Positions 1 to 64,000 of a stretch of 64,000 nucleotides of DNA are shown piece by piece. A model generated the notes under the pieces. That model was not told the DNA's origin, ran no database searches, and worked only from the letters and a program-made list of their open reading frames with translations. Position 1 is the first letter of the stretch, and every line of letters starts with the position of its first letter. The stretch is from Malonomonas rubra DSM 5091 (lineage in GTDB: Bacteria > Desulfobacterota > Desulfuromonadia > Desulfuromonadales > Geopsychrobacteraceae): positions 186,001 through 250,000 of the forward strand of contig NZ_FQZT01000002.1 of NCBI RefSeq assembly GCF_900142125.1. The letters run 5' to 3'. A program made the translations under genes and the position numbers.

Positions 1-91
1 GCTCAATCATTTCAAACCCCTTGAATTACTTACAAATATCGATCTAGCATCTTTTATTTTATAAAGACTAGAAAGCTATCTACAAAGAGAA

Positions 92-125
92 AAAGCCGGA
101 CAAACTTAACAGTCTGTCCGGCTTT
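92..125 (-). terminator. Rho-independent terminator after ridA
   Basis: A perfect 11-bp inverted repeat (AAAGCCGGACA at 92-102, TGTCCGGCTTT at 115-125) is followed on the minus strand by a run of T. It lies downstream of the minus-strand ridA/rel genes and would end that transcript. Confidence 0.85.
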
Positions 126-255
126 CAATACTTTAGAAACAGCATACGAGGGAATCTTTGCTGATCGCCCCGAGCTGCGCTAACATTGTAAACAGATTGT
201 TAGCGCTGTGTTAGCAAAAGATTGCTCTACGTACAAGATATTTTCGTCATTTTAA
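126..255. other. Non-coding gap with a second hairpin
   Basis: A 9-bp inverted repeat (GCGCTAACA at 177-185, TGTTAGCGC at 198-206) lies between ridA and the terminator at 92-125. It has no T run. No gene is seen here. Confidence 0.4.
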
Positions 256-633
256 TCAGCCGCAAAAAGCCACCGCGTCGATTTCAACTAACGCCCCCTT
301 CGGCAACGCCGCCACCTGAACAGTCGCTCGTGCCGGTGCGATGCTAACGAAATACTCAGCATAAATATCATTGACGACAGCAAAATCGTTCAGATCAGAC
401 AGGTAAATGGTGGTCTTTACAACTTTACTGAAATCGGCACCAGCCGCAGCAAGCACTTCGCCCAAGTTATCCATGACCTGGCGGGTCTGTTCAGAAATGC
501 CACCTGCAACCATTTCACCGCTGTCTGGAAGCAGAGGAATCTGTCCGGAGCAGAACAGGTAATCGCCGGCGCGCACAGCCTGTGAATAGGGGCCGATCGC
601 CGCAGGAGCTTTTGTTGTTTCGATTCTTTCCAT
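256..633 (-). CDS. ridA: RidA family enamine/imine deaminase
   Basis: This is a RidA/YjgF/UK114 protein of about 125 residues, the normal family length. These enzymes hydrolyse reactive 2-aminoacrylate and related imines made by PLP enzymes, releasing ammonia. The N-terminal IGPYSQAV motif, the internal FCSGQIPL segment and the C-terminal ARATVQVAALPKGALVEIDAVA stretch with its conserved Arg and Glu are family signatures. The start at 633 is chosen because AGCGGAGA lies just upstream; an ATG 15 codons earlier would overlap rel. The gene follows rel by 13 nt on the same strand and probably shares its transcript, ending at the terminator at 92-125. Confidence 0.95.
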   Translation of the reverse strand: MERIETTKAPAAIGPYSQAVRAGDYLFCSGQIPLLPDSGEMVAGGISEQTRQVMDNLGEVLAAAGADFSKVVKTTIYLSDLNDFAVVNDIYAEYFVSIAPARATVQVAALPKGALVEIDAVAFCG

Positions 634-646
634 TTCCAATCTCCGC

Positions 647-2800
647 TTAGTTACGCAAACGTTCAACCTTGTAAACACCTTTTACTTTTTTCACTTCGCG
701 GATAACACGATTCAGGTGCTCAAGGTTCTGCACATCGATCTCAAACAGGTTGCTGCCTTTCTTGTCACCACGGGAGAACACGCTGGCGCTGACAATATTG
801 GCGTCGGCATCGGTAATAGCCCCAGAGATGCCAACCAGCATCCCCTTCTGATCATGACAGGAAACGCGAATCTTGACCGGTCTTGTGGTCTTACGCTGCA
901 TATCCCATTCGACATCGATACGTCGATCGGGATCGCTGGCCTGCACCTGTGGGCAATCAATCGTATGTACTGTCAGGCCACGACCGCGGGTGATGAAACC
1001 GGTCACCGGCTCACCCGGCAGTGGATTGCAACAATTCGCGAAACGGACCATGACATCATCAATACCATCGATTTTCACGGCACTGCTCGGTTTCTTGCGG
1101 CCGAGTTTGCCAAGGACCTTACCGATCGTTCCCGGTTTGCCCGTGATCTTCATTTCATCACGCGGCAAAACGTGGGAGACAAACTGTCCCGGTGAAAGCT
1201 TGCCGTAACCGATCGATGCGTACAGATCATCAACCTGCTTGAACCCGAGCTCCGTCACAGCCAGATCGAAAGAATCGAGAGACTGGGCTCGCTTCATGCT
1301 GTAGTCATGCTTGCGCAGCTCTTTCTCCACCAATTCACGGCCCATGACGATACTCTTTTCACGCTGCTCGGCCTTGACCCACTGGCGTATTTTGTTGCGT
1401 GCCTTGGAGGTTTTGACAAAAGAGAGCCAGTCTTTACTGGGTGTATGGTTTTTCGCCGTGATGACTTCGACGATGTCGCCGTTTTTCAGCACAGTCCGCA
1501 ACGGGCAAAGCTTGCCGTTGATGCGCGCGCCAACGCACTGGCTGCCGACATCGGTATGAATGGCATAGGCGAAATCAACGGGACTGGAACCCTGCGGCAA
1601 CTCCTTGACATCTCCGTTAGGAGTAAAGGCGTAGACCTCTTCCGGGAACAGATCGATAGCTGCTGATTCCGCCAACTCGCGAGACGTGCTGACATCCTGC
1701 TGCCATTCGAGCAACTGGCGCAGCCAGCTGAAACGCTGGTCGTCGCGGCCGGTCGCGGCAACAGCCCCCCCTTCTTTGTACTTCCAATGCGCAGCGACAC
1801 CCTCTTCGGCAATCCTGTGCATTTCGTTGGTCCGGATCTGCACTTCCATCCGCTCACCGAAAGGACCAATCACCGTTGTATGCAGTGACTGGTACATGTT
1901 CGCTTTCGGCATGGCGATGTAGTCCTTGAAACGACCGGTAATCGGTTTCCAAGTGGCATGAATCAGGCCGAGCACTTCATAGCACTCGCGGACTGAATCG
2001 ACCAGCACCCGAAACGCAGTGAGGTCGTAGATTTCATCCAGATCGACCCCGGTCCGCTCCATTTTTTTATAGACCGAATAAAAATGCTTGAAACGCCCGG
2101 TCACATCGCCGGTGAGCGCATTCTCCTGCAACAGGTCAAGGATAAGCTTTTTCACCTTTTCGACGTACTCGGCCCGCTCTTCCTTCTGCGCGCTGATTTT
2201 GCTCGCCAGGTCAGCAAATTTTTCCGGTTCAAGAAATCGCAGTGACAGATCTTCCAGCTCACTCTTCAGCCAGCTGATACCGAGACGATTGGCCAATGGC
2301 GCATAAATTTCCAGTGTTTCTCGCGCGTACTCAACCTGCTTCTGCTGCTCACAGAACTGCAGCGTACGCATATCGCTCAAACGATCGGCCAGATAAACAA
2401 GCAGGACCCGCATGTCGCGCGCCATGGCGATAAACATCTTGCGGAAGCTCTCGACCTGCTGCTGATTACTTTTCTTGTAAGGGATGCTGCTGATCTTGTT
2501 GCCGATTTCAATCAGCGATAAAACCTCGTCACCAAAAGAATTGCTGACATCCTGCGGAGAGACAGCTTCTTCTTCAAGGACATCATGCAACAGACCGACA
2601 ACCAGCGTGGTTTCGTCGACTTTCAAGCGGGTGAGAATGGAAACAACTTCGAGAGGATGCTGCAGGTAGTCTTTGCCATCACGATTCTTCTGTCCCTCGT
2701 GGGCACGGACACTGAAATCGTAAGCCTTCTGCAGGATGGCTTCGTCGAACTGCACTTGTTCTTTGCGCAGTTGCTGGAGGATATCATTAAATCTGATCAT
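647..2800 (-). CDS. rel: Bifunctional (p)ppGpp synthetase/hydrolase (Rel/SpoT)
   Basis: A 717-residue RSH-family protein that makes and degrades the stringent-response alarmone (p)ppGpp in the cytoplasm. Domains in order: HD hydrolase (about 25-175, with H48 and H72-D73 visible), synthetase (about 235-350), TGS (about 390-450, EVYAFTPNGDVKELP) and C-terminal ACT (about 640-717). The synthetase contains GRFKDYIAMPK; RxKD at this place is typical of bifunctional Rel enzymes, whereas synthetase-only RelA has ExDD. The HD histidines are kept, so both activities are expected. It lies between rpoZ and ridA, a common order in Desulfuromonadales. Confidence 0.97.
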   Translation of the reverse strand: MIRFNDILQQLRKEQVQFDEAILQKAYDFSVRAHEGQKNRDGKDYLQHPLEVVSILTRLKVDETTLVVGLLHDVLEEEAVSPQDVSNSFGDEVLSLIEIGNKISSIPYKKSNQQQVESFRKMFIAMARDMRVLLVYLADRLSDMRTLQFCEQQKQVEYARETLEIYAPLANRLGISWLKSELEDLSLRFLEPEKFADLASKISAQKEERAEYVEKVKKLILDLLQENALTGDVTGRFKHFYSVYKKMERTGVDLDEIYDLTAFRVLVDSVRECYEVLGLIHATWKPITGRFKDYIAMPKANMYQSLHTTVIGPFGERMEVQIRTNEMHRIAEEGVAAHWKYKEGGAVAATGRDDQRFSWLRQLLEWQQDVSTSRELAESAAIDLFPEEVYAFTPNGDVKELPQGSSPVDFAYAIHTDVGSQCVGARINGKLCPLRTVLKNGDIVEVITAKNHTPSKDWLSFVKTSKARNKIRQWVKAEQREKSIVMGRELVEKELRKHDYSMKRAQSLDSFDLAVTELGFKQVDDLYASIGYGKLSPGQFVSHVLPRDEMKITGKPGTIGKVLGKLGRKKPSSAVKIDGIDDVMVRFANCCNPLPGEPVTGFITRGRGLTVHTIDCPQVQASDPDRRIDVEWDMQRKTTRPVKIRVSCHDQKGMLVGISGAITDADANIVSASVFSRGDKKGSNLFEIDVQNLEHLNRVIREVKKVKGVYKVERLRN

Positions 2801-2912
2801 AAACGCTTCGCTCAGGAGCGACCTCCCGATAGAACGTATTAGACAGGTTCGCTCAATCGTTCAACCGAGCGCCCGGCCCAACGCTCGCGGCGAAGGGCCG
2901 TTGAAGGACGGG

Positions 2913-3122
2913 TCAGGATTTTTTTTTGGTCGGGATCTCAAACTCGACACAATTTGCCGCGATCTCGCGCAAAGCGACAACAACCTTTTTATTGCCAGCC
3001 TTGTTTTCGATCATCGGCTCAGCACCTTTATACAGTTGCTTCGAACGTTTCGAGGCGACCATCGCCAACAGGAAACGGTTGGGGATTACTTCCAGACAAT
3101 CTTCTACGGTAACGCGTGCCAT
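2913..3122 (-). CDS. rpoZ: RNA polymerase omega subunit
   Basis: A 69-residue protein with the omega signature near the N-terminus ([17 protein letters not shown], then ASKRSKQL). Omega helps fold and assemble beta-prime and contributes to a (p)ppGpp site on RNA polymerase in Proteobacteria. It sits 5 nt after gmk and about 110 nt before rel, so an RNA polymerase subunit that can bind the alarmone is next to the alarmone enzyme. The short lysine-rich C-terminus is normal. Confidence 0.95.
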
Positions 3123-3127
3123 CTATT

Positions 3128-3745
3128 CTATTCTCCTGTCAACTTGGCCAGAGTCTGTTGATTACGCTGACTCCGGCAGCGTTCTGCTTGAACAATTGCA
3201 CTCAACTGATCGAGTGCCGTTTGAAAATCATCATTGACGACTAAATAATCATACCAGCCCGCTTCGGAAATTTCACGTCGGGCATTTTTCAGTCGTTTCT
3301 CAATCACTTCGTCGCTATCGGTATCACGACCACGCAAGCGACGCTCCAGCTCGGCAAAATCTGGCGGCAGAATAAAAACAAAGACGCCATGCTGATAATT
3401 CTGCTTCAACTGTGCAGCGCCCTGGAAATCGATATCAAGAAGCAGATCAACACCTTGTTCAGCTGCAGTCTGCAAGGTGTTCAGCGATGTCCCGTAACAG
3501 TTGCCATGGACTTCAGCCCATTCCGCCAACTTGTTTTCTGCGACCATTTGCCGAAAAACATCCTCTTCAACAAAATGGTAGTCCTTGCCCTCGACCTCAC
3601 CGCTCCGCGGCTGGCGCGTGGTGAACGATACAGACTGACGTAATTCCGGGTACCTGTCAATCAATTCTCGACATAAAGAGGTCTTTCCCGCACCGGACGG
3701 CGCCGAAACGACAAACAGCACCCCTTCGCGAACCGGGTCACTCAA
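3128..3745 (-). CDS. gmk: Guanylate kinase
   Basis: A 205-residue guanylate kinase, the usual length, phosphorylating GMP to GDP with ATP. A Walker A loop SGAGKT lies at 17-22, followed by the GMP-binding SFTTRQPRSGEVEGKDYHFV segment and the lid region RLRGRDTDSDEVIEKRL. Its stop is 5 nt from rpoZ. In many related genomes gmk is directly preceded by yicC, with or without a small remA-like gene; here about 11 kb of accessory genes lie between them. Confidence 0.96.
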   Translation of the reverse strand: MSDPVREGVLFVVSAPSGAGKTSLCRELIDRYPELRQSVSFTTRQPRSGEVEGKDYHFVEEDVFRQMVAENKLAEWAEVHGNCYGTSLNTLQTAAEQGVDLLLDIDFQGAAQLKQNYQHGVFVFILPPDFAELERRLRGRDTDSDEVIEKRLKNARREISEAGWYDYLVVNDDFQTALDQLSAIVQAERCRSQRNQQTLAKLTGE

Positions 3746-3905
3746 TGTTCTGCACCTTATTACTGACTACAAACATAAATCCTCTTTAGATTCGAATCTT
3801 TGGACCCAATCAACACCCCAAAAAGATCCGCCTGTCACCAGCTGCGCAAAGTGTAAAAAGAACGTTACTTTGCAAGTATGGTTGCAAATAATACGTTCTC
3901 CGATA

Positions 3906-4184
3906 CTAAATATCAAAGCAAAACTCTGTGATAACCGTCACCCGATCACCAATCTGCCATTTACCAACGTCTTTGCCTACGGCTGTAATTACACCGGCTA
4001 ACTCATGCCCCGGCACACGGGGTAGAACGATATCAGGATCGTGTCCCATCCAGCCGTACCAGTCGCTTCGGCATACACCTGTTGCCATGACCTTGACGAC
4101 GACCCCATGGTTTTCCGGTGTCGGATCGGGAACAGACTTTATCTAAGGTGCAGCCGAAAACGATTCGTAGATCATTGCCTTCAT
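3906..4184 (-). pseudogene. Truncated zinc-dependent alcohol dehydrogenase
   Basis: The first ~90 codons of a medium-chain zinc alcohol dehydrogenase remain, where about 340 are normal. An ATG at 4184 with an AGGAG-type site begins MKAMIYESFSAAP, then an in-frame TAG (4145-4143). The frame goes on with [20 protein letters not shown], the CRSDW zinc-ligand motif and [16 protein letters not shown], and ends soon after GDRVTV. The Rossmann domain is absent. Both the nonsense codon and the 3' loss mark it as dead. It abuts the broken Lrp gene on the opposite strand. Confidence 0.85.
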
Positions 4185-4567
4185 CCGAGGCTCCTTGTTG
4201 GAAACGGCTGAAGCGTTTGGAGTCGGACGGGATGATAGAAAGTTATCAAACGAATCTGAATCGCCGCGAATTGGGATTTGGAGTTTTAGCTTTCGTACAG
4301 CTCTCCTGCACACAGCATGATGAAGAAGTCACAGCGGCCTTTGAAAAAACCATCCAGTCCTGCCCGAATGTTCTGTCCTGCCACAATACGACTGGCGAGG
4401 CTGATTACTTGCTGCAGGTTGTCGCCAGAGACTGCGATGATTACAGCCGGTTCGTTGACAAGGTCCTGAGAAAACTCCCAGGGATTTCAAGTATCCGTTC
4501 AAACTTGTCATTACGGGAATTGAAATCATCGAATCGATTACCAATTACCGAATATTCAAATGGCTGA
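4167..4567 (+). pseudogene. 5'-truncated Lrp/AsnC family regulator
   Basis: The frame encodes the end of an Lrp-type winged helix (SEAPCWKRLKRLESDGMI) and a complete RAM ligand-binding domain (about 4260-4545, ending with GISSIRSNLSLRELK). The first ~35 residues of the normal DNA-binding domain, with its start codon, are missing. Upstream sequence in the same frame is antisense to the alcohol dehydrogenase remnant. Lrp proteins regulate amino-acid metabolism genes, often a divergent neighbour. A deletion or fusion near 4170-4190 probably destroyed both genes. An alternative start at 4118 would give a 149-residue chimaera unlikely to bind DNA. Confidence 0.75.
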
Positions 4568-4814
4568 TTTTTATACCCGAGCCCCCGTCGCGATTCGATG
4601 CGGCGACTTGGTTGTTTTCACCGTTAGATCGTTTCAAGGTTCTCAACGGTTTTTTCTGTTTTTATGTTTCCGGTGTTGAGCACCGACTTGGGTTCAAAAA
4701 ATAGGACATGGCATTCTTCTTCGGCCACCGGCATATGTTCGACACCGCGGGGAATGATAAAGAATGAATCGCCCCGGGATTGTCGGAGACTCCAAACTTT
4801 GAGAGTATGGGGTC

Positions 4815-6028
<1,214 letters not shown>

Positions 6029-6388
6029 CTCAAACGAAAACTGTCTCCGGAAAACCCGGGACGATTCAGAACTGGCCTTCCTGCAGATTGATATCCTGGT
6101 CTTTCAGCTTGATCGTCAGTTTACCTTTGATCACCATGAAAAGCTCGTCTTCGTTTTCGTGATGGTGCCAGACAAATTCACCTTTCAATTTTGCCAGTTT
6201 TACATATTGCCCGTTGAGTTCACCCGCAACCTTAGGGCTCCAGTGTTCGTTGAACAGGGAAAACTTTTCTTTCAGATCAACGACATTCATTTCACTTATC
6301 CTTTCTATGCTGCACTTATTTCTGCTTGATCAATAATGCCGGGATGCTCTCGAAAAGATATAATAATTTCTCAAACCAAGGAAATAAA

Positions 6389-6697
6389 ATGTCGGCAAAT
6401 AACACGCAATCCACAGTGATAAAAAAAGAGATGGGAATCAGTCAGCAAGAGTTTCATGACGAACTCCCACGCTTACTCAGGGGTATTCCATACCAGCTGG
6501 ACAAGTGCAGCATTCAGTTCCAGTTCCAGGGGAAAGATGTTGAAATCAAACTCGGATCGGAGAGAATTCGGCAACTGGGGCAGTCATTGCAACTGCCTGT
6601 CATGCCGGTTGAAATCAGCTTTTTTGACTGTTCAGAGGAGCAGATTGAAGCGTTTATCAAACATTTCAATCTGACCTTTCTAAAAGGTGGAGGCTAA
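6389..6697 (+). CDS. Conserved hypothetical protein, 102 aa
   Basis: Not recognised. The start at 6389 follows AAGGAAATAAA, a good ribosome binding site; an upstream in-frame ATG at 6326 lacks one. The protein is soluble, without a signal peptide or cysteine cluster. An acidic N-terminal half (MGISQQEFHDELPRLLRGI) leads to alternating strands (SIQFQFQGKDVEIKLG, VMPVEISFFDCS), suggesting a small alpha/beta domain. It stands alone between the disrupted cupin (divergent) and the macro-domain gene (convergent). Confidence 0.7.
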   Translation: MSANNTQSTVIKKEMGISQQEFHDELPRLLRGIPYQLDKCSIQFQFQGKDVEIKLGSERIRQLGQSLQLPVMPVEISFFDCSEEQIEAFIKHFNLTFLKGGG

Positions 6698-6797
6698 TGT
6701 TCCGGAAGAGCTTCTGCTGAAAGATTCAGCGGATAGATATCCGCAGGAGGGCAGCGAAAAAGGCGTGTAAGCGCTTGCCGCGAAGGAGTTCAAAACC

Positions 6798-7328
6798 TTA
6801 GTAATCCCACCATTGCCCAGTTTCAGGTTTGAACTTGGCGAGTTCGTTGTCCATCGCCCGCTTCATCTTTGCATCGCTACAGACAAAGGCAAAACGCTCC
6901 AACGTCTTGTCCTGCCGCAGGAACTCGGCAACTGTGCGAATCGCGATTTCCGCAGCCAGTTCGATTGGGAAGTTGTCGTCAACAGAACCGATGACTGGAG
7001 ACGAGATCGATTTAAAACCGTTCTGTTGTGCCAGTTGCAGCAATTCTGCATAGCATGACGTCAGCAGCTCTGTTTCCTCCTGTTGCCCCCCCTGCCAGAC
7101 CGGCGCAACGGTATGAATGACATAACGAGCCGGCAAACGGTAGCCTTTGGTCATTCTGACTTCTCCCGGCACACAGCCCCCGGCAGCCTGTAATTCATTT
7201 AGCAGGTCGGGACCTGCAGTTCGGTAAATAATACTTTCATCGTCTCTAAGACCACCGTCAATTTCGTTAATAATAACATCCGCTTCCAGGCGGGTAATGC
7301 CGCCCTGAATGATCTTGATCCGTTCCAT
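6798..7328 (-). CDS. Divergent macro-domain protein
   Basis: A 176-residue single macro domain, a fold that binds ADP-ribose and in active members removes ADP-ribose or O-acetyl-ADP-ribose groups. The frame of the family is clear: IIQGGITRLEADVIIN at the start, IYRTAGPDLLNEL, GEVRMTKGYRLPARYVIHTVAPVW and SISSPVIGSV. However, the usual NAAN motif with glycine-rich loop is replaced by NEIDGGLRDDES, and the GVYGYP-like substrate loop by SVDDNFP. Deacetylase activity as in MacroD is therefore doubtful; a changed ligand or binding-only role is possible. Confidence 0.8.
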   Translation of the reverse strand: MERIKIIQGGITRLEADVIINEIDGGLRDDESIIYRTAGPDLLNELQAAGGCVPGEVRMTKGYRLPARYVIHTVAPVWQGGQQEETELLTSCYAELLQLAQQNGFKSISSPVIGSVDDNFPIELAAEIAIRTVAEFLRQDKTLERFAFVCSDAKMKRAMDNELAKFKPETGQWWDY

Positions 7329-7446
7329 CTGTATTCCCTAAGTTCTTGTGAAGCGCGAGTCGTTACAACTCACTTTAATCATCCAGGCCCAAACATATCG
7401 GCATGTGATACTCAAAAATATCTGGTCGTCTCGTGGCGATCAGGGA

Positions 7447-7887
7447 TTAACAGCAGCATTCTTCGGGTTCCTGAAGAGGGCAGCCTATTGCAAGCAACTT
7501 TTCTGCAAGATGTTTTACCTCCAGCCATTCAAGCGCTGGGTGAATATCTTTAAAAACGTAAGTATACGCAACTTGTGGATCTATCTCCATACTGTGGTTA
7601 CGCGTACTGCGATAAGTAAGGTCCGCGCTTGAAACAACCGCACATCTCTCTTTCACAAAGATGTCATTGTATTGCTCTTTTAACCTGTTGAATTTCTCAG
7701 CTTCAACTTTGTTAAGGGCCAAGACGACTAAACTACGATAATCGATCAACTTTTTCATTGGAGCCTGATACCCGGGGTCTCTGGCAAGATCTTCCAGATG
7801 GTCGTTCAGATCATTATAATCGACAACTCCGCTTCCTTTCACATATACGAGTTTCTCCTCAGGAAGTATGGAATAACTCAACGGCAT
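7447..7887 (-). CDS. Hypothetical protein, SpoIIAA/STAS-like, 146 aa
   Basis: No firm family assignment. The N-terminal pattern (SYSILPEEKLVYVKGSGVVDYNDLNDHLEDL) and the overall alternation of strands and helices resemble SpoIIAA/STAS-like stand-alone proteins of environmental bacteria. There is no signal peptide or TM segment. The last residues are EECCC, a triple cysteine that might bind metal. It lies 48 nt after the REC-GGDEF gene on the same strand and could be co-transcribed with it under the riboswitch. Confidence 0.6.
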   Translation of the reverse strand: MPLSYSILPEEKLVYVKGSGVVDYNDLNDHLEDLARDPGYQAPMKKLIDYRSLVVLALNKVEAEKFNRLKEQYNDIFVKERCAVVSSADLTYRSTRNHSMEIDPQVAYTYVFKDIHPALEWLEVKHLAEKLLAIGCPLQEPEECCC

Positions 7888-7935
7888 TGTATTTGTCCCC
7901 TTGTGAATCGCAGTATATTTTGATTATTTTGGTAT

Positions 7936-8901
7936 TCAAAAAACAGCTGAATAGTTCTCACTACAGACTTCAGCATTATGACACAAACTGATTTTGGCTC
8001 GTCCACTGTGCTTTGCTTGATAGAGATGTTGGTCCGCGCAGCTGATTATGTCTTCTGGCCGCGTCAAACTCATAGGATCGATACTACAGCCACCAATACT
8101 GATAGATAAATACTCACCATTACCGGAGCCTGCATGCGGGATTTGAAGATCTGAAACAGCTTTAGCAAGCCGTGTCGCAATCAACTCCATCCCCTCAAAA
8201 TCAGTATTAAACAAAACGCAGCAAAACTCTTCCCCGCCATACCTCGCGATGATGTCTGTTCTCCGAGGGAGGAAATTTTGAAGACAATGAGCGACCTTCT
8301 GTAAGCACCTGTCACCCACCAAATGACCATAGGTATCGTTGTAGGATTTGAAATAGTCAATATCTATCATCAATAAGCCAATGGGTAGCTCGGCTCTTGC
8401 AGCACGATTCAATTCTCGCTGAAGTTCGCGATCAAGGGCCCTTCGATTCATAATCCCTGTCAAACCATCCAGATCAGCGAGCAGGGCAAGTTGCTCCGCT
8501 TGTCGCTTGAGCTGCGAGGCCTGACGTTTCAGCATAAGATGATTGCCCACCCGGAGTCTGACAATTTCCGGCTGGATTGGTTTCGTCACATAATCGACAG
8601 CGCCAATCTTAAGGCCCTGCACCTCATCATTAACCCCATCAAGAGCGGTTAAAAAAATGATCGGAATATTCTTTGTTGCAACGTCTTCGTACAAATGCTG
8701 GGCAACGCCGTAGCCATCTATACCAGGCATCATGATGTCCAAAAGAATCAAATCGGGACGCTCACTTTTAGCCTTCAATAAAGCATCTTCGCCATTGGCA
8801 CAGATAATCAGCTGATAATCTTTTTTAAAGATATTTTTAAGGATCAATCGCGTTGTTTCTTCATCATCGACGATCATTAATTTAGGTAAGTCAAAATCCA
8901 T
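7936..8901 (-). CDS. Response regulator with diguanylate cyclase domain
   Basis: A 321-residue REC-GGDEF protein that would make c-di-GMP when phosphorylated. REC (about 8-125) has acidic residues D12-D13, phosphoacceptor D55 in LLDIMMPG and the conserved KP of YVTKP. GGDEF (about 140-305) has DLDGLTGIMNRR and the GGEEF active site. Five residues upstream of GGEEF is RRTD, an RxxD inhibitory site. The guanine-contacting Asp in GHLVGD is present, so it looks like a normal c-di-GMP cyclase, not a Hypr (cGAMP) cyclase, which carries Ser there. A GEMM-I riboswitch and terminator sit in its leader; AGAGGAAAA precedes the start. Confidence 0.93.
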   Translation of the reverse strand: MDFDLPKLMIVDDEETTRLILKNIFKKDYQLIICANGEDALLKAKSERPDLILLDIMMPGIDGYGVAQHLYEDVATKNIPIIFLTALDGVNDEVQGLKIGAVDYVTKPIQPEIVRLRVGNHLMLKRQASQLKRQAEQLALLADLDGLTGIMNRRALDRELQRELNRAARAELPIGLLMIDIDYFKSYNDTYGHLVGDRCLQKVAHCLQNFLPRRTDIIARYGGEEFCCVLFNTDFEGMELIATRLAKAVSDLQIPHAGSGNGEYLSISIGGCSIDPMSLTRPEDIISCADQHLYQAKHSGRAKISLCHNAEVCSENYSAVF

Positions 8902-8962
8902 TTTTCCTCTTTGAACTGTTCCTGATAAGCAAAGAAATATTCAGGGTTGTCTTTAAATATAT

Positions 8963-8999
8963 AAAAAAAGAGCCTTCCCTTCGTTGACGAAGCAAGGCC
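8963..8999 (-). terminator. Terminator hairpin of the GEMM-I expression platform
   Basis: On the minus strand GGGCCTTGCTTCG and CGAAGGGAAGGCTC form a hairpin with a TCAA loop, followed by seven T. It lies between the GEMM-I aptamer and the REC-GGDEF start (8901), so ligand binding can decide read-through. Confidence 0.8.
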
Positions 9000-9004
9000 C
9001 CTTG

Positions 9005-9086
9005 TTAACTTCTTCGGCAACCCGGCTATCCCATTAGGACCCGTAGCTTTGCGTCCTCAGATTGCTCTGAGTTTGCTATTATCGAA
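9005..9086 (-). promoter_or_regulatory. GEMM-I cyclic dinucleotide riboswitch (cGAMP-type signature)
   Basis: Minus-strand RNA shows the GEMM-I core in order: AGCAAAC, a P2 hairpin CTCAGA-GCAA-TCTGAG with a GNRA loop, the invariant GGACGCAAAGC, a P3 arm with CCTAATGGG, and AGCCGGGTTGCCGAAG closing P1. The base just 5' of the G in GCAAAC corresponds to position 20 of the Vc2 aptamer and is A here. A at this position marks GEMM-Ib aptamers known from Geobacter that sense cyclic AMP-GMP, whereas G marks c-di-GMP binders. Placement in the leader of a GGDEF gene suggests feedback or cross-talk control. Confidence 0.9.
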
Positions 9087-9210
9087 ATATATTAATTTTT
9101 ATAAAACTAAAAGGTTATAAACAATAAGTCAACTCATTTTTGTGCCTGACAATTCTTGAAGAAATGCAGGGTTTTAAAGACCGGAGAAAATAAGGCCCCC
9201 AATATTGTAT

Positions 9211-9960
9211 TTAACCAACTACCTGATAGAGCAGGCTGAGGGACAGTAAAAATAAAAACGTACGTAGAACCTGCTTATAGGTTTGCTGTTGGATGCGACG
9301 CTTTATTTTAAAGCCCGCGAATAGGGCAATGAACACCAACAACAGCATGGTCGAGGAAAGCATCAGCTCATTTAAGGCAAATTTCCCGTTCAAGGTAAAT
9401 AGGGCGAGTTGAATCGCTTTTCCGAACAGGAAACAGATATTTGCTAATTGCACAATTTCTGCTTTTTCAAATTTTGCTTCAAGGGAATAGATGATCAGAA
9501 TTGGAGCCATAACGTTAGTCAGCCCGCCTAAGACCCCTGCGGTGAAACCAAAGATGAGCATTGACAGATTTGGCCGACGCTCGACCCATTCTAGCCGGAC
9601 CTGGAATTTATCAATCATCAAGTAACCTAAAATCGCCACGGCAAGCAATACTTTGAACAGTTCTGAATTGGATACAATCAGAATCTGAGTGCCGATGGCA
9701 CTGCCTGTCATGGCGCAGAGCGCCAACGGCAAATGCTTACGAAACGCTCGCAGAAATTGTCCCTCGTTAGCAATGCTGGTCAGGTTGACAAATGTTGTTG
9801 GCAATAGGGTCAGGATAATTGCTGTCTGCAGGTTGGTTGACAAGGCCAGTAGTGGCGTTGCAACCATTGGAAAACCGAAACCAATACTTCCATGAAAAAA
9901 CGCAGCTAGCAGAAAGATAGCGCCGGTGAGCAAAAACGTTTCAAGACTGAGTTCGATCAA
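9211..9960 (-). CDS. TSUP (TauE/SafE) family membrane transporter
   Basis: A 249-residue inner-membrane protein with about eight hydrophobic segments and the paired glycine/proline repeats of the TauE/SafE family: FFHGSIGFGFPMVATPLLAL in the first half and FGFTAGVLGGLTNVMAPILIIY in the second. Members export sulfite, sulfoacetate or other small organosulfur anions. Substrate cannot be told from the sequence. It is a single gene, and no matching sulfur-metabolism gene is next to it. Confidence 0.88.
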   Translation of the reverse strand: MIELSLETFLLTGAIFLLAAFFHGSIGFGFPMVATPLLALSTNLQTAIILTLLPTTFVNLTSIANEGQFLRAFRKHLPLALCAMTGSAIGTQILIVSNSELFKVLLAVAILGYLMIDKFQVRLEWVERRPNLSMLIFGFTAGVLGGLTNVMAPILIIYSLEAKFEKAEIVQLANICFLFGKAIQLALFTLNGKFALNELMLSSTMLLLVFIALFAGFKIKRRIQQQTYKQVLRTFLFLLSLSLLYQVVG

Positions 9961-10127
9961 TGCTTGTTTGACTCGCGGAAAAATTTAACTCGTTATTTGG
10001 ATAACTCACTTTTGTCCTGTATCAATTCGATTTTAAATTAGCTGTGCCGTAATTTTGCGTCAACCAAACCGTCAACACAGAAACAACTTTTTTCAAAAAG
10101 TGCTAAACCACAGTGTCATTTAACACG

Positions 10128-10156
10128 AAAGCCGCCGGGTAGGCCCCGACGGCTTT
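10128..10156. terminator. Hairpin, possible terminator
   Basis: AAAGCCG(C)CGGG pairs with CCCC-G-ACGGCTTT across a short loop. The T run is only three bases on either strand, so it may be a weak terminator or a backup to the hairpin at 10212-10251. Confidence 0.5.
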
Positions 10157-10211
10157 ATTCTTAACTCACGAACTCTGAGGATCAAATAAGGGGTTTAACC
10201 CCAGTAAAAAT

Positions 10212-10251
10212 ATCAAAACGAAGCCGCCTGTGACCAGTGCACCGTTTTGAT
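10212..10251. terminator. Bidirectional terminator after the 78-aa gene
   Basis: ATCAAAACG (10212-10220) pairs with CGTTTTGAT (10243-10251). T runs follow on both strands: seven T shortly after 10252 on plus, and a T5 run on minus. It would end the minus-strand gene at 10318-10554. Confidence 0.7.
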
Positions 10252-10317
10252 GTTTTTTTAAAGTTTTAAATGGCAGTTCCACCAAGTGACGGCAGCACCA
10301 TCGGTATGTTTATCGTC

Positions 10318-10554
10318 TCACTCTTCGTATCGACAATCCCAAACAAACGGATTCAGTCTCGGGCGCTGCAGGTCATCGCACTCACGGTAATCCCAAACCC
10401 GCACCTCGCCACCTGGGGTCTTTACCATCATTTGCTCTGTATCTAAACTGCAGCTGGTAATGAGCCCTTCTTCGCGGTTACCAGGATGACGGACAAAGGC
10501 ATCACCTCCTGAAGTCGCTTCCGAACAAAGATATAAGAATCTGTTTCGTTCCAT
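10318..10554 (-). CDS. Small protein of unknown function, paralogue A
   Basis: A 78-residue soluble protein preceded by AAAGGAG. It shares most of its length with the protein at 13202-13417: both have R-FLYLCSEAT/FMSLCSAAT, G-DAFVRHP, EEG-I-SCSL, VKT and VRVWDYREC near the C-terminus. Three cysteines are conserved in LCS, SCSL and REC, and could bind a metal. The beta-rich pattern suggests a small barrel. No family was recognised. It sits alone between two terminator regions. Confidence 0.75.
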   Translation of the reverse strand: MERNRFLYLCSEATSGGDAFVRHPGNREEGLITSCSLDTEQMMVKTPGGEVRVWDYRECDDLQRPRLNPFVWDCRYEE

Positions 10555-10682
10555 GATCGGCTCCTTTCTTCACTGTCCACGGACAGTTTTTTTATTCTTC
10601 AGCTGGGCATAAACTCAGTTCGATCTCTATCAACTCATCTACGCTCAATGCCCTGCGAGACGCTTCCACTTTCCCTAAGTTA

Positions 10683-11543
10683 TCAATCTATCGTCTTAAA
10701 GACCGCGGCAAAGTCTGCCTCTTCCAATCCAAGCTGCCGCGCCCGCTTGAAGCTTTCATTGGCAGCTGCCGCAGTGGCCAGCGGTTGTCCTAGCTGATCG
10801 CCAAGAGCGATCGCCAGTCGCAGATCTTTCTGCATATGTTTAAGCGGAAAACTTGTCGGAAACTCTCCTTGCAGAATCATCGGGCCCTTGCCGCCGAACA
10901 TCGGGTTGGCGAGTGCGCCAGCCATCAGGATCTCGAGGATCTGATTTCCCTCGAGGCCACTTTTCTGGCCGAGCGCCAGCCCCTCACAGAAAGCGGTCAT
11001 CATCCCACCCATGATCATGTTGACCACCAGCTTCATCCGCGCCCCCTGCCCGGTAGTACCGAGATAGGGGCACAGCTTTCCCATCTTTTCAAACGCAGGT
11101 ACTGCCTCGTCATAGAGCGAACGGTCGCCGGCTGCTAGGATAATCAGGGTACCGTCTTCAGCCGGTTTCTTGGTTCCGGACACCGGCGCTTCCAGAAAGC
11201 GACCACCGGCAGAATTAATAGCATCTGCAATCGACTGCGAGGTATCACTGTCGACGGTCGACATATCCACGTAACCGCGGCCATCGCCGATGCCCGCCAG
11301 CACACCTTCAGCCACAAAGCAAACCTCTTTGGCAGCAGCAGGATCAGCAAGAATGGCAAAGCTGACATCGCACTCAGCAGCCACTTCGCGGGGACTTTCA
11401 GCCTGCCGCGCACCCAGCTCGACCAGCGGCGCACATTTGTCCGGGTTACGGTTCCAGACGGTCACCTCGAAACCGGCCCGCACCAGGTTGCTGGCCATTG
11501 CCTGTCCCATGATGCCGAGACCTAGAAAACCGATTTTTTTCAT
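10683..11543 (-). CDS. NAD(P)-dependent beta-hydroxyacid dehydrogenase (GlyR-like)
   Basis: A 286-residue member of the 3-hydroxyisobutyrate dehydrogenase family. The dinucleotide motif GFLGLGIMGQAMASNLV is at 4-20. The substrate motif EAPVSGTKKPAEDGTL lies near 118-133, and the catalytic Lys is in GQGARMKLVVNMIMGGMM with the following Asn. The closest family members are glyoxylate/succinic-semialdehyde reductases, including one known from Geobacter, so an aldehyde-scavenging reduction is the best guess. The stand-alone context gives no extra clue. Confidence 0.88.
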   Translation of the reverse strand: MKKIGFLGLGIMGQAMASNLVRAGFEVTVWNRNPDKCAPLVELGARQAESPREVAAECDVSFAILADPAAAKEVCFVAEGVLAGIGDGRGYVDMSTVDSDTSQSIADAINSAGGRFLEAPVSGTKKPAEDGTLIILAAGDRSLYDEAVPAFEKMGKLCPYLGTTGQGARMKLVVNMIMGGMMTAFCEGLALGQKSGLEGNQILEILMAGALANPMFGGKGPMILQGEFPTSFPLKHMQKDLRLAIALGDQLGQPLATAAAANESFKRARQLGLEEADFAAVFKTID

Positions 11544-11584
11544 TCAACACCCTCCTGTCATTTCATTCACGGATAGTTAAATTC

Positions 11585-11764
11585 TCAAAGTGGTTTAGGC
11601 TGGCAAAGGTTTGCCGCCTCTTTTGTCTTTGCGCCACAGTTGGTGCAGACGAATTGCGGATCTTTAAAGATTTCGTCGATTTCAGGGTTACGTTCTTTGT
11701 ATTGCAGCTGACAGGCATGCAAATCACAATGTTCTTCCGGGTTCGAACAGCTTCGTTCTGTCAT
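11585..11764 (-). CDS. Small CxxC zinc-ribbon protein, 59 aa
   Basis: An ATG at 11764 preceded by AAGGAGC opens a 59-codon frame ending TGA at 11585. The product begins MTERSCSNPEEHCDLHACQL and contains VCTNCGAKTKEAANLC, giving a CxxC...C zinc-binding arrangement, plus an N-terminal Cys/His cluster (C6, C13, H16, C18). The good ribosome site and clustered cysteines support a real gene. It lies 41 nt downstream of no coding sequence and just upstream of the dehydrogenase on the same strand. Function unknown; a small metal-binding or regulatory protein is plausible. Confidence 0.7.
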   Translation of the reverse strand: MTERSCSNPEEHCDLHACQLQYKERNPEIDEIFKDPQFVCTNCGAKTKEAANLCQPKPL

Positions 11765-11926
11765 GATAAGCTCCTTACTGAAAACATATTATTTTCTATA
11801 TATTTCATGCTAGTGCGGTGCCCTTACCGATGTCAACAGTACGAGGATCAAAATAATCGAGAAGACAACCAGCCGAGTTCGAAAGATCATTCTTCCGGAG
11901 CCCACGGAAATGCTGACTGTAAAAAA

Positions 11927-12379
11927 TCAGTTTGACTCGTTTTCCGCTGCTTTAAGTAATTCGGGATCGAAACAGACCAGCTCGACATTGTTTCCATCCG
12001 GGTCATAAAAATACAGTGAGCGCCAGCCGAAGCGGCTGTGTTCTGCGCTCTGCAGCTCAATACCGGCATCTTCCAGTCGTTTTTGTTCAGCAGAAAAATC
12101 GTCATGCTCAAGCAGGAAAGCAAAATGGTGCAAAGTCCCAACTCGTGCCATTGCCACCTCAGCGTTAAAATCTTTCGGTGCACTGAATCTGTGCGACTTG
12201 TCGAAGATAGCCAGCAGTTGAGGATGCCCCTCAAGGTCGTCAGATATTTTTAAAAAGGTCGCGGCTCCGAGTGTAGCAAAGAGTTCCAAGCCGACTATCT
12301 TTTGGTAAAAAGAGACCAACCTTTGTGGGTTCTCGCTGCGAACAACCAGCTCACCCAATCGTTTTCGAGCAGTTACCAT
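11927..12379 (-). CDS. VOC (glyoxalase/bleomycin-resistance) family protein
   Basis: A 150-residue vicinal-oxygen-chelate protein with two beta-alpha-beta-beta-beta modules. Candidate metal ligands include H in LHHFAFLLEHDDF and E in NNVELVCFDPE; WRSLYFYDPDGNNVEL is the typical C-terminal VOC motif. Members include glyoxalases, dioxygenases and drug-binding proteins, and the substrate cannot be predicted. Only 18 nt separate it from the upstream NAD(P)-binding protein gene, so the two are likely co-transcribed. Confidence 0.88.
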   Translation of the reverse strand: MVTARKRLGELVVRSENPQRLVSFYQKIVGLELFATLGAATFLKISDDLEGHPQLLAIFDKSHRFSAPKDFNAEVAMARVGTLHHFAFLLEHDDFSAEQKRLEDAGIELQSAEHSRFGWRSLYFYDPDGNNVELVCFDPELLKAAENESN

Positions 12380-12397
12380 AATGCGACTCCTTTTTTT

Positions 12398-13099
12398 CTA
12401 CCCTGCGGCACCAGCTGCCGAGCTATAAGCGAGGGCCGATGGAGTTTTACAGCCAACAATCGCTGGGGCCATTTGAACTAGCTCGTCATTTTCGAGGGCC
12501 GCGACCATAAACAGCCCGAAGTCAATCCGGCGTGTGAGGTTACTTTCGAGGACAGGATCACCAACATGCTCACTCCAGACCGGCAGACCCTGGCTATCAC
12601 CTTCTTCCAGGTCACTTGCACGGACAACTGTCCAGCGGGTGTCGCTGGCAAACACCCGGCGACAGGCTTCAACCTGATCACTCAGATCTGCAAAGCGAAA
12701 GAGCCGCACAAGAAATCCGAAGGTTTTCACGAACGCTCTTAGCTTAAGTGGGTAAACATCGTTCCCATCTCGCGTAATATGCCAACCACAGGAAAAGCAG
12801 AGCCGTGCATCGGGGGGTGCAAAATCGAGCACCGCCTGGGCGGTTCCGGTAGCGTAATGCTGGACTCCCCATGGCACCAGCACGGTGAGAACTCCATCGC
12901 ATTCTGCGACCGCTTGCCTGATCATCTCTCGGTCATTCGTTTTGCCAGGAACAATCGTGATTCGATCTTTGAAATCATCAAGTTTGCCGACACTTTCAGG
13001 GCGACAAACAGCAACGATCTCGTAATCCCGGTCCAGGGCATGCTGAACCATGTACTGCCCGAGTTTTCCTGATGCACCGACGATGCAGACCTTTTTCAT
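12398..13099 (-). CDS. NAD(P)-binding (NmrA/atypical SDR) protein
   Basis: A 233-residue protein with an N-terminal dinucleotide fold, KVCIVGASGKLGQYMVQHAL (GxxGxxG), followed by EIVAVCRPESVGKL, as in NmrA-like or atypical SDR proteins. The start at 13099 follows GGCGGAGCG; upstream starts are less likely. The usual YxxxK catalytic pair is not evident, which fits a redox sensor or a reductase of atypical type. It lies in a probable two-gene unit with the VOC protein. Confidence 0.85.
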   Translation of the reverse strand: MKKVCIVGASGKLGQYMVQHALDRDYEIVAVCRPESVGKLDDFKDRITIVPGKTNDREMIRQAVAECDGVLTVLVPWGVQHYATGTAQAVLDFAPPDARLCFSCGWHITRDGNDVYPLKLRAFVKTFGFLVRLFRFADLSDQVEACRRVFASDTRWTVVRASDLEEGDSQGLPVWSEHVGDPVLESNLTRRIDFGLFMVAALENDELVQMAPAIVGCKTPSALAYSSAAGAAG

Positions 13100-13154
13100 A
13101 GTTCGCTCCGCCATACTTAGGGCCGTTTGCACTACTGCAGATAGACAATTTAAA

Positions 13155-13187
13155 AAGCCGCGAAACAATCTGGATGCTTCGCGGCTT
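13155..13187 (-). terminator. Terminator after paralogue B
   Basis: A perfect 10-bp stem AAGCCGCGAA (13155-13164) and TTCGCGGCTT (13178-13187) is followed by five T on the minus strand. It ends the gene at 13202-13417. Confidence 0.88.
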
Positions 13188-13201
13188 AATTTAAACGGTG
13201 C

Positions 13202-13417
13202 TTAGCTCATCGGCCCCAGTTTGGGTCGTTCCAGATCGGTACATTCTCGATAGTCCCAAACACGGGTTCTGCCTGCTGCGGTTTTGACGACAAAATGATT
13301 TGTCTTCAAACTGCAGCTATCGATCATTCCTTCTTCACCCGTGATGGGATGACGAACAAATGCATCATTTCCTGCTGTCGCTGCCGAACACAGCGACATA
13401 AAGTTGCTCCTGTCCAT
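13202..13417 (-). CDS. Small protein of unknown function, paralogue B
   Basis: A 71-residue homologue of the protein at 10318-10554. Conserved features are LCSAATAGNDAFVRHP, GEEGMIDSCSL, FVVKTAAGRTRVWDYREC and a final LERPKLGP. The start at 13417 is chosen for the AGGATCGAGGT site upstream and because it lines up with the paralogue; longer N-terminal reading is unsupported. Two copies within 3 kb suggest local duplication followed by divergence. Function unknown. Confidence 0.75.
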   Translation of the reverse strand: MDRSNFMSLCSAATAGNDAFVRHPITGEEGMIDSCSLKTNHFVVKTAAGRTRVWDYRECTDLERPKLGPMS

Positions 13418-13645
13418 ACCTCGATCCTTTCTTTTGTTGTTTAAGAAAGCCCGACCTGCCTTTGGCAGAGTGTGGAAAAAAGTTTCCAACTTCCTCCAAG
13501 CCGAGCTTTAAGTGCTGCAAAGGGGTAGTGCCATAGTGAAAATATCTGGCAAGAGTTCGTGGATTATGGCCGGTCACTCGTTCGCCATCGCTTGAAACTA
13601 GACGGTCTCTGTTATCGTGAAAACATCTCCAAGTTGAGCATGCGC

Positions 13646-14062
13646 TCACGATAAATCAGGCACGACGCCAAGTTGTTGTAATAGGCTGAGCTCGTCGAGA
13701 ACCTCCCAGTCTTCCAGAATTTTATTGTCCTGAAATCGGCTCATGACTATTCCATGAACGTTTACCTGCCGGTTGGTTGCTGGAATACCCATAAATTCTT
13801 CCATGTGCGTCCCTGTTAAAGTAAAACTGGTACAGGCTTTGTCTTCAGCAAAAACCTGGTCATCTATTTTCAAAGAGAGATCAGGGAAACCATGACGAAA
13901 AGCACTGATAAATGCCTTGAGTTCATCTATGCCTTTAACTTCATTCCCCGGGCTGCGATATAGGTAATTTGGGTGAATAATTTTATCCAGAGCTGATAAG
14001 TTCCCCTTATTAAATGCTTCTTCGATGAACAGTTGAGTTAACTCAAGCGCGCTAACCTTCAT
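13646..14062 (-). CDS. SnoaL-like / ester cyclase family protein
   Basis: A 138-residue NTF2-fold protein. The pattern LFIEEAFNKGNLSALDKIIHPNYLYRSPG followed by GIDELKAFISAFRHGFPDLSLKIDD and a C-terminal WEVLDELSLLQQLGV is typical of the SnoaL-like ester cyclase/polyketide cyclase group. Most bacterial members act on unknown small molecules. It lies 81 nt downstream of the DUF1772 protein on the same strand. Confidence 0.87.
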   Translation of the reverse strand: MKVSALELTQLFIEEAFNKGNLSALDKIIHPNYLYRSPGNEVKGIDELKAFISAFRHGFPDLSLKIDDQVFAEDKACTSFTLTGTHMEEFMGIPATNRQVNVHGIVMSRFQDNKILEDWEVLDELSLLQQLGVVPDLS

Positions 14063-14143
14063 TATAGCTCTCCCTAAATGTGGAGTTTACGGCCAATGAT
14101 TCCACCTGCTCCTGAAATAAAAACCATTTTTCTGCCTTTCTTT

Positions 14144-14638
14144 TCATAGGATGAACAGCAGAATCATCAACAGAACAGACGTCAGGCAGGCAACACCTGT
14201 TCGAAATAGATTCGAGAGATTCCAGCGCTGTTCGAAGTTGTCACGAACTTCCTTCAGCGATTGTTCATCGAGAGATGCCACATTCTGGCTTTGGAGCTGT
14301 TTGTTCAGGGGCAGGTTGATGAGGATTGTCGGCAGCTGAACCCCGAGCAGATAGACAAGAGTCGCGATGAGAAGAAGAGACCAACCAACGCCGTTCAAGT
14401 ACCAGAAACCGAGCAGCACCGCTGCTGGTAAAAACACGATTGAGCCGATCCAAACCAACACAAACGCCAGCTGGTTGTTCTGGATAACGCCATCCATCAC
14501 CTGGAACGATCTGATAAACGCCCGGACATCTAAAATTTTTATGCCCGGCATGACCACAACTGCGAAAGAAAACAGAAAACCAGCCACCAAGGAGCAAAGA
14601 AGCGTCGACAGCACTGAAGCTGCCTGCATTACCCACAT
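14144..14638 (-). CDS. DUF1772 (anthrone oxygenase-like) membrane protein
   Basis: A 164-residue membrane protein with four hydrophobic segments (approximately 5-30, 48-68, 75-97 and 140-160). The FSFAVVVMPGI motif after the first segment and the C-terminal RWNLSNLFRTGVACLTSVLLM are typical of DUF1772 proteins. Relatives include anthrone oxygenases, but most are uncharacterised. The ATG at 14638 is preceded by TTTGAGG at good spacing; a TTG eight codons upstream is less likely. Confidence 0.85.
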   Translation of the reverse strand: MWVMQAASVLSTLLCSLVAGFLFSFAVVVMPGIKILDVRAFIRSFQVMDGVIQNNQLAFVLVWIGSIVFLPAAVLLGFWYLNGVGWSLLLIATLVYLLGVQLPTILINLPLNKQLQSQNVASLDEQSLKEVRDNFEQRWNLSNLFRTGVACLTSVLLMILLFIL

Positions 14639-14938
14639 AGCTAACCTCAAACCAAACGCCAAAAGAGACCTTTTTGATTATATTTTATACCGCCGACCGA
14701 TGCTTTTACAATGGAAGTGAGCTAAAAAAAGAGGGAATGCCAGACTTTTAGAAATTCCTGGCAAGAGGGGAACAAACTTCAATCCGCGTTATCTGGCATA
14801 TGTCGTCCAATCACTTTCCCGAAGTTTGCTATTTTTATTCTTATTTTTTGACCGACCTTTGTTTTTATGATACTCAGCTTTTCCCCAAGTCATTTTTACA
14901 ATAGAAACAGTGCAGCCTTAGATATCTAAAAGTTCTGA
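14639..14938. other. Intergenic gap upstream of the DUF1772 gene and after yicC
   Basis: A 300-nt AT-rich gap between two minus-strand genes. No convincing gene or structured RNA was seen. It marks the right edge of the accessory block that separates yicC from gmk. No obvious flanking direct repeat or integrase was found. Confidence 0.5.
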
Positions 14939-15814
14939 CTATTCTATGTTTTGTACCTGCTCACGAATTTTTTCCAGTTCCGATTTCAAAAGAACCACGT
15001 GGCGGGTCAACTCAGCATCGTTTGACTTGGAACCCATGGTGTTGGCCTCGCGATTCAGCTCCTGAACAAGGAAATCCATCTGGCGCCCGACCGGTTCACC
15101 ATTTTGCAGCAATTCGTTGAACTGCTCAAGGTGACTCCTGAAACGTGTCACTTCTTCGCTGATGTCACAGCGATCGGCAAAAATAGCAATTTCCTGCGCG
15201 ACCCGCTGCGGATCACCAGCATCATCACCTAAACGTTCAAGCCGATCTTTCAATTTCTGCTGCCATTCAACCGGCACCTGCGGTGCTCGCACAACAATCT
15301 TCTCCAACAATGACTCCAGCAATTCCAGTCGTTGCTTGATATCAACCGCTGTCGCTTCGCCTTCCTTCTGCCGCATCACCAGCAACGCCTGTAAAGCAGC
15401 ATCGATAGCCTCTTTTAAGCAGCTTGACAACACCTGCTCGTCATGGCCGGCATCCTCAACAGAGAGAACATCCTTCTGCGCAAGTAAAAGTCCGAGGCTG
15501 ATTCCGCCCGACAGATCGTAGCGCATTGTCAGCCCCTTGAAGATCTTCATGTACTCTTCGGCCAGAGGCTCGTTAATAACCGGCAACGCACTGCCAGCAC
15601 CGCTAGCATCCTGGGTAATAAAAACATCGACCTTTCCCCGCTTCAGAACAGCCGAAACTTGCTTTTTGATCTGGCTTTCCAGCGGCATCAGTACACGCGG
15701 TGCCTTGACATTGATATCCCCATAGCGGTGATTTACCGCCTTGATTTCAACGGAAAAGGACAGGCCATCAACATGCGCCTGCCCACGGCCGTAGCCGGTC
15801 ATGCTTTTAATCAT
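14939..15814 (-). CDS. yicC: YicC family endoribonuclease
   Basis: A 291-residue YicC/YloC protein, the normal length. The YicC N-terminal domain begins MIKSMTGYGRGQ and contains EIKAVNHRYGDINVKAPR. The C-terminal DUF1732 region includes EIAIFADRCDISEEVTRFRSHL and the conserved end LVQELNREANTMGSKSND. YicC proteins are metal-dependent endoribonucleases that act on structured RNAs. It follows the polysaccharide gene at 15831 by only 16 nt and is the last gene of that long minus-strand array. Its frequent partner gmk is 11 kb away here. Confidence 0.95.
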   Translation of the reverse strand: MIKSMTGYGRGQAHVDGLSFSVEIKAVNHRYGDINVKAPRVLMPLESQIKKQVSAVLKRGKVDVFITQDASGAGSALPVINEPLAEEYMKIFKGLTMRYDLSGGISLGLLLAQKDVLSVEDAGHDEQVLSSCLKEAIDAALQALLVMRQKEGEATAVDIKQRLELLESLLEKIVVRAPQVPVEWQQKLKDRLERLGDDAGDPQRVAQEIAIFADRCDISEEVTRFRSHLEQFNELLQNGEPVGRQMDFLVQELNREANTMGSKSNDAELTRHVVLLKSELEKIREQVQNIE

Positions 15815-15830
15815 CAGAAATCCTCTTTAA

Positions 15831-17723
15831 TTACTCATGCACCACAGTTGCCGGGTGCGGGATAACTTTCGCGGTCTGTTTATGCTCTACCGGAGTGTAT
15901 TCGGGCACTATAACACGAAGTTGTTTTTTTACTTCAGGCAAATCGAGAGCCTTGGCTGCAGCAAACAGTTTATCCAATTCGGTAATCAGAACTTCCCTCG
16001 TTGGCGCAACTGAACTCGCCACACAGATTTTTTCGTGATGGGTCGGCAAGGCTCCCTCTTCTGCCAGCAGAAGCTCTTCGTAGAGCTTCTCCCCTGGGCG
16101 AAGTCCGGTATAGACGATCTCGATATCTTCATGCGGCTGAAAGCCGGACAAACGGATTAGCTCTTCTGCCAAATCGACAATCTTAACCGGCTCGCCCATA
16201 TCGAAAAGGTAGATCTCCCCGCCCTGCCCCATGCTGCCAGCCTGGAGAACCAGCTGAGTTGCCTCCGGAATCGTCATAAAGTAGCGAGTGACCTCCGGAT
16301 GGGTGACAGTCACGGGACCGCCACTTTTGATTTGCTCTTTAAAGGTTGGGATAACGCTCCCGTTACTGCCGAGGACATTACCGAAGCGTGTTGTGACAAA
16401 GCGGGTCTTGCTCTGTTGTGCCAAGGATTGCACATAAAGTTCAGCAGCTCGCTTTGAAGCCCCCATCACATTGGTCGGCCTCACTGCTTTGTCGGTTGAA
16501 ACCATAACAAAGGTCTCGACCCCGAAGCTGTCAGCAGCATCTGCCAGCAGTTTGGAACCTCGGACATTGTTATTAACCGCTTCCGCTGGATTATTCTCCA
16601 TCATCGGCACATGTTTGTAAGCAGCAGCATGAAAAACAACCTGCGGCATCTGCTCGTCAAAAATAACATTGATGCGTGACGGGTTACGGACATCACCGAT
16701 GATCGGGATCACAGCGGCCTCAGGGTGGGCCTCGACCAGCTCATTTTCAATCAGGAATAACGGTGTTTCGGCACTTTCAAACAGGATCAGCTTTTCTGGT
16801 TTGAACTTTACCACTTGCCGGCAGATCTCGCTACCGATGCTACCACCAGCACCGGTAATAAGGACTCTTTTCTTATGCAGATAGCTGCTAATTTCTGCCT
16901 CATCGAGAACAATCGGCTGGCGACCCAGCAAATCTTCTAAACTAACGTTTCTGAGTTGCTGAACAGACACGCTGCCGTCAATTAACTCACCGACACCCGG
17001 AAGAATTTTAAAGCTAATCTCAATCGAATGGCATCGTTCAACAATAGATCTAATCTGTTGTCCGGATGCAGAAGGAATAGCGATAATCACTTCTTCTATA
17101 TTTTTCTTGAGGACAATTTCCGGCAGATCTTCACTTGTACCGAGGACACTGAGCCCTTGGAAAGAACCTTTTTGTTTCTGAGGGTCATCATCGACAAAAC
17201 CAACCAGTTGCAAATGAAGACGTGAGTTCGAACGAACTTCTCGAGCGATCATCTGACCGGCATCACCAGCACCGATAATTAAAGTACGTGTTCCTTTTTC
17301 TCCACCGAAGGAGAGCATTGGCAAGTACTGCTCGCGAAATGCCCTTGTGACAAAACGTACTCCTCCCATCAACATGAAGCAGATAGCCCAATCCATAATT
17401 AAGACTGACCGCGGAACATGTTCCAGGCGATAAACGACTACGGCATAGAGAACAAACAACAAAGAAGCAATGATATTAGCTTTGAGTATTAAAAACAGAT
17501 CGGGCATTGATACATAACGCCACCACCCCCTGAAAAGACTGAAGCGCCAGAAAACGATCAGTTTAATGGCGAGCAAAACCGGTGCTAAAACCAAACCACG
17601 CGCCCAGTACTTACCTTCAATGGCGAAATCGAAACGTAGAGCAAAAGACAAGTAAAATGATGATAAAACTATCAACACTTGGATTAAGAGTATAAACGTG
17701 AAACGTAACTTGTGCTTGGGCAC
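15831..17723 (-). CDS. Membrane NDP-sugar dehydratase/epimerase (WbpM/CapD type)
   Basis: A 630-residue long-form polysaccharide biosynthesis protein. Four N-terminal TM helices (about 8-130) precede a first Rossmann-like domain (TLIIGAGDAGQMIAREV) and a second SDR domain (RVLITGAGGSIGSEICRQV onward). The SDR catalytic segment reads TDKAVRPTNVMGASKR, where Met replaces the usual Tyr before xxxK, as expected for this family. These enzymes 4,6-dehydrate UDP-GlcNAc, giving a precursor for QuiNAc, FucNAc or bacillosamine-type initiating sugars. The following fusion protein could reduce the product and transfer it to lipid. Confidence 0.93.
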   Translation of the reverse strand: MPKHKLRFTFILLIQVLIVLSSFYLSFALRFDFAIEGKYWARGLVLAPVLLAIKLIVFWRFSLFRGWWRYVSMPDLFLILKANIIASLLFVLYAVVVYRLEHVPRSVLIMDWAICFMLMGGVRFVTRAFREQYLPMLSFGGEKGTRTLIIGAGDAGQMIAREVRSNSRLHLQLVGFVDDDPQKQKGSFQGLSVLGTSEDLPEIVLKKNIEEVIIAIPSASGQQIRSIVERCHSIEISFKILPGVGELIDGSVSVQQLRNVSLEDLLGRQPIVLDEAEISSYLHKKRVLITGAGGSIGSEICRQVVKFKPEKLILFESAETPLFLIENELVEAHPEAAVIPIIGDVRNPSRINVIFDEQMPQVVFHAAAYKHVPMMENNPAEAVNNNVRGSKLLADAADSFGVETFVMVSTDKAVRPTNVMGASKRAAELYVQSLAQQSKTRFVTTRFGNVLGSNGSVIPTFKEQIKSGGPVTVTHPEVTRYFMTIPEATQLVLQAGSMGQGGEIYLFDMGEPVKIVDLAEELIRLSGFQPHEDIEIVYTGLRPGEKLYEELLLAEEGALPTHHEKICVASSVAPTREVLITELDKLFAAAKALDLPEVKKQLRVIVPEYTPVEHKQTAKVIPHPATVVHE

Positions 17724-17811
17724 TTTGTATCCTCAATAACCACGAAAACCGATTAACCAGCTAAAATGCAGCAACAATCGGATTCTATATCGAATATGCT
17801 AACCAACATAA

Positions 17812-19341
17812 CTATTTTCTGACCCGATCACCTGAACCTTTACCGGCAACCGTCTGAAAAATATAGCGAAAATACTCTAAAACGGATAGTGAAGACAACA
17901 TTTTCCGGTCAGTCTCCGCCAACAGCTTCGGTGTTGACATGTCGATCTCATTGACTTGTGCCAGACCGGTTATCCCCGGCCGGGCAGCAAACACATCCCG
18001 GGCCGCACGTTCCCGAATCAACTCTTCCTGGTTAAACAGGCATGGTCGCGGCCCGACCAGGCTCATGTCACCGACCAAGACATTCCACAACTGCGGCAAC
18101 TCATCCAACTTAGTTCTCCGCAGGAAATGACCAAACCGGGTAATCGAAGAAGAGCTTGCAAGGTGAGTTGCAACTGACGCTGTCTCCAACTTCATGGTGC
18201 GAAACTTGATCAACACAAAAGGCTGCTGCCAACGACCCACTCGCTGCTGCAGAAAAATCGGCGACCCCGTATCGAAAAAGCCGACCACACTCAGAAAAAC
18301 CAACAGAGGAAAAGTGATGAGCAAACCAAAAAGAGAAAACAAAATATCTAAAGACCGAATTAGTATATTGTTCTGGTTTGTCCGATTAGCGCAGAAATGG
18401 TCAATACAGCGCTGGAGGCCAGCATCCACAGAGCAAGGGGGCTTCCAGTCAAGAACATTCTTCGCTTTGCTGATATCTACCTGAAGCGATCCCAACACGC
18501 GCTGGGCCATAGCATCTTTCCCCAATACAGCGGCAACAGATTGCAACAGCCCCGCCGGGACAGCTATCAACCGAGCCGACTTGTTCATCGCCTGACCGAT
18601 TCGCTGAAGCAACTCAGCCGTTGAGAGATCTTCACCATCAGCAACCATGAAAATCTGGTTAGCGGCAGCAGGATGTTTTATGCAGGTTGCTATCAAATCG
18701 ACTAGGTTATCAACAGAAACCAGACTACGCTTGTTATTGACTGCTCCAAACGGCAAAGGTATTCCTTTTGCCACCAAGGACAGCATGGTTTTGAAGTTCC
18801 CCTTTACGCCGGGACCATATACCAGCGGGGGCCTGATAACAACAACCTCCATCCCCGTTTCGGCTACCAGATTTTTCAGCAGGGTTTCCGCGTTGAATTT
18901 AGAATGTGCATAAGGGTCCTGCGGCGCTGGCTGATCCTGCTCCGTAAATGGCTTTACCCCTGTTTCTTCGCCATTAACCTTTGCGGTACTCAGAAAAACA
19001 AACCGCTTCACCCCCTGTTTCACCGCCGACCGAGCCAGTTGTTCAGCCGCGGCGGTGTTCACATGGTGATAAACGGCTGCCGGATCCGCCTCAGGTTCTT
19101 TCATAAAGTGAACCCTGGCGGCAAGATGGACAACGACATCAATCCCCAGCAGGGCCTGATCCCATTCTGTCTCAGGACCGATATCACCAACGGTCACGGT
19201 ATCAATCTGCGGTATTCCATCTTGAGGACTATCCGCAGCTGTCCTGACAGCACGTCTCACATGGTAGCCGGAAGAGACAAGAAGACTGCAGAGCGCCCTG
19301 CCGATAAAACCGGTAGCTCCGGTGACCAATACTTTTTTCAA
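17812..19341 (-). CDS. SDR epimerase/reductase fused to lipid-carrier sugar phosphotransferase
   Basis: A 509-residue fusion. Residues 1-315 form an extended SDR domain with [15 protein letters not shown] and the catalytic Y144-xxx-K148 (PYAHSKF). Residues 325-509 are a bacterial sugar transferase of the WcaJ/PglC superfamily: one membrane-associated segment ([20 protein letters not shown]), then [45 protein letters not shown] and PGITGLAQV. The likely roles are 4-keto reduction of the WbpM-type product and transfer of sugar-1-phosphate to undecaprenyl phosphate, the first committed step. The two activities are more often separate genes. It overlaps the upstream glycosyltransferase by 4 nt. 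Confidence 0.93.
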
Positions 19342-20567
19342 GAAGGCTCCTCCCCGACACCAGCCAGAAAACGCTCCGCCAGAACACGATAATCACGATG
19401 AGCTACGACCCAGTTGCGGCCGGCCTGCCCCATGCGGTGTCTTTCCTCGTCTGTTAGCTGGCTCATCCGGTCAATGGCAGCAGCGATAGCCTGCGACTCT
19501 TCAGCAGGGCATATGATCCCGGCCCCGGCCTCCTCAACCCCTTCAACTTCGGCATCGATTGCACAGATGATCGGCTTCGCCGCCAGCATATAATCGTTCA
19601 TCTTGGTCACACTGGTACCAAAACGGTACAATGGCTGTTTAAGGAAGCCAACATAAAGAGCATCCATCTCAAGGAGAAATGATTCGACCTGCGCTTTCGG
19701 TACAAACGGCAGAAAATGCACCCGATCCTGGAGCCCCAATTCTTCAGCCTGACGCTTGAGGTTCTCAAGCTCATAACCTTCCCCGAGTAGCAGCGCGTGG
19801 ACACGCTTCCCGCCGGGCAGAGCAAGGGCCTTCAGCAAATGGTGCATGGCATTGGCCAGTCCCATGCGCCCTGCATAACCGAGCAGAAAGTGGCCGTCCT
19901 CTTTCAGTTGCCTAATCGTTGCCAGGTAATCTGCAGGCAACGGCTGTCGATCTTTGCACTCGAGATCTGCACCGTTCGGAATATAGAGAAACTTTTCTGC
20001 CCTCATGCCGTGAGCGAGCATATGCCGGTCAGCGTGAGGCAGCACGGAAACCACTTTATCAGCAACCCGGTAGGCGTAGTCTTCGGACCACTGCATCAGG
20101 CGAATAAATGGATGAGTGGACGAAGCGCCGCCAAGCTCAATCAACGTCAGCGGCCAGATATCCCGCACCTCGAACACCAGCCTGGCGCCAAACCGCTTTG
20201 CCCATTTGCGAGCCGGAAAAATCGCGAACGGGTAATGGGAGGAGGAGATAACAACATCGGCATCAGTAATCGGCAATCTGTCCCCAAAAGTCCGGGCAAC
20301 AAAGGTCAGAATGTTTTTCACGCGGCCGACCTGTCCGGACGGAGCATACTCCGGACAGCTGACCCAGAGATAGCGAATGCCGTCGATAAACTTTTCGCTG
20401 ACGGCCCCCGTGACGGTCGGCTGCCGGAACCGGGTATGGGCATAAGAAGCGGCAACGATCGTCACTTCATGCCCCATACGCACCCACTCGCGAGCCAGGT
20501 AGTAGTGCCCGTAAACCATGCCGTGTTCCGGTGAACCGGCGAAATGTGCAAAAAAAACTATTTTCAT
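19338..20567 (-). CDS. GT4 glycosyltransferase, WbuB-like
   Basis: A 409-residue GT-B enzyme. The N-terminal acceptor half begins MKIVFFAHFAGSPEHGMVYG and includes a WbuB-like segment (FEVRDIWPLTLIELGG). The donor half has GYAGRMGLANAMHHLLKAL and the GT4 EX7E-like region around EVEGVEEAGAGIICPAEE. It would be cytoplasmic or membrane-peripheral, adding a sugar to the lipid-linked repeat unit, probably second in order because WbuB relatives commonly accompany the WbpM/sugar-transferase pair. Translationally coupled to the fusion gene downstream. Confidence 0.9.
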   Translation of the reverse strand: MKIVFFAHFAGSPEHGMVYGHYYLAREWVRMGHEVTIVAASYAHTRFRQPTVTGAVSEKFIDGIRYLWVSCPEYAPSGQVGRVKNILTFVARTFGDRLPITDADVVISSSHYPFAIFPARKWAKRFGARLVFEVRDIWPLTLIELGGASSTHPFIRLMQWSEDYAYRVADKVVSVLPHADRHMLAHGMRAEKFLYIPNGADLECKDRQPLPADYLATIRQLKEDGHFLLGYAGRMGLANAMHHLLKALALPGGKRVHALLLGEGYELENLKRQAEELGLQDRVHFLPFVPKAQVESFLLEMDALYVGFLKQPLYRFGTSVTKMNDYMLAAKPIICAIDAEVEGVEEAGAGIICPAEESQAIAAAIDRMSQLTDEERHRMGQAGRNWVVAHRDYRVLAERFLAGVGEEPS

Positions 20568-20585
20568 AACATTTATCTATCTAAC

Positions 20586-21692
20586 TTAAACTTGGAGCAG
20601 GCGTTGATAAACGCCGAGCATTTTTTCCGTTTCTGTTTTCCGCGACGCCAACCGGCGGATCTTTTCCCGGTTATCCGCCGGATTCCACTTTCCACTGATT
20701 TCGTCCTTAACGTACTGCATTGCTTCAACCAGTTGACCTGCGTCCGTTGAACTGCACAGGTATCCTTCTTCCCGACTGGCAATCAGGCTGTGATAATGGG
20801 CCAGATCGGTAAACACAGGATAGCAGCCTGCGGCCATGGTTTCATACAATGTTTGTGGCATTCCGTCAGAGAGGCTGAAAGAGATGACAGCATCGGAAAC
20901 CGCATAGGCCTGCGTCATGCCCTCCAGATCCAGCTGACCGAGAAACCTGACATGTTCTGACAGCCCGTAACCCTTCACTATGCCTGCCAACCTTTCGCGA
21001 TCCTCAGCAGTCCCTGCCATTTCCGACACCAGCAGCAACCCGGCTCCAGAATTCTTTCTGAATTGGCAGAATGCCGCAACAATCTCATCGATGCGATAGA
21101 GCGGCTTGATCGCCCGGGGTGAAAAAAAGACCAGTTCCTCTTCTGTTAGAGAAAACCGGCTGCGCATTTCACCGCGCCGCTCAGGCGCTGTAAAAAAAGC
21201 ATCTTCGACCCCCCAGGTCATGCGAACAATCCGCTCTTTTGGAACCCCCAACAGCAACAGCTGAGCATCCATAAATTCAGACTTTGATGTCACGACGTCA
21301 GCCCGGGATAAGACCTTGCGGCTGATGCGTTGACGAAAGGCTAATTTCCCCGGGTGAAAGATATCACTCCCCATCGGTGAGACAATGACCTTTTTCCACT
21401 TGAAGGGAAACAACAGCGGCAAGAACACGGACCAGTGGACATGTAAAATATCAGGCCGCTTTTTAAAGTAGGTGTTGAAAAAAACCAGTATCAACCGCAA
21501 CCAGTAGAGCGGCCCGAGCGATGGCTGGCGCATGTGATGGACAACTTTGCAGGTCGCCTCTGGTTGGCTCTCGGAATCACTGAACCAGACAACGTCGAAT
21601 TCTCCCGCCATCGGAATGCTGGCCCGAGCTTGCAGCAGTGGGCTGTCGGCACAGGCCACAACCATGATTTTAGGCCTGGAGCTATCAGCCAT
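20586..21692 (-). CDS. GT4-like glycosyltransferase
   Basis: A 368-residue GT-B glycosyltransferase related to the one at 22814-23926. Both share KVVSPMGSDIFHPG/VTVMGSDIADYKLG, SRADVVTSKS, ITWGV or MTWGV, and a C-terminal SDGMPQTLYETMAAGCYPV nucleotide-sugar binding segment with two glutamates. Substrates unknown. The ATG at 21692 is preferred to a TTG two codons earlier. It overlaps the upstream GT start region by 8 nt, indicating a single operon. Confidence 0.88.
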   Translation of the reverse strand: MADSSRPKIMVVACADSPLLQARASIPMAGEFDVVWFSDSESQPEATCKVVHHMRQPSLGPLYWLRLILVFFNTYFKKRPDILHVHWSVFLPLLFPFKWKKVIVSPMGSDIFHPGKLAFRQRISRKVLSRADVVTSKSEFMDAQLLLLGVPKERIVRMTWGVEDAFFTAPERRGEMRSRFSLTEEELVFFSPRAIKPLYRIDEIVAAFCQFRKNSGAGLLLVSEMAGTAEDRERLAGIVKGYGLSEHVRFLGQLDLEGMTQAYAVSDAVISFSLSDGMPQTLYETMAAGCYPVFTDLAHYHSLIASREEGYLCSSTDAGQLVEAMQYVKDEISGKWNPADNREKIRRLASRKTETEKMLGVYQRLLQV

Positions 21693-22812
21693 GCGCAACG
21701 AGCTTTCTCATAAAATCAAGCCGTACCACCTCTTTGGATTTTACATCGAGCACCTTTTCAGCGAACTCGCGCGCCTGACATCTGAGCTCACAATCACCGT
21801 AAACCCGCTGAATAAATTCTTTGATAACGTTCAGATTATCTTTCACGTTATCTTGGCTGTTGGGCAGTTGCAGGAAAAAAGGCGCTGTCGAGATGTCGGT
21901 CTCTTTATAACCCGCGATCACCGGCAGCCCTTGCGCAAAGTACTGCCGTGCTTTAAGCGGGCAGGCTTCATCCATGTTTTTTTCATGCAACGCGAGGGTC
22001 GAAATCCCTACATCCATCTTTGCAACAACCCGTTTGGCATCCTGATCATTGAGATAACCGTGGAACACCATGTTGTCATAAACCGCGCCACCAGAATCTC
22101 GATACTGTTCAGGCTCAGGCCCGATAACATGTATCTGCACATCCGGAAGAGCCTCGGCGATCGCGCCGATCTTATCCAGGCCGTGCCATTTCTGCTTCGG
22201 GGTGCCGATAAAGCAGATGTTCGGTTGGGAATTTTCGGGATTCTCAACAAAAGGGAAATCGGCGACGCAGACACTGTTCCCAAGCACCAGCCTTGCCCCG
22301 GTATACCAGCGGAACGAATCTGATTCTGCGAGCTCCCCAGTCACGAACACCATCCCCGCAGCCCCGCTGAGGACGGCTTTGCGAAACACCTGGTTGTAGA
22401 CCCCTGTGAAGCGATGCTTGATATAGTACTCGCTCACATCATCCGAATTGATCTCGAACACATAAGGCGCACCGGCAGAATAGGCCCTGGTCACACCAAG
22501 AAAGGGGAATGGGTAGCGCCCATAGGTCAGGTCGGGCCGAACTTTCGACAGAGCGGATTCCAGAAAAGAATACTGCTTGCGGAAAAGACCCAGTCGCGCC
22601 AACCGGTTCTTCCTGACCAGCTGCTGATGATCCCTCGCGCCAAGCCCCGGGTCGGCAAACAGCTTCTCGCCATTGCGGCGAAACACCCGCCCGGTCTTAT
22701 GAGAAATCAGGACAACCTCATGCCCCTGCACTTCCCACTCACCGATCTGCCCGAAGATTTTATTCTGTAATCCGGGATGGAGTTCTTCGACGAGAACGTA
22801 AGCTATCTTCAT
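21685..22812 (-). CDS. GT4-like glycosyltransferase
   Basis: A 375-residue GT-B protein. The N-terminus (MKIAYVLVEELHPGLQNKIFGQ) and the donor half NICFIGTPKQKWHGLDKIGAIAEAL and HVIGPEP show the GT4 arrangement. The C-terminal segment CPLKARQYFAQGLPVIAGYKETD holds the nucleotide-binding loop. It is placed between two paralogous GTs in an operon with almost no spacing. Donor and acceptor sugars cannot be assigned. Confidence 0.87.
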   Translation of the reverse strand: MKIAYVLVEELHPGLQNKIFGQIGEWEVQGHEVVLISHKTGRVFRRNGEKLFADPGLGARDHQQLVRKNRLARLGLFRKQYSFLESALSKVRPDLTYGRYPFPFLGVTRAYSAGAPYVFEINSDDVSEYYIKHRFTGVYNQVFRKAVLSGAAGMVFVTGELAESDSFRWYTGARLVLGNSVCVADFPFVENPENSQPNICFIGTPKQKWHGLDKIGAIAEALPDVQIHVIGPEPEQYRDSGGAVYDNMVFHGYLNDQDAKRVVAKMDVGISTLALHEKNMDEACPLKARQYFAQGLPVIAGYKETDISTAPFFLQLPNSQDNVKDNLNVIKEFIQRVYGDCELRCQAREFAEKVLDVKSKEVVRLDFMRKLVAHG

Positions 22813-22813
22813 C

Positions 22814-23926
22814 TTATTGATTTTCCAGTGTGTTCGTATGAAGCAGATTGTCGTAAATTTTTGTCATTTTATGAAACTGCTGGTCTCGATCGGCGATCTC
22901 GTGGACAAGCGCCTGATTCTCCTGCGCCGCTGCAGTCAATTGCCCCTGGTTCTTGCTGACCCAATCCAAAGCCTCGACCAGTTGTTGTTCATTCCCGATT
23001 TCAACAAAGAGTCCGTTGACGCGATCACGGATCAGCTCCTTGTATTGCGGCAAATCGCCTAAAATATGAAAACAACCGCAGGCCATACTTTCATATAGAG
23101 ACTGCGGCATACCATCACTCGAAGGTACAGACACGACAACATCAGCCAGATTGTAGTACAAAGGCATCTCCTCTTTGGGAATCGCATCGACAAAACGAAC
23201 GTTATCGACAATCCCAAGATGCCTGATCAAAGCTTCAAGTTTATTGATGTATTCAACAGACCCAGAAAAGCGGGTCAGAATCAGAACAGCATCAATGTTA
23301 TACGTTTCTAAGTAGGTCGCAAAAGATCGCAGAATAAATGGGTGATTGTACAATTCTGAGCAGCTTCTGACATCAAAGACAACAAAGTCACCCTCTGCAA
23401 TGCCATATTTAACACGCAATGAATACGTATCCAAATCCGGCGCAAATCTACTTCTGTCCACCCCCCAGGTAATCCTCTTGATCTTTTTGATATCGACTCC
23501 CAGACTAGCGAGCCTGCTATCGAGATAGATCGACTTTGAAGTCACCACATCTGCCCTTGAGAGTAACCATTGCACAAAAAAAGAATTAAACCTGTAACCC
23601 AATTTATAATCTGCAATGTCACTCCCCATTACAGTTACAACGAGCTTGCGTGCAAAGGTCGCGGCAAGATTAACAAATCGCTGGTTAGCATAAAAAACAT
23701 GGACAATGACTGGCCTGATTTTTAAAATAAGATAAAAAACATAAAACATTTCAATAAAAGTTGACTGCTTTAATCTGTTAAATGGGTATCGGTACATTTT
23801 TGCCCCTGGCACATCATCACCACTGGGCGAGTACCAGTGAAGTTCGTAGCCAGAATATAGTGGCACTTGGCCACGTTCCCTTGTAAGGGGGCTTGCCGCA
23901 GCGCCTATGACAAAAATACTTTTCAA
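22814..23926 (-). CDS. GT4-like glycosyltransferase (TTG start)
   Basis: A 370-residue GT-B enzyme, paralogous to 20586-21692. It shows MGSDIADYKLGYRFN, WLLSRADVVTSKSIYL, RITWGVDRSRF and PSSDGMPQSLYESMACGCFHI. No ATG fits the homology; a TTG at 23926 with GTGAGGA upstream is the most likely start, six codons after an alternative TTG. The two similar enzymes may add similar sugars to consecutive positions. Confidence 0.87.
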   Translation of the reverse strand: MKSIFVIGAAASPLTRERGQVPLYSGYELHWYSPSGDDVPGAKMYRYPFNRLKQSTFIEMFYVFYLILKIRPVIVHVFYANQRFVNLAATFARKLVVTVMGSDIADYKLGYRFNSFFVQWLLSRADVVTSKSIYLDSRLASLGVDIKKIKRITWGVDRSRFAPDLDTYSLRVKYGIAEGDFVVFDVRSCSELYNHPFILRSFATYLETYNIDAVLILTRFSGSVEYINKLEALIRHLGIVDNVRFVDAIPKEEMPLYYNLADVVVSVPSSDGMPQSLYESMACGCFHILGDLPQYKELIRDRVNGLFVEIGNEQQLVEALDWVSKNQGQLTAAAQENQALVHEIADRDQQFHKMTKIYDNLLHTNTLENQ

Positions 23927-24081
23927 TGAAACGTCCTCACCCAAAACTCTTATCTAGTCTTGTTGTCAACTTTTGAATTGAATTTTACATTGGTTTAACT
24001 TCTCATACAGATTATTCACACGCAGGAAAAAAGTAATTTAAAGAATTTTCTGTACACTTTCGACGTTTCAATTTCTTACAA

Positions 24082-25557
24082 TCAATCAGTACGTCGCCAT
24101 GGCATTTTTGACAACAACAGCAATCTATCTTCATCTAAAACAAATAATTTCAGAATCAACACTGCCAAAACAATTATCGACAGTAAACTACATGGAATTA
24201 TGTATAAAATATCTAAATCACCAACACTATATACAAATGCTACAACATATATAAACACCAAAACATTCAACACCTGAATCTTAAAGAATTTATAATCAAC
24301 TTCATAAACTTTTTGTGAAAATAGATATACAGAAATGCTTTGAGCAATTGTTCCACAAAGGAATGCAATAGCAGCACCCCATGCTCCATACTTAGGAACT
24401 AATATAAAATTAAGAGAAATATTAACTACAAGAGAACTTACTTGTGCATAAGATATAAATTTTGTTTTTTTAGATATAGATATTCCAATTCCAAGAATGT
24501 TGTTAGCACCCTGATAGACAAATGCCATAATCAAGAAAATAACTATTGAATGAGCAACCCAATACGTATCCGGTGTCAATAGGATCAAAACTGGCTTTGA
24601 AAGAAGAGCAATCGAAGCGCCTATAAAAACAAACAACAAGCTATAGAATTCATAACCACGTGCATAAAATTCTTTTGCATTCTCTGTTTTCATCTGAGCC
24701 ATTGCAAAGGGGTCCCATGCCAATCTAAACGCCGTCACAAAAAGCAACAGCAGTGAAGCCAATTTCAGTGCTATTGCATAATAACCCTGATGTTCAAGCG
24801 TAGAAAAATAATTGATAAAAAAACGATTACTCTGAGCAAGAGACCAATTCATTACGACAGCTGGGAACTGGGGAAGACAATAAGAGAGTATTGACCCCAA
24901 TATTTGAAAGGAAAAGGTAAATGTGTAGAACCTATACAAGATGGCGAGTGCAAGAAGGGTAATTATCAGACTGGTTAAGACGCCAGAAAACAAGACCCCA
25001 TCAATGCCGTATTTCAGGACAACAACCGCAAAAAGTACAAATCCAACATTCAACACTACCTGACAGGCATTGACTGCAGCATAAGCCCAAGCCATACGTC
25101 GGAGCCTAAACACGGACATAAAGTGAGTATTCAGCAAAGTAGAAGGGACACCATATGCCATGATCTGAAAGTAATACGCATAAGGGTATGGCAATGACTG
25201 TCCAGAAGAACTTATAGTTAACAGCCCTTCAACTAAATCTGCCGATAACCAAACGATCAACCCTAGGACAAAACCGGCGACAAAATAAAACAAAAAGCCG
25301 GTCGAAACAACTACACTACGCTCGGAATCGGTTTCGTATTCATAAAAATATCTAAAAATACCCGAATGAAGGTTAAAAGAAAGCATCAGAATAAAGCAAC
25401 TGATAACAGTTTGCGTTAAAGCCATTGCACCATAATCGGCTGGCACAAAATACCAAGTCAAAATGGGTGCCGTAAAAACAGAAATAAGACGACTAAGGGC
25501 ACTTCCTAGCCCATAAATCAACACATCATGAGACAGCCCCTTGAACCGAGAGTGCAT
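24082..25557 (-). CDS. Oligosaccharide flippase (Wzx/MATE-like)
   Basis: A 491-residue polytopic membrane protein with 12-14 predicted helices. The N-terminus (LSHDVLIYGLGSALSRLISVFTAPILTWYF) is the usual Wzx/RfbX start, and LVPKYGAWGAAIAFLCGTIAQ appears in the second half. It would flip the lipid-linked repeat unit across the inner membrane. Base composition is clearly more AT-rich than yicC or rel, as common for exchanged O-antigen genes. It abuts the multi-TM gene upstream by 1 nt. Confidence 0.92.
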   Translation of the reverse strand: MHSRFKGLSHDVLIYGLGSALSRLISVFTAPILTWYFVPADYGAMALTQTVISCFILMLSFNLHSGIFRYFYEYETDSERSVVVSTGFLFYFVAGFVLGLIVWLSADLVEGLLTISSSGQSLPYPYAYYFQIMAYGVPSTLLNTHFMSVFRLRRMAWAYAAVNACQVVLNVGFVLFAVVVLKYGIDGVLFSGVLTSLIITLLALAILYRFYTFTFSFQILGSILSYCLPQFPAVVMNWSLAQSNRFFINYFSTLEHQGYYAIALKLASLLLLFVTAFRLAWDPFAMAQMKTENAKEFYARGYEFYSLLFVFIGASIALLSKPVLILLTPDTYWVAHSIVIFLIMAFVYQGANNILGIGISISKKTKFISYAQVSSLVVNISLNFILVPKYGAWGAAIAFLCGTIAQSISVYLFSQKVYEVDYKFFKIQVLNVLVFIYVVAFVYSVGDLDILYIIPCSLLSIIVLAVLILKLFVLDEDRLLLLSKMPWRRTD

Positions 25558-25558
25558 A

Positions 25559-27154
25559 TTATGTGGCCACTATTTCAAATACTGAATACTTATCGTTACT
25601 GAATATCTTAATCAGACAGTCATGTTCAACAGGACCACAATCAGGAATGTAAGTATTCCTGTAATAATTATTCTCCACGACAAGATAATTTAAATTATAT
25701 TTATTCGACAATTTACTTATAGCTGGTTTAATTTTGTCATAAACAACACAATCCTCAAGGGTGTATAAAAGTCCATCTTTTTCAGTAAATATAGCTGGAA
25801 AGTAAAATTTATGCTCAGAAGATAAAGAGGAGGATAAACTATAACTCAACTTTAGTGGAATAGTTACACAGCGCAAACCAGAAATACTTGAAAGAAATTT
25901 TATTAATTGATCATCAAATAACTGTAAGGATTCTGTTTTTAAATTAAGTCTTATAATATCTTCTGATAAAATCATATAGTTTAATATCACAAATAAAACA
26001 TTCACAATAACAACATAGGGCAATATCCAATCAACTCCAGAATAAGCTGCAAAAAAAACCAAAACAAAACACATAAAAGGAACAGTGTACTCGACGTATC
26101 TCTCCGCTTCGCCAAGAATAATTAAAGGACGAAATGAGGTGAGCACAAAAACAATAAATGAGATCGTTATCATTAAACAGAAGTACAATTCTATTGTCTG
26201 CCCGCCTTGGAAAGAGTGGAAAGATTTAGTCCAGAAAATATAAACTAGAGCCCAGAAACAGGGCAATGAGTATGCAAGGATAAACGGGGTCACACGCTTA
26301 AACAATAACATGCAAGCCCTTCCAGGGTTTTTACTAAAACCAAGAACTGCCAACAAAACATCAAGAGTATTACGGTTCAAGGGTTTCGGGTTTGCATTCT
26401 TGTCCAAATACCACTTTAGGTGTTGTATTTTGCCAACTAATTGTTCTCTAGTCCCGAAGATATTAAATTTGAAACTTAGAAAAACAACTACTAAGGCCAA
26501 TCCAAGGGGCAATATATCCATGTAAAAAAGAGTCAAAAAAGCCGAAAAAAACAATAAAACCTGTAAAGCAAACTGACTAGACAGGATTATTAAAAGTGCT
26601 ATTGGCCCGAGAAACACTACATAAAACAACTCATCATAAATCAATACATTACCTAAAAAACAAAAATAAACCAATATTAGAAAAGGCCCTATAGTCCTCC
26701 CACCAATACCAGTCAATCTAGCATTAACAGGGTGCAATAATGGTGTCGTTGCAAACAAAATCGAGGAGATAAATGGTCTCGATAAAATCTGACCATCAAT
26801 TCCCATCGGAAGTTCGTTTAAATAAATAACGACAACCCAATAGCAAACAACCGCTGAAAAATAATCAAATAATATATTTAAAAATGCCCCCACAAAACAA
26901 ATATATTTTTTTTTAACAAATGACAGAAATATATGCGGAATTGGAGGGTAAACTATTTTTCCGTCAACAATTGATCCCGGATATTTTTTGTGAGATAGGC
27001 TTTTATTTGTTTTAAAAAATGTATTTGAAAACCAAATATGGAAGTTTGTATCGCTGGTTGCGCTACGAATCGTCGGCAACGATAAAAAAAGTACCCTGGT
27101 TATAAAAACCAGTAAAAGCAAAAAAAGGTGCTCCAAGCTTACACTCAAAAAAGT
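25559..27154 (-). CDS. Multi-TM protein, candidate polymerase or GT-C enzyme
   Basis: A 531-residue protein with about a dozen hydrophobic segments and a soluble C-terminal tail. After the first TM helix the loop contains SATSDTNFHIWFSNTFF; an acidic residue here is typical of GT-C glycosyltransferases. No family was identified with confidence. In a Wzx-dependent cluster that lacks another obvious polymerase it is the best candidate for the Wzy-like polymerase, or it may add a sugar outside the membrane. The ATG at 27154 follows GGGG near the end of the formyltransferase. Very AT-rich. Confidence 0.7.
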   Translation of the reverse strand, partial: TFLSVSLEHLFLLLLVFITRVLFLSLPTIRSATSDTNFHIWFSNTFFKTNKSLSHKKYPGSIVDGKIVYPPIPHIFLSFVKKKYICFVGAFLNILFDYFSAVVCYWVVVIYLNELPMGIDGQILSRPFISSILFATTPLLHPVNARLTGIGGRTIGPFLILVYFCFLGNVLIYDELFYVVFLGPIALLIILSSQFALQVLLFFSAFLTLFYMDILPLGLALVVVFLSFKFNIFGTREQLVGKIQHLKWYLDKNANPKPLNRNTLDVLLAVLGFSKNPGRACMLLFKRVTPFILAYSLPCFWALVYIFWTKSFHSFQGGQTIELYFCLMITISFIVFVLTSFRPLIILGEAERYVEYTVPFMCFVLVFFAAYSGVDWILPYVVIVNVLFVILNYMILSEDIIRLNLKTESLQLFDDQLIKFLSSISGLRCVTIPLKLSYSLSSSLSSEHKFYFPAIFTEKDGLLYTLEDCVVYDKIKPAISKLSNKYNLNYLVVENNYYRNTYIPDCGPVEHDCLIKIFSNDKYSVFEIVAT

Positions 27155-27159
27155 CATAG

Positions 27160-28026
27160 TTACCCCAACTGCAGCCCTATCGTACTCAACACCTCCCCAG
27201 CAGGCAGAGTCTCCCCCCTCCACACAACCCCATTAAGCTCCAACAGTCCATCGCCACACTTGACCAAAACATTGCCCTCCACTATTTCCATTACCTTTCC
27301 AGTACCGGCAAAGTATTCTGGACCACCAACGTAATGAGCCTTTTGAATGACAAGCTTTTCACCACGACAATAAGTAAAAGCGCCTGGAAGCTCCGGGGGG
27401 GTGAGAGCTCGGACAAAATTAAATATCCTCCGCGACGGCCAGTTCCAATCGATTTTCCCATCTTCTGGACGGCGCCTTGAGACAATTATGGCTTTTTTCG
27501 CATCTTGTACTCTTGGGATAATAGCTCCCTGTTCATAAGCCGTAAAAACGGGCCCGATTTCATTGAAAATTCTTTGGTTTATTTTATTCTTCAGAGTTCC
27601 GATGTCATCATCTTCGAGTACCTCAAGGGCTGACTGGTGTAAGATATCCCCACTATCAACCCCCTCATCAACAAGATGCAAAGTGTAGCCAACTTCGTTT
27701 TCGCCATTGATAATTGCCCAAATCAATCCATGGAAACCCCGAAATCGTGGCAAAAGCGCACAATGGATATTATAAAAGTTTGCTGAGTCCAGCTCATGCC
27801 GCTGAATCAGCTTTGGATATGAAATCATCAAAATATCTTTGCACCCACACACCAGCAATGAGGAATGATCCGTTACAATCTCCGCCCCAATTCGCCTGGC
27901 AAAGTCTTGTTTATTTTCATCTCCCTCCAGAAATGGACCAATATAAGTGACCTTGTGACCGGAAGCAGTCAAGCTTTCTACAGTCTTCTCAAACTCAAAC
28001 CCATCGCCCAGAACAGCTAAATCCAT
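27160..28026 (-). CDS. Sugar N-formyltransferase (Fmt-like)
   Basis: A 288-residue protein of the methionyl-tRNA formyltransferase fold. The active site is visible as the N and H of NIHCALLPRFRG and the D of DEGVDSGDIL, matching the Asn-His-Asp triad. A C-terminal domain includes DWNWPSRRIFNFVRAL and PGAFTYCRGEKLVIQKAH as in Fmt. The polysaccharide context suggests it transfers formyl from N10-formyl-tetrahydrofolate to an amino sugar made by a DegT aminotransferase in the cluster, as described for dTDP-Qui3N/Qui4N formyltransferases. Confidence 0.87.
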   Translation of the reverse strand: MDLAVLGDGFEFEKTVESLTASGHKVTYIGPFLEGDENKQDFARRIGAEIVTDHSSLLVCGCKDILMISYPKLIQRHELDSANFYNIHCALLPRFRGFHGLIWAIINGENEVGYTLHLVDEGVDSGDILHQSALEVLEDDDIGTLKNKINQRIFNEIGPVFTAYEQGAIIPRVQDAKKAIIVSRRRPEDGKIDWNWPSRRIFNFVRALTPPELPGAFTYCRGEKLVIQKAHYVGGPEYFAGTGKVMEIVEGNVLVKCGDGLLELNGVVWRGETLPAGEVLSTIGLQLG

Positions 28027-28041
28027 AACAACCTCACCATC

Positions 28042-28920
28042 TCAACTTTGACCCAGAAGAGCACTTACTCGTCTAAGGGCATTCTCATAGCGTGACAAAA
28101 CAACAACAGGGTTGGTCGGAAAGTAAAGCAGATCTTGGCGTAACGTTGCGCCCCACTCAACCTCCCCTATAGCCTTAATGATCTCTCTTTTTTGGGAAGT
28201 AACAATTCCCTGGAAAAATGGAACCGCAATAGAGGAAGGATCAAAAAAACGCTGTCCTCTAAGGGTCTCCTTGATTAATGCTGATCGCACCAAGCGTTCT
28301 TCATTAAAAAAAGAAAAATACCCAAGATACTTTCCGGCAGCATCTTTACCCTTCTGCGCCATTTCTTCTTGTTCAACTGTCATCTCGGGAAAAGAAATAT
28401 CTTTGTGAGCCAGTAACATTCCCCCAGCTTCAGCAGGAATAATTTTAGGCAAAGAATAAACTGCATAATCTCCCCACTGGCCTACAGTTCCCTCGGCAGT
28501 TCGCACTCCAAACAGATGGGCACAATCCTCGACTACAACCTTCCCCTGCTCTCTCCATTGCTTAATTTTGCCTGCAATGTTTTCAAGAACATAACCAAAC
28601 TCATGCACGACAATCACAATGCTTGTGGCAGGGGTGACTAATCGCGAAACCTTACAAAAATTAAATACCGACACAGACAAGCAAGTCGATACGTAAGTTT
28701 GATCGCTGGTCGTAATTATGGCGACTTCATCCCGCCGCTCCAACTGCAAATGCGCCAAGATGGACTGAATGAGCCAACGACCGTTAGGCCCCCAGTGAAT
28801 AGACTCAGGATCGAGTCCACCTAAGGGGTCGCTGGCAACTTGAAACTCAAGAGTGCCACTGAATTCTTCATTGATAGCTTCGGACAGAAGGATAGGGATT
28901 TTATTTATTTTTCCAGACAT
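28042..28920 (-). CDS. DegT/DnrJ/EryC1-like aminotransferase
   Basis: A 292-residue, short and divergent member of the DegT family of PLP sugar aminotransferases; about 370 is usual. The PLP Asp lies in VVVEDCAHLFG and the Schiff-base Lys in YSLPKIIPAEAGGML. The ATG at 28920 lies within the end of the upstream gene (20-nt overlap) and has GGGAGA before it. Both N- and C-terminal parts are reduced. A role in making the amino sugar for formylation or for the FemAB-like transferase is possible but unproven. Confidence 0.78.
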   Translation of the reverse strand: MSGKINKIPILLSEAINEEFSGTLEFQVASDPLGGLDPESIHWGPNGRWLIQSILAHLQLERRDEVAIITTSDQTYVSTCLSVSVFNFCKVSRLVTPATSIVIVVHEFGYVLENIAGKIKQWREQGKVVVEDCAHLFGVRTAEGTVGQWGDYAVYSLPKIIPAEAGGMLLAHKDISFPEMTVEQEEMAQKGKDAAGKYLGYFSFFNEERLVRSALIKETLRGQRFFDPSSIAVPFFQGIVTSQKREIIKAIGEVEWGATLRQDLLYFPTNPVVVLSRYENALRRVSALLGQS

Positions 28921-29869
28921 ATGTCTCCCGGAATAACCCCACAGCCCCAAAACTTTCCTTGAATTTAAAGATGGGTGCCCGACCAACCATACCGGTTGAA
29001 GATGTCCCGAAATCAAACCATTTAAAGCCTTCGACAGCACACCTTTCAAGCCCCTCGCCAACTAGCAAACTCAAGGCCTGAGAACTTTGATGCTGGGAGT
29101 CCTGTGCAAGATAAAAAGAGCTATTCACTTCAGGGGTCAAGACAAAATAGCAGATACCAGCAACAGGCACGCCATCAAGTCGAGCAACATCGAAATATAT
29201 CTTCTCGGATAATTTCGTCGTGAGATAGGCCAACTCATCATATGTATGCGTAGGGGGGGTTCCATGTTTTTCATATGTTGACATCAGGAGCGGCCAGAAT
29301 TCATCTAAACTCGCCCGAGAAAGTACTTCGACGCCAAGCCCTCGAGCTTTCTTCATGCTATTGCGAGCCCGGGATTTAAAACCAGCGACTATCTCCTCTG
29401 GCTTGTTCAAAGGCACTAAACTAGAGATATCCCTTATCTGAAGTTCAAAAGCATTTTCATGCAATGCCAGACAAAAGGTCTCGCTATACTCACGATGAAC
29501 TGACGCGACGGGCAGGACAATTCGCAACTCATCCAAACCAACCCTTTGGGCAAAAGCGATAATTGCCTGACAAACAGCAGAAGCCTCTGAATAACTAAGT
29601 GGCCCAAGAAAAACTGGTCCCCCATATGAGGCACCATAAGGAGATTTCCCTATCGACTTACCATTTTCCTCAAAAAAACCCAAAGGCATAACACCAAAAA
29701 GTTGCTCCCCTTTATAAATAGCAACAGACTTTTCGTTCTTTAAAAATCTCTCCCCGTGATATTTAAGGAATGCATAGGAATGAAACAGCGTGCCATTGTT
29801 TGCTCGATTGACAAATCTATCCCACTTTTCAAGAGACGAATCGTAGTAGTCCACAAAATATTTACTCAT
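28901..29869 (-). CDS. FemAB/GNAT-like aminoacyl or acyl transferase
   Basis: A 322-residue protein with two GNAT-like halves as in FemAB/BioF2-type proteins. Visible markers are WDRFVNRANNGTLFHSYAFL at the start, GSYGGPVFL-like SPYGASYGGPVFLGPLSY, RNSMKKARGLGVEV and the C-terminal WFDFGTSSTGMVGRAPIFKFKESFGA. Such proteins attach amino acids or acyl groups to sugars or peptides, and occur in exopolysaccharide operons (the PEP-CTERM/FemAB group). ATG 29869 is preferred over a TTG four codons upstream. Confidence 0.82.
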   Translation of the reverse strand: MSKYFVDYYDSSLEKWDRFVNRANNGTLFHSYAFLKYHGERFLKNEKSVAIYKGEQLFGVMPLGFFEENGKSIGKSPYGASYGGPVFLGPLSYSEASAVCQAIIAFAQRVGLDELRIVLPVASVHREYSETFCLALHENAFELQIRDISSLVPLNKPEEIVAGFKSRARNSMKKARGLGVEVLSRASLDEFWPLLMSTYEKHGTPPTHTYDELAYLTTKLSEKIYFDVARLDGVPVAGICYFVLTPEVNSSFYLAQDSQHQSSQALSLLVGEGLERCAVEGFKWFDFGTSSTGMVGRAPIFKFKESFGAVGLFRETYVWKNK

Positions 29870-29893
29870 AATCTCAACCAAACCTGATCTGTC

Positions 29894-30949
29894 TTATTCC
29901 CAATCCATTGCAGGACTGTTCTCAAGTGCGTGTTTAATAGCTCTATCGGTGTCACCAAACTTCCGCATACCACAAACCAGCTCAGAACCTACTTTCAAAC
30001 CCGCTGTATGCAAATCAACGATAGGGCGCAAACCAACATAATCCGTGGTTACAGTCATGTATCCTGGTGAAACTTTTTTTTTCGGATGTTTTGTGACACC
30101 ATGGTCAAGAAGTTCAGCGTCAAAATCACCACAGATATGTGCCAACGGAACTTCCTGCCCCCGGAACCATTCGAGAGGAAGACCAAACTCGCCACCTAGC
30201 AACTTATGCTTATGATGATGCTCAGCAAGAACGAGTGCATCACAGCTATCAACAAACTCTTTAAAACCAAGGACATCCTGCCAACAAATATCAGGTGACC
30301 AGTGCAAAACAATCGCACCAACATCTTTTAATACCCCACAAATCTCCTTACCAAATGGGCCACCCCCAACCACAAGAATACGAGAACGGAAAACTTCAAT
30401 ATTCATTTCAAAAAGCAGCTTTAAAGCTAAAAGCCCTACGTATTTAAATATCTGTAGCCGAGGGTCAGTCTCACACGTACCCAGTACGGGGACTCCTCTC
30501 TCAGCACAAGCACTCAAATCGATGTCATCTTCACGGAACTCCCATGTTTCCCACATCAGAGAAATAGCTGCATTATCAGGAAGCAGAGAAACAAAATCAC
30601 GATCTATAGGGCGCAAAAACCCTAAATTTGTAACAAGCTCCGCCTGAGCAGCATGAGCTTGGGGAATATTTTCAGAAAATCGAATCTGACCCTCTACACC
30701 GAATTCCCGAGCCAAATATTCAATATGGCTTTTTACCTTAGAAAATTCCCCAAAACGAGAGTCTCTACCTACAGCCACGACCTGTTGTGCATTGGCTAAC
30801 GCAGCAATCAATGGAGTAACCGCGAAAGAGCCCGAAGCTGCCTCAGTAAGAACTTTGATGCCAGACAAATCCAGGTCTAACTTCTCAATAGCTTCAAGAA
30901 TTAGCCTCTTTGTTCGGCGGATATTAGTGATTTTTTGCATAATCATCAT
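29894..30949 (-). CDS. Unknown protein with Rossmann-like domain
   Basis: About 351 residues, not assigned to a family. The middle contains RILVVGGGPFGKEICGVLKDVGAIVLHW, a GxGxxG-type nucleotide-binding motif, and the N-terminus GIKVLTEAASGSFAVTPLIAALANAQQVVAVGRDS suggests a second alpha/beta domain. The two-domain layout recalls D-2-hydroxyacid or S-adenosylhomocysteine-type dehydrogenases but the catalytic signatures are not evident. A His-rich loop EHHHKHK is near residue 240. It lies in the operon between the asparagine synthase and the FemAB-like gene, so a role in sugar modification is likely. Confidence 0.65.
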   Translation of the reverse strand: MMIMQKITNIRRTKRLILEAIEKLDLDLSGIKVLTEAASGSFAVTPLIAALANAQQVVAVGRDSRFGEFSKVKSHIEYLAREFGVEGQIRFSENIPQAHAAQAELVTNLGFLRPIDRDFVSLLPDNAAISLMWETWEFREDDIDLSACAERGVPVLGTCETDPRLQIFKYVGLLALKLLFEMNIEVFRSRILVVGGGPFGKEICGVLKDVGAIVLHWSPDICWQDVLGFKEFVDSCDALVLAEHHHKHKLLGGEFGLPLEWFRGQEVPLAHICGDFDAELLDHGVTKHPKKKVSPGYMTVTTDYVGLRPIVDLHTAGLKVGSELVCGMRKFGDTDRAIKHALENSPAMDWE

Positions 30950-30960
30950 AGACAAACAGG

Positions 30961-32838
30961 TCAGTTCATAAACTCACAGCACCAATGCTCAAAATTCAAT
31001 AAAGACCAAATCAATAACCGTCTATTTTCTTTACCTAAAAGGTGCTCATGAATTAAAGAGTGAATTGTTTTTCTATCCAGATATTCATAAATATGGGCGT
31101 TATTTGAAAGTAATTTTTCTTGGACATAATCGATACTTTCGCCTTTAAACCAGCTTGCATCTGGAGCTGAAAACCCCTGCTTTGTCGCATCTGCAATTTC
31201 ATCAGGAATATACTTACTCATCGCCTTGCGTAGAAGCAGTTTCCCATCCTGACATTTCTGAAAATACTTCTGAGTTTTTGACCCCGGCTCATTTTCATTG
31301 AGCCTCACAACCTCATTCAGATTTCCCAGTTTAGTTTTCACTGGCAAACGCATGGCAAAATCAACCAGATCATTATCCAGAAATGGTACCCGAGTTTCTA
31401 AACTGTGGGCCATACTCAGCTTATCTTCAACAACCAGCAAGCCATGTAGAAACGTTTTGGCCTCGAAGTAAAGTGAATGATTCACATATTGTTCAGGGCG
31501 CGTAAAATCATGCGCATGCGTCGAAAATACATCTCTGAAAATATCACGGGTCCAAACATGTTCAACATCTTTCCAGATGGGTTTGAACACTTCATGGATC
31601 ACTTTGTTGGGTATCATGCGCTGCCAAAACCCATAATATTTATCGATATAGTGTTCAAAATCATCATTGACAACCGCCCGGTAGTATCGCCAGGGGTAAC
31701 CACCGAAAAACTCGTCGCCGCCCGCCCCCGACAAGACCACTTTGACAAATTTTGAGGCCAGTTGCGCAGCATAATAATTCGGGTAACTCTGTCCAACGCG
31801 AGGTTCCTCAAGGTGCCAGGCCAGTTTGGACATAACCCTTTCCATATCACCAGCTTTGAGTACCATTTCATAATGTTCTGTTTTAAACTTGTTCGACATG
31901 AATTCGGCTTTACAGCGCTCATCAAAACCGAGTTCTAGGCCCGAAGCGGAACTCAGGTCGAAACCGCAGGTGAATGTCCGCATATAGGAAAGCTGAGTTG
32001 CGGCAACAGCTGTGATGGAGCCAGAATCCATTCCACCACTAAGGTAGGCACCGACATCGACGTCGCTGACTAATTGGCGGTTGACAGCTTGGCGGAAAAG
32101 TCGATCCAGTTCTTCAGCGTATTCGGTTTCGTCCTTAACTTGTTCGGGCTCCTTAAAGAAATAGTCCCAGTACTGAACAGGTTTAAGTTCGGCCCGTTGC
32201 CCGAGTTGAATACGCATCCAGTTGCCAGCGGGCAACATTTGGACGCCATCGTAGAGAGTCCGATTGGTAAAAAAGTTTTGAAAGGTGAAGTATTCCAGTA
32301 GACCTTCTTTGTCTACGCTAGTCTTAAATGCAGGATGGGCAGTAATCGCCTTTATTTCAGAGCCAAACAGAAGTTTTTCACCAACCTGGGAGTAGTAGAG
32401 TGGCTTTATTCCGTAACGATCGCGAGCAAGGAAAAGAGAATGCTCCTGTTTGTCCCAGATCGCAAAAGCAAACATCCCATTAAACCGATCAAGGCATTTC
32501 TCTCCCCATTGCGCAAAAGCATTTAAGACGACTTCGGAGTCGGTTCGTGAGCGAAAATGGTAGCCTAGCGCTTCAAGTTCAACACGGATTTCTTGAAAGT
32601 TGTATACCTCTCCATTGTAACTGAGGACAAATCTGCCATCAGCAGACTGCATAGGCTGGTGGCCTGCAGGCGACAGATCGATTATGGCAAGCCGACGATG
32701 GCCAAGTCCGACATAACTTTCAACGAAGAACCCTTCACCATCCGGACCGCGGTGTGCAATCACATCTGTCATCTTATGCAGATTAACAACAGAGACAGGT
32801 TCCCCGTTCAGATTAAATATGCCAGTAACACCGCACAT
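30961..32838 (-). CDS. asnB: Asparagine synthase (glutamine-hydrolysing)
   Basis: A 625-residue class B asparagine synthetase. The processed N-terminal Cys is the second codon (MCGVTGIFN), and AHRGPDGEG and the glutaminase domain follow. The synthetase domain has the PP-loop SGGMDSGSITAVA. AsnB-like proteins in O-antigen clusters often amidate the carboxyl group of uronic acids instead of aspartate; with a WbpB/D/E uronic-acid pathway in the same operon, that is a reasonable alternative. The start at 32838 puts Cys at position 2 as required. Confidence 0.92.
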   Translation of the reverse strand: MCGVTGIFNLNGEPVSVVNLHKMTDVIAHRGPDGEGFFVESYVGLGHRRLAIIDLSPAGHQPMQSADGRFVLSYNGEVYNFQEIRVELEALGYHFRSRTDSEVVLNAFAQWGEKCLDRFNGMFAFAIWDKQEHSLFLARDRYGIKPLYYSQVGEKLLFGSEIKAITAHPAFKTSVDKEGLLEYFTFQNFFTNRTLYDGVQMLPAGNWMRIQLGQRAELKPVQYWDYFFKEPEQVKDETEYAEELDRLFRQAVNRQLVSDVDVGAYLSGGMDSGSITAVAATQLSYMRTFTCGFDLSSASGLELGFDERCKAEFMSNKFKTEHYEMVLKAGDMERVMSKLAWHLEEPRVGQSYPNYYAAQLASKFVKVVLSGAGGDEFFGGYPWRYYRAVVNDDFEHYIDKYYGFWQRMIPNKVIHEVFKPIWKDVEHVWTRDIFRDVFSTHAHDFTRPEQYVNHSLYFEAKTFLHGLLVVEDKLSMAHSLETRVPFLDNDLVDFAMRLPVKTKLGNLNEVVRLNENEPGSKTQKYFQKCQDGKLLLRKAMSKYIPDEIADATKQGFSAPDASWFKGESIDYVQEKLLSNNAHIYEYLDRKTIHSLIHEHLLGKENRRLLIWSLLNFEHWCCEFMN

Positions 32839-32852
32839 CAATATTCCTCGTA

Positions 32853-33887
32853 TTAAACCTTACGTGCAACAATTGTAATGCCAGCATCCTCAACCTTTTC
32901 ACGCTCAATCAGCAAACCTGCTTCTGCACACCATCGGCGTACCTCTTCGGGCGACTGTCGTTGAGCATTTGCAGGAAAGAACCAATCAAAGTTGACATGA
33001 TTCGTCTCCTGAAGGTCAAACTCTGGTCGGTAAAATGCTTTAAATACGTTCCAATAAAAAAACCGCTGAAGATCTATTTTCCCAGCAGGGATTTCAAGTA
33101 AGTCAATTGCTTCAGGCACATCAATCTCGATGTCCAATTCACCCAAAACCTGGCCGAATCTAGTCAATGGCAACAGTTTAGCCCAGGCTTCCTCAGAGGT
33201 TAGACCCTGAAGCTTGTCACGAACATAATCGTCCGTATACTCACGAATCGGTCCTTTTTTCTTGTACACATAGAATAAAAACCGGCCATCCTTTTTCAGC
33301 AGTTTCGACAGGGCCTTGATCGCATTTTCAGTTGAATCGGTATGGTGCAGAACACCTTCTGAAAAAACAATATCGACAGATCCTTCATCAAGCGGAAGTT
33401 TCGTAATATCTGCTTGAATAAATGCCCCTGGTGCAGCGCTTTCTGTAAATCTTTTTTTTGCGACGTCAACCGCATTAGAAATATCAACGCCAAGGTAGTC
33501 TATATCGTCGAGTATTTCTCCGAAAAACTCTAATGCTGAAAAGCCAGCCCCGCACCCGGCATCGACGACTAAGGGGCGCTTTCCATGTTTACTTAACCAG
33601 GGGCTCTGTGCGATATCACCATATCGATCATGAAGCCATTTTTTTGCTTTTGACCTAACTGCTGGCGATTCAAAGGTATCCCTTTTGTCCCACTTAAACC
33701 CAAAACAGTCACGTGTTTGCTTTTGTTTATCGGAGACAAGAGATTCCTGTCTGAGAATCCCCCCCCTCATGACATAGGGGATGTCTTTGATAACCGTCCT
33801 ACCCTCCTCTTTCAAGCTTTCCCCCGACAGATTTTCAAACCAAAAGCCTAAATTATCGTTAGAGGTGCTTGATTGCTTCTGCGACAT
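32853..33887 (-). CDS. Class I SAM-dependent methyltransferase
   Basis: A 344-residue protein. The SAM-binding core lies around 110-230 with PLVVDAGCGAGFSALEFFGE (motif I), YLGVDISNAVDVAKKRF, FIQADITKLPLDEGSVDIVFSEGVLHH and an FLFYVYKKKG post-core segment. N-terminal and C-terminal extensions contain no known motif. It overlaps the DegT gene upstream by 29 nt. Probably methylates a sugar, or an amino acid side group, of the surface glycan. Confidence 0.88.
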   Translation of the reverse strand: MSQKQSSTSNDNLGFWFENLSGESLKEEGRTVIKDIPYVMRGGILRQESLVSDKQKQTRDCFGFKWDKRDTFESPAVRSKAKKWLHDRYGDIAQSPWLSKHGKRPLVVDAGCGAGFSALEFFGEILDDIDYLGVDISNAVDVAKKRFTESAAPGAFIQADITKLPLDEGSVDIVFSEGVLHHTDSTENAIKALSKLLKKDGRFLFYVYKKKGPIREYTDDYVRDKLQGLTSEEAWAKLLPLTRFGQVLGELDIEIDVPEAIDLLEIPAGKIDLQRFFYWNVFKAFYRPEFDLQETNHVNFDWFFPANAQRQSPEEVRRWCAEAGLLIEREKVEDAGITIVARKV

Positions 33888-34986
33888 ATTTGAAATCCTC
33901 CTCTACCATTCGATTGTGCAGTGGGATCGCCATTGTGAATCGATCACATTTCATTGCCTCTGGATAGTCTTCATCCTCCAGCGAAAACTGTTCACGTAAA
34001 TAGCCCAATGCGTGAACGGCATGGGTCCCCGGTCTGGTGCTAATTCCCATACTTTGCAGCGCTTCCATAATCTCGTTGCGAGGCAAAGGGGATTTTTCCT
34101 CATCAACCTGACAAACAAAGGCCTGCCAGCCGCAGCCGTCGCTTATTTCAGGGGGAGTAATCCAGTCGATCCCTCTGAGCTCCCGACAGTAATATTGTGC
34201 CCATTTCCTTCGTTCACCGATAAAGGTGTCCAGTTTCCCAAGCTGTACCAAACCAACTGCGCCCTGCAGATCGGTCATACGATAGTTAAAGCCAAGCAGA
34301 TTAAACTCAGGAAGAAGATATGGCTTAGGCCCCAAATGTCGCTGTTCTTCTGAAACACTAGCCCCATGACTTCGGAGCATGGCAATCTTATCTGCTAACG
34401 CATTATCATTGCAGGTGACCATCCCGCCCTCCCCGGTCGTAATCGTCTTCCTGGGGTGGAAAGAAAAGGCAGCCGCGACACCAAGTGTCCCGGCGGGCCG
34501 CCCCTTATAAGACGCACCGGCAGCACAGGCTGCATCTTCAACAATCGGCACATCGGGTGCGGCTTCAGAGATAGCATCGATATCTGCGCAAAGCCCGAAC
34601 AGATGGACCGCAATAATAGCCTTGGTCCGCTCGGTCACCTTGCAGGCAACCTGTGCTGGGTCCATGTTGTAAGTTGTTCGGTCGACATCAACAAAAACAG
34701 GTGTAGCGCCGCAATAAACGACAACGTTGGCTGTTGCCACCCAGGTAAAGGCTGGAACAATCACCTCATCACTGGGACCAACCCCCATCGCAACAAGAAT
34801 CAAATGCAAAGCGGTGGTGCAACTGGTACAGGCTAGGGCGTGTTTCACTTCATGCCTGGCAGCGAAAGCCTGCTCAAATTCAGCAACCTTAGGACCTTGG
34901 GTGAGCCAGCCAGACATTAGGGGCTCTTTAACCGCAAGCCACTCCTCTTTACCCGTTACAGGCATTGCTATTTCGATTTTTCTCAT
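33859..34986 (-). CDS. DegT/DnrJ/EryC1 family sugar aminotransferase
   Basis: A 375-residue PLP-dependent NDP-sugar aminotransferase. Landmarks are the early GxLTQGPKVAEFEQAFA-like segment, CTSCTTALHLIL, PIVEDAACAAGASYKGRPAG (PLP Asp) and the Schiff-base Lys in SFHPRKTITTGEGGM. It would transfer an amino group from glutamate to a 3- or 4-keto sugar, for example to give a perosamine-type or Qui4N precursor. Its product could be the substrate of the formyltransferase. ATG 34986 places MRKIEIAMPVTGKEEW at the N-terminus, as in relatives. Confidence 0.92.
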   Translation of the reverse strand: MRKIEIAMPVTGKEEWLAVKEPLMSGWLTQGPKVAEFEQAFAARHEVKHALACTSCTTALHLILVAMGVGPSDEVIVPAFTWVATANVVVYCGATPVFVDVDRTTYNMDPAQVACKVTERTKAIIAVHLFGLCADIDAISEAAPDVPIVEDAACAAGASYKGRPAGTLGVAAAFSFHPRKTITTGEGGMVTCNDNALADKIAMLRSHGASVSEEQRHLGPKPYLLPEFNLLGFNYRMTDLQGAVGLVQLGKLDTFIGERRKWAQYYCRELRGIDWITPPEISDGCGWQAFVCQVDEEKSPLPRNEIMEALQSMGISTRPGTHAVHALGYLREQFSLEDEDYPEAMKCDRFTMAIPLHNRMVEEDFKYVAEAIKHL

Positions 34987-35028
34987 ATGTATATTTACTT
35001 TCAAACAATTAAGGCACATTGCCTATCA

Positions 35029-36264
35029 TCAACTTTTGGCAAACTTTATAAATTCAACGAGATTACTTTCTCCATCTATGCGCTTTGATCCTGTGTCAGG
35101 ATTCTTAGGTAAAAATAAAATAATTAAGCAACCACATAAAACGAGAAAAAAGGAATACGCATGTAGAATTCGGCGCTCTACATATCGTCCTAGCTTGCAC
35201 CAAAAACTCATTTCTACAGATTTGGACAAATCGCTGACATCTCTCAATGGGGTAACTGTCTGGACATCCTTTTTTTCGCCCCCTACAAATACAAAGTCAG
35301 GAACGCTCGCAACAGGAAAACTACCATGTGAAGGACAGTTTAATTCATCTACTAACAACTCGAGTTCACCTTGGCAGACAGGACATACAAAATCAGGTGG
35401 GCTGTTCATGACATCAACGTTAATCGGTTTCTTTTTCCTAAAAACATATTTTGCTTGGTCACAAAACAGTGGAGCAAAAAAACGACTGTTTTCCAATGCC
35501 GACAACTTATAAGCCAAAGACGCAAGATTATTACCCTTAAGCCAACGGTAAAGACTCGGTAAAGATTGATAAAGTGCACCATCCCAAAAATAATCACAAA
35601 GGTCGAGATCAGTCTTTTCAGCAAGAGCCTTCATTTCTCGTAATGTGGGAGCCTCATCTTTAAAGGCCACCACATCAAAACTAGCATTCTTCCTGAAAAA
35701 TAAACGGATGATCCTTTTGATGAATTCACCACCAGCATGCTTTCGGGACAAAGACTCTTCGTTCTCCGTCGTGATCACCGCAACTCCATTATCACGAAGC
35801 ATCCTAGAGACCTCATTCAACATTTGCTGTGGTTTATCAACATGCTCAATGACCTCACGAGAAACTATTCGATCGAAACTATTATCAGGAAAAGGCATGT
35901 TTTCAGCGGAAGCAAGAGCAAATGTGCTCGGAGAAGCTCCGTCAATTGCCCGCTTAATCATTTCAGCGGAGATGTCCGTACTTCTTATATTGGCGGAAGG
36001 GCAAAGAGATTTAATGTTTTTTTCATCGGTCCCTTGCCCGCACCCCAACACCAAAACATCCAAACCTTCCTCAAGTTTAATTTCATTGAGGATGTGACAA
36101 GAAAACCTTCTGTACATATAACAATAATAGTCTTTTGCACGATTTTTCGAAGGACCAAGATCAAATGCATCTATATCGCGCAAGGGGAAGACAATATCAG
36201 AATTCCCCGTTGGCAAATCTTTATAAATCTTATCAAAAGATTCTCTATGTTTTTGTACATCCAT
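35029..36264 (-). CDS. Methyltransferase with zinc ribbon and C-terminal membrane anchor
   Basis: A 411-residue composite. Residues about 55-165 are a class I SAM domain (DVLVLGCGQGTDEKNI, STDISAEMIKRAI, NSFDRIVSREVIEHV). Around residues 285-325 there is a Trm112/YcaR-like zinc ribbon, FVCPVCQGELELLVDELNCPSHG. The C-terminus has one TM helix, SFFLVLCGCLIILFL, and a short basic tail. The combination suggests a methyltransferase held at the inner membrane, possibly acting on lipid-linked sugars. ATG 36264 (MDVQKHRESF) is preferred. Confidence 0.8.
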   Translation of the reverse strand: MDVQKHRESFDKIYKDLPTGNSDIVFPLRDIDAFDLGPSKNRAKDYYCYMYRRFSCHILNEIKLEEGLDVLVLGCGQGTDEKNIKSLCPSANIRSTDISAEMIKRAIDGASPSTFALASAENMPFPDNSFDRIVSREVIEHVDKPQQMLNEVSRMLRDNGVAVITTENEESLSRKHAGGEFIKRIIRLFFRKNASFDVVAFKDEAPTLREMKALAEKTDLDLCDYFWDGALYQSLPSLYRWLKGNNLASLAYKLSALENSRFFAPLFCDQAKYVFRKKKPINVDVMNSPPDFVCPVCQGELELLVDELNCPSHGSFPVASVPDFVFVGGEKKDVQTVTPLRDVSDLSKSVEMSFWCKLGRYVERRILHAYSFFLVLCGCLIILFLPKNPDTGSKRIDGESNLVEFIKFAKS

Positions 36265-36286
36265 CGTTATCAACACCTTCTATGTA

Positions 36287-37249
36287 TTATTCATTCCGCC
36301 AGTCGATCAACTGCTGCAAACCGTCAATCAGACCATATTTAGATTTAAACCCAAGATCCTTCTGCGCTTTTTCTGGCCCGCCAATCCTATTCTGAACCAG
36401 TTGCCTTGCGTCATCCTCGCTGTAAGGCCGATACTCGACCTTCAAATCAGATTGTTTAAGATCTAGAATCGTGTCACAAAGCTCCTTGATACTGGTCTGA
36501 ACCCCAGTGCCGACATTGTAAAACTCATCAGCAACTTCGGCTTCAAGTGCCATTACATTACAACGAGCCACATCCTCAACATAGATAAAATCATAGGCCT
36601 GAGATCCATCACCGTTGATAACCGGCGCTTCATTGGCCGCAATTTTATTCAACATAATCGGGATGACCCCCGTATAAGCTGCCGTTTGATCCTGATGTGG
36701 ACCGTAAACATTCATATAACGCAAGCCAACGTAACTCAGCCCATAACGATCATAGAAAGCACGGCACATCGCTTCACCGGAAATTTTCGTCGCACCGTAA
36801 AAGTTACGATTATTGAAGGGATGCTCCTCTGTCATAGGCACTTCAACCGCATCACCGTAGACAGAAGCAGAAGAGGAATAGACAAGCCTCTTGATATTGT
36901 TATTCACGCAAGCTTCGAGAACATTGAACACGCCCTCGATATTTACGTGAAAAGCAGTCCGGGGAAAATCTTTGCAGTGAAGAAGCCACATAGCTGCCAG
37001 ATGAACAACAGCGTCCATGCCTTTCATTGCAGCATTGAGCAAGTCGACGTCGCGAATATCGCCCCCATGCTCATAAATGCTACATCTCGAGTCCTTTAGC
37101 TGCTCCTCCAGATTTGAGATTTCACCACGGGCGAAGTTATCGTAGACAACAACCTCTGCTACATCCGTTTTCAGAAGTTCAGAAACAACAAAGCTACCAA
37201 TAAAACCAGCACCTCCAATAACCAAAATACGGGAGTTTTTTAGCTCCAT
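36287..37249 (-). CDS. NAD-dependent epimerase/dehydratase (UDP-hexose 4-epimerase type)
   Basis: A 320-residue extended SDR. It has RILVIGGAGFIGSFVVSEL (GGxGxxG), YSSSASVYGDAVEVP and the catalytic YxxxK in NNRNFYGATKISGEAM, plus GLRYMNVYGPHQ. The closest known group is UDP-glucose/GlcNAc 4-epimerases. It is 6 nt from the WbpE-like gene and might supply UDP-galactose- or GalNAc-configured sugars, but the substrate is not provable from sequence. Confidence 0.9.
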   Translation of the reverse strand: MELKNSRILVIGGAGFIGSFVVSELLKTDVAEVVVYDNFARGEISNLEEQLKDSRCSIYEHGGDIRDVDLLNAAMKGMDAVVHLAAMWLLHCKDFPRTAFHVNIEGVFNVLEACVNNNIKRLVYSSSASVYGDAVEVPMTEEHPFNNRNFYGATKISGEAMCRAFYDRYGLSYVGLRYMNVYGPHQDQTAAYTGVIPIMLNKIAANEAPVINGDGSQAYDFIYVEDVARCNVMALEAEVADEFYNVGTGVQTSIKELCDTILDLKQSDLKVEYRPYSEDDARQLVQNRIGGPEKAQKDLGFKSKYGLIDGLQQLIDWRNE

Positions 37250-37254
37250 AACTA

Positions 37255-38406
37255 TTACTTCACCTTTCTTAATGATTCTGTCACAATCTCAGCAACTCGT
37301 TGTTGACTTGATTCTTCCAAATAAGGATGCATCGGCAAACTAAAAATTCGAGAAGACACCTTTTCTGAGACAGGGAAATCGCCTTCGTTATAGTTCAAGT
37401 CCGCATACGCTTGCTGCAGGTGCAGTGGCTTTGGATAATAAACAGCGGTAGGTATCCCCTTCTGCTGTAGCTCTCCCCTTAGTGTCTCCCTATCCTCTGA
37501 CAAAATCGAGTACTGCGCCCAGGCGCTGGATAGCCCTTTCGGCACATGGGGCGTAATTATTTGTTGGGCGTCAACTTTTGAAAGCAGTTTCGTGTAAGCC
37601 CTCGCCACACGCTGCCTTGCCTCAATCTCTTCGGGGAATATCTCCAACTTTGGCAACAAGATCGCGGCTTGGAGAGTGTCCAGTCGTCCGTTCAGCCCAA
37701 TACGGACATTTTCATATTTATCTATCCCCTGCCCATGAACACGAACAGAGCGCAGCTTTTCTGCAATCTCATCATTATCGGTAAAAATAGCGCCACCATC
37801 ACCGTAGCAGCCTAGCGGCTTAGCTGGAAAAAAGCTGGTAGTCGCTATATCAGCCAAACTGCCAGCCTTGCGACCCTTGTATTCCCCACCCAAACCTTGA
37901 GCAGCATCCTCAACGACAAACAGGCCATGCTCTTTTGCCACCCTATTGATAGAGTCATAGTCTGCCGGCAGGCCAAACAAATCAACAGGAATGATGCCTT
38001 TAGGGACTAAAGGCTGTTCGGAGTTCGGAGTTCGGAGTTCGAAATTCTCAAGCACTTCTTTTAGTTTTTGGGGATCGATATTAAATGTCCTAGGATCAAT
38101 ATCGACATACACGGGAGTTGCGCCAAGCAGGGAAATCACCTCGCCTGTCGCCACAAAAGTGAATGGCGTCGTGAAGATCGCATCCCCTGGTCCGATCCCA
38201 TACGCCATCAGTGACATCAGCAACGCATCGGTTCCACTTGCACAGCTCACGCAGTGCTTTACGCCGACAAAATCAGCCAACCGTTCTTCAAGTTCAAACA
38301 CCTCTGGACCCATAATATATTTCCCATGGTCCAGAACGGCTTTTATCCGTGCTTCTATTTGCGGACGAATTCTTTCTTGTTGCGCATTAAGATCAATAAA
38401 CTGCAT
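37255..38406 (-). CDS. wbpE: UDP-3-keto-sugar aminotransferase (WbpE-like) with a 7-bp tandem repeat
   Basis: A 383-residue DegT-family aminotransferase (MQFIDLNAQQERIRPQIEARI, CASGTDALLMSLMAYGIGPGD, VVEDAAQGLGGEYKGRKAG, Lys in SFFPAKPLGCYGDGG). WbpE converts the 3-keto product of WbpB to UDP-GlcNAc(3NH2)A. Compared with relatives it has an extra stretch (LENFELRTPNSEQPL) coded by three exact copies of GAACTCC (38016-38036). The unit is not a multiple of three, so loss or gain would shift the frame. It follows the WbpD-like gene by 1 nt. Confidence 0.9.
   Translation of the reverse strand: MQFIDLNAQQERIRPQIEARIKAVLDHGKYIMGPEVFELEERLADFVGVKHCVSCASGTDALLMSLMAYGIGPGDAIFTTPFTFVATGEVISLLGATPVYVDIDPRTFNIDPQKLKEVLENFELRTPNSEQPLVPKGIIPVDLFGLPADYDSINRVAKEHGLFVVEDAAQGLGGEYKGRKAGSLADIATTSFFPAKPLGCYGDGGAIFTDNDEIAEKLRSVRVHGQGIDKYENVRIGLNGRLDTLQAAILLPKLEIFPEEIEARQRVARAYTKLLSKVDAQQIITPHVPKGLSSAWAQYSILSEDRETLRGELQQKGIPTAVYYPKPLHLQQAYADLNYNEGDFPVSEKVSSRIFSLPMHPYLEESSQQRVAEIVTESLRKVK
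38016..38041. repeat. Tandem 7-bp repeat inside wbpE
   Basis: Three exact copies of GTTCGGA (plus strand) followed by a partial fourth, within the coding region. Slippage by one unit would move translation out of frame, so this could act as a phase-variation switch. Confidence 0.8.
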
Positions 38407-38407
38407 A

Positions 38408-39073
38408 TCAGGACTTCAACTCATCGTAAGCAATTTTGCCAATTGAGAGATCTTTGGGCAAAGCATCGTCTTCATCCAGATTCAGGCACTTGAGAGCCCC
38501 CTCCGACTCCTGATATTTCAACCCACTTTCCGGACAAGTCATGATTCCATCAGCATCGGGATTTTTAAGTACATGCCCGTGGCGGCTCATCCACCCTTTT
38601 TGCTTAGCAGGGACGCCAAGCATAAGCGCATAGTCGGGAACATCACTGTGTACTACAGCTCCTGCCCCCACAAATGCATAACGCCCAACTGTAATTCCGC
38701 AGACGATAGTCGCATTGGCACCAATCGAGCACCCCTTTTTCAGCAACGTCTTTTCATACAATGATTTACGCAACACCTGGGAACGGGGGTTTGTGACGTT
38801 GGTCAGAACACAGGAGGGTCCCAAAAAAACATCATCCTCGATCTCGACTCCTTCGTAAATCGATATATTATTCTGGACTTTGACGTTGTTGCCGATTGTA
38901 ACCCTCGGCCCGACAACACAATTCTGTCCGAAAGAGCATTTATCACCGATAACACTTTCCGGCAATATATGGCAAAAATGCCAGATTTTTGTCCCAATCC
39001 CGATAGTAACCTTTTCGTCGACATAGCTGGATTCATGGACGAAGTAATCATCAATGGTTTGTTTATCACCCAT
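38408..39073 (-). CDS. wbpD: UDP-amino-glucuronate N-acetyltransferase (WbpD-like)
   Basis: A 221-residue left-handed beta-helix acyltransferase. Hexapeptide repeats run through GIGTKIWHFCHILPESVIGDKCSFGQNCVVG and SIGANATIVCGITVGRYAFVGAGAVV. The C-terminal extension (HGHVLKNPDADGIMTCPESG) is typical of WbpD/WlbB-type enzymes, which acetylate the 3-amino group of UDP-2-acetamido-3-amino-2,3-dideoxyglucuronate. With its neighbours WbpB and WbpE it completes three of the steps to UDP-GlcNAc(3NAc)A. Confidence 0.9.
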   Translation of the reverse strand: MGDKQTIDDYFVHESSYVDEKVTIGIGTKIWHFCHILPESVIGDKCSFGQNCVVGPRVTIGNNVKVQNNISIYEGVEIEDDVFLGPSCVLTNVTNPRSQVLRKSLYEKTLLKKGCSIGANATIVCGITVGRYAFVGAGAVVHSDVPDYALMLGVPAKQKGWMSRHGHVLKNPDADGIMTCPESGLKYQESEGALKCLNLDEDDALPKDLSIGKIAYDELKS

Positions 39074-39135
39074 TACACACTCCCTTGTTTCCTCAAAGCT
39101 ACAACAGCCTGATTATTCTGCGGCCCCAAAGAATA

Positions 39136-40131
39136 CTAGTCACCTTGTCGACGGCCCACAACTAACAATTCACGATCTATAGCCTGACAGAAAGGATGGT
39201 AGTCCCCAACCAATCCGGAAGGCTCTGAATTACGAAAATCATGCACGATACCAATACAATCGCGTACGCTATCCAAGCCAAAACCTCTCCCGGCGAGGAT
39301 TTCTTCATAACTCTTGGTATGTAAATCCGTAAAGCCTCCTGAAAACTCGAACTCATGTCCGTTTACCGTTATCGATCTATAAGTAGACTGTTTGTTTTCT
39401 TTTGCAACTGCAGGGAGATAGTCTGCGTTAACACTCAGAAACCAGCGCACACGGGCATGTTTCAATTCAAGGAAGCCTGCCGATGTGTCTACATTACGAA
39501 CATGACAAACATTTTGCTGAACCGGGCCGAATACGTATGTAAGCATGTCAAAGAAGTGAACACCAATATTTGTCGCCACACCGCCCGATTTATGCTCATC
39601 CCCTTTCCAGCTAACGTGATACCAACGCCCCCGCGAGGTCAGATAGGTTAAATCAACCTCAAACTTTTTGTCTGGTTCCTCTTTCAACTTGTCTTCTACT
39701 GACTGTTTCAAGTCAACAATACTCGGGTGCAGGCGCAACTGAAGGATGGTATTAACCTTCTTACCACATTCTTCCTCTATCTCCTGCAACGCATCAATAT
39801 TCCAAGGATTGAGAACCAAAGGTTTCTCGCAAATAGCATCTGCGTGGGTTCTCAAAGCAAATCGTATATGTGCATCGTGAAGATAATTCGGAGAACAGAT
39901 ACTGACATAGTTCACCTCTTTACCTGCATTTTCACGCCGAAGCTTCTCAACATGACGATCAAAACGTTCAAATTCGGTAAAGAAATTAGCTTTGGGGAAA
40001 TATGAATCCATAATGCCAACGGAATCATTTTTATCCACAGCGGCAACAAGATTATTACCTGTTTCCTTTATTGCTTTCATGTGGCGAGGTGCAATATACC
40101 CCCCCGCACCGATAAGGGCAAAATTTTTCAC
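39136..40131 (-). CDS. wbpB: UDP-GlcNAcA 3-dehydrogenase (WbpB/WlbA-like Gfo/Idh/MocA)
   Basis: A 331-residue NAD-dependent oxidoreductase. The N-terminus [22 protein letters not shown] is the WlbA/WbpB form of the dinucleotide motif. The catalytic Lys is in [11 protein letters not shown] and the active-site His region in [16 protein letters not shown]. It oxidises C3 of UDP-N-acetylglucuronic acid. Translation begins at a GTG that overlaps the stop of the upstream epimerase (GTGA). The first pathway enzyme, UDP-GlcNAc 6-dehydrogenase (WbpA), is not in the window. Confidence 0.92.
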
Positions 40132-41153
40132 CTAGCAGATCCTTTTAAAAATCGATAGAATTCGCGATACCATTTCACAAAACTAGCAATCCCATCCTCA
40201 ATCGAAGTCGCCGGCTTGAAACCAACATCCCCCACCAAAGCATCAACATCCGCGTAAGTTTCCGGCACATCCCCCGGTTGGATTGGCAGCATTTGCTTTT
40301 CCGCTTTTTCACCTAATGCGCTTTCCAGCGTTTCGATCATCCTCATCAATTCAACCGGCTGATTATTGCCGATATTGTAAAGCCTGTAAGGGACAGCGGC
40401 GGTTCCAGGATCAGGCGTGGCACCACTCCATTCAGGGTTCGGCTCGGCTACTTTGTCCAAAGTCCGCACAACGCCTTCGACGATATCATCGATATAGGTG
40501 AAATCCCGCTTCATTTTGCCATAGTTGAAAACCTGTATCGGTTCTCCAGCCAGTATTGCTTTGGTAAAGAGAAAGAGGGCCATATCTGGCCGTCCCCATG
40601 GTCCATAAACAGTGAAAAAACGCAGACCTGTCGTCGGCAGCCCATAGAGGTGGCTGTAGGTATGTGCCATCAACTCGTTGGCTTTTTTTGAGGCGGCGTA
40701 CAGAGAAACCGGGTGATCAACGTTGTCGTGAACAGAAAACGGCATAGCAGTATTGGCGCCATAAACTGATGAAGATGAGGCATAGACCAGATGCTCAACC
40801 TCGTTATGCCGGCAGCCTTCGAGGATATTCATAAAACCTTGAATATTGCTGTCGATATAAGAATGAGGATTGGTCAGGGAATAACGCACCCCGGCCTGGG
40901 CAGCGAGGTTGACGACCCGTTCAAACTTTTCAGTTTTGAACAAATCGGCAATCCCTTGGCGGTCGGCCAGGTCCATTTTGACGAAACGGAAGTTGGGCTT
41001 GTCAGTCAACTGCGACAGACGCGCTTGCTTGAGGCTGACATCATAGTAATCATTCATGTTGTCAAGACCGACAACTTCGTCACCCCGTGCCAGCAGTTTT
41101 TTCGCCAAATGAAACCCGATGAATCCTGCTGCTCCAGTTACTAACACTTTCAT
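40128..41153 (-). CDS. UDP-glucuronate 4-epimerase
   Basis: A 341-residue extended SDR with [36 protein letters not shown], YxxxK in [12 protein letters not shown] and [18 protein letters not shown]. The [19 protein letters not shown] motif and [17 protein letters not shown] are characteristic of UDP-glucuronate 4-epimerases, which give UDP-galacturonate. It is the first gene of the polysaccharide array as read on the minus strand; a long hairpin at 41187-41216 separates it from comEA. Confidence 0.92.
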
Positions 41154-41186
41154 ACGTCACCAACCTGAATATGACTCAAAATACAA

Positions 41187-41216
41187 TTCGGGAAGAGGGT
41201 TACCCCTCTTCCCGAA
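41187..41216 (-). terminator. Strong hairpin between comEA-like gene and the glycan operon
   Basis: A perfect 13-bp stem (TTCGGGAAGAGGG at 41187-41199, CCCTCTTCCCGAA at 41204-41216). The T run on the minus strand is weak (TTGTATTTT), so it may be a terminator of modest strength. Confidence 0.65.
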
Positions 41217-41252
41217 AACGCGAAAAGGCCTGCTTAATTTCCGAAAAGTTTA

Positions 41253-41540
41253 TTACTTTGCTTTTACCAAGGTCAAATACGGTGTCATCTGTTCGAGCTT
41301 TTTATCGCCGATCCCTTTCACCTCGCTTAATTCAGCCAGAGAGGTGAAACCGTTATGCTGCTGGCGATAATCAACGATACGCCGAGCGATCACGTCACCC
41401 ACACCCTTAATCTCGACCAGCTGTTCAACTGTTGCTGAATTGACATCCAGCTTATCAGCAGCAACTGCCTGAAAACTACCAACGGACAACAACAGAAGAA
41501 ACAACAACAGACAGGTTAAACTTTTGCTAAAAAATCTCAT
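41253..41540 (-). CDS. ComEA-like helix-hairpin-helix protein
   Basis: A 95-residue exported protein with an N-terminal signal peptide (about 1-27, ending QAVAA) and two helix-hairpin-helix motifs, LDVNSATVEQLVEIKGVGDVIARRIVDYR and LAELSEVKGIGDKKLEQM. ComEA proteins bind double-stranded DNA in the periplasm during uptake. Short stand-alone forms like this occur widely in Proteobacteria. ATG 41540 follows GGGAGGG. Confidence 0.9.
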   Translation of the reverse strand: MRFFSKSLTCLLLFLLLLSVGSFQAVAADKLDVNSATVEQLVEIKGVGDVIARRIVDYRQQHNGFTSLAELSEVKGIGDKKLEQMTPYLTLVKAK

Positions 41541-41617
41541 ATTCCCTCCCACCTTTTTATAGGCGCCCCCCCGGGCGCGAAGGCCAAATGGCCTTTTCGC
41601 CTTTGCATCACATAGAA

Positions 41618-41649
41618 AGCCGGTCGAAAGAATACCACTTCGACCGGCT
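41618..41649 (-). terminator. Terminator after the PpiC-type gene
   Basis: An 11-bp stem (AGCCGGTCGAA at 41618-41628, TTCGACCGGCT at 41639-41649) directly downstream of the minus-strand foldase gene. A second small hairpin (AAGGCC/GGCCTT) lies at about 41579-41595. Confidence 0.7.
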
Positions 41650-41691
41650 CCTGAAAAGAAACAATTTATTGATAATAATCTACCAAATAGC

Positions 41692-42654
41692 CTACTTGAT
41701 AAACACCTCGGCTGGGTACTGTTTTTTCAGCTCAGCCATCCACTTATCGTACAGTTCCGACTTTTTCCCACCCTCGACATTGCTGCGGATTTTGCCGGCG
41801 ACCTCTTCGAAGGTCATTTCGTGAGCCGGCTTTGCTTCGGTCAGCTTGATAACGTGAAACCCAGCAATAGTCTCCACAGGTCCGACGATTTCTCCCGGCT
41901 GCAGATTCTTAATTGCATCTTCGAATTCCTTAACCACCTGTCCACTATGAAAGTAGCCGGTATCGCCACCAACGAACTTGGTCGGCTCATCAGAATTATA
42001 GTAGGCCAGATTATAGAAATCTTCACCGGCTTTAGCTCGTTTAGCCAAGTCTTCGGCTTTGTCCAATAACGCCTGGCGTTGCTCGCCGACGAGCGTCGGG
42101 TCGACTTTAATCAGGATGTGGCTGGCTCGGTACTGGGGTGGGCGCATGTACATCTGCTTATTATCGTCGTAATAAGCACGCACCTCCTCATCAGTAATTT
42201 TGGCTTTTTCATTGACCACCAGGTCTTCTGCTTTTTGCGCCAGCAACATACGGTAGACTGAAGCCCGGAAAGCCGGGATACTTTCGCCGGCAAGTGCCTC
42301 TGTCAACTCGGCGTCAGTCTTGAACCGCTCACGTACTTTCGCCAGACGCTCATCAACTGCGGTGTTGGGAACAGACATCTCGTTGGCAAAGGCATACTGT
42401 GCTTTGCAGGCTTGATCGATCAAATTGTCCAGCGCCTGAAATTTCATTTCAGATACTTTTTCAGCTGAAAGCTGGGCGTGCCCCATACGTGGCGGTGAAA
42501 TCCGCTGATATTCCCTGCGCAGTTCATATTTGGTGATTTCCAAATTGCCAACTTTGGCGACAATGTCGGGCATCGGTGCGGCGAAGGCAGATAGGGGCAG
42601 GCAAAAGAAGACAAGGTAAAGAGGGATCAATCGCATTACGTATCTAAAAAGCAT
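41692..42654 (-). CDS. Peptidyl-prolyl isomerase (SurA/PpiC-like foldase)
   Basis: A 320-residue exported protein: signal peptide (about 1-25, ...PLSAFAAPMP), an N-terminal SurA_N-like chaperone region (about 30-160), then a parvulin domain (about 175-275, YRASHILIKVDP, FVGGDTGYFHSGQVVKEFEDAI, GPVETIAGFHVIKLTEAKPA). It would help fold outer-membrane or periplasmic proteins. Its position just downstream of a seven-haem cytochrome and an outer-membrane protein gene suggests co-expression with those clients. AGGAGATAG precedes the start. Confidence 0.92.
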   Translation of the reverse strand: MLFRYVMRLIPLYLVFFCLPLSAFAAPMPDIVAKVGNLEITKYELRREYQRISPPRMGHAQLSAEKVSEMKFQALDNLIDQACKAQYAFANEMSVPNTAVDERLAKVRERFKTDAELTEALAGESIPAFRASVYRMLLAQKAEDLVVNEKAKITDEEVRAYYDDNKQMYMRPPQYRASHILIKVDPTLVGEQRQALLDKAEDLAKRAKAGEDFYNLAYYNSDEPTKFVGGDTGYFHSGQVVKEFEDAIKNLQPGEIVGPVETIAGFHVIKLTEAKPAHEMTFEEVAGKIRSNVEGGKKSELYDKWMAELKKQYPAEVFIK

Positions 42655-42687
42655 TATTTCTATCTCCTGTTCTCTTTCAATTCGGTT

Positions 42688-43497
42688 CTATTTGATGTGG
42701 CATTCGCGGCAGAGCGCGCTGGCGTAATTATCGACAACCAGCATCCGCCGCTTGCTTGAATAAGGATTGTGACAAGATGCGCAACCGACCTTGCCGTCGT
42801 AGAGAGCTATCTCCGGCGCAAGCATCTCTACCGGCCGCAACTCCCGGTCGAGCAAGGCCGCTTTTCGGTAATCCATCCCGATTGGGTGTGACAGTCCACG
42901 TCGCTGGTAAGTCAAAGCGTCGCCACCCATGACTTTGTAACTGGCATCCGAGGCGATAACCCCATCATGACAATTCAGGCACTCGAGGGTAATCTGGTCG
43001 AGAACCTGATGATAAACTGTGTTGCTTTCGACAATACCCGACTTGCCGTGGGCAATACCGACGCTGCCGATGTGTCTCTGCCCATCCAGCGGCAAGGTTC
43101 CACGATGACAGAGATCGCAGAAATCTTTTCCCCGTGCATCTGTCCGTAAAAAGTCAAGATCATCACCCAGGCCAACATCGTGCGGATCATGACAGGTCGC
43201 GCAGGTCATGCGCCCAGCCCAATCAAGAGCAAAGGATTCCGGCACCTTCATGCTCGGCACCATGCCGATGGGGTGAGAATTCCGCGTTGAGATCGTGTGG
43301 CACTCGGCACAGAGATAACTGATATCGCGGACAAACTTTCCGGGACTGTCCTCCGTCGGCATACTCAAGTGACACATTTCACAACGACCGCGAAAATCAT
43401 GACCTCCACCACTGAAACCAGCCCACAAACCGACACTGAGGCAAAACACCAGTAGCAATAGGAAGAAACCTGAGCAATATAGCGGCTTATCGTGCAC
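42688..43497 (-). CDS. Seven-haem c-type cytochrome
   Basis: A 269-residue exported protein with seven CXXCH motifs: CEMCH, CAECH, CATCH, CDLCH, CLNCH, CASCH and CRECH. The N-terminal hydrophobic segment (LLLLVFCLSVGLWAGF) is a signal peptide or anchor. Repeated 'CXXCHDPHD' and 'SHPIGM' elements resemble the doubled-CXXCH family. Translation probably starts at GTG 43497, with GGGAGAG upstream. A periplasmic electron-transfer role is expected; partner unknown. It lies 33 nt upstream of the foldase gene. Confidence 0.92.
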   Translation of the reverse strand: MHDKPLYCSGFFLLLLVFCLSVGLWAGFSGGGHDFRGRCEMCHLSMPTEDSPGKFVRDISYLCAECHTISTRNSHPIGMVPSMKVPESFALDWAGRMTCATCHDPHDVGLGDDLDFLRTDARGKDFCDLCHRGTLPLDGQRHIGSVGIAHGKSGIVESNTVYHQVLDQITLECLNCHDGVIASDASYKVMGGDALTYQRRGLSHPIGMDYRKAALLDRELRPVEMLAPEIALYDGKVGCASCHNPYSSKRRMLVVDNYASALCRECHIK

Positions 43498-43557
43498 GCT
43501 GGCAACTCTCCCAGAGACAAACGGTTGCGTAAAGGATCATAGACATCAACAACAGAA

Positions 43558-44445
43558 CTATCCCTCGCTACGCCTAATCAGTTTTGTGCAGCCATTCTCA
43601 TCGACTTGAAAACCAGGGGGGTTAGATGGACAACGATCCAGCTCGTTCGGCACACCGTCACCATCGTCATCAAAGAAGCAGCCTTTTTCATCGACATTCA
43701 ACCCTGCAGGTGTTGCCGGGCAGGCATCCTGATAGTCAGCAACGCCATCGGCATCGGCGTCAGGAGCGTCGACCGGACAACCTCTTTTATCGACCTGCAA
43801 GCCCGCAGGTGTGTCTGGGCATTTATCCTTGCTGTCGAACACACCGTCTTTATCGCTATCGGTTACGTCAATTTTCTTCTTCGGTTTGCGCTCGACCCCG
43901 AAGTAATAACTCAGGCCGGCGGTATATTCGAAATCACTGCGCGAATCGTCACCAAAAACCATCAAGTGCCGCATATCAAGCCGCAGCTTGAGGAAATCGG
44001 TCAGTTTAAATTTGCTGCCGACACCATAAGTCAACAGTGGATCTTCACTCGACTTCCTCTCTTCCCCAGCGACGAACAGCGCACCACCGCCGATAGTCAG
44101 GAAAGGTTCGAGCCAAGTTGCGCTTTTGGGTGCAGTGAACAGATAGAGCAAGTCAAGGCGAAGCAGATCGAGATCAACATCTGAATTATCGAGATCGCTC
44201 TCCCCTTCAAGGTGCTGATAGACAGCTTCTACGCCAAGACGGTCCGCGAAACCACGGCCATTCACTTCATAACCCAGCTTAATGCCGTAAACAGAGTCAG
44301 CATCGATATCGGCGCTACTCCCAATGGAATAACCGCCTCCGGTCAGCGTCAAAGTCGGCCAGCCATGCTTTTCCTCCGCCTGAACAGAGCTGAAAAACAG
44401 CGACAGCAGGGCTAAAGACAGAATCCAGACTCTTTTTATTGTCAC
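43558..44445 (-). CDS. Outer-membrane beta-barrel protein with TSP3 calcium repeats
   Basis: A 295-residue protein starting at GTG 44445 (TAGGAG upstream). A signal peptide ends at SSVQAEE. Residues about 30-190 form alternating amphipathic strands of an OmpA-like eight-stranded barrel (LTLTGGGYSIGSSAD onward, ending AGLSYYFG). Residues about 195-290 contain three thrombospondin type-3 repeats (DSDKDGVFDSKDKCPDTPAG, DADADGVADYQDACPATPAG, DDDGDGVPNELDRCPSNPPG), calcium-binding in other proteins. The usual C-terminal OmpA peptidoglycan-binding domain is missing. It may anchor or shield the neighbouring cytochrome. Confidence 0.85.
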   Translation of the reverse strand: MTIKRVWILSLALLSLFFSSVQAEEKHGWPTLTLTGGGYSIGSSADIDADSVYGIKLGYEVNGRGFADRLGVEAVYQHLEGESDLDNSDVDLDLLRLDLLYLFTAPKSATWLEPFLTIGGGALFVAGEERKSSEDPLLTYGVGSKFKLTDFLKLRLDMRHLMVFGDDSRSDFEYTAGLSYYFGVERKPKKKIDVTDSDKDGVFDSKDKCPDTPAGLQVDKRGCPVDAPDADADGVADYQDACPATPAGLNVDEKGCFFDDDGDGVPNELDRCPSNPPGFQVDENGCTKLIRRSEG

Positions 44446-44608
44446 GCGAACTCCTACATTAAGAGGCACAAACAGTTTGATTATACGCAACCTGCTCGCA
44501 GGATTGTTATTTTTAATCTTCTTTCTGATCAGCAGCAGTTATCAAATTGCGTGGCTACAATTGCAAACTTCAAGCCACCAACATAGAGCTTTTTGCATGA
44601 AAAAAAAA

Positions 44609-44638
44609 TCGGGCCCAAGGATTTCTCCTTGAGCCCGA
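44609..44638 (-). terminator. Terminator of selenocysteine cytochrome 1
   Basis: A 13-bp stem with one mismatch (TCGGGCCCAAGGA and TCCTTGAGCCCGA) followed on the minus strand by eight T. Its core, GGGCCC flanking AAGGA, is nearly the same as in the terminators at 59568 and 63424. Confidence 0.9.
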
Positions 44639-44667
44639 CGGTGAGGGTTAACTGAAAATCCTGTCGA

Positions 44668-47600
44668 TTAAGGAGCGATCGTCAGAATCTCACGCTTAAT
44701 GTCTACGCGAGTGCTGCCGTTGTAGACGTAGACGGTCGTACGGTAGTTGTAGTTGCTACCGTCGAAGTACCGGCTAGAAGCACTGAAGTTATGCGGTACG
44801 CTTACCGAAGCGGCAGTGTCATAGACACGCTCTCTCGCACCGTCACCCCAGATGATGTACAGCATGGTGTGCGCCGGCAGGTTGCTAAAGGTTACTGAGT
44901 TGTCTAAACCAGAAGGTGAATCTACAGCGATATCAGCAGCCGGAGCAGGTGCGGCAACTTGAACCTGCTGGGAAACCTGATCAACATCACCGCTGGCGTT
45001 GATGACCTTGAGAGTCACAGTCCAGGTGCCGATGGTGTTAAAGGTTTTGGTAACGGTGGAACCGGTGAGAACACCAGCTTCATCGTTAACAGTCCAGCTG
45101 TAGGTATTGGCTGCATCATTACCAGTGGTGTCAGCCACCAGGTTGATGGTTGCACCAACCTCGACACTTGCGGGAACCGAAGCATCGATAGCAGCTACCG
45201 GAGCGTTGACGTAGTCAGACAGAGTCCGGTTGGCTTCCAGTGCTGTCGCCTTAGCATGTGCGTCGGCTTCGTCGAAGTAGAGGAACTCAGCACGGCTCAG
45301 GTCGGTGGTACGGACATAGTGTGCATCCGCAGCGAGACAGGTCAGGTCGGCTTCAGTCGCAGCAGTGTAGGCGATGAAGGTCGAACCATCCCAGCAACCA
45401 TGCTCTTCGAATTCAACTTCGTGAACGGTACCAGCTTTGCTCTGTGCTTCAGCACCGGTGATGATGTCGGCAGGCTCTGCAACGATCTCGTAGTCAACAA
45501 CCGGGCGCTGCATCATGTTGTACCCGGAGATATCGATGACCATCCCACCATTGGCTTGGTTGATGTCATAGATACCGGTCATGTCAACGGTGTCAGCAGT
45601 CGGAACCGCCGAACCGGTCATGTCGTAACCGCCGGAGAAGAAGTGAGAGTTGGCGTCGTGACAATCGTTACAAGAAGTACCCAGAACGGCAACGCTCGGG
45701 CTGACAACGTTGTGAGTCACCTGGAAAGGACCACCGAAGATGGTCAACTGGGTTTGATCCCAAGGCTTGTTGCCACCAGCCATGGAGTCCATACCGGTAC
45801 GGAATGCCTGGTAAGCGTTGATCTGCTCCGGGGTGTTGAACATGGTGTTACCACCATAGACGCCAACGTAGTCCCAGTCACTCATCGGGTTGAAGCCGTT
45901 AGCAGTCTGGCTGCTGTAAACGGAACCGTACGGGTTACCAGCGTCCATCGGATCACCGAAACCGATCGGCACGACAGCGAAACCGGTGTCAGCAAAGGTC
46001 GGGCCGGTCTTCAGGTCGCGCTGAATCCATGGATCGAAACCGAGCATGCCGGCCGGAGCCTGGCTATCAGCCTCAACACCGGTGGCACCGTCGCCGTTGG
46101 CGTCGAAAGCACCGTTGTTATCCCAGAGGATCGCGGTAATCATGTTGATGTTGTAAATCTTGCGGCGGTAGTCCGGGTTCGGAGTCACACCGTCAGCAAG
46201 GAACTTCGGTCCATTCTGCCACCAACCTTTAAGCAGGTCGTATTGCGGCATGGTCGACCAGTCGTTCATTTCGTTGACATACATGTTCTTCGGGAACGGC
46301 AGACCAGTAATCGTCTGGAAATCTGCTTCCGGGATGTCCTTCAGACCCATCGGGTCAGTGAACATGGCCATCATGCCTTTTTCCTGCTGGAAACCGATCA
46401 TAGTCGGGTAGCGGTTACCAGAGGTACAATCGAGAGCACGAACTGCCATCGACTGCTTCTTCATGTGACAGACAGTACAATCGATGATGTCGAGGTGATC
46501 ACCCATAAACGGGCCTTCAGCACCAATCGCATTGGTGATCTTTGCGGTCAAACCGGCAGCGGCGTGAGCAGCAGTCGGGTTACCGGCACCGTAAGTTTCG
46601 ATCGGCAGACCTTCAGCATTCTTGCCAGTAATGTGGCAATGCTCACAACGCTTGGCAGTGTTACGGGAATCCTGGCCAGTCTTGTCGACAGCGTTAGTGC
46701 CGGACTCAACACCACCGAGACGGGCGTAACCACGGCCCGGATCGCACTGGTCTTTGTTGGTCGCGTTGGTGTCCATGTGACAACTGGCACAGGTCAGGCT
46801 GTGGTGTGCTTCCACTTGAGCGCTGTCGTCGAACAGGTCGCCACGCTTGAAGAAGTCAGCACGCGGGAACGGAATAGTCGCCTTTTTCAGTGCACTCTGG
46901 TCGTAATCGAGACCACCGTTGAAGTAGATCGGACCGGACATAGGCTGGTTGTTACCACCCATCTCGCCAGACATCTGGCTCAACGGAGTGACATTCTTGT
47001 AAGTCTGGAACAGCGCCATCGGGAACATGCCAGCGAACGGACCACCTGCATCACTGCCATCACCGTACACCCAGGAACCGTCCATCTGAGCATAAACAGT
47101 CGGGGACTGAGACGCCATCGACGGATCGATAAAAGCAGCGTTCAGGTCGTAGCCAGGCATTGCCAGACCGGTCGGGCCTGCGAACGGGCTTAGCGGATTG
47201 AATTCCATCGGCGAAGCGGCCAGGAACTTGTCGAACATGTCCGAGAAGTTTTCCATGGTGGTCGGGCTGTGGCAGAGACGGCAGTTGTCGCTCGGCGGGT
47301 TGCCCTTGATACGGGAAACTGTATTACCGGACAGCACGGCAACCTTCATGGTGCCTTGACCAGTCATGATATTCGGAACATCCATCGAATCGACAATGTT
47401 CGGCAGATAAGACTGGGTGAACATGTTCATCATTCCGGAACCCATAGCCGGGGCAGCGTTCAGAGCACCCATCTGTACAGCAACGGAGCTGACGATATTG
47501 TTGTAGCCTTCCATGTGACAGAACATGCAGTCGATCTCGCGCACGTTCGGCATCTGGAAGTTCGGCATATCTACACCCACGGTCGTATACTCTCCGTCAC

Positions 47601-48555
47601 CGTCCATATCGAGCGGGTACGGGTAAGCCCAGGGAGCCAAGGTCGGAGCGAAGCCAGGAGCCTTGTAGGTCGCCGGGTTGGTGTCAGTGTCGACAAAAGA
47701 ACCATCAGAGTTCAGATGGTTGTTCATGCCCATGTCATTGACGTAATGCGCAGGCATACCGTTGGCATACAATGGATCAGTCGGGTTTGCGGCCATATCA
47801 GCCGGACCCATCCAGTACTCGTAGACAGTGTAATCGTAAGCGTTCAAAGGAACAGTGGTGTCGCCCTGGAAGGTCGGGCGCTTGGAGTAACGGGTACCTT
47901 CACGGTCATGATTCGTCAGACCACCACCAACGTGGCAGCTACTACATGCAGTTGCGAAATCCCAGGCCGAGTTGTCAACGGAGTCGATAAACTCTTGAGG
48001 GGTCGCGTATTCTTTACCATTAGTCAGGCTGTTGCTATCACCGTTTGCACGGAAGTCCGCCAACTGGCGGAGCGAAGGCGGTCACCACTTACCTGCCATA
48101 CCGAGGGACTGAGTCCATGGCTTACCAGCCTGGGAGCTTACGCCCGCGGTATCGATCAGCAAGTTGGCATCCTGCTGAACGTGGAAAGTATCGTTGTCCA
48201 TGTCCTCGTAGCTGACCAGCGGAGTCGCAATCGGGGTGCCGGCCTTGTCGGTGACCAAGTAACCAGTACCGTCAAAACCAGGATAACCCATCATTTGCAG
48301 CATCGGGCTATCAGTACGGTACAGAGTACCGTTGTGGCAGTTACCACAGGTTTGCTTCGGGCTGTAAGGGAAACCCTTGTTTTCAGCATCCAGGCCAACC
48401 GGCATAACCGGGTAACCGAATTGCTCTGCAACTTCCTCATAAGTATAAAGAGGGATATCGGGGTGAGCGGCAAAGCCGGTTCCCGCACCCATAATCAACA
48501 TGGTCACAGCAGCACTGACTGCCATAAACCACAAACTCACTCTATTCCTGCTCAT
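44668..48555 (-). CDS. Octahaem cytochrome c with predicted selenocysteine (U158)
   Basis: Read through one in-frame TGA (48084-48082) this is a 1295-residue exported protein. A signal peptide (about 1-29, ...GTGFAA) precedes eight CXXCH motifs: CGNCH before the TGA, then CSSCH, CMFCH, CRLCH, CASCH, CEHCH, CTVCH and CNDCH. Two PKD-like beta-sandwiches (about 1100-1290) close the protein. The junction reads AGKW-U-PPSLRQLADFR. The paralogue at 51737-55090 has GNW-D-PPSVRQLAQMF there. Coding and homology continue for 1137 codons after the TGA, and a hairpin with an AGUU loop starts 10 nt after it. Without read-through the gene would give a 157-residue one-haem product. Confidence 0.88.
48050..48084 (-). 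promoter_or_regulatory. Candidate bacterial SECIS element of cytochrome 1
   Basis: On the minus strand the TGA (48084-48082) is followed by a stem TCCGCC (48071-48066) and GGCGGA (48061-48056) closing on an AGTT loop. The loop begins 16 nt after the TGA. Bacterial SECIS elements need a hairpin just after UGA with G and U in the apical loop, as seen here. Confidence 0.6.
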
Positions 48556-49050
48556 TCCAAATTCCTTTCGTTAATCATTTCGTTTTCATCGGTCATGCAT
48601 TCGATTCACACAACAAAGGTCGAACTTATGGAACCTCCTCCTTTCGGGAAAAGTGGAACCTTTTCGACTTGGCCGTATTGGGGGTACGAGCAAGGGGGAA
48701 GATTCCGATTTTGTTCTTCCAGCTTGATGCGCTGGAGAAATGAGCCGACCATTTCAAATAGCAAGGCAAAGACCAAAAAAACGCTTCTTCACCCCTCTTT
48801 TTTCACCCTGAGAGAAGCCACCCAAAACGCCCACATCCACCCAGGAACAACACATAAACAGCTGATAAAAAAGTGGTTTTCTCATTTATGAAAGTCTTTG
48901 CGAAATAGTTTTAGATATTATCTGACGCTTATTTTTTTCTTTTCCCTAGGTGACACCACCCAGCCACCCCAGACAAAAACCCCACACTTAGCTGGGGGCG
49001 AAAACGGATAAACTGGGGGATTGTTTTTAATGACGGAATCGGTCTCTATC

Positions 49051-49084
49051 GGGTATATCCCCGAAGCTTGGGTATATCCCCGAA
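49051..49084. repeat. Direct repeat, candidate operator
   Basis: GGGTATATCCCCGAA occurs twice, at 49051-49065 and 49070-49084, offset by 19 bp (about two helical turns). The GGGTATATCCC core is nearly palindromic. They lie 70-100 bp upstream of the -24/-12 promoter, where an activator of sigma-54 would bind. Confidence 0.6.
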
Positions 49085-49149
49085 ACCACCTAAAATGGGT
49101 GGAATTACGAGAAAACGCGGCACATATAGAAAAATACGAATTTTAAAAT

Positions 49150-49170
49150 CAAAGGCATGCCGTTTGCATG
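49150..49170 (+). promoter_or_regulatory. Sigma-54 (-24/-12) promoter of the kinase-regulator operon
   Basis: AAGGCATGCCGTTTGCATG contains GG at 49154-49155 and GC at 49166-49167 with exactly 10 bp between, and matches the TGGCAC-N5-TTGCA consensus in 8 of the central positions including TTTGCA. Transcription would start near 49179, 39 nt before the start codon. Confidence 0.7.
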
Positions 49171-49217
49171 AATACAACCTCCAAAATTCATTAACAGCAT
49201 TCACTGGCGGAGGCAGT

Positions 49218-50627
49218 ATGGGCGAACGAATCAATGCCGATCTTTTCGAAACAATCGTCGGCAACCTGTCCCAAGGCATGTATGTAATACAGGACGATGA
49301 AGCGGTTTTTCTCAATCGGCACTTCGGTGAGATGTTCGGCTACGAATCTGTTACCGACCTGTTTGGGCACAATATGTTCAACGAGGTCTATCCGGATAAA
49401 AACAGTGTCGACCTGTTTAAGAAAATGCACGATGAGATGCTGACCAACAAGTCACCGCTGGTTTCCTGGGCACAGCCATCGGCCCGCTGCGACGGTACAG
49501 AATTCTGGTTGCAGGCAGAAGCACGCCTGATTGAAATCAATGGCCGACCGGCGATCCTCGGTACATTCGAAGACCAGACCGACTGTGCCTTCATGGCCGA
49601 GGCGATGGCAGTCTCGCAGCAGACGTTAAGACGCCTGCTCGATGCCATGGAAGACCGGGTCTATGTGGTCACCGATGAGTTTGAGGTCCTCTACGCCAAC
49701 CGCAAGATGATTGAAACCAGCAATGCTGATCCAAAAGTAGACCCATGCCATAAAGTCTGCCGTGGCCTGCCAGAACCCTGCGAAGCCTGCACCATCGATG
49801 AGGTTTTCAAAACCGGCAAACCGATCCATAAAGAGTTCTTCAATGACTCGCAACAAGCTTGGTACTCAGCCATCGAATTGCCGATCCGCATGCCCGGAAA
49901 TGACAAGCCGGCGAAGCTGGCTGTGGCCCGTGATATCACTGAGATGAAAGAAACCGAACAGCGAATTCGCGCTCTTTCCCACCGCCTGATCACCGCACAG
50001 GAAGATGAGCGCGCGGTTCTTTCCCGTGAATTGCACGACGATCTCGGCCAGCGCCTCAACGCCGCAAAAATCAGTGTCGAAACCATTGCTGAAGATTTAA
50101 AGGATATCCCGCCGGAATTACGAGATCAGATCGACCACCTTGCCGATATACTGCAGGGATCAATCGATTCCGTGCGCCGTCTTTCCGCTGGTCTGCGCCC
50201 CTCTTTCCTCGAACGCCTGGGCTTGGTCGAAACCTTGAGAGACCACTGCAGCAAGATCGGATCGCTGCACAATATCGAGATCGATTTCAAATCGGCTGGA
50301 ATCAAAGAGCTGAAACTCGACAAAGATACCGAGATCAATCTTTACCGGATCGCCCAGGAAGCTCTGCATAATATCGTCAAGCATGCCGGGGCGACCCAGG
50401 CCAGTGTCCGCCTGATCGCATCACATCCGGTCCTGCGACTGCGTATTGCTGACAACGGCAAAGGCTTCGACACAAAGCCACATGTCAATAATCGCAACCA
50501 GAACACCAATCTCGGTCTGCTCGGTATCGCAGAGCGGGTCGACTTGTTGAAGGGAAATTTCGAGCTAAAATCTCAGCCAGGCGACGGCACTCGGCTGCTT
50601 ATCGAAGTTCCCTGCGAACAACTGTGA
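49218..50627 (+). CDS. PAS-PAS sensor histidine kinase (NarL type)
   Basis: A 469-residue soluble kinase. Two PAS domains (about 10-125 and 135-250) are followed by a HisKA_3 dimerisation domain with phospho-His in LSRELHDDLGQRLNAAK and an HATPase domain (NIVKHAGATQASVRL, IADNGKGFD). The second PAS contains DPCHKVCRGLPEPCEACTID, a four-cysteine pattern (C-x3-C-x6-C-x2-C) suggestive of redox or metal sensing. No TM helix is seen. The start at 49218 is chosen for GGCGGAGG upstream, and because the frame before it is antisense-like and lacks PAS homology. It pairs with the regulator 44 nt downstream. Confidence 0.92.
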   Translation: MGERINADLFETIVGNLSQGMYVIQDDEAVFLNRHFGEMFGYESVTDLFGHNMFNEVYPDKNSVDLFKKMHDEMLTNKSPLVSWAQPSARCDGTEFWLQAEARLIEINGRPAILGTFEDQTDCAFMAEAMAVSQQTLRRLLDAMEDRVYVVTDEFEVLYANRKMIETSNADPKVDPCHKVCRGLPEPCEACTIDEVFKTGKPIHKEFFNDSQQAWYSAIELPIRMPGNDKPAKLAVARDITEMKETEQRIRALSHRLITAQEDERAVLSRELHDDLGQRLNAAKISVETIAEDLKDIPPELRDQIDHLADILQGSIDSVRRLSAGLRPSFLERLGLVETLRDHCSKIGSLHNIEIDFKSAGIKELKLDKDTEINLYRIAQEALHNIVKHAGATQASVRLIASHPVLRLRIADNGKGFDTKPHVNNRNQNTNLGLLGIAERVDLLKGNFELKSQPGDGTRLLIEVPCEQL

Positions 50628-50671
50628 TAGAATGAGATTCAATTAACCGCAAAACAGAAAACAGAGGCCTT

Positions 50672-51346
50672 ATGACCAAGAAAAACGTACTTATTGTTGA
50701 CGATCATCCACTCTTCCGCGAGGGATTGAAGAGTTTGATCGACCGCAGCGAAAGCTACCAGACCGTTGGTGAAGCGGGCAGTGCCGAAGAAGCTCTGCAG
50801 ATGGCCCAGGAGCTGAAGCCCGACCTGGTGACCATGGACATCTCCCTGCCGGAGAAAAGCGGGATTGAAGCAACCCGCGAAATCCGCAGCGAACTGCCGG
50901 ACGCCAAACTGTTGATCGTCAGCATGCACCCGAAGTTCGAGTTCATTGCCGAAGCTTTCAAGGCGGGAGCACGCGGCTACGTGGTCAAGGAAGCGACCAG
51001 CGCCAAACTGATTCAGGCGATGGACGCGCTCTGCCGCGGCGAATTTTTCCTCGATGGCGGCGTCTCACTCGAGGTCATCACCAAGCTGATGAGCGAGCCG
51101 GAAACAGAGGCGACCATCGATGATGAAAACTACAGCCTGCTTTCACCGCGCGAGCAGGAGGTGATGCGCAAAGTTGTCGAAGGAGGCACCACTCGGAAGA
51201 TCGCCGAAGAGTTGGGATTAAGCCCGAAGACAGTCGAGAACCACCGCGCCAACCTGATGAAGAAGCTCGGTGTGCACAACAAGATGGAGCTGGTCCGTTA
51301 CGCCGTCAAACTTGGGCTGGTCGATGTCGATCAGTGGAAGGAGTAA
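50672..51346 (+). CDS. NarL/FixJ family response regulator
   Basis: A 224-residue regulator. REC (1-125) has acidic D10-D11, phosphoacceptor D56 (LVTMDISLP) and the conserved Lys in VVKEATS. A LuxR-type HTH (about 150-215) reads LSPREQEVMRKVVEGGTTRKIAEELGLSPKTVENHRANLM. It is the cognate partner of the kinase upstream. Divergent placement from the first selenocysteine cytochrome makes that gene a possible target. Confidence 0.95.
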   Translation: MTKKNVLIVDDHPLFREGLKSLIDRSESYQTVGEAGSAEEALQMAQELKPDLVTMDISLPEKSGIEATREIRSELPDAKLLIVSMHPKFEFIAEAFKAGARGYVVKEATSAKLIQAMDALCRGEFFLDGGVSLEVITKLMSEPETEATIDDENYSLLSPREQEVMRKVVEGGTTRKIAEELGLSPKTVENHRANLMKKLGVHNKMELVRYAVKLGLVDVDQWKE

Positions 51347-51352
51347 AGGACA

Positions 51353-51613
51353 ATGAGGGGGATCCTGCTTTTCTTTTTGGCCACCTGTCTCCTTGCGAGT
51401 TGCAGCTACACCTCTCAGGAAGAAATGCTCCAGAAGCGGATTGAAGAGGGAGCCTACGTCGTTTATTGGAAGAACAAGGAAACCGGCTTTCAGTGCCAGA
51501 TCAAGGGGGTATACGACAAAGAGACGGCAGAAGACATCGCCGCAAGCAAACGTAACCTGAAACCTGAGAATGAATACTGGATAGAACAGGTTGCAATAGG
51601 CAGCAAACAATAA
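51353..51613 (+). CDS. Small lipoprotein, 86 aa
   Basis: An 86-residue protein with a lipobox (LLASC, Cys17) and a short soluble domain (about 60 residues, KRIEEGAYVVYWKNKETGFQCQIKGVYDKETAEDI). It begins 7 nt after the regulator stop behind AAAGGAC, so it is in the same operon. It is not recognised as a family member. It may be a membrane-bound sensor accessory or ligand-binding protein for the two-component system. Confidence 0.8.
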   Translation: MRGILLFFLATCLLASCSYTSQEEMLQKRIEEGAYVVYWKNKETGFQCQIKGVYDKETAEDIAASKRNLKPENEYWIEQVAIGSKQ

Positions 51614-51625
51614 TTACGATTCAAT

Positions 51626-51662
51626 AACAACAGCCCCGAAGCAAAACTTCGGGGCTGTTGTT
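51626..51662. terminator. Bidirectional terminator
   Basis: A perfect 16-bp stem (AACAACAGCCCCGAAG and CTTCGGGGCTGTTGTT) with a CAAAA loop, between the convergent lipoprotein gene and the cytochrome at 51737. It would serve both transcripts. Confidence 0.9.
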
Positions 51663-51736
51663 GTCTGGGCCTGCAATTCCCCTGCGGAGAGAGGACAAGG
51701 TAAAAGCATAACGCCCTGTAAAGCTAAATTTTCTGT

Positions 51737-54700
51737 TTACTTCATTATTCTCACTGTCTGTTGTTCCACCTCGACTCGCGTGCTGCCGTTGTAGACATAA
51801 ACCGTCATCCGGTATTCGAAATAGTCCCCTTTGTCATATTTGGCGTATTGACGGAAAAGATGATCGACAGTCTTGTTCGAACCAGCTGGCAGGTTTTCGT
51901 AGAAGCGGTCTTTGGTTCCATCCCCCCAGATCACATACAGCATGGTACTCTCCGGCATGTTATTGAAGGTCACTTGAGCCGGAACGCCGACACCGTTATC
52001 AGCGTAAGTGATATAGGTGTCTGGAGCCGGAGCGACAACGGTCACCGGCAGGCTCGATTGAGCCAGTTTGCCTTCTTCATCCACGACACGTAATGTCACC
52101 AGCCAGGTACCGATCTTGTCAAAGGTCTTCTGCACCGACTCGCCTTCCAGCACTTCGCCTGCGGTATCGCTGACGATCCAGCTGTAGCTGAAGGTTCCTG
52201 CTGTATTCACTGAGGTATCAGCGCTGAGAGTGATAGTACTCCCAACCTCGATATCCTGGTTGCTGTTTATCGGCAGCATCTGAGAAATCGGATCAATACC
52301 GATTCCGGTCACCGCTGGGTCACCGAGGGTATTCAGGTAGGCAACCCAATCAGCACGTCCATCGTAACTGGTGCCGTTGGTTCCGAACCATTGCACATCG
52401 CGCCAGGCTGCTGTTTCCATCTGTAACTTGCCGGCCCATGCTTGTGCATGCAGCCGCACCTGGTAGCCGTTCTGGCCACTGATTGTAATGCCGCCGGTTC
52501 CGTTTGCCGTCACGACGAACTCGAAGTCACCGACAAATGAACCAAGATCGGTCAACAGTTCGGCAACACTGCCGACATCTGTCGCCACCAGACGGCTGCG
52601 GTTGACGACCGTCTGGCCACCATCGTTCGAAGCCTCGACCTTCAGCAACCAGCCCTGCTCGTTACCACTGAAATCGATCGCTGCCGCAGAGGAATAACTG
52701 GCGGCGAAAGCTGCCGGAGCCTTGAAATCATCTTCGTAAATCATCTCCGAACGTTCAATCGGACGTACGGTAAAGTAATCTTCCGGGGTGCCGTTGTTGT
52801 CACTATCAATCTGCGTTGCGACATTGGCGAATTCGATGGCGATCGAGCGGGCAGCCGACTTGTCGCGCAGCTTCGGATCGAAATCACTCGCCTGCGTCTG
52901 GCCGTTGACCATCACGTAAGGAACCCGGTCATCATCCCAGTAGAGGCTGCTTCCATCACCGAGGGGATTGATACCGCCGTTATAAAATTCAGCAGTTTCC
53001 GAATGGCAATCAGCACAGCCGCCGATGCCGAAGCTATCGGCAACCGGCGAAACATTGTGGTTCACTTTGAACGGCACACTGGCCAACGAGAACCTAGTAT
53101 CCGGAGTCCCACTACCAACCCATCCGGCGACAAAGGAATTCAGGTTGCTCACCCGTTCGTTGATTTTCGCCGCTGTGACCTGACCGTTGTTATCGGCGGT
53201 CAATGATGTCCAGTCATTGCTCAGGTTGACCGACAGAATCTGGGTCGGTAGCAGAGGATCAAGTCCGGCTGGATTCCCGTCGAAGTTGACGTCGAAATCA
53301 GCATCGTTTCCATCACGCCAGAACATGGTCGTTACAACGTTATTGCGCTGTAGCCGCCCTAAGTACCAGGAGAGAGAACTGCGATCGGTCATGTTGTTGC
53401 GATCGACCCAGTCGTTGGTGTAATCGAAGAGGTGCCCGGCAGCATCATTCCCGGTCGCATCGACCATCGAGCCGCCTGTGTTCCAGCTTGCCGAGGATAT
53501 TTTCCGCACATGACAGACAGTGCAATCCATCAGGGCGACATGGCTGATCTCGGGCACTCCCTGCATTTTCAGCGGATCCTGAACAACCTCTGCCATCAGC
53601 CCGGCGCGATCGTGGGCCGCGGTTGGATCGGGCGCACCGTAGGCCTGGCCACCATCTCCACCGCGCAAGTGACAACTTTCGCAATCCTTGAAAGCCGCGT
53701 CATCACTGGCGTTAAACACTTCGCTGAATGGCACGTCCCCTTTGGCTGGGTCATGCCCCATGGTGCCCTCACCCATCTTCGGATAATTGGCTGAGATCTG
53801 CATATCCCAGCCGTCCAGGGAAACGCCGTCGCTGCGTTGATGACAGCCGAGACAACCAAAATTAGTGTGGAAGGTGTGGCGGAAATCACCCTGCCAGTTG
53901 TCCCCCCGCTTTTTCCAGTCGACTGCGAACTCGTTGAAGTGGCAGAGTGCGCAGTTGTTCGTCAGCGGAGTGCGGTTGAGGCGCTGATCGAAAAAGGCCT
54001 GACTCAGAACCGGGCCGGTTTCGTTGATAAAATCAAGCCCGACAAGATTGTCGCCGTAAATAACCGTGGTGCCATAACCAGCTGGAGCACTGCCGCCGTC
54101 GGGCCACTGCAGGCCGTTATCGCTGGCGATCCCGGCCGCAATACTGCGACTGGCATCCAGCTTCCCTTTGCGCAGCGCTGCCTTGCGGGCGGCGTAATTG
54201 TAATCTTTCAGGTGGCAGACAAAACAGTCGACTTCCAAAACTCCGGTATTGGCGTAATCGATGTACTGGACTTCGCTTTTATCGCTGTCGCCATCGACAT
54301 CGTAAATATCGATAAAATAGTTGAATGCGGTCACAGTCGCAGCATCGATCGGACCGCCAAGACCGTTGACATCATTGACAACAGTTTCCTGCACCGGCTC
54401 CATGCGAAAACCTTTCGGTTCCAGCACCGGGTTGCCGTCGGCGTCAAGCACAATCGCCTCACGGGTCGGCTTGGCGATGTCGCGCAGAGGCACCCGGGCA
54501 AACAGGTTTGTGTTCGGCACATATTCCATCGCCCCGCCGCCGACATGGCATTCGCCACAATCCATGATATTGCCGGGGACCGACATATCGACCTTATTAC
54601 GGAATTCCGTCAGATCGGCATAGACCTTCGGCAACCAGCTGTTCGACTCAGCCTCGAGAAATTGCCCGCTGGCAGCATCGTAGTTTCCGGTTCCGGGGAC

Positions 54701-55090
54701 TCCTTCGAACATCTGCGCCAGCTGGCGCACCGAGGGCGGATCCCAGTTGCCGAAGTGGCCCGGGGTCTGCAACCAGTTTTTGCCTTCCGGCACCGGGCCA
54801 CTGACGAACTTATCCTGCGAATCGGGATTATGGTGTGCCCAACCGAAAAATTCGTTGGCCCCGGTCTGCGCATGAAATGAGTGCTGCTCGATGGCGTTGT
54901 AATCGTGACAGCTCTGACAAGTCTGCTTCATGCTGAAAGCCGGTGACGGCGTCCCCGGTACGGAAATCTCGATCCGGTTACCCTCAGCATCGAGCAGCGG
55001 CACCGGCATATGTGCTGCTGCCGGGAGTGCAGACAACAGCAACAGGGCCAAAAGACCAACGAGAATCTTTCGATAAGAGTACGTATTCAT
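51737..55090 (-). CDS. Octahaem cytochrome c, Asp-containing paralogue
   Basis: A 1117-residue exported protein: signal peptide (about 1-26, ...ALPAAA), then eight CXXCH motifs (CQSCH, CGECH, CFVCH, CALCH, CLGCH, CESCH, CTVCH, CADCH) and PKD-like domains in the last ~200 residues. It aligns along its length with the predicted selenoproteins at 44668 and 59627. Where they have TGA it has GAT (D117, HFGNWDPPSVRQLA). Start 55090 follows GGGAGGAG. It is the last gene of the operon NHL protein - 23-haem cytochrome - octahaem cytochrome. Confidence 0.93.
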   Translation of the reverse strand: MNTYSYRKILVGLLALLLLSALPAAAHMPVPLLDAEGNRIEISVPGTPSPAFSMKQTCQSCHDYNAIEQHSFHAQTGANEFFGWAHHNPDSQDKFVSGPVPEGKNWLQTPGHFGNWDPPSVRQLAQMFEGVPGTGNYDAASGQFLEAESNSWLPKVYADLTEFRNKVDMSVPGNIMDCGECHVGGGAMEYVPNTNLFARVPLRDIAKPTREAIVLDADGNPVLEPKGFRMEPVQETVVNDVNGLGGPIDAATVTAFNYFIDIYDVDGDSDKSEVQYIDYANTGVLEVDCFVCHLKDYNYAARKAALRKGKLDASRSIAAGIASDNGLQWPDGGSAPAGYGTTVIYGDNLVGLDFINETGPVLSQAFFDQRLNRTPLTNNCALCHFNEFAVDWKKRGDNWQGDFRHTFHTNFGCLGCHQRSDGVSLDGWDMQISANYPKMGEGTMGHDPAKGDVPFSEVFNASDDAAFKDCESCHLRGGDGGQAYGAPDPTAAHDRAGLMAEVVQDPLKMQGVPEISHVALMDCTVCHVRKISSASWNTGGSMVDATGNDAAGHLFDYTNDWVDRNNMTDRSSLSWYLGRLQRNNVVTTMFWRDGNDADFDVNFDGNPAGLDPLLPTQILSVNLSNDWTSLTADNNGQVTAAKINERVSNLNSFVAGWVGSGTPDTRFSLASVPFKVNHNVSPVADSFGIGGCADCHSETAEFYNGGINPLGDGSSLYWDDDRVPYVMVNGQTQASDFDPKLRDKSAARSIAIEFANVATQIDSDNNGTPEDYFTVRPIERSEMIYEDDFKAPAAFAASYSSAAAIDFSGNEQGWLLKVEASNDGGQTVVNRSRLVATDVGSVAELLTDLGSFVGDFEFVVTANGTGGITISGQNGYQVRLHAQAWAGKLQMETAAWRDVQWFGTNGTSYDGRADWVAYLNTLGDPAVTGIGIDPISQMLPINSNQDIEVGSTITLSADTSVNTAGTFSYSWIVSDTAGEVLEGESVQKTFDKIGTWLVTLRVVDEEGKLAQSSLPVTVVAPAPDTYITYADNGVGVPAQVTFNNMPESTMLYVIWGDGTKDRFYENLPAGSNKTVDHLFRQYAKYDKGDYFEYRMTVYVYNGSTRVEVEQQTVRIMK

Positions 55091-55143
55091 CAACCGCTCC
55101 TCCCTTGAAGCAGAATCCTCTTTTCGTTCATCAGCAAACATCA

Positions 55144-58100
55144 TCATGGGCAGAATGGAGCATTGCCGCCCCCCTCCCAATCGTTTTCACCGAACGCCCG
55201 GCCGTGGCTGTGGCAGTTGTTACAGGCGTTGCAGTCCTGATGATAGAAGGTGTCTGCAGTCTGCCACTTGGCGTGACACTTGACGCAGAGCGAGGTCATG
55301 TCCGGCCCACTGCCACCGACCTCAACCGGCACAACAACCGGACCGGCGCTGCCGTAGGTCCAGACCGGTCCCAGCGTCGGATCGTCGCGGTTGCCATCAT
55401 CGACAAAAGCAGAGCCATCGACATAATCACGGATCATGTAGGGGTTGCCGGTCGGGTTGGTCGCTGAGTAGGAACCGTGCGGATCGTGACAGCTGATACA
55501 GTCAAGCACGTAGCTCGGTGCCTGCGGATCCAGAACATAACCCGGCCAGCTCCGTTTCGACCCACCACCGTGAGCCGAATTACTCCAGCTGATACCGATC
55601 CACCAGGGATCGCGATTGTAACCGTTGCAGGAGTCGATGCCGGCCAGTGACGGGCAATCATTACCGATACAGGGGTCAGTCCCGGTACAGTCGCCGCCAT
55701 CGTAATCAAACTCGGCACAGTTGAAATCGACCCCATAAGCGCCGTCATCACAATAGGTTCCATCGCCGATCCAGCTGGCGTACTGGGCTTCGTCGATGCA
55801 TTGATCGTTGCAGTCGTAGATCATCCCGGTACCACAACTGGTGCCTGGCGTATTTACCGGATCAACAACCGGGGTGTAGAAAGTGTGCTGTTCGACTCCC
55901 GTCGGCATATCGTAATTGAGCGGGTCACTGCCGCCATCATGACAGGCAAGGCAGAAATCATTACTGGTCCCGCTCCAGGCAACCAACGTGTTGTCGGGAT
56001 CGGCCACCGGCTGAGACGCTGCAGAGGTGTGAGCACCGTGACAATCGAGGCACTCAATCTTCGAACTGCCGAAAGCCTGATCGGCATCGCTGATGTCGTG
56101 ATGACTGTTGCTCGGACGCTGGCTGCCTTCGGAACCGAAGCAGATATCGCCATAGAATTCGTTCCACTGCAGGCTACCAAGGAACTTGCTGGCAACATCT
56201 GGAGGGACATTACCGTTACCGAAAGGATTGAGTGCGCTGGCCAGCCGCGCCGCGCCGTTGGCATCGTGGCAGTTGGCACAGAAATTCGACAGGTCAGGAT
56301 CGCTGGTCAGATCGCTCGGCTGAACAAAACTGTACAATGCTCCACTGTCCGGATCGACCAGCTCGACGTATCCATTCATGTGGGTCGCCGTGCTGTGGCA
56401 AACCAGGCAGGTATCGTCGTTCAGCTCGTTACCATAGTGGGCATGGGCGTTACTCAGGGGGAACTCCGCCATCATCCCGCGGCGACCTCCAACCGGCACT
56501 CCATCACCATTATCCTGTGGCCCGGCGTGGCAATCAACGCAACCACCTGCTGGCGCGAAGGCCTGATTTGGCGCGTCATCCACCGAGTGTGGGTGACAGG
56601 TTGTACAGACAGAGCCGGCATTATGCCCATCACCGGAATTCGAGGTGTAATGGTCCGCCCCGTTGTGACAGACATTACAGATGCCGTCATAAGGTGCGCT
56701 CGATTTCGCAAAATCGGTTCCTGTGGAGTTGCTGGTAAAAACAACCGGAGCTGTCTGAACCGGCAGACCGAAATCATCGGAACGGGTTGCCAGCAGGTCC
56801 TGCACCATAACGATATTGCTGTCACCATGCGGATCGTGGCAGTCCCAGCAGAAACGCCCTCCCTTATCGCTATTGCCATGCTTGCTGCCGTAGTGATAGC
56901 TGTCGGCCTTGCTGGAGCCATTCACGAGGGGTACCGGGCCGCTGCCATCCGGATCAAAACCTGTGGAGCCGGTCTTGTGACAACTCCAGCAGACACCGTT
57001 CGGACCATCGGGACCCGTGGTGTTCGCCAAGCGGAAAGGGTTGGTAGGGTCGTCGTGGCCGGCTTCGCCATGACAGTAGTAGCAGGAATCAAAGCCTGCC
57101 CCACCGTGGCCGGTGGCGTTCCACTGCGCCTGGTCCACCTGCGCGGTGGTCCCGTTACCGAAAACGTAATCATCGACATCTCCGGAACCAAGGTGGCAGC
57201 CGGAGCAGCCGGTTCCTTCGAAACTGTAGATCGCCCCAGATTCGTTGTGGGCGTGGCATTCGGTACAGATATCGCTACTGGAATGGCCAATGATATCTTT
57301 GGCGTCGCCGTGGCACTTCTCACAGTAACCGTCCGCCGTTCCATCGACCCCATCGTTCCAGAGGCTGTGCTTCTGAGCATCATCGATAGCGGCGCTGCCG
57401 CTGTAATCCAACCCGGTCACAGTGCCGTAGCTGGAGGTCGTCACACTGGCACGCAACACATAGTAATTGGGATTACCAGCATTAAATGCATGGCCGGAAT
57501 GGCAGCTCAAGCAGCCGATCTGTTCGCCGCTGCCGTCACCATGATGTCTATAGGTGTGGCAGGCCTGGCAAAGCGCCGATGGTTGGTCTCCCTGGGCACC
57601 ATCAGCTCTCAGCAGCCGTCCATCCCCGGCACTTTGCACCGCACCGGCGATATCGGCTGTTGCCGAATCGGAATCGACAAAATGAGCGGCATGACAGGAA
57701 GAACAACCGACGCCCCCATCTACCAGAGCGATTGAACCCTGGCCACCACCGTTATTCGGTGTCGTCAGGTAGCTATCCGGTTGTGGCACGGCCACGGCAG
57801 CATAATCCGCCACCAGCGGATGAGTCCCCAACGCATGACTGACCGGCCCCGCCCAGGCACTGTGACACTCACGGCAAACCGATTCCACGCTGCCGAGCCG
57901 TAACAGGTTCTGGTTATCGCTCGCCCCGTGGGGGTCATGGCAACGAGAGCAAGTCACCAGGCCCCGACTGACCGAGTAGCGGCCATAAAATTCCGGGCTG
58001 GTCGGAGCATTTGCCCCGGCAGCTGAATTATCTTCCGCCGCAGCCCACATATGAGAATTCTGCAAACCGGGAGTCACCCCGACGGGATAACTGCTGAACA

Positions 58101-58305
58101 GGTTACTGGCATCGGACACCGCGATTTTATCGTTATGGCACTGTAGGCAGACGTTGGTTGTGGCATGCCCAAGTTCAGTAAAGCTGATATCCGGTTTATG
58201 ACAATCCTCACAGGAAAAGTCGTGCACCGGCCTCGCGAAAGCAGCTAAAGGAAGCAACACCCCGCACGCTAGCAACAGGATGCATTTTAGTGTCCGTATT
58301 TTCAT
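55144..58305 (-). CDS. 23-haem c-type cytochrome with an LNR-like insert
   Basis: A 1053-residue exported protein starting with a signal peptide (about 1-24, LLPLAAFA). Twenty-three CXXCH motifs run the whole length, many in CXXCHDPHG or CXXCHSxH form as in doubled-CXXCH proteins. Between the 20th and 21st haem site (about residues 830-900) lies a cysteine-rich stretch without haem motifs. It matches the Lin-12/Notch repeat pattern (DCNDQCIDEAQYASWIGDG, then CDDG and DGGDC). Such cytochromes form long haem wires in or outside the periplasm. AAGGGG precedes the start. Confidence 0.92.
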   Translation of the reverse strand: MKIRTLKCILLLACGVLLPLAAFARPVHDFSCEDCHKPDISFTELGHATTNVCLQCHNDKIAVSDASNLFSSYPVGVTPGLQNSHMWAAAEDNSAAGANAPTSPEFYGRYSVSRGLVTCSRCHDPHGASDNQNLLRLGSVESVCRECHSAWAGPVSHALGTHPLVADYAAVAVPQPDSYLTTPNNGGGQGSIALVDGGVGCSSCHAAHFVDSDSATADIAGAVQSAGDGRLLRADGAQGDQPSALCQACHTYRHHGDGSGEQIGCLSCHSGHAFNAGNPNYYVLRASVTTSSYGTVTGLDYSGSAAIDDAQKHSLWNDGVDGTADGYCEKCHGDAKDIIGHSSSDICTECHAHNESGAIYSFEGTGCSGCHLGSGDVDDYVFGNGTTAQVDQAQWNATGHGGAGFDSCYYCHGEAGHDDPTNPFRLANTTGPDGPNGVCWSCHKTGSTGFDPDGSGPVPLVNGSSKADSYHYGSKHGNSDKGGRFCWDCHDPHGDSNIVMVQDLLATRSDDFGLPVQTAPVVFTSNSTGTDFAKSSAPYDGICNVCHNGADHYTSNSGDGHNAGSVCTTCHPHSVDDAPNQAFAPAGGCVDCHAGPQDNGDGVPVGGRRGMMAEFPLSNAHAHYGNELNDDTCLVCHSTATHMNGYVELVDPDSGALYSFVQPSDLTSDPDLSNFCANCHDANGAARLASALNPFGNGNVPPDVASKFLGSLQWNEFYGDICFGSEGSQRPSNSHHDISDADQAFGSSKIECLDCHGAHTSAASQPVADPDNTLVAWSGTSNDFCLACHDGGSDPLNYDMPTGVEQHTFYTPVVDPVNTPGTSCGTGMIYDCNDQCIDEAQYASWIGDGTYCDDGAYGVDFNCAEFDYDGGDCTGTDPCIGNDCPSLAGIDSCNGYNRDPWWIGISWSNSAHGGGSKRSWPGYVLDPQAPSYVLDCISCHDPHGSYSATNPTGNPYMIRDYVDGSAFVDDGNRDDPTLGPVWTYGSAGPVVVPVEVGGSGPDMTSLCVKCHAKWQTADTFYHQDCNACNNCHSHGRAFGENDWEGGGNAPFCP

Positions 58306-58356
58306 GACAACCCCTTCTCTTGCCTCTGATATCTCAAACGAAAAATCGTTAAACCC

Positions 58357-59298
58357 CTATCGCCTCGCCTGTGGCAATACCTGTACGGCACCATCGACCC
58401 CCAGAATGAAAACTTCCTGGCCGCTGCCAACAAACAAGCGACTGGTCGCAGGGTCGAATGCCAACGAAGAGTGACCAACCAGCCGTTTATCGAACGGGCC
58501 GAACTGGTCGTAGGTCAAAGCACCACCGGTCCGTGGATCGAGGGTCCTGATCTCATTCTTTTCGCCATCAAGAACATAAACTCGCCCCTGATGATCAAAG
58601 GTCAAAGCTGAAAAGCTGCCGATCGGCTCCTGTCCGAAACCTGTAGAGCCGGGAATCTCCCGCAAGAACTGGCCAGCAAGATCATAAACGACAATTTTGG
58701 GGCCGGGGGTTACGCCTTTAGCCAGGTTGTCAGCCACCCAGACTTCACCGGCCGACAGGTTAATCGCCATGGCCGAGAGAAATCCGAGTTGCCCCAGATC
58801 TTCCCCAGGGCCAGCAAATTCACTCTGAAATTCGCCTGCCGGATTATAGATCCGCACCTTGCGTGAACCGCTGTCAGCGACGTAAATGTAACCGCGATCA
58901 TCCAGCTCGAGGCCAGTGACCCAGTCGAATTCGTTTTCTTCAGCACCGAGGCGACCCGTGACCTCTCCAGAGTAACCATCAATCGTCAGAACACTTTTTC
59001 CCGCTGCGGCATAAACAATGTTCCCCATCGGGGAAACAGCAACCCCACCCTCACCTATCTGCAGAGGGGTAAAATGCTCCAGTTTTCGTCCGTAAATATC
59101 GAATTTGGATATTGTTTGCAGGCGTGCCTTGGAAAGAAAGAGGTTCCCCGCATTATCAACGGTAACACCCGTTGTCAGGGATTCACAGCTGCGCAGTTTC
59201 CCCTGCGCCTGAAGCTGCGGAGCTCCTGCGAAGACTGGGGCAGGCATCATTTGCACAAGCAACAGGCAAACTAACAACGCGACGACAAATCTGTTCAT
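58357..59298 (-). CDS. Exported NHL-repeat beta-propeller protein
   Basis: A 313-residue protein with a signal peptide (about 1-24, ending PVFAG) and six NHL-type repeats, e.g. GVTVDNAGNLFLSKARLQTISKFD, GLELDDRGYIYVADSGSRKVRIY and ALTFDHQGRVYVLDGEKNEIRTLD, predicting a six-bladed propeller. No catalytic residues were identified. NHL propellers often accompany multihaem cytochromes and may scaffold them. Start 59298 follows AAAGGAGG. The 51-nt gap to the 23-haem gene suggests one operon. Confidence 0.9.
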   Translation of the reverse strand: MNRFVVALLVCLLLVQMMPAPVFAGAPQLQAQGKLRSCESLTTGVTVDNAGNLFLSKARLQTISKFDIYGRKLEHFTPLQIGEGGVAVSPMGNIVYAAAGKSVLTIDGYSGEVTGRLGAEENEFDWVTGLELDDRGYIYVADSGSRKVRIYNPAGEFQSEFAGPGEDLGQLGFLSAMAINLSAGEVWVADNLAKGVTPGPKIVVYDLAGQFLREIPGSTGFGQEPIGSFSALTFDHQGRVYVLDGEKNEIRTLDPRTGGALTYDQFGPFDKRLVGHSSLAFDPATSRLFVGSGQEVFILGVDGAVQVLPQARR

Positions 59299-59567
59299 AT
59301 CCGGAGCCTCCTTTAGTCGCATAACTTTTCATTTTCTACTGTAATTTTAGTGGATTAAACTCCCCCGATTAAATGAACAGCAAAGTCCGTTCCAGACTGG
59401 ACTCATTACCGTATCTTATGTCCCTATCAGCAAATCTATTGAAAATACTGTCCTTCATGTCGGCAGCAGCTAGAATTCCATCTGTCTTGAAATCGCAATC
59501 TGGGCATTTAACCGGGCATATCCCCACCCCGCTTGCGCAAATCACCAGAACGCTTCCTCAAAAACAA
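59299..59567. other. Upstream region of the NHL-cytochrome operon
   Basis: A non-coding stretch containing GGGCATATCCCC (59513-59524), related to the repeat at 49051, and leading into the terminator at 59568. The promoter of the NHL gene should lie here. Confidence 0.45.
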
Positions 59568-59595
59568 CGGGCCCGAAGGAAATCCTTCGGGCCCG
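59568..59595 (-). terminator. Terminator of selenocysteine cytochrome 2
   Basis: A perfect 12-bp stem (CGGGCCCGAAGG and CCTTCGGGCCCG) with an AAAT loop, followed on the minus strand by GTTGTTTTTG. It is nearly identical to the terminator at 63424-63453. Confidence 0.9.
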
Positions 59596-59626
59596 GCGGT
59601 TAGGGGTTAGGTATCAATCCTGTCAA

Positions 59627-62600
59627 TTAAGGAGCAATGAACAGATACTCACGGTTGATGTCTATGCGGGCACCGCCGTTGTACACATAAACAGTCGACA
59701 GGTATCTGTAATCAGGACCAACAAAGTACCGACTGGAAGCACTGAAGGTATGGTCAACATCTACGCTGGCCGGAGAACCGGTTGGGTAGACTTTCTCACG
59801 TGAACCATCACCCCAGATGATGTACAGCATTGTGTAGGTTGCCGGCAGGTTGCTGAAGCGTACAGTATTACCAGTGCCGGCCGGGTTACTGGTTACGACT
59901 GCGATGTCAGCAGCCGGAGCCGGTGCAGTCACCTGAACCTGAACGGCATCTTGATGGATATCGCCGTAAGCGTCTTCAACACGCAGGTTACAGGTGTAAG
60001 TACCGACAGTATCGAAGGTCTTCTCAATACTTGCGCCTTCATAGACAGTGTCGGCAAGGTCGTTACAGATCCAGCTGTAGCTGATACTCGGAACACCAGC
60101 ATTGACCACTTCGTTCGCTGCCAAAGTGACAGGAACGCTGACTTCTGCGACAAGATCAGCACCTGCATCGGCAACGCCGTGAGCAGGCAGATCGTTCTCA
60201 TCAATGCCGTCCAGGTAAGCAACCCATTCGCTACGACCGTTAGCGACAGTGCCGTCAACACCAATCCACGGAGTTGCCTTGTAAGCTGCGTTGCTCAGGG
60301 CGAAGCTGGCAGAGTTGTCGATGCCACCCTGCAAACGAACGTTGTAGCCAGGCTCTGCAGTGATCTTGATGCCATCACCAGCAGTATTCAAGGCAACAAC
60401 AAAACCGAAAGTACCATCCTTGAACTGGCTGCTGATCTGACCCATCAGGCCAGCCATATCGGTGACGTCAGTACCAACCGACTTGGTGTAGGTTGCGACC
60501 GAACCGTCGGACTCATCCTCAACCTCGACCATCAGCAGCCAACCTTTTTCGTAACCGCTCAGGTCGATAGTGCCACCTTCATACTCATCGGCAAAATCAG
60601 CTTTGCCCATGAAGGCTGCTTCGTACATGTTCTCGCTACGCTCGACCGGGCGGGTGGTCAGAGCAGCAACTTCAGGAGTAACGGCATTGCCATCATCATC
60701 CCAGGTGGTCGGAGTGTTGGAAATCTGGATCGCGATGGTGCGAACACCGAACTTGTCCATCTGTCCCGGATGCCAGTCGGTCGGCTGTGAGAAGCCGTTG
60801 ACCTTGGTGAACGGAACCCGCTGGCTGGTGCTGGCACCATAGACCATCGTGTTGTTGTCGCCGGTGGTGTCGATGGAGCCGTTGTAGAAGTTGGCACCGG
60901 CATCGTGGCAGTCGGTACAACCGTTGATGCCCCAGGACAGCTCGATCGGGGAGACACCGTGGTTGTTCATGAAGTTAACATGGAAGATCGAGAACTTGGT
61001 CTTGGCGGTACCGGCAGCAACGCCAGCCTTGTTTTCGATGTAGGAGTTAAAGGCAGTAATCCGCTCACCGAAATCGGCCGGAGTCACGTCGCCATGATGG
61101 TCTTCGGTAATCGAAGCCCAGCCGTTATCTTCGTTAACAGCCAGAACGTCGGTCATCAACAAGGCATCCATGCCGTGCGGACGGCCGTCAAAGTTGGCAT
61201 CGAGAGCCGGAGTGTCGTTCTTATCGCGCCAGAACATGGTAGCCGACGAGGAGACGCGGTGGATCTTGCCTTTGTACCATGCCAGCGAAGTGTTGTCGGT
61301 CATGTTCTGCTTCATGACGTACGGATTCTCATGATCGGTCAGACGGTTTGCAGCGTCTTTGCCGGTCGCATCAATCAACGGGTTACCAGTGTTGCCCCAA
61401 TCGTAGGAGTTCGCTTTACGGGTGTGGCAAGCGGTACAATGCATCATGTCGATGTGACTGATTTTGGCAACGCCGTCAGCGGTGTTACCCTGAGCGATCT
61501 TGGCGGTCAGGCCGGCAGCAGCGTGGGACATGGTCGGATTCGGTGCGCCATATTCGCGACCACCGGCACCATTGATGTGACAGTCCTGGCACTGCTTGAA
61601 AGCAGCCTTGTCGTTCTTGTTGTACAGACCGCTATACTGGGAATCGCCTTTTGCCGGATCGTGACCGAGCAGCCCATCGCCCATTTCCGGATAAGGTCCA
61701 CCCCAAACAGAGGTGTACTCAGCGGCCGGGTTGGCAGTCACGCCATCCGGGAGCAGATTCGGTTCGTTTGGATCATCCGGCTGCAGAGCGGTCGGCTTAC
61801 GCTCGTGACAGCCCATGCAACCGAAGTTGTAATGCACTTCATACTGGAAGTCATACTGGCCATTCGGCGCCCAGTGATCACCACGCTTCTTCCAGTCAAC
61901 CGAAAACTCGTTCATGTGGCAGAAGGAACAGTTGGTGGAATCAGGAGTCGGGGCAACATTCTCGTCCATCCAGGCCTTGGGAATACGCAGGTTACCGTTG
62001 CCGTCAATAATAAACTGGCTCATATCATAGACAACAGTGGTACCGTATCCGGCCGGAGGAGCAGCTCCGTCAGCCCAGGTCAGGCCATTATCAGTTCCGA
62101 GGCCGGCACCGATAGCACGGCTTGCATCGATCTTGGCGTCGCGCAGAGCCTCACGGCGTTCGTCGTACTTGTAACCGGGCAGGTGACACAACAGGCAGTC
62201 CATTTCCATGACACCAGTTTTGATGTAATCCATGTGCAGGGCTTCAGTTTTGTCACCATCGTTATCGACATCGTAGGTATCGATAAAATAGTTGAAAGCA
62301 GTATAGTCGGCTGCGGTGATCGGATTTGCTACCAGCGGATCACCACCGAAACCATAAAAACCAGTTGTGGAAATAGTACGCAGAGAAACGCGGCTTTCAT
62401 AATCATTGGTCTGCGGCAGGGTATCTTTGTACGGGATGTACTCCATCATGCCACCACCAACGTGGCACTCACCGCAATCCATCATGTTGCCGGCCAGAGA
62501 CAGGTCAACCTTCTTCAGGAACTCTGCTTCTGAACCGTAATCAAAGGGGACATACCAGTAAGTGGTAGCCGGATCCCGAGTCGAATCGACTTCGTCGAAC

Positions 62601-63031
62601 TTACCTGCAGCAGCGTTGTAAGCAGAAGTACCGGATGCGCCTTCAAAAAGTCTCGCCAACTGGCGACCAGAAGGCGGTCACCACTTGCCGATATGGCCAG
62701 GACTCTGAACCCAGGATTTACCCTTGGTAGCAACACCAGCCTTGTACTTGTCCGGACTGTTCGGGTTGAAAGCCATCCAACCCTTCATTTCGTTGGTTCC
62801 GATCTGGGCATGGTAGGAATGCTTTTCGATCATTTCTGAATCGTGACAGAAATTACAGGTTTTCATCGAGCTGTAAGCGGTCGTAGCACCGGCAGCAGCT
62901 GCAATCGGAAATCCATTGTGATCAAGCAGCTGAACTTCCGGGTGGTCCATTGCAAAGGATGTACTTGTCAGGCCGGCCAAAACGGCCAGGCAGGACAGCA
63001 CCGCCAGTTGCAAGCGATAACTTTTTTTCAT
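59627..63031 (-). CDS. Octahaem cytochrome c with predicted selenocysteine (U118)
   Basis: Read through one TGA (62680-62678) this is a 1134-residue exported cytochrome. A signal peptide (about 1-27) ends STSFA. The first haem motif CNFCH precedes the TGA; CGECH, CLLCH, CSFCH, CMGCH, CQDCH, CTACH and CTDCH follow, then PKD-like domains. The junction reads PGHIGKW-U-PPSGRQLARLFEGA, the same place as in 44668-48555. Start 63031 is chosen for AAAGGAG at proper spacing; upstream ATGs lie within or before that site. It is the same length as the Asp paralogue (1117), with which it shares PGH-G-W and RQLA. Single gene with its own terminator. Confidence 0.9.
62639..62680 (-). promoter_or_regulatory. 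Candidate bacterial SECIS element of cytochrome 2
   Basis: After the TGA an outer stem GCCTTC (62675-62670) pairs with GAAGGC (62644-62639). An inner stem TCGCC (62666-62662) pairs with GGCGA (62657-62653), closing on AGTT. The loop starts 16 nt after the TGA, as in cytochrome 1. Two-part stem and GU-containing loop fit bacterial SECIS architecture. Confidence 0.68.
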
Positions 63032-63423
63032 TTTCATCATCTCCTTTTTTTCATTTCGAAACACGAACTGCAAAATTCCCACTCCTGATGAAATTTTCTT
63101 TCCTGTGTCTCCTTGTGGCAGGAGCTGCCTTCAAAACCGATCAGGTGTTGGGGCACATGACCGAAAGAAGTCAGCGATTTCATGCAAACGGTAAAGGGCT
63201 TAACTGCGTTGTAGCAGCAATTATGCCTATGTCCAGATTTCACGGTACTTTCCCGAACAGAATCCATAACCAGCTAAAAGAATAGGAGATTTTCGATATA
63301 TAAATTTATTTCAACAGCAACATGTGCGAACAAAAATCTTACCATGAAAAAAATTCACTCACAAAAACTGGGGATACCCCCTGCTGCCCATTTCCTTTAG
63401 GGCAAATACCCAGACAAAAAAAA
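63032..63423. other. Intergenic region upstream of selenocysteine cytochrome 2
   Basis: No supported gene. A ribosome site (AAAGGAG) is near 63040. A GG-N10-GC motif on the minus strand (63214-63227, AGGCATAATTGCTGCT) is a weak sigma-54 candidate about 180 nt before the start. CTGGGGATACCCCC near 63369 resembles the repeat at 49051. Confidence 0.45.
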
Positions 63424-63453
63424 CCGGGCCCGAAGGAAATCCTTCGGGCCCGG
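63424..63453 (-). terminator. Terminator of the partial cytochrome at the window end
   Basis: A perfect 13-bp stem (CCGGGCCCGAAGG and CCTTCGGGCCCGG) with an AAAT loop and eight T on the minus strand. Confidence 0.92.
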
Positions 63454-63483
63454 CGGTTAGGGTTTAGATTTTAAGACTGTCGA

Positions 63484-64000
63484 TTAAGGTGCAATCGTCA
63501 GAATCTCACGCTTAATGTCTACGCGAGTGCTGCCGTTGTAGACGTAGACGGTCGTACGGTAGTTGTAGTTGCTACCGTCGAAGTACCGGCTAGAAGCACT
63601 GAAGTTATGCGGTACGCTTACCGAAGCGGCAGTGTCATAGACACGTTGACGGGCACCGTCACCCCAGATGATGTACAGCATGTCGTGAGCTGGCAGGTTG
63701 CTGAAGGTTACCGAGTTGTCCAGGCCAGACGGTGAGTCCACAGCGATGTCGGCAGCCGGAGCCGGTGCAGTCACCTGAACATCTTGAGAAACAGTGATCA
63801 GGTCGCCGTAAGTATCCACAACGCGGAGAGTAACAGTCCAGGTACCTATCTTGCTGAAGGTCTTGTCCACAACCGGACCATCCAGAATCCCCTCATTCAC
63901 ATCAGGAGTTTCAGGATCATCAGTGGTGTCGTTGCAGATCCAGCTGTAGCTGACACTGCCAGCATCGTCATTGGCTGTTTCATCAGCAGTCAACGTAACC
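63484..64000 (-). CDS. C-terminal part of a fourth related cytochrome (cut by window end)
   Basis: The frame is open to the window edge, so the start is outside. The 172 visible residues are PKD-like domains with the family ending (ADIAVDSPSGLDNSVTFSNL, LYIIWGDGAR, YVYNGSTRVDIKREILTIAP). A 152-bp block (63494-63645) is identical at DNA level to 44678-44829 in selenocysteine cytochrome 1. Whether this copy has haem motifs and a TGA cannot be seen here. Confidence 0.85.
   Translation of the reverse strand, partial: VTLTADETANDDAGSVSYSWICNDTTDDPETPDVNEGILDGPVVDKTFSKIGTWTVTLRVVDTYGDLITVSQDVQVTAPAPAADIAVDSPSGLDNSVTFSNLPAHDMLYIIWGDGARQRVYDTAASVSVPHNFSASSRYFDGSNYNYRTTVYVYNGSTRVDIKREILTIAP

Follow-up and report, generated by a model that had tools for sequence, protein, structure and literature searches.

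The locus analysed here raises the question of how a single TGA inside a long, otherwise intact cytochrome gene is read: as selenocysteine (Sec), as the boundary between two genes or as the mark of a broken one. The gene lies on the minus strand of a 64,000-nucleotide stretch of contig NZ_FQZT01000002.1 of Malonomonas rubra DSM 5091 (assembly GCF_900142125.1, positions 186,001 to 250,000), hereafter the window. A first-pass annotation, made from the letters alone, had proposed that the TGA encodes Sec in an exported octahaem cytochrome.

Gene Structure and the Internal TGA

The main features of the gene are as follows.

44668-48555, minus strand: octahaem selenocytochrome gene, TGA read as Sec (frame and haem motif reading)
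48082-48084, minus strand: in-frame TGA, codon 158, predicted selenocysteine (kept in homologues)
48334-48348, minus strand: haem motif 1 (CXXCH at residue 70), ahead of the TGA
47932-47946, minus strand: haem motif 2 (CXXCH, residue 204), first past the TGA
44956-45204, minus strand: PKD domain, residues 1118-1200 (Pfam PKD_4, E 1.2e-8)

The frame from 48555 to 44668 encodes 1295 residues and is interrupted by exactly one internal stop, the TGA. CXXCH motifs start at residues 70, 204, 343, 425, 589, 637, 693 and 962, one before the TGA and seven after it. The single TGA at 48084-48082 in an otherwise open frame and this distribution of haem motifs had both been reported in the first-pass annotation and were borne out, as was its expectation that automatic annotation would split the gene: the table 11 ORF list cuts it into pieces of 157 aa and 1131 aa. 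The protein begins with a hydrophobic leader of about 30 residues (judged by eye) and carries the Sec motif GKW-U-PPSxRQ. Besides the PKD domain, the Pfam matches comprised cytochrome c7 and a weak MtrC/MtrF domain II/IV similarity below the cut-off, and NCBIfam yielded a single weak match, of the PKD part to a polycystin model. An AlphaFold model of the window protein (pLDDT 44.9) was set aside.

Residues at the Predicted Selenocysteine Position

Full-length relatives with 69% and 47% identity to the window protein have a TGA in the same place, and relatives from other families likewise carry the motif with its TGA. At E 1e-6, a profile of 18 relatives, A1, finds matches in 101 of 395 genomes from the phylum; its 18 genes were picked by the TGA motif, so that TGA in 18 of 18 is the outcome of selection. 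A census was taken by reading the codon wherever the frame aligned at the column, with genes not picked by the TGA motif. In 69 further distinct homologous genes, fetched from loci chosen deliberately to include matches listed without TGA and hence not a population frequency, the column held TGA in 42, Cys in 12 and other residues in 15 (Ser 8, Leu 3 and Trp, Gln, Gly and Met one each). Part of the non-Sec codons (TCA, TGG and TTA) are one base away from TGA. Loci L095, L096 and L101 are gapped at the column and lie outside the census; their codons are included in the codon-set extraction described below.

Homology thus goes on both sides of the in-frame UGA and some homologues have Cys there, as is looked for in a selenoprotein. 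The recurrence of the TGA in the 69% and 47% relatives and in 42 of the 69 further homologues shows that it is no private error. The tabulation of homologues that the first-pass annotation had put forward as a check on a private nonsense mutation did not refute the proposal: the homologues keep TGA or have Cys or, in a third group, other residues.

In three relatives haem motif 1 is widened beside the Sec site: L043:11641-15153 (CX5CH), L051:266-3697 (CX7CH) and L049:5051-7597 (CX4CH).

Selenocysteine Machinery and Genome Distribution

The source genome (3.96 Mb, 42 contigs) has selD, selB and selA adjacent on contig C29, all above cut-offs, the selD gene having one TGA of its own. A tRNA-Sec with a TCA anticodon was found at 69.9 bits. 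All the components whose absence the first-pass annotation had named as fatal to its proposal, selA, selB, selD and tRNA-Sec, are thus present.

The window protein is matched in 11 of 136 genomes of the order, the match in genome G052 covering the tail only. tRNA-Sec occurs in 106 of the 136 genomes and in every one of these 11, which is not far from expectation. No match was found in nine other genomes of the genus, and the family is patchy. Among 35 genomes with Sec copies, tRNA-Sec was strong in 30, scored 49-50 bits in three and was found in none of the remaining two; it was also found in 26 of the 27 genomes listed for non-Sec copies. Across the 62 genomes tested, its presence fails to separate Sec from non-Sec genomes.

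In genome G084 the tRNA-Sec gene (C106:1052-1143) and the octahaem Sec gene L042 (5824-9693) are separated by less than 5 kb; in G130 the distance between them, on contig C11, is about 12 kb.

SECIS-like Hairpin

A short hairpin follows the TGA.

48057-48070, minus strand: SECIS-like hairpin, 5 pairs, loop AGUU at 48062-48065 (covariation, 58 genes)

The loop begins 17 nt past the UGA, a spacing near that of the E. coli fdhF element. Folded singly, the window hairpin is not significant (z −1.69, 12 of 200 shuffles equally stable). The comparative set comprised 58 Sec genes (44 genomes by a tally of locus lists) with 54 distinct rows; one of the hairpin listings contains a false row, L053. Of the 270 cells that the five pairs give over the distinct rows, 98.1% are paired. 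Double-change cells number 27 vs. a shuffled mean of 8.7, and none of 500 shuffles reaches 27. Versions of the hairpin slid along the alignment were at most 80.4% paired, with 6 double-change cells. A SECIS hairpin shortly past the UGA, the second mark of a selenoprotein, is therefore present by virtue of covariation over the 58 genes; the hairpin that the first-pass annotation presupposed was found, with compensatory changes.

The codons within the hairpin are constrained as well. The residues R-Q-L/V-A past the UGA are encoded in the 58 Sec genes by the near-fixed codons CGC CAG TTG GCG, with CAG in 58 of 58. Leu in the hairpin is encoded by TTG without exception (45 of 45 Sec genes), whereas TTG accounts for 479 of the 4166 Leu codons in these frames. 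Some Sec genes of the column census, e.g., L062, L086 and the L131 copies, were missed by the codon-extraction pattern. Where two codons are inserted ahead of Q-L (e.g., L145 and L083), the hairpin shifts along. Of 66 rows labelled non-Sec, the 17 at the true site were kept, the rest being residues next to the site in Sec genes, repeats of one site or unrelated stretches. At true-site rows with Q-L, none of the 7 homologues with Cys (six) or Asp (one) has the hairpin TTG, which is present in 6 of the 10 others (Ser, Phe, Met and Gln). Fisher and binomial values on these counts ignore relatedness and were not relied on. Because four of the seven Ser codons among the non-Sec rows are TCA, the TTG-bearing homologues with neither Sec nor Cys may be relics of lost Sec genes.

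Four loci, L093, L095, L100 and L104, have Ser encoded by TCA, one base off TGA, with the hairpin TTG kept; judging by these codons, they are probably recent Sec losses.

The same codons bear on a reading with two genes, in which translation would stop at the TGA and restart at TTG or GTG within the hairpin. The conserved codon is TTG, GTG or ATG, all of them start codons, in 56 of the 58 Sec genes, and the ORF caller begins the 1131-aa ORF there; however, the codon is TCG in the other two, and no Shine–Dalgarno-like run was seen by eye ahead of the restart codon. The Cys homologues are single continuous frames, and the residues from the UGA to the restart are conserved like the rest of the protein. 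Moreover, the downstream half would be without an export leader, which haem attachment needs. A pair of genes is thus very improbable.

The frame would also stay open if the TGA were read as any other residue, by a near-cognate Trp tRNA or by stop-codon reassignment, and Trp (TGG) does occur in one of the 69 homologues. Yet Cys, with 12 occurrences vs. one, is the usual alternative, and TGA serves as an ordinary stop here, ending 6 of 19 window ORFs checked. A pseudogene or sequencing error is countered by a frame that is otherwise intact and by the recurrence of the TGA in many genomes with a covarying hairpin. We regard these routes together as exceedingly improbable.

The Sec reading is supported by the sel genes, the exchange of TGA and Cys in homologues and the covarying SECIS-like hairpin, and the UGA almost certainly directs selenocysteine insertion in vivo.

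Relation to Octahaem Tetrathionate Reductase

A larger profile, A6, was built from 46 relatives, compact and long. A PDB profile search with A6 placed the Shewanella octahaem tetrathionate reductase (OTR) 1sp3 first (E 9.3e-13); the same search with the window subfamily alone gave PKD/Ig-like domains and one weak cytochrome c3. NrfA-type nitrite reductases had been matched by a first profile of compact relatives and were rejected, the OTR link coming with the larger A6. For a compact Sec relative, L147, an AlphaFold model reached a pLDDT of 88.5 and a pTM of 0.87. A Foldseek search with it returned 1sp3 as the sole match below 0.001 (E 4.9e-6, probability 1.00, 559 alignment columns); the TM-scores, 0.36/0.48, are low, and the match is therefore a distant one.

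Alignment of A6 with 20 OTRs, gathered by TIGR04315, using hhalign gave 99.7% and E 6e-26 with all eight haems covered. In it the Sec column falls on the OTR NNF-C/U column and the D-x-K-K-R-G motif of the relatives falls on the OTR D-x-V-K-H-G. The corresponding motif of the window protein is the following.

46840-46857, minus strand: DFFKRG with Lys570, aligned via compact relatives to the OTR lysine motif

It lies within ADFFKRGDL, in which Lys570 is invariant across the 18 rows of the A1 alignment. Aligned with OTR directly, the window subfamily covers haems 5-7 alone (97.9%); hence the equivalence of the window Sec and the OTR Cys runs through the compact relatives that share the Sec site. 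Numbered by the 1sp3 chain index, the lysine of OTR is 153, and the aligned stretch is directly preceded by residue 64; Cys64 and Lys153 belong to the OTR active site. The compact relatives have eight haems in homologous order with OTR, and eight motifs are likewise present in the window protein. Both the window subfamily and the compact relatives keep the OTR lysine motif in sequence, and ligation is predicted. In OTR itself, the lysine that ligates the active-site haem comes from outside that haem's CXXCH motif (PMC12285233).

TIGR04315 did not match the window protein at E 0.01, and the curated OTR cut-off of 375 bits was not reached; 4 of 18 relatives match the model (best E 1.8e-7), far under that cut-off. 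Judged by profile and alignment, the window family is distantly related to OTR. The first-pass annotation had placed a redox-active selenol between haems 1 and 2 of an exported cytochrome. Its position aligns, through the compact relatives, with the OTR cysteine, and its redox chemistry is a prediction; the selenol quite probably sits close to the catalytic haem, at an active-site position.

OTRs themselves carry TGA. An OTR match at E 1e-30 was found in 43 of 198 genomes of the phylum, 31 of the 43 being over the cut-off, and the aligned column in 23 OTR loci read TGA in 11 and Cys in 12. Among the latter are L158 and L159, which read NNYC, were missed by the NNF pattern and were counted as Cys. 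A clear hairpin follows the UGA in 10 of the 11 TGA copies. The source genome has a Sec OTR of its own, L160 (G000:C33, about 15256-16518, NNF-U), past whose UGA no clear hairpin was found; it shares its contig with two Cys OTR copies.

The Sec OTRs L165, L171, L173, L175, L177, L178, L180 and L181 have NWCRC, vs. NWPRC/NEPRC in Cys OTRs. The Pro-to-Cys change sits within the hairpin, as if the protein had yielded to the SECIS.

Gene Neighbourhood and Paralogues

The gene is surrounded by further cytochrome and envelope genes.

59627-63040, minus strand: second Sec paralogue in the window (GKW-TGA-PPSGRQLA)
51737-55180, minus strand: paralogue, its frame containing eight haem motifs, with GAT (Asp) in place of the Sec codon
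43558-44490, minus strand: outer-membrane beta-barrel protein with TSP3 repeats (Pfam)
42688-43497, minus strand: multihaem cytochrome, 7 CXXCH in frame
41692-42654, minus strand: PpiC-type peptidyl-prolyl isomerase

Downstream of the octahaem gene lie the TSP3 outer-membrane barrel, the 7-haem cytochrome and the isomerase; upstream lie the Asp paralogue, a 1053-aa multihaem cytochrome, an NHL protein and the second Sec paralogue. In all, the family has five members in the source genome, clustered on about 26 kb of contig C19; TGA stands at the site in four of them and Asp in the fifth. In a homologous locus, that of genome G108, the downstream order matches that of the window; a PAS histidine kinase stands between its two octahaem genes, and a cytochrome with ten CXXCH and then an NHL protein come next. 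The PKD domain and the neighbouring outer-membrane barrel suggest that the window protein may work at the cell surface.

The 1053-aa cytochrome (window 55144-58305) has very many CXXCH motifs, 23 in a longer read-through frame, and adjoins the NHL-repeat protein.

In two compact Sec relatives, L147 and L143, the cytochrome is fused to a domain of the formate-dehydrogenase-gamma/cytochrome b561 type. Domains of this type take electrons from quinol, and the fused forms are therefore probably quinol-linked.

Proposed Function

In the mechanism that we propose, the SelA/B/C/D machinery would decode the UGA as Sec, directed by the short hairpin just past the codon. The exported octahaem cytochrome would receive electrons along its haem chain, and haem 2, its iron ligated by lysine, would be the active site. 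The selenol located there would attack or protonate a small substrate, e.g., an S–S bond, and would be re-reduced through haem 2. The window protein is, on this evidence, probably an exported OTR-related reductase with a hairpin-directed Sec at a Lys-ligated haem 2, reducing a small substrate. That this substrate is of the sulfur type, such as polysulfide or polythionate, is a tentative suggestion.

Alternatively, the inserted Sec may have a structural or metal-binding part, relay electrons or serve as axial ligand of a haem, the protein being a surface cytochrome that transfers electrons without catalysis. Such a role would suit a neighbourhood rich in electron-transfer cytochromes, and it would suit the Asp of one paralogue and the other residues in 15 of 69 homologues, some members having neither Cys nor Sec. 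We think it unlikely, as the site aligns with the OTR cysteine, which is itself Cys/Sec-variable, and the lysine motif is retained.

Returning to the OTR-related reductase, a broader reading can be advanced with somewhat less than even confidence: a selenol facing a Lys-ligated catalytic haem may be a recurrent enzyme design in the phylum, used in several architectures (giant PKD-tailed exported proteins, b561-fused forms and classical OTRs) for respiring an external sulfur-type acceptor. If so, selenium supply would be tied to sulfur or extracellular respiration, and many anaerobes would hold respiratory haem proteins whose key residue is invisible to ORF callers, since these cut such genes in two. 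With Sec, Cys, Ser or Asp occurring at one site, and with four copies carrying Sec and one carrying Asp in the same gene cluster, the family offers a natural experiment on the reasons for using selenium.

Comparison with Known Cytochromes and Selenoproteins

The window protein shares with OTR (TIGR04315, 1sp3) the number and order of its eight haems, a Cys or Sec in the aligned column between the first two of them and a lysine motif after haem 4. It differs in being about three times as long, with long insertions and a PKD domain, and in having GKW-U-PPSxRQ where OTR has NNF-C/U. With the outer-surface decahaem cytochromes of the OmcA/MtrC type it shares a likely surface setting and the weak MtrC/MtrF Pfam similarity. 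Membership of that family (TIGR03507) was rejected, the window protein having eight haems and no match; 1 of 18 members of the window family matches the model weakly (best E 2.3e-4).

Sec cytochromes as a kind are already on record, as ExtKL and Sec OTRs. In a 2026 review (PMC13188914), TIGR04315 appears among the selenoproteins annotated in GenBank and ExtKL among the predicted ones, and haem-bearing selenoproteins are few in the list. The listed TIGR04315 protein combines eight haems with Sec, and the Sec OTRs found here, including the source-genome copy, fit that entry, whereas the window family does not score as TIGR04315. A Geobacter cytochrome, later named ExtKL, was predicted to contain Sec in 2007, in a paper that reports no SECIS found (PMC1914089). 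ExtKL (NF040886; GSU2937-2936 of Geobacter sulfurreducens) is likewise a c-type cytochrome of related bacteria with a predicted Sec (PMC1914089, PMC5877670). It differs in having five haems, all before the UGA half, and in that a SECIS, reported as not found there (PMC1914089), is found here. The window gene was rejected as an ExtKL, having no NF040886 match; the best match in the genome lies on another contig and scores 32.9 bits against a cut-off of 250. In the open-access journal literature searched, no description of the window family was found in the texts available. The window protein belongs to a selenocytochrome family that existing models miss, distantly related to OTR and spread over the phylum; the finding is wider than was first noted.
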